45,863 nucleotides of DNA from Achromobacter insuavis (GTDB lineage: Bacteria > Pseudomonadota > Gammaproteobacteria > Burkholderiales > Burkholderiaceae_B). Below are positions 1 to 45,863 of the stretch, one piece after another. The stretch spans positions 1 to 45,863 of the forward strand of contig NZ_CADIJR010000050.1 of assembly GCF_902859645.1 (NCBI RefSeq), read 5' to 3'. Within the stretch, counting starts at the first letter, position 1, and each line of letters starts with the position of its first letter. The notes beneath the pieces are model-generated. The model had not been told where the DNA came from. It worked only from the letters and a program-made list of their open reading frames with translations, and made no database searches. A program made the position numbers and the translations under genes.

Positions 1-960
1 GGCGGCGGCCTGCGGCCCCGCGGCCAGGCCGCGCAGCCAGCGCGCCGCCCAGACAGCCTCGGCCATCAGCAGCGCCGCCAGCGGCAGGGCCGCCCAGATG
101 CCGGGTTCCAGCCGCAGCAGCCATTCGCCTACTATCCGCAGCGACACGCAGATGACGCCGGCCACCAGCATCGCCAGGATGACCAGGTCGCGGCGGCCGC
201 GCTGGTAATAGAAACCCAGGCCCAACGTCACCGCGATCCAGGCCAGGCTGTTGACGGAACCCAGGCCGCGCGACATGGCGTCGCCGATCACCAGCACCGT
301 CACCATCGGGCCGAACACCAGCGCCGTCACCAGCGGGCTGATGACCAGCGCCGCCAGGACCCGCGGGCCGATCAGCGTGCTGGCGCGCCAGCGGCGCGCC
401 GCCAGTTCCCAGCCCAGCAGCAGAATCAGGTTCCAGGCGGCCATGATCAGGCTGGCGACCTGCGGGCCGCCCAGCAACAGCCACCAGTTGAACGCCCGTT
501 CACCCAGCCACAGGGCCAGGGCGACGTTGCTGACCACCACCCACAGCAGCCAGACCGCCTGGCTGGTCGCCACCAGCGCCCAGGGCAGCAGCAGGACCGC
601 CCACCAGGCGAACAATTCCCAGGTATCGGCGCCAGTCTGGTAAGTTTGGCCTAATAACGCGAGCAGGGCGCCGAGCAGGATGCCGGCCAGGGCCAGCAGC
701 GCGCCGGGGATGCTGCGGCGCACCCCCGGGGTGGCGCGCAGGCGCAATCCGGCCCACGCCGCCGCCAGCGCGCTGAGGGCCAAAAGGCCCTGCGTGCCGG
801 CGAAGCGTTGGATTTTGGTCATGTCCTGCCAGTTCGCCGCGACCCAGCAGATGGCGGCGCTGCCGAGCAGCAAAACCCCTAGCCAAAGGGTGCTGCGGGC
901 CAGGAATTGGCGCCATGCGTGCAGTTCGGATCCCACTTGCCGTTCAGTGCCGACTTGCAT
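1..960 (-). CDS. DUF2157-type integral membrane protein (C-terminus beyond window)
   Basis: An open frame runs from an ATG at 960 to the window edge, 320 codons without a stop. The product has a short hydrophilic N-terminus, then a hydrophobic segment (LWLGVLLLGSAAICWVAA, about residues 25-42), and then repeated hydrophobic helices, at least seven in the visible part. The stretch LLGQTYQTGADTWELFAWW (about residues 104-122) is typical of the DUF2157/DUF4401 family of predicted membrane proteins, whose function is unknown. A GGAG lies about 9 nt upstream of the ATG, which supports this start. The gene is divergent from topB with 62 bp between the starts. The family assignment comes from recalled sequence style and no domain search was possible. 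Confidence 0.72.
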   Translation of the reverse strand, partial: MQVGTERQVGSELHAWRQFLARSTLWLGVLLLGSAAICWVAANWQDMTKIQRFAGTQGLLALSALAAAWAGLRLRATPGVRRSIPGALLALAGILLGALLALLGQTYQTGADTWELFAWWAVLLLPWALVATSQAVWLLWVVVSNVALALWLGERAFNWWLLLGGPQVASLIMAAWNLILLLGWELAARRWRASTLIGPRVLAALVISPLVTALVFGPMVTVLVIGDAMSRGLGSVNSLAWIAVTLGLGFYYQRGRRDLVILAMLVAGVICVSLRIVGEWLLRLEPGIWAALPLAALLMAEAVWAARWLRGLAAGPQAAA

Positions 961-1022
961 CTCGCGAATCTCCGATCTTATTATCCGCGCTACTAAGGCG
1001 GGTCTGCCGCCACTGGATACAC

Positions 1023-3674
1023 ATGAATAAAACGCTGATTATTGCCGAGAAGCCCTCGGTGGCCCTTGATATATCACGCGCCTTGGGAGGCTTTGCGCGC
1101 GAGGGCGACTATTTTGAAAGCGAACGTTACGTACTCGCGTCCAGCATTGGCCATTTGCTGAGCTTGGTCGCGCCCAACGATCCGGTCAAGGGAAAGTGGA
1201 GCTTCACGCACCTGCCCGTAATTCCGCCTGAATTCGAACTGGGCCCGACCGACAAGAAATCGGCCGAACGCCTCAAGCTGCTGGTGCGCCTGGCCAAGCG
1301 CAAGGACGTCGATGCCATCATCAACGCCTGTGACGCTGGGCGCGAGGGCGAACTGATCTTCCGCTACATCATCCAGTACGCCGGGGTGAAGAAGCCGATC
1401 CAGCGCCTGTGGCTGCAATCCATGACGCAGGCCGCCATCCGCGAGGCCTTCGCCAACCTGCGCGACGACGTCCAGCTCAAGCCGCTGGAGGCCGCCGCCC
1501 GCTCGCGCGCCGAGGCCGACTGGCTGGTGGGCATCAACGGCACGCGCGCCATGACCGCCTTCAACAGCAAGGACGGCGGCTTCTTCAAGACGCCGGTGGG
1601 CCGGGTGCAGACCCCCACGCTGGCGATCGTGGCCGAGCGCGAAGAGCGCATCCGCCGCTTCGTCTCGCGCGATTACTGGGAAGTGCGCGCCACCTTCGTG
1701 GCGGCCGCCGGCCTGTATGAAGGCCGCTGGATCGACCCGGACTTCAAGAAAGACGAGCGCGACCCGGAAAAGCGCGAGTCGCGCCTGTGGTCGCAGGCCG
1801 CCGCCCAGAGCGTGGTGGCCGCCTGCCGCGCCCAGCCGGGCAGCGTGACCGAGGAATCCAAGCCGTCGACCCAGATGTCGCCGGCCCTGTACGACCTGAC
1901 CTCGCTGCAGCGCGAGGCCAACGGCCGCTTCGGCTTTTCGGCCAAGACCACCCTGGCGCTGGCCCAGACCCTGTACGAACGCCACAAGGCGCTGACCTAC
2001 CCGCGTACCGATTCGCGCTACCTGCCCGAGGACTACATCGGCACGGTGCAGGAAACCATGCGCGCGCTGGCCAAGGGCGGCTCCAACGCCGTCGGCGGGC
2101 TGTCGCGCCATGCCGACACCGTGGTCAGCCAGCACTGGGTCAAGCCGAACCGCCGCATCTTCGACAACAAGAAGGTGTCGGATCACTTTGCCATCATCCC
2201 GACGCTGCAGATCCCGCACGACCTGAGCGAGGCCGAGGCCAAGCTCTACGACCTGGTGCTCAAGCGCTTCCTGGCCGTGTTCTTCCCGGCCGCCGAATAC
2301 CGCGTCACCACCCGCATGACCGAGGTGCAGGGGCATCGCTTCCGCACCGACGGCAAGGTGCTGGTCAGCCCGGGCTGGCTGGCCGTGTACGGCAAGGAAG
2401 CGCAGGGCGAGGACGCCAACCTGGTGCCGGTGGCCGACGGTGAAACCGTGCGCACCGAGGAAGTCGAAGCCGTGGGCCTGGCCACCAAGCCGCCGGCGCG
2501 CTTCAACGAAGGCACGCTGCTGTCGGCCATGGAAGGCGCCGGCAAGCTGGTGGACGACGAGGAACTGCGCGAGGCCATGTCCGAGCGCGGCCTGGGCACG
2601 CCGGCCACCCGCGCGGCCATCATCGAAGGCCTGCTCAACGAGGTCTACCTGCGCCGCGAGGGCCGCGACCTGGTGCCGACCGCCAAGGCGCGCCAGCTGA
2701 TGACGCTGCTGTCGGGCCTGGACGTGTCGGAACTGACTTCGCCCGAGCTGACCGGCGAATGGGAACACAAGCTCAAGCAGATCGAGCAGGGCGCGCTGGA
2801 CCGCCAGGCCTTCATGCGCGAGATCGCCCAGATGACGCAGGTCATCGTCAAGCGCGCCAAGGAATACGAGCGCGACACGGTGCCCGGCGACTACGCCACG
2901 CTGCAGACGCCGTGCCCCAAGTGCGGCGGGGTGGTCAAGGAAAACTACCGCCGCTTCGCCTGCACCAACTGCGACTTCTCGATCGGCAAGCACCCGGGCG
3001 GCCGCACCTTCGAGCTGCCGGAAGTCGAGGAACTGCTGGCCAAGCGCGAGATCGGTCCGCTGCAGGGCTTCATCAGCAAGATGGGCCGGCCGTTCGCCGC
3101 CATCCTGCGCATCAGCGACGAGTACAAGCTGGAATTCGACTTCGGCCAGAACGACGAGGACGACAGCGAGGCGGTGGATTTCTCCGGCCACACGCCGGTG
3201 GGCAACTGCCCCAAGTGCCAGTCGCGCGTGTTCGAGCACGGCATGAGCTATGTCTGCGAGAAGTCGGTCGGCCCTGAAAAGAGCTGCGACTTCCGCTCCG
3301 GCAAGGTCATCCTGCAACAGGAAATCTCGCGCGAGCAGATGGAAAAGCTGCTGACCGACGGCCGCACCGACCTGCTCGACGGCTTCGTCTCCAGCCGCAC
3401 CAACCGCAAGTTCAAGGCCTTCCTGGTGCGTCAGCCCGACGGCAAGATCGGCTTCGAGTTCGAACCGCGTCCGGAGAAACCCGGCCGCGGCCGCGCGCCG
3501 GCCAAGACCGCCGCCACCGCCACCAAGACGGCGGCGAAGAAGGCGCCGGCCAAGAAGGCCGCGGTGAAAAAGACCGCCACGAAAACGGCCACCAAGACGG
3601 CAACCAAAACGGCGACCAAGACCGCCGCCAAGAAGGCCGTGAAGAAGGCCGCGCCCAAGAAGACCGCGGCATAG
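1023..3674 (+). CDS. topB: DNA topoisomerase III
   Basis: This is a type IA topoisomerase of 883 residues that passes single strands to resolve replication and recombination intermediates. The N-terminal TOPRIM domain begins MNKTLIIAEKPSVA and carries the acidic DAGREGE motif near residue 109. The catalytic tyrosine lies in LTYPRTDSRYL at Tyr326 (E. coli TopB has Tyr328). Two zinc-ribbon-like segments follow: Cys631/Cys634 with CTNC, and a second CPKC around residue 729. The last 60 or so residues are a Lys/Ala/Thr-rich basic tail. The frame is open further upstream to 915, but the ATG at 1023 gives the canonical N-terminus. A strong terminator follows. The gene stands alone and is divergent from the DUF2157-type gene. 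Confidence 0.97.
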   Translation: MNKTLIIAEKPSVALDISRALGGFAREGDYFESERYVLASSIGHLLSLVAPNDPVKGKWSFTHLPVIPPEFELGPTDKKSAERLKLLVRLAKRKDVDAIINACDAGREGELIFRYIIQYAGVKKPIQRLWLQSMTQAAIREAFANLRDDVQLKPLEAAARSRAEADWLVGINGTRAMTAFNSKDGGFFKTPVGRVQTPTLAIVAEREERIRRFVSRDYWEVRATFVAAAGLYEGRWIDPDFKKDERDPEKRESRLWSQAAAQSVVAACRAQPGSVTEESKPSTQMSPALYDLTSLQREANGRFGFSAKTTLALAQTLYERHKALTYPRTDSRYLPEDYIGTVQETMRALAKGGSNAVGGLSRHADTVVSQHWVKPNRRIFDNKKVSDHFAIIPTLQIPHDLSEAEAKLYDLVLKRFLAVFFPAAEYRVTTRMTEVQGHRFRTDGKVLVSPGWLAVYGKEAQGEDANLVPVADGETVRTEEVEAVGLATKPPARFNEGTLLSAMEGAGKLVDDEELREAMSERGLGTPATRAAIIEGLLNEVYLRREGRDLVPTAKARQLMTLLSGLDVSELTSPELTGEWEHKLKQIEQGALDRQAFMREIAQMTQVIVKRAKEYERDTVPGDYATLQTPCPKCGGVVKENYRRFACTNCDFSIGKHPGGRTFELPEVEELLAKREIGPLQGFISKMGRPFAAILRISDEYKLEFDFGQNDEDDSEAVDFSGHTPVGNCPKCQSRVFEHGMSYVCEKSVGPEKSCDFRSGKVILQQEISREQMEKLLTDGRTDLLDGFVSSRTNRKFKAFLVRQPDGKIGFEFEPRPEKPGRGRAPAKTAATATKTAAKKAPAKKAAVKKTATKTATKTATKTATKTAAKKAVKKAAPKKTAA
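3570..3629 (+). repeat. 12-bp coding repeats (KTAT units) in the topB tail
   Basis: Five consecutive 12-bp in-frame units encode KTAT four times and then KTAA, inside the basic tail of topoisomerase III. The units differ at synonymous positions (aag/aaa, acc/acg, gcc/gca/gcg), so this is not a fresh slippage array, although length variation between strains is plausible. The tail resembles histone-H1-like basic tails and probably adds nonspecific DNA affinity; that role is inferred. Confidence 0.75.
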
Positions 3675-3708
3675 ACCGCCACGGTCTACACTTGCGTGGC
3701 ACGACGAG

Positions 3709-3732
3709 AACGCCCGGGCAACCGGGCGTTTT
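3709..3732 (+). terminator. Rho-independent terminator of topB
   Basis: A perfect stem AACGCCCGG / CCGGGCGTT with a 4-nt loop GCAA is followed by further T residues. It lies 35 bp after the topB stop codon. Confidence 0.88.
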
Positions 3733-3738
3733 CCATTG

Positions 3739-3767
3739 TTGGACGGCAGGCGCCGCTGCGGTATTGT
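3739..3767 (+). promoter_or_regulatory. weak sigma-70-like promoter for the ABC/SDR operon
   Basis: TTGGAC (3739-3744) and TATTGT (3762-3767) are separated by 17 bp. They lie between the topB terminator and the receptor gene that starts at 3808. Matches to consensus are partial (the -10 matches 4 of 6). A small dyad, TTGTT-N7-AACAA, overlaps the -10 region and could be an operator. Confidence 0.35.
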
Positions 3768-3807
3768 TGACGCCAAACAACCACACCCGATCGAGACTGA
3801 GGAAGAC

Positions 3808-4866
3808 ATGAGCACGAGCCCCCACTTCACCACCCGCCGCCGTGTGCTGGCCGCAACCGGGGCGCTCGCCGGCGTCACCCTGATCGGCGGCCGCGTCGCC
3901 TTCGCCCAGCCCAAGCTGGGCCGCGTGGTCTACGGGCAGGGCAGCATCGACCCGTTCTTCGCGGCCGGCTATGTGGCGCTCAAGAAGGGCTATTTCGGCG
4001 AAGGGGGCCTGGAGGTCGAGTACCTGAATTCGCAGAGCGGCCCGCGCACCAACCAACTGCTGGCGGCCGGCCAGATCGCCTTCGGCGCCACCGCGGCCAC
4101 CGCCGCGCCGGCCCTGACGCTGGCCGGCAAGCCGGCCACGCTGGTGTTCGGCTTCGACCGCAAGCTGACCTACGCCAACGTCATCGTGCGGCGCGAGGAC
4201 TTCGAGAGCGGCAAGATCAAGTCGCTCAAGGACCTGGCCGGCAAGCGCGTGGGCGCGACCCAGCCGCAGTCCAGCACCTGGCTGATGGCGCTGTACCTGA
4301 TGCAGAAGGCCGGCGTGGCCGACAAGGTCGACATCCGCCCCCTGGGCGACCTGGCCACCATGCTCGGCGCGCTCAAGACCGGCTCGGTGGCCGCCAGCAT
4401 GGCCACCATGTCGATGATGGAACAGGCCCGGCAGGAAGGCTGGGGCGTGCCGATCTTCGACGCCACCACCGAGGCCTCGTGGAACGAGTTCATGGGCGGC
4501 GACGTGCCGGGCATCGCCGCGCTGACGCTGCAGGACACCATCCAGAAGCGGCCGGAGACGGTGCAGGCCTTCGTCACGGGCCTGGTGCGGGCGCAGGACT
4601 TCATCACCGCCCACAGCGCCGCCGAGATCGCCGACGTGATCTACGACGATTATCTGAACGCCTTCCCGCGCGCCGCCATCGAGAAGACGCTGGGCGTGTA
4701 CAAGGAAACCGTGTTCCTGAAGGACAACCTGATTTCCCAGGACGCCTACGACCGCATGACCGCGATCATGGGCGACGGCCGCCAGTTCTCGAACGACGAG
4801 ATCAAGACCGTGCCGTACGCCAAGTGCGTCGACATGAGCTTCGTGCGCAAAGCGCGAGGCCTGTGA
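3808..4866 (+). CDS. ABC transporter substrate-binding protein, NMT1/taurine-nitrate type
   Basis: This is a 352-residue periplasmic receptor. The N-terminus carries a twin-arginine-like signal (TTRRRVLAATGALAG followed by AFAQP, cleavage near residue 33), so Tat export is likely. The mature part begins with GRVVYGQGSIDPFFAAGYVALKK, typical of receptors for sulfonates, nitrate or pyrimidine-like ligands. The ATG at 3808 was chosen over the open frame from 3736 because GAGGAAG precedes it and the signal peptide starts there. It is the first gene of a four-gene operon whose next start codon overlaps its stop (TGATG). Ligand unknown; no sulfonate or nitrate enzyme gene is adjacent. Confidence 0.9.
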   Translation: MSTSPHFTTRRRVLAATGALAGVTLIGGRVAFAQPKLGRVVYGQGSIDPFFAAGYVALKKGYFGEGGLEVEYLNSQSGPRTNQLLAAGQIAFGATAATAAPALTLAGKPATLVFGFDRKLTYANVIVRREDFESGKIKSLKDLAGKRVGATQPQSSTWLMALYLMQKAGVADKVDIRPLGDLATMLGALKTGSVAASMATMSMMEQARQEGWGVPIFDATTEASWNEFMGGDVPGIAALTLQDTIQKRPETVQAFVTGLVRAQDFITAHSAAEIADVIYDDYLNAFPRAAIEKTLGVYKETVFLKDNLISQDAYDRMTAIMGDGRQFSNDEIKTVPYAKCVDMSFVRKARGL

Positions 4867-5636
4867 TGATCACGCTGGACCGGGTGGGCAAAGCCTACCA
4901 GACGCGCCAGGGCACCACCCACGCGGTGGGCGAGGTCAGCCTGGAGATCGCGGCGGGCGAGTTCGTGTCGATCGTCGGCCCCTCGGGCTGCGGCAAGAGC
5001 ACGCTGCTGAACATGATCGCCGGCTTCCTGCCGCCCACCACCGGCCAGATCCGGGTCGACGGCCAGGTGGTCGACGGCCAGGTGCCGCCGGCGCTGGGCT
5101 ACATCTTCCAGAAGGACACGCTGCTGCCCTGGTTCAGCGTCAGGAAGAACGTGGCGCTGGGCCTGAAGTTCCAGGGCGTGCCGGCCGCGCGCATCGCCAG
5201 CCGGGTGGCCGAGCTGCTGGAGCTGGGCCACCTGACGGCCTTCGCCGACGCCTTTCCGCACCAGCTGTCGGGCGGCATGCGGCGGCGCGTGGCGCTGCTG
5301 ATGAGCCTGGCGGTGGAGCCGCGCATCCTGCTGCTGGACGAGCCGTTCGGCGCGCTCGATACGCACACCAAGACCCACCTGCACCGCGAGCTGATGGAAA
5401 TCTGGCGCAAGCTGGGCCAGACCGTGGTGCTGGTCACGCACGACCTGGACGAGGCCATCCTGCTGTCGGATCGCGTGGTGGTGCTGTCCGGCCCGCCCAG
5501 CCGCGTGCTGCTGGACGAGCGCATCGCCATCCCGCATCCGCGCGACGTCTTCACCCTGCGCGAGACGCCGCAGTTCGTCACCCACGTGCAAAGCCTCTGG
5601 AGCGTGCTGGGCCAGCAGTTCCGCGCCGCCGCCTGA
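4866..5636 (+). CDS. ABC transporter ATP-binding protein (TauB/SsuB/NrtD type)
   Basis: This is a 256-residue nucleotide-binding subunit that powers import of the ligand captured by the preceding receptor. It has Walker A GPSGCGKST (38-46), the Q-loop glutamine at 82, signature LSGGM (134-138), Walker B ILLLDEP (154-160) and the switch histidine in VTHDLDEA (192). Length and motifs match the aliphatic-sulfonate/nitrate/taurine subfamily. The ATG shares one base with the receptor stop codon, which indicates translational coupling. The permease follows after 7 bp. Confidence 0.95.
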   Translation: MITLDRVGKAYQTRQGTTHAVGEVSLEIAAGEFVSIVGPSGCGKSTLLNMIAGFLPPTTGQIRVDGQVVDGQVPPALGYIFQKDTLLPWFSVRKNVALGLKFQGVPAARIASRVAELLELGHLTAFADAFPHQLSGGMRRRVALLMSLAVEPRILLLDEPFGALDTHTKTHLHRELMEIWRKLGQTVVLVTHDLDEAILLSDRVVVLSGPPSRVLLDERIAIPHPRDVFTLRETPQFVTHVQSLWSVLGQQFRAAA

Positions 5637-5643
5637 TTCCGCC

Positions 5644-6498
5644 ATGACCGCTCCCGAATTCACCGATACCCTGCAGGACCAGCTGCGGCTGGACCGCCGC
5701 GCCAGCGCCCTGCGGCGCATGCGCATCACCTTGTGGCAGGTGCTGATCCTGGCCCTCATCCTCGGCTCCTGGGAAACGCTGACGCGCATCCCGTGGTTCA
5801 CCCAGAACACGCTGTTCGATCCGTTCTTCATCAGCCAGCCCTCGCGCGTGGCGGTGCGGCTGTGGGAATGGCTGCAACCCGGCCCGCGCTCGGTCTGGCC
5901 GCACCTGTGGCTGACGCTGCAGGCCACGCTGGTCGGACTGGTGGTGGGCGTGGGCAGCGGCTTCATCGTCGGCATGACGCTGAGCCGCAGCCGCTTCCTG
6001 GCGGACGTGTTCAACCCGTTCATCGTGGCCTTCAACTCGATGCCGCGCATCGCCTTCGTGCCGCTCATCACCATGTTCTTCGGCCTGGGGCTGGCGTCCA
6101 AGGTGGTGACCTCGTGGTTCGTGGTGTTCTTTCTGGTGTTCTTCAACACCTACAAGGGCGGGCGCAGCGTCGAGCGCGAGCTGGTGGACTTCTGCCGCAC
6201 GCTGGGCGGGTCGCCGCGCCAGATCCTGTGGCGCGTGCGCATCCCGACCGCGGCCGCCTGGACCTTCGCCGCGCTGCCCAACGCCATCAGCTTCGCGCTG
6301 ATCGGCGTGGTGCTGGCCGAGTTCGTCGGCTCCACCACCGGCATGGGCTACCTGATGATCACCGCGCTGGCTACACTGAACGCCACCGACATGTTCGCGG
6401 CGGTCACGCTGCTGTCCATCGTCGGCATCGCGCTGGTGTACTGCGTCACCTGGCTGGAACGGCGGCTGCTGCACTGGGCGCCCGAATTCCGCGAATGA
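5644..6498 (+). CDS. ABC transporter permease (BPD type, TauC/SsuC-like)
   Basis: This 284-residue inner-membrane subunit has about six hydrophobic segments, the first around residues 30-42. Near residues 180-207 is the cytoplasmic EAA-type coupling loop (RELVDFCRTLGGSPRQILWR, then VRIP), which docks on the ATPase. The gene begins 7 bp after the ATPase gene. Its stop codon overlaps the next start as ATGA. With its two upstream neighbours it forms a complete importer. Confidence 0.93.
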   Translation: MTAPEFTDTLQDQLRLDRRASALRRMRITLWQVLILALILGSWETLTRIPWFTQNTLFDPFFISQPSRVAVRLWEWLQPGPRSVWPHLWLTLQATLVGLVVGVGSGFIVGMTLSRSRFLADVFNPFIVAFNSMPRIAFVPLITMFFGLGLASKVVTSWFVVFFLVFFNTYKGGRSVERELVDFCRTLGGSPRQILWRVRIPTAAAWTFAALPNAISFALIGVVLAEFVGSTTGMGYLMITALATLNATDMFAAVTLLSIVGIALVYCVTWLERRLLHWAPEFRE

Positions 6499-7295
6499 AC
6501 CGAGCCGCGACCATGACGACTTCCTTGCCCTATCTGCGCAACTTCGACCTGAGCGGCCAGGTCGCGCTGGTGACCGGCTCGGCCCGCGGGCTGGGCTTCT
6601 GTATCGCCCGCGCGCTGGCCGGCTGCGGCGCGCGCGTGCTGATCAACGGCCGCAACGAGCAGGCCGCGGAAAGCGCCGCCGCCACGCTGCGCGCCGATGG
6701 CCTGGACGCGCACGCGCTGGCCTTCGACGTCAGCGACGACGACGCCATGGCGCGGGCCTTCGAGCGCATCGACCGCGAGCATGGCCGCCTGGACATCCTG
6801 GTGAACAACGTCGGCGCGCGCAACCGCAAGACGCTGGCCGACACCAGCGCCGCCGAGATCCGCGAGCTGATCGACACCGACCTGGTGGCCGGCATCCTGC
6901 TGGCCAAGCACGCCGCCGAGCGCATGGCGCGCCAGGGCGGCGGCCGCCTGATCGCCATCACCTCCGTGGTGGGCGAGCTGGCGCGCGCCGGCGACGCGGT
7001 CTATCCGGCCGCCAAGCAGGGCCTGACCGGCATGGTGCGGGCGCTGGCGGCGGAGTTCGGCGGACGCGGCATCACCAGCAACGCCATCGCGCCGGGCACG
7101 TTCGCCACCGAGACCAATGCGCAGATGGTGGCCGACCCCGCGGTCGGCCCGCGCATCGCGGCGCGCAACCCGACCGGCCGCTGGGGCGAGCCGGAAGAGA
7201 TCGCCGGCGCGGCGGTGTTCCTGGCATCGAAAGCGGCGTCCTACGTCAACGGGCACGTGCTCGTGGTCGACGGCGGGTTGTCGATCCAGTTCTGA
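6495..7295 (+). CDS. SDR-family NAD(P)-dependent oxidoreductase
   Basis: This is a classical short-chain dehydrogenase of 266 residues. The cofactor motif TGSARGLG is at 27-34, NNVG (usually NNAG) at 104-107, the catalytic serine at 157, and the YxxxK pair at Tyr170/Lys174. The C-terminus VNGHVLVVDGGLSIQF is typical of the FabG/gluconate-5-dehydrogenase group. Two starts are possible: the ATG at 6495, overlapping the permease stop, or the ATG at 6513, six codons later; neither has a clear Shine-Dalgarno sequence. Operon placement suggests it acts on the imported compound or a product of it, but the substrate cannot be read from sequence. Confidence 0.92.
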   Translation: MNRAATMTTSLPYLRNFDLSGQVALVTGSARGLGFCIARALAGCGARVLINGRNEQAAESAAATLRADGLDAHALAFDVSDDDAMARAFERIDREHGRLDILVNNVGARNRKTLADTSAAEIRELIDTDLVAGILLAKHAAERMARQGGGRLIAITSVVGELARAGDAVYPAAKQGLTGMVRALAAEFGGRGITSNAIAPGTFATETNAQMVADPAVGPRIAARNPTGRWGEPEEIAGAAVFLASKAASYVNGHVLVVDGGLSIQF

Positions 7296-7310
7296 CAGGA
7301 CGGCAAAAGC

Positions 7311-7335
7311 GAAGGGGCCCGCAAAGGGCCCCTTC
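7311..7335. terminator. bidirectional terminator between SDR and acetolactate synthase genes
   Basis: A perfect 10-bp stem GAAGGGGCCC / GGGCCCCTTC encloses a 5-nt loop. It lies between two convergent genes. On the minus strand the stem is followed by CGCTTTTG, giving a short U tract; the plus side lacks one. It probably serves mainly the minus-strand gene. Confidence 0.75.
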
Positions 7336-7389
7336 GTCATTCCGGCGGCCCCGCGTGGGAGGTCCGCCTGCCCGGCAATCGCCGCCGGC

Positions 7390-9210
7390 TCAGGTCGTCT
7401 CGTCCTGGTACCAGACGCCTTCGGCCAGCATCATCTTGTGGTGGCCATGGCCGGCCGGCATCATGGGGAAGCAGTTCTCCTGCGCCGTCACCGCCACGTC
7501 GAGGAAGTAGGGGCCGTCGTGCGCCAGGCATTCGGCCAGCGCCGCGTCCAGCTGCGCCGGGTCCTCGACCCGCGCCGCGCCCCAGCCGAAGGCCCGCGCC
7601 AGCGCCACGAAATCGGGCAGCGAGGCGTTGTAGCTGTGGCTGTAGCGGCCGCCGTGGATCAGTTCCTGCCACTGGCGCACCATGCCCATGTAGCCGTTGT
7701 TGCACAGCACGACCTTGACCGGCGCCTGGTGCTGCATGGCGGTGGACAGTTCCTGGATATTCATCAGCACCGAGGCGTCGCCGCTGACGCACACCACGGT
7801 CTTGTCCGGATGCGCGACCTGCGCGCCGATGGCGGCCGGCACGCCGTAGCCCATGGTGCCGGCGCCGCCGGAGGTGAGCCAGCGGTACGGCTGGTCGAAG
7901 CGCAGGTACTGCGCGGCCCACATCTGGTGCTGGCCGACGTCGGTCGAGACGATGGCGTCGCGCCCAGCCAGCGCCGCGTTCAGGCGCGACATCAGGTGCT
8001 GCGGCAGGATGGCGTCGGCCGCCGGGGTGTAGCCCAGGCAGTCCTGCGCGCGCCAGGCCTGCACCCGCGCCCACCACGGCGCCAGCCGGGCCGCATCGAG
8101 CGGCCCGCCCAGCTCGGCCTGCAGGGCGCGCACCAGCGGCAGGCAGTCGCCCACCAGGGCCACGTCCACCCGCACCACCTTGTTGATGGAGGCGGGGTCG
8201 ATGTCGATATGGATCTTGCGCGCATGCGGGCAGAACTCGGACAGCTTGCCGGTGATGCGGTCGTCGAAGCGGGCGCCGATGCAGACCACCAGGTCGGCGT
8301 TGTGCATGGCCAGGTTGGCCTCGACGGTGCCGTGCATGCCGAGCATGCCGACGAACTGTGGATCGGAGGCCGGGAACGCCCCCAGGCCCATCAGCGTGAG
8401 GGTGCAGGGCGCGCCGCTGGCGCGCACCAGTTCGGTGAAGGCGGCGCAGGCCTCGGGGCCGGCGTTCACCAGCCCGCCGCCGCCGTAGAAAATGGGGCGT
8501 TTGGCCTGGGCGATCAGCGCGGCGGCGCGGCGCACCGCCGACTGCGGCAGCTTGGGCGCCAGCTTGCCCGACTGGCGCCGCGCGCGCAGCGCCGCCAGCT
8601 TCTGCTGCGACGGGGTGTCGTCGTCGCCGTCGGCATCGCGCGGCACGGCCAGCTGCACGTCCTTGGGGAAGTCCAGCAGCACCGGGCCGGGCCGGCCCTG
8701 GCGCGTCAGTTCAAAGGCGCGGGCGGTGACGGCGGCGACGTCGTCGACCGACCGCACCTGGGTGTTCCACTTGGTCACGGAACGCGAGATGCCGATGGCG
8801 TCGCATTCCTGGAAGGCGTCGGTGCCGATGGCGCTGGTGGCGACCTGGCCGCTGATGCACAGCACCGGGATCGAGTCGCACATGGCGTCCAGCAGGCCCG
8901 AGGTGGTGTTGGCCATGCCGGGGCCGGAGGTCACGAACACCACGCCGGTGCGGCCGGTGGTGCGGGCGTAGCCCTCGGCGGCGTGCACGGCGGCCTGCTC
9001 GTGGCGCACCAGCACGTGGCGCAGGCGCGGCTCGGCATAGAGCGCGTCATACAGCGGCAGCACGGCGCCGCCGGGATAGCCGAACACGGTGTCCACGCCG
9101 TGCGCGATCAGCGTTTCCAGCAGAATCCTGGCCCCGTTGGCGGGGGGAGTTTCAGGGGCGGCAAGCGCGGCGGCGACGGAGGGGTGCAGGCGATCGTTCA
9201 TGCTATCCAT
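7390..9210 (-). CDS. acetolactate synthase large subunit-type ThDP enzyme
   Basis: This 606-residue thiamine-diphosphate enzyme belongs to the acetohydroxyacid synthase family, which condenses pyruvate with pyruvate or 2-ketobutyrate at the start of branched-chain amino-acid synthesis. The activating glutamate is Glu71 in [16 protein letters not shown] central FAD/ThDP-fold domain follows. The ThDP-magnesium motif is [12 protein letters not shown], with GDA in place of the more usual GDG. The length fits biosynthetic large subunits rather than the shorter AlsS type. No ilvN/ilvH-type regulatory subunit lies beside it. It is divergent from an Lrp/AsnC gene and has an alternative ATG at 9201; neither start has a strong ribosome-binding site. 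Confidence 0.9.
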
Positions 9211-9232
9211 CTTATTGGGAATCCGGGAGAAT

Positions 9233-9281
9233 ATTTATCTTCTTTTCCACGAATTGCCGGCAAACGCAGTAAATTTATCTT
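9233..9281. promoter_or_regulatory. AT-rich divergent control region with direct repeat (possible Lrp operator)
   Basis: The 93-bp gap between the acetolactate synthase and Lrp genes is far richer in A+T than its surroundings. The 9-mer ATTTATCTT occurs twice, at 9233-9241 and 9273-9281, 40 bp apart, close to four helical turns. Lrp-type octamers often bind phased A/T-rich sites, so autoregulation plus control of the synthase gene is a reasonable guess. No consensus Lrp site was demonstrated. Confidence 0.4.
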
Positions 9282-9303
9282 TGGATCGGAGGAATCAAAG
9301 AAA

Positions 9304-9774
9304 ATGAACCTGGACAAGTTTGATTTGGCGATTCTGCGCGCCCTGCAAGAGAACGCCCGCGCCAGCCTCAACGACATCGGCGCGGCGGTCGGCCTGTCGT
9401 CCACGCCGTGCTGGAACCGGATCAAGCGCATGGAGGCCGCCGGCGTCATCCGCGGCTACACGGTCGACATCGACCCGGCCAGCCTGGGCTTCATGGACAC
9501 GGTCATCGTCCACGTGACCCTGGAAAGCCACAGCGAGGAAACGCTCTATGAGTTCGGGCGGGCGCTGGCGCAGATTCCGGAGGTGCTGGAAGCCTTCCTG
9601 GTGTCGGGCGACTACGACTATTACATCCGCATCGCCGTGCGCGACACCCGCGACTACGAGCGGCTGCTGCGCGAGCAGCTGTATCGCATCCCCGGCATCC
9701 GCCACAGCAAATCCTGCTTCGTATTGCGGCGCCTGAAGGAAACCATGCTGCCGCTGAACGGGCCGACGACCTGA
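9304..9774 (+). CDS. Lrp/AsnC-family transcriptional regulator
   Basis: This is a 156-residue regulator. The N-terminal winged helix (FDLAILRALQENARASLNDI, then GLSSTPCWNRIKRMEAAGVI) spans about residues 6-50 and is followed by an AsnC-type ligand-binding/oligomerisation domain, with GDYDYYIRIAV in the usual place. The ATG at 9304 has a GGAGG at 9288-9292. Divergent placement from the acetolactate synthase-type gene suggests amino-acid-responsive control of that gene, which is a common arrangement. Members form dimers to octamers and sense small amino acids; the effector here is unknown. Confidence 0.94.
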   Translation: MNLDKFDLAILRALQENARASLNDIGAAVGLSSTPCWNRIKRMEAAGVIRGYTVDIDPASLGFMDTVIVHVTLESHSEETLYEFGRALAQIPEVLEAFLVSGDYDYYIRIAVRDTRDYERLLREQLYRIPGIRHSKSCFVLRRLKETMLPLNGPTT

Positions 9775-9784
9775 ATCCTGGCGC

Positions 9785-10720
9785 TCAGCGCAGCACGCAG
9801 TCCACCGGCTGCGCCGGCTCGGGCAGCGGCCGCACGCCCAGCCCGTCCAGCAGGTCGATCTCGATCACCCGCGCCAGGGCCGACAGCGGCAGGTCGTTTT
9901 CCTCCAGGCCGAACGGGTCTTCCAGCTCGTCGCCCAGCGCGTCCAGCCCGAAGAAGGTATAGGCGATGATGGTGACCGCCACCGGCATCAGGTATTCCAG
10001 CGTGCCCACCAGCCCGAACGGCAGCAGCAGGCAGAACAGCTAGGCCGTGCGATGCAGCAGCAGCGAATAGGCGAACGGCGTCGGCGTGTACTTGATGCGC
10101 TCACAGGCCGCCTGGATCGCCGCGCATTGCGCCACCCGCTGCGTCAGCCCCTGGTACAGGATGTCGGTCAATTCGCCGCGCCGCAGACAGGCCGCCAGGT
10201 CGCGGTTGATCGCCATCAGCAGCGCGTCCGGCACGTTGCGGTTGCCGGCCAGCGTATCCAGTTCCTCGGGCTGCACCCAGGGCCGCACCGCTTCCAGCAT
10301 GTCCTGGTCGCGCAGCCGCGCCGCCAGCGCATAGCCGAAGCCGATGCAACGCCGCACCAGCCGCTCCTGCACCGGATTGGCGGTGCTGGCCGCCAGCAGC
10401 ACCGCGCTCTCGCGCGCCAGGCTGCGGGCCTGCACGATCAGGTCGCCCCATTGCTTGCGCGCTTCCCACCAGCGGTCATAGCAGACGTTGTTGCGAAACC
10501 CCATGAACACCGACAGCGCCAGCCCGAACAGCGAGAACGGCACCGCCGACAGGTGCGTGGGCGAGAACCATTGCCGGTGATACATCCAGACCACCACGCA
10601 CGACAGCACGGTGATCACCAGGATGCGGCTGAAGATGCGGGGAATGATGGAACCGCGCAAGACAAAGAACAGAGCCAGCGCGGAAGGACGCGGACGGACA
10701 ATCATGGTGCAGGTGAACAA
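9785..10720 (-). pseudogene. bestrophin-like (YneE/UPF0187) channel gene with in-frame amber stop
   Basis: A 312-codon frame matches the bacterial bestrophin-like family of membrane anion-channel proteins (SAVPFSLFGLALSVFMGFRN, then YDRWWEARKQW, near residues 59-90). A TAG at 10040-10042 interrupts it after 226 codons. The same frame continues without a shift for 84 more family-like codons (LFCLLLPFGLVGTLEYLMPV, ending at 9785). The interrupted position lies at the start of a membrane helix, just after LLLHRTA. A single base change from a Tyr codon (TAC or TAT) would explain it; Trp (TGG) is also possible. This is either recent gene decay, a sequencing error, or readthrough. The fragments end only 10 bp from the convergent Lrp gene. 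Confidence 0.82.
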
Positions 10721-10732
10721 AGAAACGAGGCG

Positions 10733-10779
10733 GCGCTCACTATACGCCTGTCATCGTGTCATGAGCGCGCCGATATAAT
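10733..10779 (+). promoter_or_regulatory. promoter region of the SET-domain gene
   Basis: A perfect TATAAT lies at 10774-10779, 33 bp before the SET gene ATG. The -35 is not convincing. Upstream is an inverted repeat GCGCTCA (10733-10739) / TGAGCGC (10762-10768) with a 22-bp spacer, located where an activator or repressor could act. The bestrophin-like gene reads away in the other direction. Confidence 0.5.
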
Positions 10780-10812
10780 TCTGTTTCGTCTCACCGCCAC
10801 ACTTGCCACTCA

Positions 10813-11334
10813 ATGACCACCGAAGACACCCCCATCAAGCCCTGGTACGTCGTGCGCCGCTCCAAGCTGCACGGCAACGGCGTCTTCGCCGCCCGCAAGA
10901 TCCCCGCGGGCACCCGCATCATCGAGTACGGCGGCGCCCGCATCAGCGCCAAGGAAGCCGACCGTCGCCACCCCACCAATCCCGACGATCCCTTCCACAC
11001 CTTCTTCTTCGCCCTCAGCTCCGGCCGCGTCATCGACGGCGGCGACCAGGGCAACGACGCCCGCTGGATCAACCACTCCTGCGAGCCCAACTGCGAAGCC
11101 CAGGAAGGCAAGCACGGCAAGCGCGTCTACATCGTCGCCCTGAACGACATCCCGCGCGGCACCGAACTCTCCTACGACTACGGCCTGGTCCTAGACGGCC
11201 GCATCACCAAGGCCCTGAAGGAAGGCTACAAGTGCCTCTGCGGCACCCCGCCGTGTCGCGGCACCATGCTGGCCCTGCCCGAAAAGAAGAAGAAAAAGAA
11301 ACCGGCCGAAGCGCAAACCGAAGCCGCGAAGTAA
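10813..11334 (+). CDS. SET-domain protein-lysine methyltransferase with post-SET zinc motif
   Basis: This 173-residue protein is almost entirely a SET domain, the S-adenosylmethionine-dependent lysine methyltransferase fold common in eukaryotes. It has GNGVFAARKIPAG (21-33), the cofactor/active-site motif RWINHSCEPNC (84-94) and the catalytic ELSYDYG (118-124). The post-SET segment CLCGTPPCRG (141-150) supplies three cysteines that, with Cys94, can form the zinc site usual in eukaryotic enzymes. The protein ends in a run of six or more lysines and an Ala/Glu-rich tail. No signal peptide or secretion signal is visible. The target, whether a host histone, a bacterial nucleoid protein or another protein, is unknown. 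Confidence 0.93.
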   Translation: MTTEDTPIKPWYVVRRSKLHGNGVFAARKIPAGTRIIEYGGARISAKEADRRHPTNPDDPFHTFFFALSSGRVIDGGDQGNDARWINHSCEPNCEAQEGKHGKRVYIVALNDIPRGTELSYDYGLVLDGRITKALKEGYKCLCGTPPCRGTMLALPEKKKKKKPAEAQTEAAK

Positions 11335-11557
11335 GCAAGCGGCGAGGGCACCCACAGCGCAGCCCCAACAGCTGCGCTCGCCCGACACCCGGCATCCAGC
11401 CCGGCACCGCCCCGACGCAAGCCCCTCAAACGCCAAAGAAGGCCGCCCGCGCGGCCGCCTTTGGCGACCCCGCAAGACCCTCCCCCCAGCCCCATCCTGG
11501 GCCAAAACGCCAAGCAAACCGCTTTCCCCCAGCGCCCGTGAAGGTACAGCTGACCGA
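11335..11557. other. non-coding stretch after the SET gene, with a hairpin
   Basis: No credible gene lies here; open frames in it have no family-like sequence. A hairpin at 11431-11466 pairs CGCCAAA with TTTGGCG and has inner G+C pairs (GGC/GCC), but no T tract follows. It may be the SET gene's transcript end. From about 11512 the sequence is recognisably similar to the flank of the second structured repeat near 42 kb (shared CGCTTTCCCC and CAGCGCCC blocks). Confidence 0.5.
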
Positions 11558-11717
11558 GCCGGGGGTGGCGGGGCTTGGGGGGAGCGGGGCGTGTAGATGC
11601 GCCCAACGGAAACCGAAGGGAGCCGAAGGCGGACGAGGTTGAGGCAGGGGCAGTCCGGAGCGAACGCTCCGGACCGCAATCGTAGCCCCGCTCCCCCCAA
11701 GCCCCGCCACCCCCGGC
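11558..11717 (+). repeat. structured repeat, copy 1 (long-arm hairpin with conserved 94-nt core)
   Basis: Two perfectly complementary arms (11558-11590 and 11685-11717, 33 bp) enclose a 94-nt core (11591-11684). The core contains its own perfect 10-bp hairpin, GTCCGGAGCG / CGCTCCGGAC, with a 2-nt loop. A second copy lies at 41879-42036 in the opposite orientation. The cores have equal length and differ at 7 of 94 positions. The arms differ at about 13 of 32 aligned positions, yet remain fully paired within each copy. A short conserved flank follows the right arm (GTCTCAAGAACCCCAC here, GTCTAAAGAACCCCAC in copy 2). It lies in an intergenic gap upstream of the FMN riboswitch. Function unknown. 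Confidence 0.9.
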
Positions 11718-11794
11718 GTCTCAAGAACCCCACCCCCACACCCCCAAAACCCCACCCCGAATAAGCATATTCCGCCCCATTCCCAAGACAAGCG

Positions 11795-11800
11795 TAAAAT
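11795..11800 (+). promoter_or_regulatory. candidate -10 element (TAAAAT) for ribB
   Basis: TAAAAT lies 36 bp before the riboswitch P1 stem, in a locally A+T-richer segment after the repeat. No good -35 was found at the usual spacing. Its placement would start transcription just before the aptamer. Confidence 0.35.
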
Positions 11801-11835
11801 CCCCGATGTCGTTAACACGACAAACAAGCAGTACG

Positions 11836-11983
11836 TCTTCAGGGCGGGGCGAAATTCCCCACCGGCGGTATGCCAAGCAACTTGGCGAGCCCGCGAGCGC
11901 CCGGCGTCCTTCACGGAGGACACCGGGGTCAGCAGATCTGGTGAGATGCCAGAGCCGACGGTCACAGTCCGGATGAGAGAAGA
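11836..11983 (+). ncRNA. FMN riboswitch (RFN element)
   Basis: The classical RFN aptamer lies directly upstream of a riboflavin gene. P1 is TCTTC (11836-11840) pairing with GAAGA (11979-11983). Conserved blocks AGGGCGGGGCGAAATTCCCC and ACCGGCGGTA follow at the 5' side, and GAGCCGACGGTCACAGTCC and GGATGAGAGA at the 3' side. The variable arm between them is extended (about 11885-11930, including GTCCTTCACGGAGGAC). FMN binding normally shuts off the downstream gene, here ribB. Confidence 0.97.
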
Positions 11984-12003
11984 TGTGCCGTCACAAGACC
12001 CCC

Positions 12004-12049
12004 CTGTCCGGGCCCAAGCGCCTGGACAGCCGGTTCGCGTTCGGCTGTC
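12004..12049 (+). promoter_or_regulatory. riboswitch expression platform: two mutually exclusive hairpins
   Basis: Hairpin A pairs CTGTCCGGG (12004-12012) with CCTGGACAG (12021-12029), with one G-U pair. Hairpin B pairs GACAGCCG (12025-12032) with CGGCTGTC (12042-12049) perfectly. They share GACAG, so only one can form at a time. Neither is followed at once by a T tract, so a switch acting on translation or Rho access seems likelier than a simple intrinsic terminator. Confidence 0.55.
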
Positions 12050-12058
12050 GATGAGCCC

Positions 12059-12098
12059 TGAAACGTTTTTCGCCCCCTTTTTTCGCGAGAGCGTTTCA
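12059..12098 (+). promoter_or_regulatory. hairpin bracketing the ribB ribosome-binding site
   Basis: TGAAACG (12059-12065) is perfectly complementary to CGTTTCA (12092-12098), which ends at the base before the ribB ATG (12099). The presumed Shine-Dalgarno GAGAG (12087-12091) lies in the loop next to the right arm. Formation would hinder ribosome loading. The loop also has two T runs. Regulatory role inferred. Confidence 0.4.
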
Positions 12099-12815
12099 AT
12101 GTCCAACGTTACCCTTACCCCGCAGTCCCTCCCCAGCCTGGCCGCCCAGCCCTTCGCCGCGCGCCTGCAACGCGCCCTGCATCACCTGCGCCTGGGCCGC
12201 CCCGTCATCCTCATGGATGACTTCGACCGTGAAAACGAAGCCGACCTCATCGTCGCCGCCGACAAGCTGACCGTGCCCGTCATGGCCCAGCTGATCCGCG
12301 ACGGCAGCGGCATCGTCTGCCTGTGCCTGCCCGGCGAAGCCCTCGACCGTCTCGACCTGGCCCCCATGGTCCAGCGCAACCAGAGCCGCTTCGCCACCGC
12401 CTTCACCGTCTCGATCGAGGCGCGCGAAGGCGTCAGCACCGGCGTGTCGGCCGTGGACCGCGTCACCACCATCCGCGCCGCCATCTCGCCCACCGCCCAG
12501 GCCGACGACATCGTCAGCCCCGGCCACGTCTTCCCGCTGCGGGCCCAGGCCGGCGGCGTGCTGACCCGCCGCGGCCACACCGAAGGCTCGGTCGACCTGG
12601 CCACGCTGGCCGGCCTGCGTCCCGCCGGCGTGCTGTGCGAACTGATGAACGCCGACGGCACCATGATGCGTGGCGCCGCGCTCGAGCGCTACGCCGCCCA
12701 GCACGGCCTGGTCGCCCTGACCATCGCCGAACTGGCCGACCACCTGCAGCAGCTGCGCGACGGCCAGGCCCAGCCGGTCGACGACGATGTGCTGGAAATG
12801 GCCGCCACCGTCTGA
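12099..12815 (+). CDS. ribB: 3,4-dihydroxy-2-butanone-4-phosphate synthase
   Basis: This 238-residue enzyme converts ribulose 5-phosphate to dihydroxybutanone phosphate plus formate, a branch precursor of riboflavin. The acidic metal/substrate cluster [10 protein letters not shown] is at residues 40-49, [10 protein letters not shown] (His143) follows, and [17 protein letters not shown] (His160, Glu162) matches the active site. The length corresponds to the stand-alone RibB, without a fused RibA/GTP cyclohydrolase II domain. The frame is open from 11946 through the riboswitch, but the ATG at 12099 gives the proper N-terminus and has GAGAG upstream. Expression is governed by the FMN riboswitch. 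A terminator follows and the next gene is convergent. Confidence 0.96.
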
Positions 12816-12822
12816 ACGTAAA

Positions 12823-12848
12823 AAGGCGCCCGCGTCAGCGGGCGCCTT
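12823..12848. terminator. bidirectional terminator between ribB and MFS gene
   Basis: A perfect 11-bp stem AAGGCGCCCGC / GCGGGCGCCTT encloses the loop GTCA. On the minus strand a run of five T residues follows, so the signal is strong for the MFS gene and adequate for ribB. Confidence 0.85.
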
Positions 12849-12907
12849 GATCGTCAATCGATACGCCAGCCCTGGGCCGCAGCCCGGGCCGGCGCAATGC
12901 CGCGGCC

Positions 12908-14119
12908 TTACGCGGCCGCCGCCCGGCCCCGCAGCGCCATCGCCACGAACACCGCGCCCAGCGCGCACGCGCCGCCCAAGGCATAGACCGCGCCGTAGCC
13001 CTGCATGCCGGCCAACCAGCCGGCCGCGGGGCTGGCGATGCCCAGCGCCACGTCCAGAAACGCCACATACGCCCCCATGGCCGCGCCGCGGCTGGCCGGC
13101 GGCACGCGCCGCACCGCCTCCACGCCGAAGGCCGGGAACGCCAGCGAATAGCCCGCGCCGCTCAACAGCGCGCCGGCAAACGCCCACGCCGGCGTCGGGC
13201 CCATCCAGATCAGCCATTGGCCGGCCGCCTCGATCAGCACGCACACCAGCGCCACGCGCGCGCCGCCCAGCTTGTCGGGCAGCCCGGCGAAGAACAGCCG
13301 CGCCACGATGAAGCCGACGCCGAACAGGCTGAACATCCACGCCGCGCCGTCCCAGCCGCGCTGGGCGAACAACAAGGTGATGAAGGCGGTGATGACGCCA
13401 AAGCCGACGCTGGTCAGCGCCAGGCCCAGGCCCGGCAGCATCACCAGGCCCAGCACGCGATAGAAGGGCGTGCGCACGCCGCCTGCCGGCGGCACGCCGC
13501 GCTGCGGCAGCACCAGCGCCAACGCCAGCACGGGGATGAAGACCGTGGCCCAGGCGATGCCGGCGAAACCGGTCGCACCGTACAGCTGCATGCCGGCGGG
13601 CGCGCCCAGCCCGAAGGCGGCGTAGATCGCCACGCCGATCCAGGCCATCACGCGGCCCGCGTTCTGCGGCCCGACGCGGCCCACACCCCAGCTGAGCGCG
13701 CCGGTGACGATCAGGCTTTCGGCGCAGCCCATGAGGGCGCGGCCGGCCATCAGCGCGGCCAGCGCCGCGCGCGGCTGCAGCTGTGCGAGGTCGTCGGCCA
13801 GCAGGTAGAGCAGGCCGGCCACCGAGCCCAGCAGGAAGCCGGTGACCACGGCGCGCTTGGCGCCGCGGCGATCGGCCAGCGCGCCCGACCAGGCGCGTGA
13901 CAGCAGCGCCGCCGCGAACTGCAGGCCGGCGACGATGCCCACCACCAGCGCGCCCTGCGCCAGCACGCCGTCGACGTACAGCGGCAGCACCGGCATGGGC
14001 AGGCCGACCATGAAGAAGCCGACGAAGACCGCCAGCGCCAGGGGCAATATCTGCATGAAGACGGGACGCGCGGTCCCGCCGGCCGCGGGCAGCACCGCGG
14101 CCGTCGATGCATTCGACAT
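12908..14119 (-). CDS. MFS transporter (YfcJ/YhhS-like efflux type)
   Basis: This 403-residue major facilitator protein has about twelve hydrophobic helices. The first begins around residue 21 (MQILPLALAVFVGFFMVGLP). The loop 2-3 signature appears as SGALADRRGAKRAVV. The sequence resembles the arabinose/drug efflux group. The frame is open to 14305, but the ATG at 14119 (MSNASTAAV) has AAGGAATCC just upstream and gives a normal length. It is divergent from a TetR-family gene, the usual arrangement of an exporter with its repressor. Substrate unknown. Confidence 0.88.
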   Translation of the reverse strand: MSNASTAAVLPAAGGTARPVFMQILPLALAVFVGFFMVGLPMPVLPLYVDGVLAQGALVVGIVAGLQFAAALLSRAWSGALADRRGAKRAVVTGFLLGSVAGLLYLLADDLAQLQPRAALAALMAGRALMGCAESLIVTGALSWGVGRVGPQNAGRVMAWIGVAIYAAFGLGAPAGMQLYGATGFAGIAWATVFIPVLALALVLPQRGVPPAGGVRTPFYRVLGLVMLPGLGLALTSVGFGVITAFITLLFAQRGWDGAAWMFSLFGVGFIVARLFFAGLPDKLGGARVALVCVLIEAAGQWLIWMGPTPAWAFAGALLSGAGYSLAFPAFGVEAVRRVPPASRGAAMGAYVAFLDVALGIASPAAGWLAGMQGYGAVYALGGACALGAVFVAMALRGRAAAA

Positions 14120-14188
14120 GAGGATTCCTTGAAAGGGGAGAAACGGCACCGTGTGGCCGGCTCGCCGTAATCGACGATGGCATAATCG

Positions 14189-14242
14189 GCCGGTGCTCGA
14201 CGCGATTCCAGTTGCGTATCGAAATTTTATGAGCCGGTGCTC
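14189..14242. promoter_or_regulatory. direct repeats in the MFS/TetR divergent region (candidate operator)
   Basis: GCCGGTGCTC occurs at 14189-14198 and 14233-14242. The second copy is part of GAGC-CGGT-GCTC, a small dyad. The 152-bp divergent gap is comparatively A+T-rich near 14221-14230. TetR-type repressors usually bind dyads in such gaps, so these are candidate sites only. Confidence 0.35.
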
Positions 14243-14271
14243 AGGTTTGAAACTCGCTTTCCCCGAACTCC

Positions 14272-14943
14272 ATGACATCCATCCCGCAGCCCCGTAAATC
14301 GCCACGCCAGCAACGTTCGCAACAGACCGTGGACACCATCTTGCAGGCGACAGCTCGCGTTCTGGCCGAGCACGGCTACGCCGGCACCAACACCAACCGG
14401 ATCGCCGAGACCGCCGGTGTCAGCGTCGGTTCGCTGTATCAGTACTTCCCCAACAAGAACGCGCTGATCGCCGCGCTGCACGACCGCCACGACCAGCAGA
14501 TGCTGGCGCTGATCGACGAGGTGCTGGACGGCAATCCCGCGGCCACGCTGCGCGAGCGGGTCGCGGCCATCGTGGCCGCGTCGATGCACGCGCACCTGCT
14601 GGAGCCGGCGCTGCACCGCGTGCTGGAACGCGAATTCCCGCTGTTCGACCAGCCGCGCGAACACAGCCGCGCCGACCAGGACATCCACCGGCGCATGCGC
14701 CACCTGCTGGAACTGCATCGCGACGAGATCGCGCAGCAGGACCGCGAACTGGCGACCTACGTGGTGCTGCGCATCATGGAATCGCTGGTGCACGCGGCGG
14801 CGCTGGAGCCGCCGATCGGCTTCAACCCGCAGCAGCTGGAGCGGGCGGTGGTGGATGCGGTGATGGGATACCTGGGCATGCCGCCCCTTGCCGCCAAGGC
14901 CCGGCCGGCCCGCGCGGCGGTCCGCAAGGCCGGCGCGGCCTGA
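14272..14943 (+). CDS. TetR-family transcriptional regulator
   Basis: This 223-residue repressor has the N-terminal helix-turn-helix within about residues 18-62 (ILQATARVLAEHGYAGTNTN followed by AGVSVGSLYQYFPNK). The C-terminal ligand-binding domain (about 80-205) is of the broad AcrR-like type. The last 20 or so residues are Ala/Arg/Lys-rich. It is divergent from the MFS exporter, which it most likely controls. Confidence 0.93.
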   Translation: MTSIPQPRKSPRQQRSQQTVDTILQATARVLAEHGYAGTNTNRIAETAGVSVGSLYQYFPNKNALIAALHDRHDQQMLALIDEVLDGNPAATLRERVAAIVAASMHAHLLEPALHRVLEREFPLFDQPREHSRADQDIHRRMRHLLELHRDEIAQQDRELATYVVLRIMESLVHAAALEPPIGFNPQQLERAVVDAVMGYLGMPPLAAKARPARAAVRKAGAA

Positions 14944-14985
14944 CACGAGATGACGGGCTCGCGCTGACGGCGCGGTATCGGCGCG

Positions 14986-15483
14986 CTAGCCGCGCGCCAT
15001 GCGCGCCAGGCAGTCGGCGGCGTCGCCCACCACGATGCGGGCGCTGCACGCCAGCATCAGGTTCAGATTCAGGCCGAAGTCCTCGACGGTGTAGCCCTGC
15101 GCGTCCACCGCGCGCTGCGGGTCGTCGGCGGCCACGCCGACGGCGACCTGCTGGCGCACGCTGCCGGCCTGCGCCGTATAGCCCCACACCGGCTTGCCCA
15201 GGGCGATCGCATAGCCGACCTCGAAGGCCGTGCCGGAATCGGGCTCGGCGCCGCGGAACGTGTTGAGATTGGCCATCACCAGGTCGGCGCGCTGAATCAT
15301 CGCCACGTTGGCCTGGTAGATCCATTGCGCCAGCGCGGCGCCGGACAGGCCGGCGGGCGCCACGTTGTCCAGCGGATACAGCCCCTCGAAACCGTGCGCG
15401 GCGGCCAGCGCCTTGAGCCGCGCGCCGTGCGCCACCGCGTCGGGCAGGAACACGTCGAAACCGGCCAGGTAGACGCGGCGCAT
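14986..15483 (-). CDS. nucleoside 2-deoxyribosyltransferase family protein
   Basis: This 165-residue protein has the fold and motifs of deoxyribosyltransferases/N-glycosidases, which transfer or hydrolyse the deoxyribose of nucleosides. YLAGFDVF is near the start, and NLNTFRGAEPDSGTAFEVGYA places the likely nucleophile at Glu88. It is the last gene of a three-gene minus-strand operon (SnoaL-like protein, flavin reductase, this gene) with 6 bp to its neighbour. The true substrate (deoxynucleosides, damaged nucleotides or another N-glycoside) cannot be decided. Confidence 0.85.
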   Translation of the reverse strand: MRRVYLAGFDVFLPDAVAHGARLKALAAAHGFEGLYPLDNVAPAGLSGAALAQWIYQANVAMIQRADLVMANLNTFRGAEPDSGTAFEVGYAIALGKPVWGYTAQAGSVRQQVAVGVAADDPQRAVDAQGYTVEDFGLNLNLMLACSARIVVGDAADCLARMARG

Positions 15484-15489
15484 GGCGCG

Positions 15490-16059
15490 TTACTCCGGAT
15501 CGGAAACCGAGAAGGCTTCGCCGGTGGCGAAGAAAGACCCGCCCGCGACGTAGTGCACCGAGCGGCGCGCGTCGTCATCGAAGTGCCAGCGGTTGCCGGA
15601 GAACACATCGGGCGCGGACCAGGCCGCCACCACCTCGCCGATGAACAGGTCGTAGGCCTGCTGGTTGTGCGGCTCGGGCACGACCTTGCATTCGAGCCAG
15701 CCGAGGCAGCCCTCGACCAGCGGCGCGCCGATCTTGCTGGCGGGGAAAGTGGCCAGGCCGCTGGCCTGGAACTTGTCTTCCTCGCGCCCCGAGTGCGAGC
15801 CGACCTGCAGGGTGGCCTGGGCCTGCGCGCGCGACGGGATGCACAGCGCGAATTCGCCAGAGGCCTCGATCAGCGCGCGGGTGTAGGTGTTCTTGTCCAC
15901 CACCACCAGCATCTTGGGCGGGCTGAAATCCAGCGGCATGGCCCAGGCCGCGGCCATGACGTTGCGCTCGCCGCCGTGGGCGCTGGTGACCAGCACCGTG
16001 GGGCCGTGGTTCAGCAGCAGATAGGCGCGGGACAGCTCGACGGGTTCGATAGCGGACAT
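15490..16059 (-). CDS. flavin reductase-like / FMN-binding split-barrel protein
   Basis: The 189-residue product matches the flavin reductase-like domain (HGPTVLVTSAHGGERNVMAA and then WAMPLDFSPPKMLVVV), which binds FMN and in many members supplies reduced flavin to a partner oxygenase. The characteristic KFQASGL and IGAPLVEGCLGWLECKV segments are present. No partner oxygenase is adjacent. The gene sits in the middle of a short minus-strand operon, 11 bp after the SnoaL-like gene. Confidence 0.88.
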   Translation of the reverse strand: MSAIEPVELSRAYLLLNHGPTVLVTSAHGGERNVMAAAWAMPLDFSPPKMLVVVDKNTYTRALIEASGEFALCIPSRAQAQATLQVGSHSGREEDKFQASGLATFPASKIGAPLVEGCLGWLECKVVPEPHNQQAYDLFIGEVVAAWSAPDVFSGNRWHFDDDARRSVHYVAGGSFFATGEAFSVSDPE

Positions 16060-16070
16060 GGGCAGCCTGT

Positions 16071-16526
16071 TCAGAACATGCCGTTCTTGTTGGCGGGGTT
16101 TTCAGGAATTTCCTGGCTCACGTCCCAGTGTTCGACGATCTTGCCGTTCTCGACGCGGAAGATGTCGACCACGGCCTGGCCGCGGTCTTCGGGCGATTCG
16201 CGCCACAGGTTGTGGATCACCACCAGGTCGCCCTCGGCGATGACACGCTTGATGTCGACGCTGGCCTGCGGATGCTGCTCGAAATAATGGGGGAAGAAAT
16301 CCACCATCGGCTCGACGCCGTCGCGCATGTAGGGGTTGTGCTGGGTGTAGTTGTTCTTGGCGACATACAGGCGCACCGCCTCGTCGATCTCGCGGTCCTG
16401 GAACATCATGCGGAAGAACGCCACCACGATGTCCTTGTTCGACTGCGGCGCGGCGGCCTGGACCGGGGCCAGACAGCTGGCGGCCAGCAGCAAACACAGG
16501 GCCAACGATTTCAACTTCATGCTCAT
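16071..16526 (-). CDS. exported SnoaL-like (NTF2-fold) protein
   Basis: This is a 151-residue protein with a cleavable signal peptide (MKLKSLALCLLLAASCLAPV then QAAA) and a SnoaL-type alpha+beta barrel. The pattern YVAKNNYTQHNPYMRDGVEP followed later by VIHNLWRESPEDRGQAVVDI is typical of the family. Homologues include polyketide cyclases, but most exported single-domain members have no known reaction. Start codons at 16526 and 16520 are both possible. It is the first gene of the operon that continues with the flavin reductase and deoxyribosyltransferase-like genes. Confidence 0.85.
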   Translation of the reverse strand: MSMKLKSLALCLLLAASCLAPVQAAAPQSNKDIVVAFFRMMFQDREIDEAVRLYVAKNNYTQHNPYMRDGVEPMVDFFPHYFEQHPQASVDIKRVIAEGDLVVIHNLWRESPEDRGQAVVDIFRVENGKIVEHWDVSQEIPENPANKNGMF

Positions 16527-16627
16527 ACTGACTACTCGGGTCGTGCGCCGGTTTGGCGGCCTGCCAGTTTACAAACAAAACCGGCCGAATCGACCCTGCC
16601 GCCTGTGCGGCCTTGCCCGAAAAGCGG

Positions 16628-16655
16628 ACGGCCCCCTGGGCGGGCAGGGGGCCGT
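16628..16655 (-). terminator. terminator of the NAD-binding protein gene
   Basis: A perfect 11-bp stem, ACGGCCCCCTG / CAGGGGGCCGT, encloses a 6-nt loop. On the minus strand it is followed by CCGCTTTTCGG. It lies 57 bp downstream of the stop codon of the gene at 16712-17323. Confidence 0.8.
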
Positions 16656-16711
16656 GCCGGTCGGGTATCGCGTGCAAACAACACCGCGCGCGCGGCGCCG
16701 CCTGCCCGGGA

Positions 16712-17323
16712 TCAGTAGCCGACCGTGAAGCGGCGGCGCGAATGCTTGGGCGCCTCGATTTCGTCGGCCAGGGCGATGGCGTAGTCTTCCATCGAGATCC
16801 AGCTCTTGCCGGCCTCGTCGACCAGCAGGGTGTCGTCGCCGATCCGGAACTTGCCGGTGCGCTCGCCCGGCTCGAACAGCGCGGAAGGCGACAGGAACGT
16901 CCAATTTAGGACCTTCTCCTGGCGCAGCGCGTCCAGGAACACCACGCCGCCGCGCGCTTCCGGCTTGTAGGCGTCGGGGAATTCGGGGGTGTCGATCAGC
17001 AGCTTGCCGAGCGCCACTTCCAGGCTGCCGGCGCCGCCGACCACCAGCAGGCGCGGCACGCCGGCGTCCTTCACGGCGGCCAGCAGCGGCTTGGCGTCGG
17101 CCGACACGAAGCGCGAGGCGCTGACCACGGCATCGTGGCCCTTGAGCAGCGGCGTCAGGCCCTGCGGATCGGTGGCGTCGCCCTGCGCGATGGTCAGGCC
17201 GGGCTGGGGATTGACGTCGCCCAGGTTGCGGGCGATGCCGGTCACCTGGTGGCCGCGCTTGAGCAGTTCGTCCGCCACGCGGGAACCCACGCGGCCGGTA
17301 ATTCCGATCAAAGCGATTTTCAT
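16712..17323 (-). CDS. NAD(P)-binding atypical SDR protein (YwnB-like)
   Basis: This 203-residue Rossmann-fold protein starts with MKIALIGITGRVGSRVADEL, a GxxGxxG dinucleotide motif. Members of this atypical SDR group include flavin-reductase/NmrA-like and YwnB-type proteins of mostly unknown function. The segment LLVVGGAGSLEV and a C-terminal WISMEDYAIALADE are typical. No YxxxK catalytic pair of classical SDRs is evident. It is monocistronic, with its own terminator. Confidence 0.87.
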   Translation of the reverse strand: MKIALIGITGRVGSRVADELLKRGHQVTGIARNLGDVNPQPGLTIAQGDATDPQGLTPLLKGHDAVVSASRFVSADAKPLLAAVKDAGVPRLLVVGGAGSLEVALGKLLIDTPEFPDAYKPEARGGVVFLDALRQEKVLNWTFLSPSALFEPGERTGKFRIGDDTLLVDEAGKSWISMEDYAIALADEIEAPKHSRRRFTVGY

Positions 17324-17493
17324 GGTCTTGCTCCTTGAAGGGTGGGCGCCGGGCGGGGGCCGCGAGTTGCGGTCCTTTCCTGCCCGGGCTCAGGCAAAGC
17401 CATACTATTCGGGCCGGCCGGATCCAGGAACCCACGGGGATGGAAGAGTTTTTTGCAATCCATGCACCAATCGGGGTTCCCGTCCCTTCGGCC

Positions 17494-18420
17494 TCAGGCC
17501 GCGGCGCGTTGCGCCTGGTAGACCTGCAGATGGGTGTACGCCGTGCGCAGGGTGGTGGCATCCACGCCCAGCGTGCGGGCGCGCCGCACCATGTCGCCAA
17601 CGATGTGGTCGGCCTCGACCGGCAGGCCCTGGCGCAGATCGCGGAACATCGACGCGGTCATGGGCTGGGACGGGTCGGTCAGGATCTTGAGCGCGGCGGC
17701 GTCGGCATCGGGCCGCACGGCATGGCCGCTGGCGGCGGCGACCGCCTGCGATTCGCGCAGCAGGCCGCGCACGATGTCGGCACCGTCGTCGGTCGACACG
17801 ATCTGGCCGACGGTGCCGCGCATCAGGCAGGTGGCGGCGGCCAGGGTCGTCAGGAACACGTATTTTTCCCAGATGTCCTGGTGGATGTCCTCGCTCAGGC
17901 GGCTGACGTATTCGCCGCCCGCAAGGGCCTCGGCCAGCGCCACGCAGCGGGCGCTGCGGGCCGGGCCGGCGCGCTCGCCGAAGACGATGCTGGCGTGCTT
18001 GCCCAGGTGCACCACCTGGCCTTCGGCGCCGAGCGTGGCGTTGATCTGGCACAGGCCGCCCAGCACCCGGTGCGGCTCGAATTCGCGGTCCAGCACGTCG
18101 TATTGCAGCACGCCGTTCATGATCGGCAGCACCGCGGTGTCGGGACCGACGGCCGGGCGGATGGCGTCGATGGCGCTCTGCAGGTCGTAGGCCTTGCAAC
18201 TGAGCACCACCACGTCGTAGAAGCCCTTGAGCGTGTCGGCGGTGGCCAGCTGCGGCTGCAGGGTGACGTCGCCGAACGGGCTTTCGATGCGCAGGCCTTG
18301 CTCGCGCAGGCGCGCGGCGCGGGCTTCGCGCACCAGGAACGTCACGTCGGCGCCCGCCTGGGCGGCGCGGCCGCCGAAATAGCCGCCGGTACCGCCGGCG
18401 CCCAAGAACAACAACTTCAT
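17494..18420 (-). CDS. 2-dehydropantoate 2-reductase family protein
   Basis: This 308-residue protein belongs to the ketopantoate reductase (PanE/ApbA) family, which reduces 2-dehydropantoate with NADPH in pantothenate synthesis. The dinucleotide motif GAGGTGG is at 7-13. Residues corresponding to the E. coli active site appear as Lys76 (SCKAYDL), Asn102 (MNG), Lys186 (WEKYVFL) and Glu269. Bacteria of this group often carry several paralogues with other 2-keto acid substrates, so the pathway is not certain. It lies 51 bp after the DedA-rhodanese gene on the same strand. Confidence 0.88.
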   Translation of the reverse strand: MKLLFLGAGGTGGYFGGRAAQAGADVTFLVREARAARLREQGLRIESPFGDVTLQPQLATADTLKGFYDVVVLSCKAYDLQSAIDAIRPAVGPDTAVLPIMNGVLQYDVLDREFEPHRVLGGLCQINATLGAEGQVVHLGKHASIVFGERAGPARSARCVALAEALAGGEYVSRLSEDIHQDIWEKYVFLTTLAAATCLMRGTVGQIVSTDDGADIVRGLLRESQAVAAASGHAVRPDADAAALKILTDPSQPMTASMFRDLRQGLPVEADHIVGDMVRRARTLGVDATTLRTAYTHLQVYQAQRAAA

Positions 18421-18471
18421 GCCTGTCTCCCTGGCCCGTCAGAGGCGCGGGCCGATGGGAACATTATGCGC

Positions 18472-19386
18472 TCAGGCCGGGTGGATATGCCGCGCCCAGG
18501 CCTCGTAGCCGCCGCGCAGGGCCCAGGTGTTGGGATAGCCGGCGGCGCGCAGGCGCGCGGCCAGCATGGCGGCCGAGACCTCGTTGGGGCAGGCGCAATA
18601 GACCACGATGTCGGCGGCCTCGGCGCCGGCCTCCAGGGCCGGCAGCGGGGCGCGCAGGTCGACGGCGATGGCGCCGGGAATGCGGTCTTCCTCGCGCACC
18701 GCCTCGGGCCGCACGTCGAACACCAGCGCCTGGCGGCCATCCTGGCGCCACTGCATCAGCTCGTCGACCGACAGCCGCGGAATCACGCGCAGGTGGCGCT
18801 TGAGGACCCAGCGCCGCAGGGCGCGGGCAATGATGTACAGCGCCAGCACCGCCGCCAGCAGGGCCAGGCCCATCGGGCCGTAGGTGCCCAGCACGTCCAG
18901 CACGTCGTTGACCACGCTGTGGAACAGGCCGCCCAGCAGCAGGGCCGAACCGGCCCAGATCATGGCGCCCGCCAGGTCGTACGCCAGGAAGCGGCGGTAC
19001 GGCGTGCCGGTCAGGCCCGCCATCACCGTGGACAGGGCGCCGGCGCCGGGCAGGAACTTGCACACCAGCAGGGCGCGCACGCCGATGCGCAGGTACAGGC
19101 GCTGGGTCTGGCGGATGCAGGAGTCCTGCGACAGCGACATCCTGCAGATCACGCCCAGCAGGCGCGAGCCGTAACGCTGTCCGGCGGCGTACCAGAGCGA
19201 GTCGGCCAGCAGGCAGGCGAGGGTGGCGGCCAGCCATGGCGCCAGCCAGCCGCCCGCGCCGGCCAGGGCGCCGGCGGCGATCAGCATGGGATAGGCGGGC
19301 ACGGGCAGGCCCGCCTGCTCGACCAGCACGTTGGCGAAGACGAGCCAGCCGCCGTACTGCTCGAGCAGCAATTGAATGTCTTGCAT
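18472..19386 (-). CDS. DedA-family membrane protein fused to a rhodanese domain
   Basis: This 304-residue fusion has a DedA/SNARE-associated (VTT) membrane domain over residues 1-195, with the family segment CKFLPGAGALSTVMAGLTGT (109-128). A C-terminal rhodanese domain follows from about 205. Its active loop YCACPNEVSAA places the catalytic cysteine at Cys264, with Cys266 next to it. DedA proteins are linked to lipid-carrier translocation and envelope stress; rhodanese domains transfer sulfane sulfur or act as redox/thiol sensors. A GTG eight codons upstream is possible, but the ATG at 19386 gives the usual N-terminus. Confidence 0.9.
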   Translation of the reverse strand: MQDIQLLLEQYGGWLVFANVLVEQAGLPVPAYPMLIAAGALAGAGGWLAPWLAATLACLLADSLWYAAGQRYGSRLLGVICRMSLSQDSCIRQTQRLYLRIGVRALLVCKFLPGAGALSTVMAGLTGTPYRRFLAYDLAGAMIWAGSALLLGGLFHSVVNDVLDVLGTYGPMGLALLAAVLALYIIARALRRWVLKRHLRVIPRLSVDELMQWRQDGRQALVFDVRPEAVREEDRIPGAIAVDLRAPLPALEAGAEAADIVVYCACPNEVSAAMLAARLRAAGYPNTWALRGGYEAWARHIHPA

Positions 19387-19515
19387 GGTGGGTTCCGGCT
19401 TGCCGCGCACGGGCGCGGCGTCATTGGCGAGATTTTAGGCCCGCGCCCGCGCCGATGGCCGCCCGGCGGGCCTTTGCGCGCCGCAACAAGCTGTTCCACG
19501 ACGAAAAGTGTCCAC

Positions 19516-19545
19516 GCACCGCGACGGTGCGCACCATGTTGGTGC
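19516..19545 (+). promoter_or_regulatory. two abutting NtrC-like enhancer dyads
   Basis: Two 15-bp dyads of the form GCACC-N5-GGTGC lie end to end (19516-19530 and 19531-19545). The second, GCACCATGTTGGTGC, matches the core of the NtrC (NR-I) site GCACCA-N3-TGGTGC exactly; the first has G/C in place of the innermost A/T. They are about 90 bp upstream of a sigma-54-type promoter. The 15-bp centre spacing is closer than in glnA, so perhaps only one dimer binds at a time. Confidence 0.72.
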
Positions 19546-19620
19546 CACGTTTCCCCGCCAGGGTGCCTATAATCCCGCCCGGCCATCAGGATTCCCCCGA
19601 CTTGCCGCGGGAATGCCCCA

Positions 19621-19636
19621 TGGCATACAACTTGCT
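19621..19636 (+). promoter_or_regulatory. sigma-54 (RpoN) promoter of the nucleobase uptake/deaminase operon
   Basis: TGGCAT-ACAAC-TTGCT matches the -24/-12 consensus TGGCAC-N5-TTGCW at all positions except one C to T, a common variant. The GG and GC are spaced correctly. Transcription would start near 19646-19648, leaving a leader of about 170 nt. A TATAAT at 19569 has no fitting -35 and is less likely. Confidence 0.72.
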
Positions 19637-19662
19637 TCGCCAGGACTGGCTGCGAACCCGCC

Positions 19663-19705
19663 CATTCGGATGGGGCGCGCCGCCCCGGCGCTCCCCCATC
19701 CGATG
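19663..19705 (+). promoter_or_regulatory. long hairpin in the operon leader RNA
   Basis: TCGGATGGGG (19666-19675) pairs perfectly with CCCCATCCGA (19694-19703). Outer pairing extends to CAT/ATG with one bulge, and inner GCGCC/GGCGC pairing is possible. The hairpin starts about 15 nt after the predicted transcription start. It could stabilise or regulate the transcript; no known riboswitch class is recognised. Confidence 0.5.
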
Positions 19706-19815
19706 ACCGATCCCACGCCCTCGTTCCCGCCCGCCCACGCGTGCCGCACCGCGACGCCCGGACATCGCCGCCATCCCGCCCATTCCCCATCCATCCTCGC
19801 GAAGGAGACTTCCGC

Positions 19816-20847
19816 ATGAAATCCTTTTCCCTCCCGGCCGCCGGCGGCATCGCCCGCCGCGGCCTGCTGAAGCTGGCCGCCGCCGCTGCCGGCGCGCTGC
19901 TGCTGTCGGCCGGCGCCCAGGCCCAGGCGCCCGCCAAGACCAAGGTTGCCGCCATCTACACGGTGCCGGTGGAACAGCAATGGGTGTCGCGCATCCACAA
20001 GGCGCTGACCGCCGCGCGCGACCGGGGTGAAATCGAATACACGTTCTCGGAAAACGTCACCAACGCCGACTACGAGCGCGTCATGCGCCAGTACGCCGAG
20101 CAGGGCAACAAGCTGGTGGTGGGCGAGGCCTTCGCGGTCGAGGCCGCCGCCCGCAAGGTGGCCAAGGACTACCCGCAGACCGCCTTCCTGATGGGTTCGT
20201 CGGGCAAGCCGCAGCAGCCCAACTTCTCGGTGTTCGACAACTACATCCAGGAACCGGCCTACCTGACCGGCATGATCGCCGCCGGCATGAGCAAGACCGG
20301 CAAGATCGGCCTGGTGGGCGGCTACCCCATCCCCGAAGTGAACCGCCTGATGCAGGCCTTCATCGAGGGCGCCAAGGAAATCAACCCCAAGACCGAATTC
20401 ACCGTGACCTTCATCGGTTCGTGGTTCGATCCCCCGAAGGCCAAGGAAGCCGCCTTCGCCATGATCGACAAGGGCGCGGACGTGCTGTACGCCGAGCGCT
20501 TCGGCGTGTCGGACGCCGCCAAAGAACGCGGCAAGCTGGCCATCGGCAACGTCATCGACACCCAGCCGCAGTACCCCGAGACCGTGGTGGCCTCGGCGCT
20601 GTGGAGCATGGAGCCGACCATCGACGAGGCGCTCAAGCAGGTCAAGGCCGGCACCTTCAAGGCCGCCGACTTCGGCCAGTACTCGCTGATGAAGCACAAG
20701 GGTTCGTCGCTGGCGCCGCTGGGCACCTTCGAGAGCAAGATCCCCGCCGACCTCATCGCCAAGGTGCAGGCCAAGCAGAAGGCCATCCTGGATGGCAGCT
20801 TCAGCGTGCAGGTCAACGACAAAGAACCCAAGTCGTCGGCACGATGA
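19816..20847 (+). CDS. BMP-family ABC transporter substrate-binding protein
   Basis: This is a 343-residue periplasmic receptor of the BMP/PnrA/Med family, which binds nucleosides or nucleobases. The signal region has a twin arginine (ARRGLLKLAAAAAGALLLS then AGAQAQA). The mature protein begins KTKVAAIYTVPVEQQWVSRI, and the middle has GKIGLVGGYPIPEVNR. The ATG at 19816 is preceded by AAGGAG. It heads a five-gene operon (receptor, ATPase, two permeases, cytosine deaminase), and its stop overlaps the next start as ATGA. Nitrogen control is predicted from the upstream NtrC and sigma-54 sites. Confidence 0.93.
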   Translation: MKSFSLPAAGGIARRGLLKLAAAAAGALLLSAGAQAQAPAKTKVAAIYTVPVEQQWVSRIHKALTAARDRGEIEYTFSENVTNADYERVMRQYAEQGNKLVVGEAFAVEAAARKVAKDYPQTAFLMGSSGKPQQPNFSVFDNYIQEPAYLTGMIAAGMSKTGKIGLVGGYPIPEVNRLMQAFIEGAKEINPKTEFTVTFIGSWFDPPKAKEAAFAMIDKGADVLYAERFGVSDAAKERGKLAIGNVIDTQPQYPETVVASALWSMEPTIDEALKQVKAGTFKAADFGQYSLMKHKGSSLAPLGTFESKIPADLIAKVQAKQKAILDGSFSVQVNDKEPKSSAR

Positions 20848-22373
20848 ATCAAGCGCCTCTCGCCCTGCGGCTGGCAGGGATCACCAAACGCTTCGGCAGC
20901 CTGACGGCCAATGACGGTGTCTCGCTGACGCTGGCGCAAGGCGAAGTGCTGGCCCTGCTGGGCGAGAACGGCGCCGGCAAATCGACCCTGGTGTCGATCC
21001 TGTTCGGCCACTACGTGGCCGACGCCGGCAGTATCGAAGTCTTCGGCCAGCCGCTGCCGCCGGGCCGGCCCGACGCCGCGCTGGCGGCGGGGGTCGGCAT
21101 GGTGCACCAGCACTTCACGCTGGCCGACAACCTGACCGTGCTGGACAACATCATGGTCGGCACCGAGTCGCTGTGGAAGCTGGCCTCGGGCCGCGGCCAG
21201 GCGCGCCGCCGCCTGGTCGAGCTGGGCCAGCGCTTCGGCCTGGGCGTGGATCCGGACGCGCGCGTCGGCAGCCTGTCGGTCGGCGAGAAGCAGCGCGTCG
21301 AGATCCTCAAGGCGCTGTACCGCGGCGCCAAGGTGCTGATCCTGGACGAGCCCACCGCCGTCCTCACGCCGCAGGAAGTGCAGGACCTGTTCGCCACGCT
21401 GCGCGGCTTCGTCGACGAGGGCCTGGCCGTCATCTTCATTTCGCACAAGCTGGACGAGGTCATGGCCGTGTCGCGCCGCGTCGCGGTGCTGCGCCAGGGC
21501 AAGCTGGTGGCCGAGCGCGAGACCGCCGCCACCACGCCGGCCGAACTGGCCGAGCTGATGGTGGGCCGCAAGGTCGCCATGCCGCACGCCGAAGCCATGG
21601 CGGCGGCCGGCCAGGCCGCGCCGGTGGTGACGCTGTCGCAGGTCACCGTGCGCGACCCGCGCGGCGGCGCGCCGCGCCTGGACAGCCTGGACCTGGTGGT
21701 GCACAAGCATGAGATCGTGGCCATCGCCGGCGTCGCCGGCAACGGCCAGCAGGCGCTGGTGTCGGTGCTGACCGGCCTGCGCCAGCCCGCCGACGGCACC
21801 ATCCGCCTGGGCCCCGAACACGCCGCCGCGCCCACCACGCCGGCCGGCTGGACCGCCGCCCACGTGGGCCGCATTCCCGAGGACCGCCACGGCGAAGGCA
21901 TGATCGGCGACAGCCCGCTGTGGGAAAACGCCATCGTCGAAGACCTGAAGGACCCGCGCTTCTCGCGCTTCGGGCTGATCCGCGCCAAGGCCGGCCGCGC
22001 CTATGCGGCGGCGCTGGCCAAGCAGTTCGACGTGCGCGCCGCCTCGCTCGACGTGCGCACCCGCAGCCTGTCGGGCGGCAACATGCAGAAACTGATCCTG
22101 GGCCGCACCCTGGCGCGCGAACCGCGCTTCATCGTCGCCGACCAGCCCACCTGGGGCCTGGACATCGGCGCGGTGGCCTACGTGCGCGAACAGCTGCTGG
22201 CCGCGCGCCGGCGCGGCGCCGGCATCCTGCTGGTGTCGGAAGACCTGGAAGAGATCTTCGCGCTGGCCGACCGCATCGCGGTGCTGTGCGGCGGCAAGCT
22301 GGTCGCCGACAAGCCGGTCGCGCAATGGACGCCCGCCACCGTCGGGCTGGCCATGACGGGCACGCGCGCCTGA
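20844..22373 (+). CDS. ABC transporter ATP-binding protein, duplicated (nucleoside/sugar type)
   Basis: This 509-residue protein carries two ABC cassettes, as in nucleoside and monosaccharide importers. The first has Walker A GENGAGKST (40-48), signature LSVGEKQ and Walker B VLILDEPTAVL. In the second, Walker A is degenerate (GVAGNGQQ), the signature is LSGGNMQ, and Walker B is FIVADQPTWGLD. Such asymmetry is usual for this class. It is translationally coupled to the receptor gene and followed by the permease after 31 bp. Confidence 0.95.
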   Translation: MNQAPLALRLAGITKRFGSLTANDGVSLTLAQGEVLALLGENGAGKSTLVSILFGHYVADAGSIEVFGQPLPPGRPDAALAAGVGMVHQHFTLADNLTVLDNIMVGTESLWKLASGRGQARRRLVELGQRFGLGVDPDARVGSLSVGEKQRVEILKALYRGAKVLILDEPTAVLTPQEVQDLFATLRGFVDEGLAVIFISHKLDEVMAVSRRVAVLRQGKLVAERETAATTPAELAELMVGRKVAMPHAEAMAAAGQAAPVVTLSQVTVRDPRGGAPRLDSLDLVVHKHEIVAIAGVAGNGQQALVSVLTGLRQPADGTIRLGPEHAAAPTTPAGWTAAHVGRIPEDRHGEGMIGDSPLWENAIVEDLKDPRFSRFGLIRAKAGRAYAAALAKQFDVRAASLDVRTRSLSGGNMQKLILGRTLAREPRFIVADQPTWGLDIGAVAYVREQLLAARRRGAGILLVSEDLEEIFALADRIAVLCGGKLVADKPVAQWTPATVGLAMTGTRA

Positions 22374-22404
22374 CGCCGCGCCCCCTCTACTGAGCATTTC
22401 TCGA

Positions 22405-23478
22405 ATGAAACTGATCCTGGAACGCCGCCCCGAGCCCAGCCGCGCCGCGCTGGCCCTGGCCCCGATCGCGGCCATCCTCTTTACGCTGGCGGTCTGCACG
22501 CTGCTGGTGGCCTGGGCCGGCGCGCCGGTGGGCCGCACCTACGCGCTGCTGTTCGAAGGCGCGTTCGGCTCCAAGTTCGCGCTGTCCGAGACCCTGACGC
22601 GCGCCACGCCGCTGATGCTGACCGGCCTGGCCTGTGCCGTGGCCTTTCGCGCGCGCTTCTACAACATCGGCGCCGAAGGCCAGCTGTACCTGGGCGCGCT
22701 GGCCGCGGTGGCGGTGGGCGGCCTGCATGACGGCACCGGCTTCGACCTGCCCCTGCCGGCGCTGTTCGGCGGCATGATGCTGGCGGCGGCGCTGGCCGGC
22801 GCTTTGCTGCTGCTGATCCCGGCGCTGCTCAAGACGCGCCTGGGCGTGGACGAGGTGGTGACCACGCTGCTGGGCAACTTCATCGTGCTGCTGTTCGTCT
22901 CGATGATGCTGGACGGCCCCATGAAGGACCCGATGGCGATGGGCTGGCCGCAATCGGTGGCGCTCAACCCCGACCTGGAGCTGGGCAAGCTGATCGAGCG
23001 CACCCGCGCCCACACCGGCCTGCTGTGGGCCGCCGGCCTGGCGCTGGGTCTGTGGCTGCTGAACCGCTACACGGTGTTCGGCTTCCAGATGCGCGCGGTC
23101 GGCGCCAACGCGCACGCCTCGCGCTTCCTGGGCCTGCCGGTCAACCGCGTGATGCTGGGCACGGCCATGCTGTCGGGCGCGCTGGCCGGACTGGCCGGCG
23201 CCATCGAGGTGGCCGGCCGCACCGGCTACGTCACGCTCGACATGTCGCCGGGCTACGGCTACACCGGCGTGGTGGTGGCCATGCTGGCCGGCCTGCATCC
23301 GCTGGGCGTGATCCTGGCCAGCATCTTCGTGGCCGGCATGCTGGTGGGCGCGGACAGCATGAGCCGCGCCATCGCGGTGCCGAACTACATCGCCGACGTC
23401 ATCGTCGCCACCTCGTTGCTCGCCATGCTGGTCGCGACGCTATTCGCGCAGTACCGCCTGCGCCGCAACCGGGCTTGA
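22405..23478 (+). CDS. ABC transporter permease (BmpB/NupP-like)
   Basis: This 357-residue membrane subunit of the nucleoside-type importer has about eight to ten hydrophobic segments. The family block ALVLLTRATPLMLTGLACAV appears here as ETLTRATPLMLTGLACAVAF near residue 65, then NIGAEGQLYLGALAAV. The C-terminal third contains RAVGANAHASRFLG, the coupling region. It pairs with the permease encoded directly downstream. Confidence 0.93.
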   Translation: MKLILERRPEPSRAALALAPIAAILFTLAVCTLLVAWAGAPVGRTYALLFEGAFGSKFALSETLTRATPLMLTGLACAVAFRARFYNIGAEGQLYLGALAAVAVGGLHDGTGFDLPLPALFGGMMLAAALAGALLLLIPALLKTRLGVDEVVTTLLGNFIVLLFVSMMLDGPMKDPMAMGWPQSVALNPDLELGKLIERTRAHTGLLWAAGLALGLWLLNRYTVFGFQMRAVGANAHASRFLGLPVNRVMLGTAMLSGALAGLAGAIEVAGRTGYVTLDMSPGYGYTGVVVAMLAGLHPLGVILASIFVAGMLVGADSMSRAIAVPNYIADVIVATSLLAMLVATLFAQYRLRRNRA

Positions 23479-23488
23479 GGAGCACGCC

Positions 23489-24439
23489 ATGGAATGGATG
23501 GACCTGTTGAGTTCCGCGGCCTTCTGGGTCGCGGTGTTGCGGCTGGCGACGCCGCTGATCCTGGGCACGCTGGGCGTGCTGCTGTGCGAGCGCGCCGGCG
23601 TGTTGAACCTGGGCATCGAGGGCATCATGGCCGCCGGCGCCTTCACCGGCTGGCTGGTGGTGTACCTGGGCGCGCCGCTGTACGTGGGTGTGCTGGCGGC
23701 CGCGCTGGCGGGCGCCGTGTTCGGCCTGCTGCACGCGGTGCTGACGGTGCCGCTGGGCCTGTCGCAGCACGTCTCGGGCCTGGGGGTGACGTTGCTGGCC
23801 ACCAGCCTGAGCTATTTCGCCTACCGCGTCACCTTCCCCAGCGTGAACACGCCGCCGACGATCACGCCGTTCGCCGAGATGAAGTTCCTGGACGGCATTC
23901 CGCTGATCGGCCCGGTGCTGGCCGGGCAGACGCCGATGACGCTGCTGGCGCTGGCCGCGGTGCCGATCCTGGCGTGGGTGCTGAACCGCACTCCGGTGGG
24001 CCTGGCGATCCGCATGGTGGGCGAGAACCCCGCCGCCGCCGAGGGCCAGGGCCTGTCGGTGACGAGACTGCGCATGGGCGCCATCGTCGCCGGCTCGGCG
24101 CTGATGGGCGTGGCCGGCAGCTTCCTGACGCTGGCGGCCTTCAACGCCTTCTTCTTCAACATGGTCAACGGCCGCGGCTGGGTCTGCGTGGCGCTGGTGG
24201 TGTTCGCCTCGTGGCGGCCCGGCAAGGCGCTGCTGGGCGCGTTGATCTTCGCCTTCTTCGACGCGCTGCAGCTGCGGCTGCAGCAGGGCGGGGCGGCGCT
24301 GCCTGGCCTGCCCGAGCTGCCCTATCAGGTCTACCTGATGCTGCCCTATATTCTGTCCATCCTGGCCCTGGTGGTGATGGCGCGCCGCGCCGCCTACCCG
24401 CAGGCCCTGATGAAGCCCTACCGTAAGGGCGAACGGTAA
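23489..24439 (+). CDS. ABC transporter permease (BmpC/NupQ-like)
   Basis: This 316-residue second permease of the heterodimeric channel begins 10 bp after the first. The hallmark ATPLILGTLGVLLCERAGVL and NLGIEGIMAAGAF segments are near residues 20-50. RMVGENPAAAEGQGLSVTRL (about 175-194) is the ATPase-coupling loop. The gene is followed after 16 bp by the deaminase gene. Confidence 0.93.
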   Translation: MEWMDLLSSAAFWVAVLRLATPLILGTLGVLLCERAGVLNLGIEGIMAAGAFTGWLVVYLGAPLYVGVLAAALAGAVFGLLHAVLTVPLGLSQHVSGLGVTLLATSLSYFAYRVTFPSVNTPPTITPFAEMKFLDGIPLIGPVLAGQTPMTLLALAAVPILAWVLNRTPVGLAIRMVGENPAAAEGQGLSVTRLRMGAIVAGSALMGVAGSFLTLAAFNAFFFNMVNGRGWVCVALVVFASWRPGKALLGALIFAFFDALQLRLQQGGAALPGLPELPYQVYLMLPYILSILALVVMARRAAYPQALMKPYRKGER

Positions 24440-24455
24440 TCCACAAGGTTTGACT

Positions 24456-25736
24456 ATGCTCGATCTGATCCTCAAGAACTGCACGCTGCCGGACGGCCGC
24501 CAGCACATCGACATCGGCGTGGCCCAGGGCCGCATCGTCGCGCTCGAACCGGCGCTGAAGGCCGAGGCCGCGCAGACCATCGACGCCGCCGGCCAGCTGG
24601 TGGCGCCGCCGTTCGTCGACGCGCATTTCCACATGGACTCGACCCTGTCGTTCGGGCTGCCGCGCGTGAACCAGTCGGGCACGCTGCTCGAAGGCATCGC
24701 GCTGTGGGGCGAACTGAAGCCGCTGCTGACGCAGGAAGCGCTGGTCGAGCGCGCGCTGGCCTATTGCGACTGGGCGGTGGCGCGCGGCCTGCTGGCGATC
24801 CGCTCGCACGTCGACGTGTGCGACCCGCGGCTGCTGGCGGTGGAAGCGCTGCTGCACGTGCGCGAGCAGGTCAAGCCGTACCTGGACCTGCAACTGGTGG
24901 CCTTCCCGCAGGACGGCGTGCTGCGCGCGCCGGGCGCGCTCGACAACCTGAAGCGCGCGCTGGACATGGGCGTGGACGTGGTCGGCGGCATTCCGCACTT
25001 CGAGCGCACCATGCAGGACGGCGCCGAATCGGTGCGCATCCTGTGCGAACTGGCCGCCGAGCGCGGCCTGCGCGTGGACATGCACTGCGACGAAAGCGAC
25101 GACCCGCTGTCGCGCCACATCGAGACACTGGCCTATCACACGCAACGCCTGGGCCTGCAGGGCCGCGTCACGGGTTCGCACCTGACCTCGATGCACTCGA
25201 TGGACAACTACTACGTGTCCAAGCTGATCCCGCTGATGCGCGAGGCCGGCGTGTCGGCCATCGCCAACCCGCTCATCAACATCACGCTGCAGGGCCGCCA
25301 CGACACCTATCCCAAGCGCCGCGGCATGACGCGCGTGCCCGAACTGCTGGCCGCCGGCGTGCCGGTGGCGTTCGGCCACGACTGCGTGATGGACCCCTGG
25401 TACAGCCTGGGTTCGGGCGACATGCTGGAAGTGGCGCACATGGGCCTGCACGTGGCGCAGATGACCGGGCAGGACGCCATGCGCGCCTGTTTCCAGGCCG
25501 TCACGGCCACGCCGGCGAAAATCCTGGGCCTGGACGAGACCGGGCTGGAAGTCGGCAAGCGCGCCGATATGGTGCTGCTGCAGGCGCGCGACCCGGTCGA
25601 GGCGCTGCGCCTGCGCGCCACGCGCCTGATGGTGCTGCGCGCCGGCCAGGTGGTGGCGACCACGCCGCCGGCCACCGCCACGCTCAACCTGCCGGGCCGT
25701 CCGGGCCAGGTCAGCTTCCAGACGCCGGCCCGCTGA
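24456..25736 (+). CDS. codA: cytosine deaminase-type amidohydrolase (CodA family)
   Basis: This 426-residue metal-dependent amidohydrolase is expected to convert cytosine (or a related base) to uracil plus ammonia. The metal and catalytic residues all align with E. coli CodA at an offset of four: His57/His59 (DAHFHMD), His210 and Glu213 (MHCDESDD), His242 (GSHLTSMHS) and Asp309 (FGHDCVMDPW). The next residue is Cys310, where E. coli has Asp314, a position known to influence substrate preference. The ATG at 24456 with AAGG at 24445 is preferred to the in-frame TTG at 24450. It is co-transcribed with a BMP-type importer, which fits scavenging of bases as a nitrogen source. Confidence 0.9.
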   Translation: MLDLILKNCTLPDGRQHIDIGVAQGRIVALEPALKAEAAQTIDAAGQLVAPPFVDAHFHMDSTLSFGLPRVNQSGTLLEGIALWGELKPLLTQEALVERALAYCDWAVARGLLAIRSHVDVCDPRLLAVEALLHVREQVKPYLDLQLVAFPQDGVLRAPGALDNLKRALDMGVDVVGGIPHFERTMQDGAESVRILCELAAERGLRVDMHCDESDDPLSRHIETLAYHTQRLGLQGRVTGSHLTSMHSMDNYYVSKLIPLMREAGVSAIANPLINITLQGRHDTYPKRRGMTRVPELLAAGVPVAFGHDCVMDPWYSLGSGDMLEVAHMGLHVAQMTGQDAMRACFQAVTATPAKILGLDETGLEVGKRADMVLLQARDPVEALRLRATRLMVLRAGQVVATTPPATATLNLPGRPGQVSFQTPAR

Positions 25737-25752
25737 TTGCGCGCTCCGGCGC

Positions 25753-25772
25753 GGCCGGGATCAGGCCCGGCC
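25753..25772. terminator. possible bidirectional hairpin between the deaminase and RidA-like genes
   Basis: GGCCGGG (25753-25759) pairs with CCCGGCC (25766-25772) around a 6-nt loop, in the 40-bp gap between two convergent operons. There is no T tract on either side, so intrinsic termination is uncertain. Confidence 0.4.
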
Positions 25773-25776
25773 TGGA

Positions 25777-26163
25777 TCAGGCTTCCGATGCCGGCCCGCC
25801 GACATAGCCCGGCCGCCTGGCGGCCGTGACGATGATCTCCACCAGCAGATCGGGCGAGGCCAGCCTGGCCTCGCAGGTCGCGCGCGTCGGCAATGCGTTG
25901 GCCGGCGCCCATTCGGCCCAGACCTGGTTCATGCCGGCGAAATCGCGTTCGATGTCCTTGAGCCAGATCTGCACCGACAGCAGCCGGGTCTTGTCCGAAT
26001 CGGCCCGCGCCAGATAGCCGTCGATCTTGGCCAGCGCGTCGCGCGTCTGCGCGACGATGCCGCCGTCGGCCGACGAGGTCACGCCCGCCACGTACACGGT
26101 ATCGCCGTGAATCACGATGCGGCTCAGGCGCTCGTTGGAATCCTTGCGCACGATGTCATTCAT
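25777..26163 (-). CDS. RidA/YjgF-family imine deaminase-like protein
   Basis: This 128-residue protein has the trimeric chorismate-mutase-like fold of the Rid family, which hydrolyses reactive imines and enamines to ketones and ammonia. The ligand arginine is kept (Arg94 in ALPTRATCEARL) and so is the glutamate in LLVEIIVTAA (Glu109). It is the last gene of the nine-gene operon, overlapping the upstream oxidase stop as ATGA. In that setting it most likely clears the imine formed by the flavoenzymes. Confidence 0.92.
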   Translation of the reverse strand: MNDIVRKDSNERLSRIVIHGDTVYVAGVTSSADGGIVAQTRDALAKIDGYLARADSDKTRLLSVQIWLKDIERDFAGMNQVWAEWAPANALPTRATCEARLASPDLLVEIIVTAARRPGYVGGPASEA

Positions 26164-27323
26164 GGGTGCTGCTCCTTGGGGATGGAAGCCGGCGCGCCCG
26201 CGGCGCCGGTGAAACGATCGATGGCGAACGGCGCGATCGGCAGATCGGTCGCGCCGGTGGTGATCAGATCGGCCATGATACGGCCGACGATCGGGCCCAG
26301 TTCGAAGCCGTGGGCCGAGAAGCCGAAGGCGTGGAAGGCGCTGTCGTAACGCTGGCTGCGGCCGATCACCGGGATCTCGTCGGGCATGGCGGCTTCGATG
26401 CCGGCCCAGCCGCGGTTCACGATCGCTTGCCGCATGTGCGGAAACAGGTCACAAACGGTGCGCGCGCCCTCGGCCAGCGAATGGAAATCCAGCTCGGTCC
26501 ATTCCGCGTCGCGATCGACCCAGGCGCGGCGGCCGCCGCCGATCAGCACGGTGCCGTTGGCGCGCTGCTTGAACGACAGCGGCCGGCCGGTGCCCAGCAC
26601 CACCGCGTCCAGGAAATGGTCCATGCGCAGCGTCACCAGCATCATCGGGCTGATGGCGGTCAGCGGCACCGGCTCGCCCCATTCGGCCGCGATGCGGTCG
26701 GCCCAGGCGCCGGCGCAATTGAGCACCCGCGGCGCGGTGTAGACGCCGGCGTCGGTCTCGACCCGCCACTGTCCCTGCTCATGCGCGCTGCGCAGCACCC
26801 GCACGCCTTCCAGGAAGCGCGCGCCCAGGCTGGCGGCCTTGCGGCGGAACGCCAGCGTGGTGCGGTAGGGGTCGGCGGCCGCGTCCTCGCGCGCGATCAG
26901 GCCGCCCTCTACCGTCGGCGTCAGCGCGGGAATCATCCCTAGCAATTCTTCGCGGTCGATCCATTGCTCGTGCGTGTAGCCGTGCTGTTGCATGGTGGCC
27001 AGGCGCGCGCGCAATGTCGCCACGTCGGCCTCGTTCTCGGCCACGCGCACCTGCCCGTGCTGCTCGAAGCCGCAGTCGTCGTCGACCAGTTCGCCGATGC
27101 GGTACCAGAGCTCGCGCGAGGCCAGCGCCAGCGGCACTTCGGCCAGGTGCCGCGCCAGCGTGCGCACGCCGCCGGCGTTCACGCCCGAGGCATGGCGGCC
27201 GACGTAGTTCTTCTCGATCACCAGCGCCGGCACGCCGGCGCGCGCCAGGTGCAGCGCCGCCGAACTGCCGTGCAGGCCGCCGCCGATGATGATGACGGCG
27301 GCCGAGCGGGAAGCGTCCGTCAT
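26160..27323 (-). CDS. FAD-dependent amino-acid oxidase (DAO/SoxB-like), second of the operon
   Basis: This 387-residue flavoenzyme of the DAO/sarcosine oxidase beta family has the FAD-binding GGGLHGSSAALHLARAG at its N-terminus (14-30) and GFSAHGFELGPIVGR near the C-terminus, the usual FAD/substrate region. RHASGVNAGGVRTLAR resembles opine and sarcosine oxidase subunits. It oxidises an amino or imino compound to an imine. It lies 9 bp after the FAD/NAD subunit gene and is coupled to the RidA-like gene. Whether it is a subunit of the complex or a separate oxidase is unclear. Confidence 0.9.
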   Translation of the reverse strand: MTDASRSAAVIIIGGGLHGSSAALHLARAGVPALVIEKNYVGRHASGVNAGGVRTLARHLAEVPLALASRELWYRIGELVDDDCGFEQHGQVRVAENEADVATLRARLATMQQHGYTHEQWIDREELLGMIPALTPTVEGGLIAREDAAADPYRTTLAFRRKAASLGARFLEGVRVLRSAHEQGQWRVETDAGVYTAPRVLNCAGAWADRIAAEWGEPVPLTAISPMMLVTLRMDHFLDAVVLGTGRPLSFKQRANGTVLIGGGRRAWVDRDAEWTELDFHSLAEGARTVCDLFPHMRQAIVNRGWAGIEAAMPDEIPVIGRSQRYDSAFHAFGFSAHGFELGPIVGRIMADLITTGATDLPIAPFAIDRFTGAAGAPASIPKEQHP

Positions 27324-27332
27324 GGCGGCCTC

Positions 27333-28778
27333 CTATTTCTTCAGGCGCACCACCGCCTGGCGCGACTCGTCGGTCTGCGGCAGCGACGCCAGCTCGCCCA
27401 GCGTCAGCGGCTTGGTCGGGAAGCGCAGGCGGTAATAGCCCACCTCCGGCACCGGCACGCCGCGCTCCTCGGCGATGATCTCCGAGACCGTCAGGCCACA
27501 GAAGCGGCCCTGGCACGGCCCCATGCCGCAGCGCAGGAACGCCTTCATCTGGTTCGGCCCGCTGCAACCGAGCTTGACGGTGTCACGCACCTGCGCGGCG
27601 GTCACTTCCTCGCAGCGACAGACGATGGTGTCGCCGGTGGGGCGGCGGAAGTTCTCGGGCGCCTTGTACAGGACATCGAAGAACGCGCGTCCGCGCACCG
27701 CCCGCGCCAGCGCGGCGCGCGGCGCGGCGGCTTCGCTGTCGCGCCGCGCCGCATCGATGCGGCCCAGCAGGTGCGCCGCCTGCAGCGCCGCCAGCCGACC
27801 ACGCTGCTCGGCCGCCAGCGCGCCAGCGATGCCGGCGCCGTCGCCCGCCATGCCGACGCCGTCCACCGAGGTCAGGCCCCAGTCATCCACGTCCGGCTCC
27901 CAGCAATCCAGCGCCGCATTCCAGCGATGCTCGGCGCCGATGGCGCGCGACAGGTTGACGTTGGGCACCACACCCTGGTGCAGCATCAGCTGCTGCGCCG
28001 GCAGGGTCTTGGTGTCTCCCGCCGCGTTGGTGTAGCGCACGCTTTCGAGCTTGTCCTGGCCCAATGCCTCCAGCGCCGTCACGCCCTTGACGATGGGTAT
28101 CGCCGCCTTGACCGCGCGCAGCAACGACAGCCCCTTGCCCAGATAGGGCGAGCGCAGGAAGCCCCACACCTTCGGCAAGGCCTGGCGCAGGCGGCCGGGC
28201 GGCGTGGTTTCGAGCAGCGCGTCGACCTTGACGCCGGCGTTCAGATATTGCCAGGCCACCAGGTACAGCAGCGGGCCGCTGCCGGCCAGCACGGTGCGGT
28301 CGGCCGGCACCACGCCCGCCGACTTCAGCAGGATCTGCGCCGCGCCGGCGGTGATGACGCCGGGCAGCGTCCAGCCCGGAACCGGGAACGGCCGCTCCTG
28401 CGCGCCGGTGGCCAGCAGCAGGCGCCGCGCATGCAGGATGCGCGCCTCGCCCGCGACCGAATACGCCACCTCGAAACCGCGCCGCGGCTCGGGCGCGGTG
28501 CGTTCGGCCACCGCCCACACGGTCGCGCCCGGCAGGTAGCGCGCACCCGACTGCCGGAACGGCTCGACCAGCGAAGCGCCGTGCCAGTAGTCCGGCCCCA
28601 GCACCGCGCGGTCGGTGACCGGCGTGGTGGTGATGGCGCGGTAGATCTGTCCGCCCGGCGCCGCCTGTTCATCCAGCAGCACCGTGTCCACGCCCAGCCG
28701 CGCGGCCGTGGTGGCGGCGGCCAACCCGGCGGGACCGGCGCCCACCACCAGCAAATCGCATTGCGTCGTCTCGATCAT
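27333..28778 (-). CDS. FAD/NAD(P)-binding oxidoreductase with BFD-type [2Fe-2S] tail (OoxA/HcnB-like)
   Basis: This 481-residue subunit resembles the alpha subunits of octopine/nopaline oxidases, D-hydroxyproline dehydrogenases and HcnB. It has FAD motif GAGPAG (13-18) and a second dinucleotide motif, AGSGPL, near 165-170. The C-terminal BFD-like domain carries Cys387, Cys389, Cys422 and Cys427 (CRCEEVT and PCQGRFC), which can hold an Fe-S cluster. The start at 28778 (MIETTQCDLLVVGAGPAG) overlaps the stop of the small ferredoxin-like gene as ATGA. With that protein and a DAO-type subunit it should form an electron-transferring dehydrogenase complex. Substrate not deducible. Confidence 0.91.
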   Translation of the reverse strand: MIETTQCDLLVVGAGPAGLAAATTAARLGVDTVLLDEQAAPGGQIYRAITTTPVTDRAVLGPDYWHGASLVEPFRQSGARYLPGATVWAVAERTAPEPRRGFEVAYSVAGEARILHARRLLLATGAQERPFPVPGWTLPGVITAGAAQILLKSAGVVPADRTVLAGSGPLLYLVAWQYLNAGVKVDALLETTPPGRLRQALPKVWGFLRSPYLGKGLSLLRAVKAAIPIVKGVTALEALGQDKLESVRYTNAAGDTKTLPAQQLMLHQGVVPNVNLSRAIGAEHRWNAALDCWEPDVDDWGLTSVDGVGMAGDGAGIAGALAAEQRGRLAALQAAHLLGRIDAARRDSEAAAPRAALARAVRGRAFFDVLYKAPENFRRPTGDTIVCRCEEVTAAQVRDTVKLGCSGPNQMKAFLRCGMGPCQGRFCGLTVSEIIAEERGVPVPEVGYYRLRFPTKPLTLGELASLPQTDESRQAVVRLKK

Positions 28779-29083
28779 GCCTGCACCTTGCGCGCGCCCA
28801 GCTGGCGCTCGATCTTCATGCCATCGCGCACGGCCGTCATGCAGCCCTGCTGGTTGGCCTGGCCGTCGATCGTGACCAGGCAGTCGTAACACACGCCCAT
28901 CATGCAATAGGGTCCGCGCGGCACCTCGGCCACCGCGGTATCGCGACAGGCCTGCACGCCGCCGGCGAACAGCGCCGCGGCCACGCTGTCGCCGGCGCGG
29001 CATTGCAGTTCGGCGCCATTGACCGTCACCCGCACCGGCGCGCCCTGCGCCTGGCGCTGCGCCTCGTCAAGCCTCTTGAACAT
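28775..29083 (-). CDS. small [2Fe-2S] ferredoxin-like subunit (HcnA/OoxA-N type)
   Basis: This 102-residue protein has a plant-type [2Fe-2S] ligand set: Cys60, Cys65, Cys68 and Cys81 (PYCMMGVCYDCLV ... QQGCMT). It corresponds to the gamma subunit of HcnABC/hydroxyproline dehydrogenase-like complexes, or to the N-terminal part of sarcosine oxidase alpha. The gene overlaps its upstream neighbour by 17 bp and its downstream neighbour by 4 bp, so the three are tightly coupled. It passes electrons within the flavoprotein complex. Confidence 0.92.
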   Translation of the reverse strand: MFKRLDEAQRQAQGAPVRVTVNGAELQCRAGDSVAAALFAGGVQACRDTAVAEVPRGPYCMMGVCYDCLVTIDGQANQQGCMTAVRDGMKIERQLGARKVQA

Positions 29084-30224
29084 GGAACCTCCGGGTCGAG
29101 AAGGGCGCCATGTCGTCGGCCAATTGGCCGGCGGCGATCATGGGCGCCAGTTTGAGCGCGTGCGCGGCGGCCAGGGTGACGCCGCTGTGACAGGTGGCGA
29201 CGAAGGCGCCGGGGCACGTCTCGGATTGTTGATAGATGGGGAAGCCGTCCCTGGACATCACGCGCAGCGCGGCCCAGCTGCGCACCACCCGCACCTCGCG
29301 CAAGGCGGGCAGGGTGCGCACGGCGCGGTCGGCCAGCGTGCCCAGGATCGGCAGGCCCACCTGGTTGTCCACATAGCCGGCCTCTTCCTGCGAATCGCCG
29401 ATCAGCCAGGTGCCTTCGTCGGTCTGGCGCAGCGTCGACAGCGGCGTTTCCAGCAGGCGGCGGGTGCGCTCCAGCACCACGATCTGGCCGCGCTGCGGCC
29501 GCACCGGCACCGCCAGGCCGACCTGCTCGCCCAGCGCCTTGTTCGACAGGCCGCTGGCCAGCACCAGCTTGCGCCCGCGCACCGTGCCGGTGGGCGTGGT
29601 CACCTCGAACACGCCGTCGCGCTGCCGGATCTGCTGCGCCGGACAGCGCGGCAGGTAATCCACAGCCCGCTGTGCAAAACTCATGTGCAGCGCGCGCAGC
29701 AGCTTGAGCGGATTGGCGATGCCGTCCACCGGCGTCCAGGTGGCGCCGCGCACCTCGGGACCGATGCCGGGCACCATGTCGGCGAGCTCGTGGCGGTCCA
29801 GCATTTTCCAGTCGTACTGCGCCATGCCGGGCTGCGCCAGCAGCGTGCGCATGAAGGTGGCGCGCGCTTCCATTTCCTCGTCGCTCAGGAGCGCGTGCAG
29901 ACCGCCGCGCTGCTCCAGGTGCACGTCCACCCCGGTCTCGTCGCGCAGCTCGGCCGCCAGCTGCGGCCAGGCGCCGGCCGAGGTCATGGTCCAGACGCCG
30001 TAGCGCGGCAGGCCCATGCCCTTGCTCTGCACCCAGACCAGCCCGAAATTGCCGCGCGAGGCCCGATAGGCCACGTCGCCTTCGTCCAATACCGCGACGT
30101 GGTCCAGTTCGCGCCGCAGCCCGTAGGCCACGGCCGAGCCGACCAGGCCGCCGCCGATCACCACGGCGTCGTAGACGCCGCGATGCGCCGGCGCGCGCGG
30201 CGCATGTTGTGTTGCTTCCGTCAT
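29067..30224 (-). CDS. FAD-dependent amino-acid oxidase (DAO/OoxB-like), first of the operon
   Basis: This 385-residue DAO-fold flavoprotein has the FAD motif VVIGGGLVGSAVAYGL near residues 21-36. ASRGNFGLVWVQSKG and the C-terminal TCHSGVTLAAAHA are typical of opine oxidase beta subunits. The frame is open far upstream, but the ATG at 30224 shares one base with the permease stop codon (TAATG). Immediate coupling to the ferredoxin-like gene suggests this is the catalytic subunit of the complex. It is the first of two DAO paralogues in the operon. Confidence 0.91.
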   Translation of the reverse strand: MTEATQHAPRAPAHRGVYDAVVIGGGLVGSAVAYGLRRELDHVAVLDEGDVAYRASRGNFGLVWVQSKGMGLPRYGVWTMTSAGAWPQLAAELRDETGVDVHLEQRGGLHALLSDEEMEARATFMRTLLAQPGMAQYDWKMLDRHELADMVPGIGPEVRGATWTPVDGIANPLKLLRALHMSFAQRAVDYLPRCPAQQIRQRDGVFEVTTPTGTVRGRKLVLASGLSNKALGEQVGLAVPVRPQRGQIVVLERTRRLLETPLSTLRQTDEGTWLIGDSQEEAGYVDNQVGLPILGTLADRAVRTLPALREVRVVRSWAALRVMSRDGFPIYQQSETCPGAFVATCHSGVTLAAAHALKLAPMIAAGQLADDMAPFSTRRFHVQEA

Positions 30225-31024
30225 TAGCGTCCCTTTCCGACAAACAGCTTTTCCAGGCCGACCAGGCGGTCCAGGATGAAGATGGCGATGATGGTCACGT
30301 AGATCAGCACGGCCGACACCGCCGTCACCAGCGGGTCGATGGTGTCCTCGATGTGCAGGAAGATGCGCACCGGCAGCGTGGTGGTGGACGGCGAGGCGAT
30401 GAAGATCGACATGGTCAGCTCGTCGAAGCTGGTGATGAAGGCGATCACCCAGCCGCTGACCACGCCCGGCAGCAGCAGCGGCAGCACCACCCGCCGGAAT
30501 GCGGTCCAGTGAGACGCGCCCAGCGACTGCGCCGCGCGCTCCAGCGCCGGATCGATGCCGGTGGCCGAGGCCAGCACCAGCCGCAGCGCGTACGGCATCA
30601 CCAGGATCACGTGCGCCACCACCAACCCCACGTAAGTGCCGGCCAGGTCCACCGTGGTGAAGAACTTCAGGAAGGCCAGCCCCAGCACCACGTGCGGAAT
30701 CATCAGCGGCGACAGGAAGAACGCCACCAGCGCCTCGCGGCCGCGGAAGCGGTTGCGCGCCAGCGCCAGCGCGCTCGGCACCGCCAGCCCGATCGCCAGC
30801 GTCGCCGACAGCGTGCCCAGCCCCAGGCTGAACCAGAACGCCTCGATGAAGCGCGGGTTGTCCAGGATGGCGCGGAACCAGCGCAGCGACAGGCCGCCGC
30901 TGGGCAGCGAGATGAAGCCTTCGGACGTGAACGCCACCGCGCACACCATGACGATGGGCGCCAGGATGAACAGGATGAAGAGCGTGTGGAACAGCAGGCC
31001 GATGGGGCCGTTGCGGAAGTTCAT
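30224..31024 (-). CDS. ABC transporter permease (PotC-like)
   Basis: This 266-residue inner-membrane subunit of a polyamine/opine-type importer has about six hydrophobic helices and the EAA-like loop ERAAQSLGASHWTAFRRVVL before LPLLLPG. The ATG at 31024 is chosen because the preceding permease ends one base upstream and the helix pattern begins there (MNFRNGPIGLLFHTLFILFI). It pairs with the next permease upstream. Confidence 0.93.
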   Translation of the reverse strand: MNFRNGPIGLLFHTLFILFILAPIVMVCAVAFTSEGFISLPSGGLSLRWFRAILDNPRFIEAFWFSLGLGTLSATLAIGLAVPSALALARNRFRGREALVAFFLSPLMIPHVVLGLAFLKFFTTVDLAGTYVGLVVAHVILVMPYALRLVLASATGIDPALERAAQSLGASHWTAFRRVVLPLLLPGVVSGWVIAFITSFDELTMSIFIASPSTTTLPVRIFLHIEDTIDPLVTAVSAVLIYVTIIAIFILDRLVGLEKLFVGKGR

Positions 31025-31025
31025 G

Positions 31026-31888
31026 TCAGGCCCCCGACGGATTGAAGACCGCGCCATAGCGGCGCTCGATCAACCGGTTGGCCGACAGCAGCACCACCAC
31101 CGTCGCCAGCAGCAGCACCACCGCCAGCGCCGCGCCCAGCGGCCAGTTCAGCGTGTTGAGGAACTCGTCGTAGGCGGCGGTGGCCACGTTCTTCAGGCGC
31201 CGGCCGCCGATGATGGCGGGCGTGGCGAAGGAACTGGCGGCCATCGCGAACACCATGATCGAGCCCGACAGGATGCCCGGCATGACCTGCGGCACGATCA
31301 CGCGACGGATCACGGTGAACTGGCTGGCGCCCAGCGACAGCGCGGCGGCCTCGGTCGACGGATTGATCCGCTGCAGCGACGCCCACACCGAGATCACCAT
31401 GAACGGCACCAGCACGTGCGTGAGCGCGATGCCCACGCCCAGGTTGCTGTACATCAGGTCGATCGGCGTCGCGATCAGGCCGATGCCGATCAGCGCCTTG
31501 TTGATGAGGCCGGTGGACCCGAACAGCAGCGCCCAGCCCAGCGTGCGCACCACCACCGAGATCAGCAGCGGCCCCAGCACCACCATCAGGAACAGGCCCT
31601 TCCACGGATTGGCCATGCGCGACAACACGTAGGCCTCGGCCGTGCCCAGCACCAGGCAGGCCAGCGTCACCAGCGCCGCCACGCCGAAGGTGCGGGCGTA
31701 GATCTCGTAGTAATAGCCATCGCTGAAAATCTCGATGTAGTTCTTCCAGGTGAAGGTGGCCTGCATGCCGCCATAGAACTGGAAGTCGAAGAAGCTGATG
31801 AGCAAGACCAGCGCCATCGGCACCACCAGGAAGGTGGCGTAGACGGCCAGCGCCGGCGCGCTCAGCAGCCAGGGGTTGGCGCGCGCGC

Positions 31889-31892
<4 letters not shown>
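31026..31892 (-). CDS. ABC transporter permease (PotB-like)
   Basis: This 288-residue first permease of the importer begins MSARANPWLLSAPALAVYAT and has six or so membrane helices. EAAALSLGASQFTVIRRVIV is the cytoplasmic coupling loop. Its start overlaps the ATPase stop (ATGA), and one base separates its stop from the next permease start. The set (receptor, PotA-, PotB-, PotC-like) matches the spermidine/putrescine/2-aminoethylphosphonate/opine class. Confidence 0.93.
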
Positions 31893-32944
<1,052 letters not shown>

Positions 32945-32999
32945 GGATGCTCCCGCTGGCGGCGCGCCCGCGCCGCCGTTGCGTGCTGGTGCACGACCC

Positions 33000-34031
33000 T
33001 CAACGCTCGATTTCGCGCGTCCAGCGCTTGTTCCAGTCGTCCCGGTTCTGGTTGACCGTGTCCCAGTCGATCACGATCAGGTCGGCGGCGCGCTTGCCGA
33101 TCGGCAGCGGCACGCGCGGATCGTCGGCCACCTTGGCCTGCTTGTTGACCGGGCCATAGCCATAGGCGGTGGCCAGCTGCTCCTGCACCTTCGGGCTGAC
33201 CAGGTAATTGACGAAGGCCTGCGCCAGCGGATTGGCGTTGGCCTTGGCCACCGGACACACCGACGACAGCAGCGCGTAGGCGCCTTCCTGCGGATAGACG
33301 AAACCCACCGGGAAGCCGGTGTCGGCGAAGGCCTTGACGCGGCCGCTGCCCCACACCGCGATGGTGGCCTGCCCGCTGGAGAACAGCTCGGTCATCTTGC
33401 CCGGCGACGGCTCGTACACCAGCACGTTGGGGCCGACCTCGTCCTTGAAGGTCTTGAAGCCGGCGTCGATCTTCTTCTCGCCGCCGCCGCCCTCGCGGGC
33501 GTACTCGACCAGCGCGTGCAGGCCGTAGGTGTTGTTCAGCGGCGGCACCACCAGTTGCTTCTTGTACTTGGGATCCTTCAGGTCCTTCCACGAGGTGGGC
33601 GCGGCCCACTTGCGCTCGTCGAAGACCTTCTTGTTGTACATGATGCCGGTGGCGACGATGCCGATGGCCACGGCCTTGTCGTCCTTGTAGCGCGCGGTGC
33701 CGTAGATGTCGTCGGCCGGCAGGCCCTGGATCGGCGCGCAGAAGCCCAGCGCGATGGCCTGGTACATCGGGCCGTCGTCGATGATGGCGACGTCGATCTG
33801 CTGGTTGCTTTTCTGCGCCTGCAGGCGCGCCACCGTGTTGGTGGAGTTGCCGGCCACGTAATCCAGCTCGACGCCGTGCTGCTTGGCGAAGGGCGGGAAG
33901 ATGTCCTTGCGCATGATGTCTTCGAACGAGCCGCCGTAGCCGGCCACCACCAACTTCTGCTGCGCCTGCGCGTTGGCGCACACACCGACGGCCATTGTGG
34001 CCGCCGTCAGGACTGCGAGTACCTTGCCCAT
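33000..34031 (-). CDS. ABC transporter substrate-binding protein (PotD/opine type)
   Basis: This is a 343-residue periplasmic receptor with a Sec signal peptide (MGKVLAVLTAATMAVGV then CANAQAQQ). The mature part starts KLVVAGYGGSFEDIMRKDIF, which is typical of the spermidine/putrescine/opine group. The ATG at 34031 has GGGGG upstream and is preferred to the frame opening at 34142. It is the first gene of the nine-gene catabolic operon. The divergent GntR/UTRA gene begins 231 bp away, with operator-like palindromes between them. Ligand unknown; the downstream flavoenzymes suggest an imino acid or opine-like compound. Confidence 0.93.
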   Translation of the reverse strand: MGKVLAVLTAATMAVGVCANAQAQQKLVVAGYGGSFEDIMRKDIFPPFAKQHGVELDYVAGNSTNTVARLQAQKSNQQIDVAIIDDGPMYQAIALGFCAPIQGLPADDIYGTARYKDDKAVAIGIVATGIMYNKKVFDERKWAAPTSWKDLKDPKYKKQLVVPPLNNTYGLHALVEYAREGGGGEKKIDAGFKTFKDEVGPNVLVYEPSPGKMTELFSSGQATIAVWGSGRVKAFADTGFPVGFVYPQEGAYALLSSVCPVAKANANPLAQAFVNYLVSPKVQEQLATAYGYGPVNKQAKVADDPRVPLPIGKRAADLIVIDWDTVNQNRDDWNKRWTREIER

Positions 34032-34155
34032 GAAAACCCCCGTTATTGGAAGAGAACTGCAAGAACTGCCGGTGCTGCCTGAATCCGGGGGAGGACCCGC
34101 CGCTGCGAAAAAAACACGGCCCCGCTTGCCCCGCGACCTCATGTCCGCCGTACAA

Positions 34156-34231
34156 TTTGTCCGTACATGAATGTCCGGACAAATAATGGATCCGCAAGGC
34201 GGGCGCTGTCAATCGGTTATTGTCCGTACAA
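34156..34231. promoter_or_regulatory. repeated TTGTCC-GNACAA palindromes (candidate GntR operators)
   Basis: Three related dyads lie in the divergent gap: TTTGTCCGTACA (34156-34167), TGTCCGGACA (34172-34181, a perfect palindrome) and TTGTCCGTACAA (34220-34231). A weaker relative, TGTCCGCCGTACA, begins at 34142. The centres of the first two are 14 bp apart and the third is 49 bp further. HutC-type GntR regulators bind such dyads, so control of both the divergent importer/oxidase operon and of the regulator gene is likely. Confidence 0.7.
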
Positions 34232-34262
34232 ACCCCGATAGAACGAAAAAAGGAGCCACCCC

Positions 34263-35060
34263 ATGACCCGATCCTCCGAACGCGCGCCGGCCGCGGGCGG
34301 CGCGCGCGAAGCGCGTGGCCAGGCCGCGGCGCCGGACGGCGATGCCGGCGGCCCGCGCTACAAGAGCATCTATCAGCAGCTGGCGCAGGACATCGGCGCC
34401 GGCCGCTATCCGGTCATGACCCTGCTGCCGACCGAACACGAGCTGTGCGACCAGTTCGGCGCCAGCCGCCACACCATCCGCGAGGCCATCCGCATGCTGA
34501 CGGTGGCCGGCATGGTGTCGCGCCGCCCGGGGGTGGGCACGCGCGTCGAGACCGCCCACGCCAGCACCCGCTTCACGCAGCGCATCTCGCAGTTTCCGGA
34601 CCTGTTGCAGTACGCGCGCAACGCCGCGCTGCTGGTGCAGGACGTGCGCACGGTCAAGCTCACCAAACGGCTGGCCGAAACCCTGGGCGCCGAGCCCGGC
34701 CAGCCGTGGCTGCACATCAATTCCATCAAAACGCTGGGCGACCAGGACACGCCGGTGGCGTGCACGCTGATCTATGCCGATCCGGCGCATTCCGACCTGC
34801 GCGCCGACATCCAGCCGCGCATCTCGCTGCTGCGGCTGATCGAAGATCACTTCGGCAACCGCATCCACGAGGTCAACCAGGAGTTCTCGGCCACGCCCAT
34901 CGCGGCCGGGATCGCCAGGCAGCTGCAGGTGGAGCCGCAGACGGCGGGCTTTGTCATCACCCGCCGCTACTACGGCGGCGGCGGGGTGCTGCTGCTGGCC
35001 ACCATCACCACCTTCCCGCACGACAAGATGAAGTACTCGATGTCGCTCAACGTGGCGTAG
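34263..35060 (+). CDS. GntR-family regulator with UTRA domain (HutC type)
   Basis: This 265-residue regulator has a long disordered Ala/Gly/Arg-rich N-terminus (about 1-30), then the GntR winged helix (33-95, YKSIYQQLAQDIGAGRYPVM ... GASRHTIREAIRMLTVAGMV), then a UTRA effector domain to the end. AAAAAAGGAG lies just before the ATG. It is divergent from the opine-type operon, which it probably represses until the substrate or a product binds UTRA. Its 3' end overlaps the convergent hyuB gene by 14 bp. Confidence 0.93.
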   Translation: MTRSSERAPAAGGAREARGQAAAPDGDAGGPRYKSIYQQLAQDIGAGRYPVMTLLPTEHELCDQFGASRHTIREAIRMLTVAGMVSRRPGVGTRVETAHASTRFTQRISQFPDLLQYARNAALLVQDVRTVKLTKRLAETLGAEPGQPWLHINSIKTLGDQDTPVACTLIYADPAHSDLRADIQPRISLLRLIEDHFGNRIHEVNQEFSATPIAAGIARQLQVEPQTAGFVITRRYYGGGGVLLLATITTFPHDKMKYSMSLNVA

Positions 35061-36783
35061 CGGCCTCGTAGCCGTAGGCGGCGCGCGCCGCCGCGGCGCT
35101 GATCTTGTCGTCGGCCAGGTCGCGCTCGATGCGGGCGCGCGAACGCTCGGCCGGCGCGCCATAGCCGCCGGCGCCCGGGGTTTCGATGCGCACGCTCTCG
35201 CCCGGCGCCAGCGCGATGTTGGCGGTCTTGGAGAACAGCTCTTCCTCGGCCGGGGTGCCGAAGTTGCGCACCAGCCGCGCGCGCCGGCCATCGGCGCCGC
35301 CATCGACGCCGGCGGCCACACCCACGGTGTGGCTGTCCGAGCGCGCCGAGAACACGATGCCCGGTCCGACCGCGCGGATCTGCTTGGCGATGCCCATGCC
35401 GCCGCGGGTGCGGCCGGCGCCGCCGGAGTCCTGGATCATGGCGTACTCGTCCATCAGCAGCGGGTACTCGTTCTCCAGCGCTTCCACCGGCAGGTTGGAG
35501 GTATTGGTCATGTGCACGTGCACCGCGTCCATGCCGTCACTGTCGAAGCGCGCGCCGGCGCCGCCGCCCAGCGTTTCCAGGTAGACGAAGTGGCCGGCGC
35601 GCTCGCGCCAGCGGCCCGAGAACACGATGGCCGGGCAGCAGTCGTTGCTGGAGGCCATGGTCTTCTCCGCCGGCAGCAGCCCGCGGAACGCGCCGAAGAT
35701 GGCGCCCGCGACCTTCTGCGCGGTGATCGAGCGCGCGCCCACCGCCGCCGGATGCTCGGGGTTGGTGATGGTGCCCACCGGCGCCGATACGCTGATCGGG
35801 TCGAACAGGCCGGCGTTGGGCGCCAGGTCCGGATCCAGCAGCGCCTTGACCGCGTAATACACGCAGGCCCGCAACGCGTTGAACGGCAGGTTCATGGCGC
35901 CGCGCGCCTGCTTGCCCGAGCCCTCGAAATCGAAATGCAGCCGGTCGCGGCTGACCGTCAGCGTCACCTGGATCGGCACCGGATCGCCGCCCATGCCGTC
36001 GTCATCCAGGTCGCTGCGGAAGGTGTAGCTGCCCTGCGCCAGCTCGCCGATGCGGTTGAGCAGGCGGCGCCGGGTATAGGTGATGACGTCATCCACCGAG
36101 CGCAGCACGGCCGCCAGGCCCATCTGCCGGATCAGGCCCTGCACCGCGGCCGCGCCGCGGCGGTTGGTGGCCATCTGCACGCGCAGGTCGAGCACCCGTT
36201 CCTCGGGGTCGCGGGTGTTGGCGCAGATCAGGCGCAGCATGTCCTCGTCCACCTCGCCGGCGCGCGCGATGCGGCAGGCGGGGATGCGGATGCCTTCCTC
36301 GAAGATCGACTTCAGGCCGCCGGCGATCGAGCCGGGCACCGCGCCGCCGACGTCCGAATGGTGGGCGATGTTGGCGGCGAAAAAGCGCAGCGTGCCTTCC
36401 CAGAACACCGGCGTGACGATGTTGATGTCGGGCAGGTGGCTGCCATCGGCCAGATAGGGGTCATTGCAGATGAACACATCGCCGTCGCGGATCTGGTCGA
36501 CCGGGAAGGCGCGCAATATCGCGCCCATGGCGCCGTCCAGCGACCCCAGGTGCAGCGGGATCTGCGTGCCCTGCGCCACCAGCCGGCCGGCGGCGTCGAA
36601 CAGCGCCACCGAGCAGTCCTTGCGTTCCTTGATGTTGGTCGAGAACGAGGCCCGCACCAGCGTGTTGTTCATGTCTTCGGTGATCGACAGCAGGCGGTTG
36701 CAGAACACCTCCATGCCGACCGGGTCGGCCAGGGCCACGCCCGCGTCGTGACTGGTTTGATTGGCTTCATGGGCTTCACGCAT
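35047..36783 (-). CDS. hyuB: hydantoinase/oxoprolinase family protein, subunit B
   Basis: This 578-residue HyuB-type subunit (hydantoinase B/oxoprolinase) works with HyuA in ATP-dependent opening of hydantoin, 5-oxoproline or related cyclic amides. Family blocks include RASFSTNIKERKDCSVALFD (45-64), GDVFICNDPYLADGSHLPDI and VYLETLGGGAGARFDSDGMD. The start at 36783 overlaps the hyuA stop by 8 bp. The C-terminus overlaps the convergent GntR gene. Substrate unknown; this family also contains acetone carboxylase-like and N-methylhydantoinase enzymes. Confidence 0.92.
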   Translation of the reverse strand: MREAHEANQTSHDAGVALADPVGMEVFCNRLLSITEDMNNTLVRASFSTNIKERKDCSVALFDAAGRLVAQGTQIPLHLGSLDGAMGAILRAFPVDQIRDGDVFICNDPYLADGSHLPDINIVTPVFWEGTLRFFAANIAHHSDVGGAVPGSIAGGLKSIFEEGIRIPACRIARAGEVDEDMLRLICANTRDPEERVLDLRVQMATNRRGAAAVQGLIRQMGLAAVLRSVDDVITYTRRRLLNRIGELAQGSYTFRSDLDDDGMGGDPVPIQVTLTVSRDRLHFDFEGSGKQARGAMNLPFNALRACVYYAVKALLDPDLAPNAGLFDPISVSAPVGTITNPEHPAAVGARSITAQKVAGAIFGAFRGLLPAEKTMASSNDCCPAIVFSGRWRERAGHFVYLETLGGGAGARFDSDGMDAVHVHMTNTSNLPVEALENEYPLLMDEYAMIQDSGGAGRTRGGMGIAKQIRAVGPGIVFSARSDSHTVGVAAGVDGGADGRRARLVRNFGTPAEEELFSKTANIALAPGESVRIETPGAGGYGAPAERSRARIERDLADDKISAAAARAAYGYEAATPR

Positions 36784-38833
36784 GGGAGCCTCCTTGCAAA
36801 CGGATGATCAGGTTGCCGTAGGCGTCGACCTCGACGTCCTGGCCCGCGCCGACCACGGTGGTCGAGCTCATTTCCTCCAGCAGCGCCGGGCCGCTGAAGC
36901 GCACCCCGGTGGGCACGCGGTCGCGGTCATAGACCGGCGTGTCCAGCCAGCCGTGGCGCTCGCCGAAATAGGCGCGGCGTTCGCCGATGCGGGCGCCGTC
37001 CAGCGTGCCATCGACCTGGCGCGGCGCCAGCGGCGCCTTCACCACCTGGCCCACCGCCTGCATGCGGCAGTTGATGATCTGCACCTTGCGGTCATCGACC
37101 GTGTAGCCGTACTCGCGCTCGTGCGCCTCGGCGAAACGGCGCGCGAATTCGGCGTAGCCGTCGGCACCGGTGTCGTCCAGCGCCACCTGCACCTCGAAGT
37201 TCTGGCCCTCGTAGCGCGCGTCGATGGCGCTGCGGTACAGGCGCAGCGCCGGCTCCACGCGTTCCTCTTCCAGCCAGCGCTCGGCCTGATCGCGCAACCC
37301 GTCGAAGATCGCCGAGACGCCGTCCCAGCTTTCCGCGCTGGCCAGCGAGATCTCGCTGCGCACGAAGTCGAACGAGATGTCGCTGAGCAGGATGCCGCGC
37401 GCGCACATGGTGCCCGGCTCCTGCGGCACGATCACCGTGGGGATGCCGCATTCCTCGGCCACCTCGACCGCGTGCAGCGGCCCCGCGCCGCCATAGGCAT
37501 ACAGGGCGAATTGCGACAGGTCGTAGCCGCGTTCGGTCGACACGGCGCGGATGGCGCGGCTCATGTTGGCCGCCGCGATGCGCAGGATGCCTTCGGCCGC
37601 CGCCTCGCGCGTCAGGCCCAGCGGCCGCGCCACGCGTTCGTCGATAACCTGGCGCGCGGCCTCGGCGTGCACCGGCATGCGGCCGTTCAACAGCGCCACC
37701 GGATTCAGGCGCTGCAACGCGATCTCGGCATCGGTGATGGTCGGCTCGCTGCCGCCGCGGCCGTAGCCCACCGGTCCCGGCACCGCGCCGGCGCTGTGCG
37801 GCCCGACCTTCAGCGCGCCCGCGTCATCGAGCCAGGCGATGCTGCCGCCGCCCGCGCCGATCACGTGGATGTCCACCATCGGCGTCTTCACCGGATAGCC
37901 CGCCACCTGGCGATGCGAGGTGAACAACGGCCGGCCATCGCAGATCAGCGACACGTCGGTGCTGGTGCCGCCGACGTCGAACGTCACCAGGTTCAGGCTG
38001 CCGATGGCGCGGCCCACGGCGGCCGCGCCCACCACGCCGGCGGCCGGCCCCGACAGGCAGGTGCGCACCGGATACTGGCGCACCGTGGCGATCGACATCA
38101 GGCCGCCGTTGGAGTGGATGGTGTGCGGCTCGTGGCCGATGTCCAGCTCGCGCACGCGCTGCAGGAATCGCTCCAGGTAGCGCGCCATCTTCGGCCCCAC
38201 CGCCGCGTTCAGCACCGTGGTCGACAGGCGCTCGTATTCGCGGAACTCCGGCAGCACGTCCGACGACAGGCTGATATAGGCGTCGGGCATCTCCTCGGCC
38301 ACGATGCGCGCGGCCTGTTGCTCGTGCGCGGGGTTGCGGTAGGCATGCAGGAAGCAGATCGTGACCGCGTCGATGCCGGCGGCGGCAAAGCGCCGCGCCG
38401 CCGCGCGCACCGCGTCCGCATCCAGCGGCGTCAGCACCTCGCCCTGCGCATTGACGCGCTCGCCCACCTCGGCGCGGAACTCGCGCGGCACCGCCACCGG
38501 CGGCTTGCCGACGCTGTAGTCGTACAGGTGCGGCCGCGTCTGCCGGCCGATCTCCAGCACGTCGCGAAAGCCTTGCGTGGTGATCAGGCCGACGCGCGCG
38601 CCCTTGCGCTCGATGATGAGGTTGGTCGCGACCGTGGTGCCATGGCCCACGTGCGACACCTGCGACGGCGAAACGCCATGGTCCTTGAGCATCTGCCCGA
38701 TGCCGGTGGCGATGGCTTCCGACGGATCGGACGGTGTCGACGGCACCTTGTGAAAATGCACGATGCCTTGATCTTCGTCGATCATCGTGAAGTCGGTAAA
38801 CGTGCCTCCGACGTCTATCCCTATGCGATACAT
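36776..38833 (-). CDS. hyuA: hydantoinase/oxoprolinase family protein, subunit A
   Basis: This 685-residue HyuA-type subunit has an actin/Hsp70-like ATPase fold, visible as MYRIGIDVGGTFTDFTMIDE at the N-terminus and as SGPAAGVVGAAAVGRAIG and VTFDVGGTSTDVSLI in the middle. It activates the cyclic amide with ATP and the B subunit completes hydrolysis. It lies 40 bp after the Bug receptor gene and overlaps hyuB. The three form an uptake-plus-hydrolysis operon divergent from a LysR regulator. Confidence 0.93.
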   Translation of the reverse strand: MYRIGIDVGGTFTDFTMIDEDQGIVHFHKVPSTPSDPSEAIATGIGQMLKDHGVSPSQVSHVGHGTTVATNLIIERKGARVGLITTQGFRDVLEIGRQTRPHLYDYSVGKPPVAVPREFRAEVGERVNAQGEVLTPLDADAVRAAARRFAAAGIDAVTICFLHAYRNPAHEQQAARIVAEEMPDAYISLSSDVLPEFREYERLSTTVLNAAVGPKMARYLERFLQRVRELDIGHEPHTIHSNGGLMSIATVRQYPVRTCLSGPAAGVVGAAAVGRAIGSLNLVTFDVGGTSTDVSLICDGRPLFTSHRQVAGYPVKTPMVDIHVIGAGGGSIAWLDDAGALKVGPHSAGAVPGPVGYGRGGSEPTITDAEIALQRLNPVALLNGRMPVHAEAARQVIDERVARPLGLTREAAAEGILRIAAANMSRAIRAVSTERGYDLSQFALYAYGGAGPLHAVEVAEECGIPTVIVPQEPGTMCARGILLSDISFDFVRSEISLASAESWDGVSAIFDGLRDQAERWLEEERVEPALRLYRSAIDARYEGQNFEVQVALDDTGADGYAEFARRFAEAHEREYGYTVDDRKVQIINCRMQAVGQVVKAPLAPRQVDGTLDGARIGERRAYFGERHGWLDTPVYDRDRVPTGVRFSGPALLEEMSSTTVVGAGQDVEVDAYGNLIIRLQGGSHA

Positions 38834-38873
38834 GCTTGTGCTTCCCTGAAAGAAAAGAAGGGCGCGGCGGCGC

Positions 38874-39854
38874 TCAGTCCAGCTTGATGCCGGCCTGCTT
38901 GACCACGCCGCACCATTTGTCGATTTCGCTCTTGATCATGGTGCCGAAGGCCGGGCCGGCCACGTCCGAGACCTGCGCGCCCTGTTGTTCCAGATAGGTC
39001 TTCATGGCGGGCGCGTGCAGCGTCTGCACCAGCGCGTCGGTGAGCTTGGCGCGCAGCGGCTCGGGCAGCTTGGCCGGCGCCAGCATGCCGAACCACACCA
39101 TGGCCTCGTAGCCGGGATAACCGGACTCGGCCACCGTCGGCACGTCGGGCAGCATGGGCGAGCGCTGCGGCGAGGTCACCGCCAGCGCCTTGATCTTGCC
39201 GTCCTTGATGTACGGATAGGACGTCATCACCACGTCCATCATCATGTTGATCTGGCCGCCCACCAGGTCGATCAGCGCCGGACCCGAACCGCGGTAGGGC
39301 ACGTGCACCATCGACACGCCGGCGGTGCTCTTGAACAGCTCGGCGGCCAGATGGTTCGATGTGCCCTGGCCATTGGAGGCGAACGAGTATTTCTCGGGCT
39401 CCTTCTTGAGCAGCGCCACGAATTCCTGCAGGTTGTTGGCCGGCACCGACTTGTTCACCGACATGACGTTGGGAATGGTGGCGACGACGGTCAAGGGCGT
39501 GAAGTCCTTGACCGGGTCGTAGGGCAGCTTGGTGTACACGCAGGGCGCGCTGCCATGCGTGCTGACCGAGCCCATCAGGATGGTGTAGCCGTCGGCCGGC
39601 TGGCGCGCCACGTACTCGGTGCCGACGGTGCCGCCGGCGCCCGGGCGGTTCTCGACGATGACGTTGGCCGACAGGCGCTGGCCCAGGCCTTCGGCGACCT
39701 TGCGCGCGATCAGGTCGGTGGACCCGCCCGCCGCGAACGGCACCACGATGCGGATCACCTTGTCGGGCCACTCGGCGCGGGCCGGTAGCGCGGTGGCGGC
39801 CAGCGCGGCCGCCCCGAATGCAAGACAGCAACTGCGAATGAACGCTGCGTTCAT
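38874..39854 (-). CDS. Bug-family (TctC-like) periplasmic substrate-binding protein
   Basis: This 326-residue exported receptor of the tripartite tricarboxylate transporter family is massively expanded in Bordetella and relatives. The signal peptide is about residues 1-27 (AFGAAALAATALPARAEWPD). The mature domain starts with the hallmark WPDKVIRIVVPFAAGGSTDL and contains VIVENRPGAGGTVGTEYVA. No TctA/TctB membrane genes are adjacent, as is common for Bug receptors. It is first in the operon with hyuA and hyuB, so its ligand is probably their substrate. Confidence 0.95.
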   Translation of the reverse strand: MNAAFIRSCCLAFGAAALAATALPARAEWPDKVIRIVVPFAAGGSTDLIARKVAEGLGQRLSANVIVENRPGAGGTVGTEYVARQPADGYTILMGSVSTHGSAPCVYTKLPYDPVKDFTPLTVVATIPNVMSVNKSVPANNLQEFVALLKKEPEKYSFASNGQGTSNHLAAELFKSTAGVSMVHVPYRGSGPALIDLVGGQINMMMDVVMTSYPYIKDGKIKALAVTSPQRSPMLPDVPTVAESGYPGYEAMVWFGMLAPAKLPEPLRAKLTDALVQTLHAPAMKTYLEQQGAQVSDVAGPAFGTMIKSEIDKWCGVVKQAGIKLD

Positions 39855-40023
39855 GACTTCCCCTTGTTGATAGAACTTCCTTGCGGCCCGATCATGGATG
39901 TCGGACCTGAGAGGCTTTGCCTCGGGTTCACTGCAACAACGGGAACATCCTAGGCCTGGCCGGCGCGCGCCAGCAGTCCTGACGGTTTATATTGATATAG
40001 ATGCCATTTATAGGTGGGCGGCG
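39855..40023. promoter_or_regulatory. divergent control region between Bug receptor and LysR gene
   Basis: This 169-bp gap has an A+T-rich patch at about 39985-40013 (TTTATATTGATATAGATG then CCATTTATAGG) that contrasts with its surroundings and includes the small dyad ATAT-TG-ATAT. It should hold the LysR binding site and promoters for both directions, but no unambiguous -35/-10 pair or T-N11-A site was assigned. Confidence 0.4.
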
Positions 40024-40920
40024 GTGAAGAATCCGGACCTGAATCTGCTTCTGCATTTCGACGCGCTGATGGGCTGCCGCAACGTGTCGCGCGCGGCCGA
40101 GCAGCTGGGCATCAGCCAGCCCGCCATGAGCGCCGCGATGAACCGCCTGCGGCAATTGTTCGGCGATCCGCTGCTGGTGCGCGAAGGCGGCGCCTGGCAG
40201 CCGACGCAGCGCGCGCACGAGCTGCACCAGGGCTTTCTGCCGCTGCTGGAGAGCTGGCGCCGCGCCACCCGCACGCGCGAGGTGTTCGACCCCGCGCACT
40301 CGGCCCGCAGCCTGTCGTTCTACGCCACCGACTACGTGCAGTACACGCTGCTGCCCAAGCTGATTCCACGGCTGGCGGTGGACGCGCCGCACTTCCAGCT
40401 GCTGATCGTGCCGGCGCGGCCGCAGCACGGCCTGAGCATGCTGGACACCAATCACGTCGAGTTGATCGCCGGCTATTTTCCGGATCCGGCGCCGGACCTG
40501 CGCACGCGCTTCCTGTACCAGGAACCGGCGGTGTGCATCGTGCGCGAAGGCCATCCCTGTCTGCGCAAGCGCTGGAACCTGGATGCCTATCTCAGCTATG
40601 GGCACCTGGACCTGGCGGCCCACACGCGCTATTTCAGCAAGGCCATCGACCGCATCCTGATGGGGCAGAACCGCAGCCGCCGCATCGTCGCGACACTGTC
40701 GAGCTACATGGTCTGTCCGTTCATCGTGGAAGCCTCGGACCTGATCGCGACGATGCCGGTGAGCATCGCCAAGGCCATGTCAGGCAGCGCGCGCATCGTG
40801 ACGCTGAAGGCGCCGCTGAGCCTGCCGGCGATCACCGTGTCGCTGTACTGGCACGAGCGCTACCAGGACGATCCGGCGCATGCGTGGCTGCGGCAATACC
40901 TGGCGGGCGTGCTGGGGTAG
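40024..40920 (+). CDS. LysR-family transcriptional regulator
   Basis: This 298-residue regulator has the N-terminal helix-turn-helix in HFDALMGCRNVSRAAEQLGI then SQPAMSAAMNRLRQLFGDPL (about residues 9-48), followed by a NodD-like co-inducer domain. A GTG start at 40024 is chosen: AGGTGG at 40012-40017 is correctly placed, and the length is then normal. The frame is open upstream to an ATG at 39898, but that would add 42 residues unlike the family. It is divergent from the Bug-hyuA-hyuB operon, which it probably activates. Confidence 0.92.
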   Translation: MKNPDLNLLLHFDALMGCRNVSRAAEQLGISQPAMSAAMNRLRQLFGDPLLVREGGAWQPTQRAHELHQGFLPLLESWRRATRTREVFDPAHSARSLSFYATDYVQYTLLPKLIPRLAVDAPHFQLLIVPARPQHGLSMLDTNHVELIAGYFPDPAPDLRTRFLYQEPAVCIVREGHPCLRKRWNLDAYLSYGHLDLAAHTRYFSKAIDRILMGQNRSRRIVATLSSYMVCPFIVEASDLIATMPVSIAKAMSGSARIVTLKAPLSLPAITVSLYWHERYQDDPAHAWLRQYLAGVLG

Positions 40921-40933
40921 CGGCGCCCAGCGC

Positions 40934-41767
40934 TTACTTCAACGGCATGCAGATGCGCGTCTGCAATTGCGCCGGCGGCGTGGTGCGCGGGTCATTGAGG
41001 TACTGCTCGAACATGGGGAAGTCGGCCGGCACCATGCCGCTGCCGGGCAGCCATTCCGAGAACATCCAGTTATAGGGCTTGTCCATCTCGTTGTACGGGC
41101 CGGTGTAGGTCAGCATCGCGCAGCGGATGGCGGGGATCTCGAAGCGTTCCAGCTCGTCGCCCAACACGGCGTCGGGCGCGACCGACATGCCGGCCATCGA
41201 GCGCAGCTGGGCCGGCGGCACCTGCTCGGGATCGTCGAAATACACGCCGAAGCCGATGGCCTCGGGACGCGCCAGGCCGCGGCTGCCGGCGAGCATGAAG
41301 GCGCGGGTGAAGACCGGGCCGATTTCCTGGTAGCTGCCACGGTGCGGCAGGGCGGCCAGCACGGCGCCGGGGAAGGTTTCGATGGTGATGGGATACATGC
41401 CTAGCTCCTTGGGGTCGAAGGGTCGGGAGCGGGCCGCGCGGTAGCGCCCCGGCGAGATGCCGAAGGTCGCGCCGAACGCGCGGTTGAAGGCGGCGTCCGA
41501 CTCATAGCCGGCGCGCTGCCCCACGTCACGCAAGGAATCCCCGGTACTGCCCAGCGAGACGGCCGCGCGGTGCATGCGGATGCGTTGCACGGTGGCGTTC
41601 ACGGTTTCGCCCATCACGGCGCGGTAGACGCGGTGGAAGTGGTAGGGCGAGAGGCAAGCCAGGTCGGCCAACCGGTACAGGTCGGGGTCGGCGTCGGGGT
41701 GGCTGGCCAGCCAGCGCAGGACGGGGTCCAGGCGGTGGGCGTAGGTGGTGCGAGTTTGGGGTTTCAA
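40934..41767 (-). CDS. AraC-family regulator with GyrI-like effector domain
   Basis: This 277-residue protein has paired AraC helix-turn-helices at the N-terminus (about 8-110; LADLACLSPYHFHRVYRAVM, then VGQRAGYESDAAFNRAFGAT). A GyrI-like/SOUL small-molecule-binding domain follows (about 125-275; MYPITIETFPGAVLAALPHR, and YNWMFSEWLPGSG). This architecture (Rob/BmrR-like) senses hydrophobic compounds. It is convergent with LysR (13 bp apart). Its upstream region holds copy 2 of the structured repeat, about 110 bp from the start codon. Target genes are unknown. Confidence 0.92.
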   Translation of the reverse strand: MKPQTRTTYAHRLDPVLRWLASHPDADPDLYRLADLACLSPYHFHRVYRAVMGETVNATVQRIRMHRAAVSLGSTGDSLRDVGQRAGYESDAAFNRAFGATFGISPGRYRAARSRPFDPKELGMYPITIETFPGAVLAALPHRGSYQEIGPVFTRAFMLAGSRGLARPEAIGFGVYFDDPEQVPPAQLRSMAGMSVAPDAVLGDELERFEIPAIRCAMLTYTGPYNEMDKPYNWMFSEWLPGSGMVPADFPMFEQYLNDPRTTPPAQLQTRICMPLK

Positions 41768-41878
41768 GTGCGTGGCTCCTTGGGGAGCAATGTAGGCGGG
41801 CCTGGTTTGCAGATTTTGCGGTTTTTTTCTTTGGGTTGGGCGGTTGTTGTTGCTGGTGGGGAGTGGGGTTCTTTAGAC

Positions 41879-42036
41879 GCCCGGCACGCCGGGGCGAGGG
41901 GATGCGGGGCTACGATTGCGGTCCGGAGCGTCCGCTCCGGACTGCCCCATCCTCATCCTCGTCCGCCTTCGGCTCCCTACGGATTCCGTCGGGCGCATCT
42001 ACACGCCCCGCATCCCCTCGCCCCGGCGTGCCGGGC
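41879..42036 (-). repeat. structured repeat, copy 2 (inverted relative to copy 1)
   Basis: Perfectly complementary 32-nt arms (41879-41910 and 42005-42036) enclose a 94-nt core (41911-42004). Read on the minus strand the core matches 87 of 94 positions of copy 1, including the perfect 10-bp inner hairpin GTCCGGAGCG / CGCTCCGGAC. The arms have a different sequence from copy 1 except for the seven inner bases GCGGGGC. Short homologous flanks occur on both sides: GTCTAAAGAACCCCAC reading out at 41878-41863, and CGCTTTCCCC and CAGCGCCC beyond 42036. It lies in a 374-bp gap with no gene, between the AraC-type and GhrA-like genes. Confidence 0.9.
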
Positions 42037-42078
42037 TCTTGTTGATTTCACTTCAAGGGCGCTGGTGGGGAAAGCGAG

Positions 42079-42126
42079 TTTTCCACAGGGGCTCGTTTTT
42101 CTGTGCAACGGGCCGGCTGTGGATAA
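42079..42126. promoter_or_regulatory. pair of DnaA-box-like 9-mers
   Basis: TGTGGATAA at 42118-42126 is an exact reverse-strand DnaA box. TTTTCCACA at 42079-42087 differs from the consensus by one base. They face opposite ways about 40 bp apart, in the gap downstream of the GhrA-like gene. A weak stem CGAG / CTCG followed by five T residues lies between them (42075-42100) and could terminate plus-strand transcription. No other origin features are present. Confidence 0.35.
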
Positions 42127-42141
42127 GTGCTTGGCGGGTTT

Positions 42142-43080
42142 TCAGTAGCCGCGGGCGGGGTCGTAGATGTTGGGCAAGGCCTCGCCGCGTTCGTTGGCGG
42201 TGATGAGCCAGGCGGTGTGGCGGGCGCGTTCCTGGCGGTCGGGGATGGCGGCGCAGTGCGGGGTGATGATGATTTGGGGGTGGGTCCAGAGGGGGGACTC
42301 GGGGGGCAGGGGTTCGGGGTCGAAGACGTCGAGCAATGCCTGGTGCAGGTGGCCGCTGTCGAGGGCGTCGAGGACGTCCTGGGTGACCATGTGGGAGCCG
42401 CGGCCGGCGTTGATGAGACTGGCGCCGCGGGGGAGGTGGGCGAAGGTGTCGCGGTTGAGGATGCCGCGGGTGGCCTCGGTGGCGGGCAGCAGGCAGACCA
42501 GCAGGTCGGTCCGGGACAGGAATTCGGGGAACTGTTCGGGGCCGGCGTAGGACGGCAGGCCGTCGGGCAAGGTGGTGGCGCCGCGCGACCAGCCGCTGAC
42601 GGGGAAACCGACTTTGGCCAGCAGGCGGGCGGCGGCGATGCCGAGGTGGCCCAGGCCCATGATGCCGACGCGCACGTCGGCGGCCACGCGCAGCGAGTCG
42701 TACAGCTCCCAGTGGCGGCGCGCCTGCTGGTCGATGGCGCGTTTGAGGTCGCGGGTCAGCATCAGGGCGCTGGTCAGCACGAACTCGGCCATCTCGGTTT
42801 CGGTGCGCGGGGTGACCATGCGGGCGATGCGCAGGTGGCGCGGCCAGGCGGGGTCCGAGACGATGTGGTCGACGCCGGCGCCGGCGCTGATGATGAGCTT
42901 GAGGTTGGGGAAGGTGGCCAGGCGGCCGTGGTCGGGCGCCCAGACCAGGGCGTAGTCGATCGAGGCGGGGTCGACGTCGTCGAACCAGCTGACGATCTCC
43001 AGATCGGGCGCGTGGACCCTGAATTGTTCGCGCCATTCCGCCATGGCCGATTCGCCGCCAGACCTGATGATGAGCCGCAT
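42142..43080 (-). CDS. ghrA: glyoxylate/hydroxypyruvate reductase A-like D-2-hydroxyacid dehydrogenase
   Basis: This 312-residue NAD(P)H-dependent 2-hydroxyacid dehydrogenase has the same length as E. coli GhrA, which reduces glyoxylate and hydroxypyruvate. The Rossmann motif GLGHLG is at 142-147. The catalytic arginine is Arg227 (NAGRGS), and Glu256 (DVFDPEPLP) and His275 (TPHCAA) complete the triad. It is separated from the upstream receptor gene by a long hairpin. The physiological keto acid cannot be fixed from sequence, and the symbol is by similarity. Confidence 0.87.
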   Translation of the reverse strand: MRLIIRSGGESAMAEWREQFRVHAPDLEIVSWFDDVDPASIDYALVWAPDHGRLATFPNLKLIISAGAGVDHIVSDPAWPRHLRIARMVTPRTETEMAEFVLTSALMLTRDLKRAIDQQARRHWELYDSLRVAADVRVGIMGLGHLGIAAARLLAKVGFPVSGWSRGATTLPDGLPSYAGPEQFPEFLSRTDLLVCLLPATEATRGILNRDTFAHLPRGASLINAGRGSHMVTQDVLDALDSGHLHQALLDVFDPEPLPPESPLWTHPQIIITPHCAAIPDRQERARHTAWLITANERGEALPNIYDPARGY

Positions 43081-43125
43081 GCCTCGCCTACTCCGTTAAG
43101 GGCGCGCGCGCCCTGGGTGTGATCG

Positions 43126-43172
43126 GCGCCTTGCCGTCCGCGACGCGCGCAGCGTCGCGGACGGCAAGGCGC
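43126..43172. repeat. perfect 21-bp inverted repeat with 5-nt loop
   Basis: The arms at 43126-43146 and 43152-43172 are fully complementary (GCGCCTTGCCGTCC... / ...GGACGGCAAGGCGC). It lies 8 bp after the stop codon of the receptor gene at 43181 and before the GhrA-like gene. No T tract follows on either strand, so it may be an RNA-stabilising 3' hairpin or a Rho-assisted terminator. A 14-bp perfect palindrome, GGGCGCGCGCGCCC, is next to it at 43100-43113. Confidence 0.75.
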
Positions 43173-43180
43173 GCCTGTCC

Positions 43181-44248
43181 TCAGCGTTCGACCGTGCGGT
43201 TCCAGCGCGCGTTGAAGGCGGGACGGGTGGCGTTGATCTGGTCCCAGTCCAGGATCTTGGCGTTGGCCATGTAACCCTGGAAGCGCTTGAGCGCCTCTTC
43301 GCTGCCGGCCGGCGGTTGAACGTTCTTATTGGACGGGAAATGGCCGCCCATTTCCAGTGCCTTGGCCTGGGCCTGCGGCGACAGCAGGTACAGCGCCAGC
43401 TTCTGCGCCAGTTCCGGCTCGCTGTTCTTGGCGATGACGCACTCGGCCACCATCAGGATCACCGAGCCTTCCTTGGGTTGGGCGTATTCCACCGGGATGT
43501 CGCGCTTCTTCAGGCGGGCAATGGCTGTGGGCGTCAGCGGGAAGATGGCGGCTTCGTTGGACTGGATCATCTCGGCCAGCTTGGCCGAGTTGGGGATGTA
43601 TTCCAGCACGTTGGGGCCGATGGTGGACGGCCACTGCTTGAAGCCGGGCTCGGTGTTCTGGTCATTGCCGCCCTGGATGCGATTGAACATCAGGAAGCCG
43701 TGCAGGCCGAAGGTGCTGCCCGAGGCCGACTGGAACACCACCTTGCCCTTGAACTTGGGATCGGCCAGGTCCATCCACGAGGTCGGCGCGGCCCAGCCTT
43801 TCTCCTTGAACAGGCGGGTGTTGTAGCCCAGGCCGGTCATGCCGATGTCGATGCCGGCGGCCATGCGGTCCTTCATGACGGCGGTCGGGTACAGGTCCTT
43901 GAGCACCGGATCGTCGTTGAGCGGCTCGCACAGGCCCATGGAAATGGCGCGCGCCATGATGCCGTCGTCCAGGAACATGACGTGCATCTGCGGCTTGTCC
44001 TTGAAGGCCTGGGCCTTGGCCAGCACGTCGGTGGAGGTGCCGGGCACCACCACGATCTTGACGTTGTTGGCCTTCTCGAAATCCGGGAACACGTACTGCG
44101 TGAAGGCGCGCTCCATGTCGCCGCCGTTCATGCCGACGTACAGCGTCTTCTGCTGCGCCATGGCGCCCGCCGACAGCGCGGCCAGCGCCAGGCCCAGCAG
44201 CCACTTCCCCTTGGACGGGCGGCGAACGCCCTGTTTCTTGTGCATCAT
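43181..44248 (-). CDS. ABC transporter substrate-binding protein (second opine/polyamine type)
   Basis: This is a 355-residue periplasmic receptor. Residues 1-31 form the signal region (KGKWLLGLALAALSAGAMAQ). The mature part, KTLYVGMNGGDMERAFTQYV then FPDFEK, is a PotD-like extracellular binding fold, related to but clearly distinct from the receptor at 33000-34031. The ATG at 44248 overlaps the stop of the upstream oxidase gene (ATGA), so it belongs to that operon. No membrane or ATPase genes follow; they may lie beyond the right edge. Confidence 0.91.
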   Translation of the reverse strand: MMHKKQGVRRPSKGKWLLGLALAALSAGAMAQQKTLYVGMNGGDMERAFTQYVFPDFEKANNVKIVVVPGTSTDVLAKAQAFKDKPQMHVMFLDDGIMARAISMGLCEPLNDDPVLKDLYPTAVMKDRMAAGIDIGMTGLGYNTRLFKEKGWAAPTSWMDLADPKFKGKVVFQSASGSTFGLHGFLMFNRIQGGNDQNTEPGFKQWPSTIGPNVLEYIPNSAKLAEMIQSNEAAIFPLTPTAIARLKKRDIPVEYAQPKEGSVILMVAECVIAKNSEPELAQKLALYLLSPQAQAKALEMGGHFPSNKNVQPPAGSEEALKRFQGYMANAKILDWDQINATRPAFNARWNRTVER

Positions 44249-45417
44249 GGTGACTCCAGCGTTTGCTCACGAACAGGCCCCAACCGAGGCACGGCGCCGT
44301 GAGCGGCCCCCGTGTATCGTCCGATGCCGAAGGCGTCGATGGGAATGGAAGACCGGCCGTTTACGACCAGTTCGGAAAGCACTTCGCCCACGGCCGGGCC
44401 GATCTGGAAGCCCGCGCCCGACAGGCCGAAGGCATGGAACAGGCCCGGCACGGTGGCGCTGGGGCCCAGCACCGGGTTGTGATCGGGCATGTTGCCCTCC
44501 ACCCCGGTCCAGAAGCGGATGACCTGCGCGCCGCGCAGCGGCGGCAGCAGGCGTTCGGCGTTGGCCATCAAGGTGCCCAGCGCCTCGCGGCCGGGACGGG
44601 CAAGATCGGGGCCGGAAGACACGGCGCGGCCGCCGCCGATGACGCAGTTGCCGCGCGCCACCTGGCGCGCGTAGATGCCGCCGCCCTGCATGCCCAGGCT
44701 GACGTCCATGAACAGCGGCAGCGGCTCGGTCACCATCATCAACGGATGGATCGCGGTCTCCGGCACGGTCTCGCCGAAGTCCTGCGCGAAGCGCCCGGCC
44801 CAGGCCCCGGCGCAATTGAGCAGGAAGCGCGCGCGCACCTCCAGCGCGTCGCCGGCGCGCAGCACGAAACGCTCGCCGTCGTGGATGGCCTGCGTGACGG
44901 TAGTGCCTTCGCGCACGTCGGCGCCCAGCGCACGGGCGGCGCGGCCGAAGGCGGGCGACACCAGGCGCGGGTTGGCGTGGCCGTCCTCGGGACAGAACGA
45001 GCCGCCCACCACGTGCGCGCCCAGCCAGCCGAAACGCCGCGCCAGCGCGGCGCGGTCCAGCATTTCCAGGTTCATGCCGAAGCCGCGGGTCTGCGCGCGG
45101 TAGGCATGCAGGGCCTGCAGATCCGCGTCGGAACAAGCCAGCTTCAGGTGCCCCGAGCGCACGTATTCGCCGTCGATGCCGATCAGCTGCGGCAGCTGGC
45201 CCCAGAGTTCATGCGCGCGGCGCGCCAGCGGCATCTGCTCCAGGCCGCGGCCCTGGCGGCGCACGCCGCCGTAGTTGACGCCGCTGGCGCGGGCGCCGCA
45301 CAGCGCGGCCTCCAGCAGCACCACCGGCACGCCCAGCCGGCGCAGGAACAGCGCGGCGCTGCCGCCGACGATGCCGCCGCCGAGAATGGCGACTTCGGTG
45401 TCGATGCGTTCGGTCAT
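44245..45417 (-). CDS. FAD-dependent oxidoreductase (DAO/SoxB-like), second cluster
   Basis: This 390-residue DAO-family flavoprotein has the FAD motif VAILGGGIVGGSAALFLRRL near residues 8-27. GARASGVNYGGVRRQGRGLE matches the flavin attachment region of sarcosine/opine oxidase beta subunits, and GLSGAGFQIGPAVGEV is the C-terminal motif. The start at 45417 overlaps the preceding Fe-S subunit gene (ATGA). It is paralogous to the two DAO genes at 26-30 kb. Confidence 0.91.
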   Translation of the reverse strand: MTERIDTEVAILGGGIVGGSAALFLRRLGVPVVLLEAALCGARASGVNYGGVRRQGRGLEQMPLARRAHELWGQLPQLIGIDGEYVRSGHLKLACSDADLQALHAYRAQTRGFGMNLEMLDRAALARRFGWLGAHVVGGSFCPEDGHANPRLVSPAFGRAARALGADVREGTTVTQAIHDGERFVLRAGDALEVRARFLLNCAGAWAGRFAQDFGETVPETAIHPLMMVTEPLPLFMDVSLGMQGGGIYARQVARGNCVIGGGRAVSSGPDLARPGREALGTLMANAERLLPPLRGAQVIRFWTGVEGNMPDHNPVLGPSATVPGLFHAFGLSGAGFQIGPAVGEVLSELVVNGRSSIPIDAFGIGRYTGAAHGAVPRLGPVREQTLESP

Positions 45418-45863
45418 GGCGCTGCCTTTGCGGAACGATCCTGGCAGACGATATCCACGGGAATGGGCTTGACCGGCGGCTGGCCGCGCAGGCGGCCGAC
45501 CGCGTCGGGTCCGGCGCCGCAGGCGTGCGCCAGCACTTCGGCCGCGCCGGCGCCGCACATGCGGCCCTGGCAGCGGCCCATGCCGACGCGCGTCAGCGCC
45601 TTCAGGCGGTTCAGTTCGTGCGCGCCGGTGCCGTGGACCGCCGCGCGCAGCGTGCCCGCGGTGACTTCCTCGCAGCGGCACACCACGGTGTCGTCGGCGA
45701 TGTCGGCGGCCCAATCCTCGGGAAACGGAAAGGCTCGCTCCAGCGCGTCGCGCACGCGGCCGTTGGCGGCCAGGCGGGCTTCGAGCTGGCGCGCCCGCTG
45801 CGCCGGCTGCGCATGCCCCGCATCTTCCAGCAGGGCCAGCGCGGCGCGCTCGCCGGCCAGCTC
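45414..45863 (-). CDS. FAD/NAD oxidoreductase, C-terminal part with BFD-type [2Fe-2S] domain (partial)
   Basis: An open frame of 149 residues plus stop enters from the right edge. It carries VVCRCEEVTAGTL and VGMGRCQGRMCG, the four-cysteine BFD-like Fe-S domain. It closely parallels the C-terminus of the protein at 27333-28778. It is therefore the end of an OoxA/HcnB-type alpha subunit whose N-terminal FAD domain lies outside the window. Coupled downstream to the DAO gene, it indicates a second amine/opine dehydrogenase operon. Confidence 0.9.
   Translation of the reverse strand, partial: ELAGERAALALLEDAGHAQPAQRARQLEARLAANGRVRDALERAFPFPEDWAADIADDTVVCRCEEVTAGTLRAAVHGTGAHELNRLKALTRVGMGRCQGRMCGAGAAEVLAHACGAGPDAVGRLRGQPPVKPIPVDIVCQDRSAKAAP

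Follow-up and report, generated by a model that had tools for sequence, protein, structure and literature searches.

A dispersed intergenic repeat of Achromobacter whose arms change in step around a folded core

Structured dispersed repeats such as ERIC, BOX and bcr1 are multi-copy, intergenic and foldable and lack coding capacity, and REPs are intergenic palindromes of 20-40 bp, some of them tagged GTAG. The excerpted text of PMC3110155 names ERIC, BOX and bcr1 as repeats and describes the Beta-proteobacterial repeat element (BRE) as a sequence of ~90 bp, intergenic, in Alcaligenaceae and in a transcribed region, arranged in tandem variable-number arrays and, as printed, present in Comamonadaceae; a table row of PMC2267715 lists Bor-1 and Bor-2, stem-loop families of Bordetella, with a Bor-2 model of 167 nt and 17 (6) sequences. 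Hairpins maintained by template switching offer a further comparison: the excerpts of PMC8794818 report compensatory changes that are instantaneous and maintained by template switching, and those of PMC8604942 that in bacteria this process favoured transversions, and that it makes arms homogeneous and spacers inverted.

The repeat described here occurs twice in the window, by which we mean the whole 45,863-nt stretch of Achromobacter insuavis DNA that was analysed. With template-switch hairpins, as excerpted from PMC8794818 and PMC8604942, it shares perfect stems, simultaneous compensatory changes, arm homogenisation, spacer inversion and the transversions seen in bacteria; compensated changes at orthologous stems stand far above chance (348 double against 145 one-sided), and the spacer is inverted in 2 of 275 copies (crude motif test, 33 unclassified). 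The hairpins of those excerpts are rRNA stems and short inverted repeats of yeast genes, whereas the Achromobacter element has arms of 32-33 bp, a conserved folded core and an exchanged branch. It looks like ERIC, BOX and bcr1 in being multi-copy, intergenic, foldable and non-coding, yet each site has arms of its own, which are rewritten in step, and the taxa and the sequence are other. From BRE, going by that element's description as excerpted, it appears to differ in arrangement and host range: of 26 cases in three complete genomes where neighbouring copies are less than 1.5 kb apart, 23 are head to head, at distances of 478-1030 nt, and 2 in tandem, and a second model (13 copies, other genera), run on 300 genomes of the order under strict filters that lose weak matches, had 3 matches, none of them outside the element's own family. 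Bor-1 and Bor-2, compared by their table row only, are likewise intergenic and foldable, and Bor-2 is near in size to the copies of g15, another genus of the family.

The likeness to REP/RAYT systems lies in the intergenic palindromes and in the GTAG tag, which has a counterpart in GTAG at the left edge of some copies (type B, below); identity is ruled out by a length of ~160 nt with a 94-nt core and by the lack of a Y1 transposase (PF01797) in the element's own genome. As for the features of a MITE or IS, right ends are conserved, and no clean empty site was seen at three loci, where flanks are too diverged or only remnants are left. A known Rfam family, which the preliminary description had named as a check, is ruled out at the gathering score, where a scan of the window returned the FMN riboswitch only and nothing for the element; at E<=10 the element gave sub-threshold matches only, mostly to microRNA hairpins. 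Literature searches found no description of this element in Achromobacter, and the family, a sizeable share of the intergenic DNA of the genus, is apparently undescribed.

Two copies in the window and the fold of the unit

The preliminary description had claimed two elements with perfect arms of 32-33 nt around 94-nt cores, and both are borne out. Copy 1 (11558-11717, +) has 33-nt arms that are 100% complementary, copy 2 (41879-42036, -) has perfect 32-nt arms, and the two 94-nt cores are identical at 87 of 94 positions (92.55%). Thirteen of 32 arm positions differ between the copies, and each difference is matched in the opposite arm (hand count, aligned from the core outwards). Folding z-scores are -9.8 and -10.2 for copies 1 and 2, with none of 200 shuffles as good in either case. 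The parts are as follows.

11414..11484 (+): M hairpin module of the copy 1 unit, with the conserved tip GGCCGCCCGCGCGGCC at 11441-11456 (unit consensus)
11485..11557 (+): linker of the copy 1 unit, with AAAACGCCAAGCA and CCCCAGCGCC conserved (type A consensus)
11558..11590 (+): 5' arm of copy 1, 33 nt, G-rich (letters, fold, self-match)
11591..11684 (+): core of copy 1, 94 nt, three-way junction (fold, covariation)
11605..11646 (+): variable cassette, the P2/P3 branch of the copy 1 core (cassette comparison, covariation)
11607-11643; 11611-11614/11637-11640; 11622-11624/11628-11630 (+): cassette pairs of copy 1, the second being P2 and the third P3
11653..11674 (+): P4 hairpin of the copy 1 core, 9-10 bp, nearly invariant (covariation alignment)
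11685..11717 (+): 3' arm of copy 1, 33 nt, C-rich (letters, fold, self-match)
11718..11731 (+): conserved right end of copy 1, GTCTCAAGAACCCC (unit consensus)
42005..42036 (-): 5' arm of copy 2, 32 nt (letters, fold)
41911..42004 (-): core of copy 2, 94 nt (fold)
41879..41910 (-): 3' arm of copy 2, 32 nt (letters, fold)
41865..41878 (-): right end of copy 2, GTCTAAAGAACCCC (letters, unit consensus)

The full unit is ~300 nt long and consists of the M hairpin, a linker, the H element and a conserved right end, which in type A units reads ...AAGAACC (consensus). The M tip is a conserved 16 nt; in copy 1 the M stem is variable but paired and CGCAAG motifs flank it on both sides, and an M-like palindrome lies at most 300 nt upstream in 331 of 372 copies. 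No M module was seen by eye upstream of copy 2. The H stem, with a median of 34 Watson-Crick pairs, closes a conserved three-way junction, and on anatomy alone we regard it as virtually certain that H folds, its long stem enclosing this junction. Of 299 distinct copies, 280 were counted as full and 278 parsed; among the latter the internal loop beside the stem is GTGTA/GTA in 104 (type A) and AACCTC/GTGGGC in 74 (type B, with GTAG at the left edge), the remainder having other forms.

The core helices covary across 54 copies, in keeping with the structured element first proposed, and the inner hairpin noted at the outset is the 9-10-bp P4 at 11653-11674. Cells were paired in 96.7% of 1527 cases against 89.8 +/- 0.4% after shuffling, and 94 cells were changed on both sides against 27.2 +/- 4.2, neither value being reached in any of 500 shuffles. 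Double changes fall on 8 core pairs (5.8 in shuffles), and further pair types show no excess (15 against 16.0, with 452 of 500 shuffles at least as high). When partners are slid out of register, core pairing drops to 23-51%.

Copy 1 lies between a SET-domain gene on one side and an FMN riboswitch and DHBP synthase gene on the other; the riboswitch (11831-11988, +) begins 114 nt 3' of the copy, ahead of the DHBP synthase gene. A promoter scan of 11300-11960 around copy 1 found none, and one terminator-like site occurs in the same interval, at the M hairpin on the - strand, with 1.5 expected. Copy 2 is flanked by a 2-hydroxyacid dehydrogenase gene and an AraC/GyrI-like regulator gene. Upstream of it stands an inverted pair, TTATCCACAG...CTGTGGAAAA (42117-42126 and 42083-42088, -), which we take to resemble a DnaA box; TTATCCACAGC or the near-identical TTGTCCACAGC is present at the orthologous copy-2 loci of G040, G020, G009 and G018.

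Distribution and genomic context

Many intergenic copies with variable but paired arms, which the preliminary description had named as support for its reading, were found. Within its own genome the element has 40 matching places (E<=0.001; the search gave 42 rows, from which two matches of the element's own arms to each other were left out), and the core is matched in 42 of 43 Achromobacter genomes, its own included, G023 being the sole genome of the genus with no core match. Copy number within the genus runs from 0 (G023) and 3 up to 40-45. A core pattern search of genome contigs returned at least 97 stretches, and among the matches listed all are from Achromobacter. Across the family, the 54-copy covariance model matched 21 of 200 genomes in 6 of 43 genera (Achromobacter 10, g15 7, and g5, g10, g13 and g20 one each); the plasmid and phage collections searched held no match. 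Many copies were collected by likeness to the window core, so that the sample leans to types A and B of that core. The repeat is a dispersed intergenic family with some relatives in other genera of its family.

In the 11 copies read from g15, the motif GGGAAACCGAAGG-hairpin-ACGAGGTTGACNA is kept while the arms and P4 are of other sequence; the arms are again long and paired, and head-to-head pairs likewise occur. Single copies from g5, g10 and g20 have a comparable fold plan in a 240-nt window, although the g20 copy has no significant fold in a shorter stretch of 146 nt (z -1.8).

Most copies are found at gene 3' ends. With genes called by a crude ORF script, 124 of 209 distinct copies have convergent neighbours, 79 codirectional ones (48 sense and 31 antisense) and 6 divergent ones, a further 37 having no gene call on one side; 3 copies overlap a called gene. 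In three complete genomes, with dnaA marking the origin, 33 of 40, 38 of 43 and 34 of 45 copies fall in the origin half of the chromosome; this enrichment, noted in G011, G040 and G037, may merely reflect conserved gene order. Orientation relative to replication shows no significant bias in these counts (leading strand 14 of 40, 17 of 43 and 22 of 45; p 0.08, 0.22 and 1.0).

Change of arms and core at orthologous sites

The contrast first drawn between variable arms and a conserved centre holds between paralogues; at one site it does not, as there the arms track the flanks and the P2/P3 branch is often swapped. We compared the same site in related species with both flanks matching, and in the 52 pairs whose flanks diverge by 4-6% the difference is 4.6 and 4.5% for the two arms, 1.6% for the constant core and 15.1% for the cassette. 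In random pairs of unrelated copies (n=600), the arm difference is 36.0% and the cassette difference 21.3%. Between species, the arms belong to the site and change about as fast as its flanks.

Independent mutation without selection is expected to leave mostly one-sided changes, and compensation by way of G.U to proceed slowly and mostly by transitions. Over 152 distinct, indel-aware comparisons of orthologous stems, which share species and sites and are not independent, 348 double changes stand against 145 one-sided ones; 325 of the double changes run from Watson-Crick to Watson-Crick, with 224 transversional swaps against 101 transitional, and 96 paired indels occur besides. Double changes exceed one-sided ones even at 0-4% flank divergence (0.036 against 0.020 changes per pair). 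Relative to third-position divergence (143 comparisons, 45 sites), double changes per pair amount to 0.60 (site mean 0.53), which supersedes an earlier value of 1.01 obtained with no indels allowed, and one-sided changes to 0.26 (site mean 0.22); 30 of the 45 sites carry at least one double change. As transversion-rich double changes outnumber one-sided ones and proceed at about half the third-position rate, arm copying is favoured over slow compensatory selection. The core is inverted relative to the outer flanks in two copies, L320 and L182. We consider arm-to-arm copying by template switching to be probably what chiefly keeps the stems perfect, selection playing some part as well, and the orthologue data fit the early suggestion that one arm is restored by copying or conversion from its partner.

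The cassette behaves differently from the arms at the same sites. It was readable in 370 of 372 copies, and in 23 of the 52 orthologous pairs with 4-6% flank divergence it differs by at least 20%; at site 1, G009 and G040 carry identical arms and different cassettes, and 23 of 195 cassettes are found in at least two clearly different arms. Within cassettes, the variation of P2, the adjoining S1/S2 pair and P3 is a paired one; of the 196 distinct cassettes, 12 fall outside the P2 pattern, 9 of them owing to an insert before P4. These comparisons support a wholesale swapping of the P2/P3 branch among copies, which gene conversion would explain most simply. Cassettes are only slightly more alike within genomes (0.201 and 0.192) than between them (0.208; 4 of 300 permutations), so the exchange does not homogenise a genome, and strong within-genome homogenisation was not found.

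The two strands of the stem are not equivalent. Among isolated arm mismatches in unique context (n=139), G.T outnumbers A.C by 83 to 12, which supersedes an earlier count of 98 to 13; totals of 233 and 258 were left unused, since they include fixed internal-loop positions and stem ends. Mismatches between orthologues show a smaller excess (55 against 12 unique, 72 against 22 when not made unique). With the paired state taken as ancestral, G.T arises by C>T rather than G>A in a ratio of 39:11 and by A>G rather than T>C in one of 16:1; the bias holds for both mutation routes, and a simple C>T bias is therefore no explanation. In all 115 copies tested, drawn from four Achromobacter genomes, the 5' arm is G-rich, with a positive GC skew. 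M stems have no G.T/A.C bias (3 against 3). Given the excess of G.T mismatches and the G-rich 5' arms, the + strand is probably single-stranded when working, as RNA or ssDNA.

Possible roles and modes of maintenance

The reading that we prefer is one in which template switching between the inverted arms would copy changes from one arm into the other and so keep the stem paired, the P2/P3 branch would pass among copies, most simply via gene conversion, and the + strand would act at gene 3' ends, most likely as RNA, its structure limiting read-through or protecting transcript ends between convergent genes. Taken with all its steps jointly, this account is plausible while falling somewhat short of probable, and the RNA role at gene 3' ends is suggested more tentatively still; the orientation of codirectional copies, with its weak excess of sense over antisense, speaks against a role in read-through, and the unbiased mismatches of the M stems and the negative promoter scan around copy 1 speak against a general transcript. 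Two readings are in play, that of an RNA-level 3'-end element and that of a non-autonomous mobile element. For the latter, which we hold to be rather unlikely, the folded + strand would be ssDNA and a putative transposase substrate, the arms would be repaired by template switching without any host function, and head-to-head pairs would be composites with outward ends GGTTCTT...AAGAACC. Mobility would suit a copy number that varies from none through 3 to 40-45 within one genus and the head-to-head arrangement of close neighbours, in g15 as well, and the strand asymmetry fits ssDNA equally; yet Y1 transposase PF01797 has 0 matches in the element's own genome (one family and one genome, with control genomes positive), the plasmid and phage collections are without a match, many copies are old orthologous sites, and neither a target duplication nor a clean empty site was seen at site 1, site 2 and one composite, where flanks are too diverged or only remnants remain.

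Ordinary compensatory selection on an RNA stem, without arm copying, would by itself leave G.T in excess of A.C among the remaining mismatches and would agree with the covariation of the core helices. We judge it quite unlikely as the sole cause, however: double changes outnumber one-sided ones already at the lowest flank divergence and run at about half the third-position rate, most are transversions, which cannot pass through G.U, paired indels occur too, and core inversion requires an arm-mediated exchange. Strand asymmetry bears on the plain cruciform or nucleoid site that had been raised as a possibility, for example one organising the origin half of the chromosome. The concentration of copies in that half and the absence of a replication-strand preference would suit a double-stranded DNA site, but a cruciform treats its strands alike while mismatches and composition here are strand-asymmetric, the origin bias may only follow gene order, and one species (G023) does without the element; we regard such a site as very improbable.

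The unusual feature of the family is its mode of evolution, in which arms rewrite each other around a folded core with an exchanged branch. A functional RNA helix is usually proved by covariation, which in the long stem seems to be largely made by mutation; the family is a warning that covariation is not readable as selection alone. With dozens of loci per genome and the conserved core as a contrast, it becomes possible to measure how often templates are switched in natural bacterial hairpins. A bolder and doubtful view is that these repeats could form a new class of structured RNA, dispersed across a bacterial family with 0 to ~45 copies per genome, whose fold would be kept by its own DNA through arm rewriting, core flips and branch shuffling, each locus being different yet foldable.

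Several individual copies depart from the common plan. L356 (G087, genus g5) has a far longer P3 branch, and in L243 and eight more (9 of 196 distinct cassettes) GGGG and AGTCC are separated by an insert that could fold into a small additional hairpin and turn the core into a four-way junction. In L135, L137 and L138 at site 2 and in L105 at site 1, deletions have left arm remnants only; the one in L135 seems to be bounded by short direct repeats within the palindrome.
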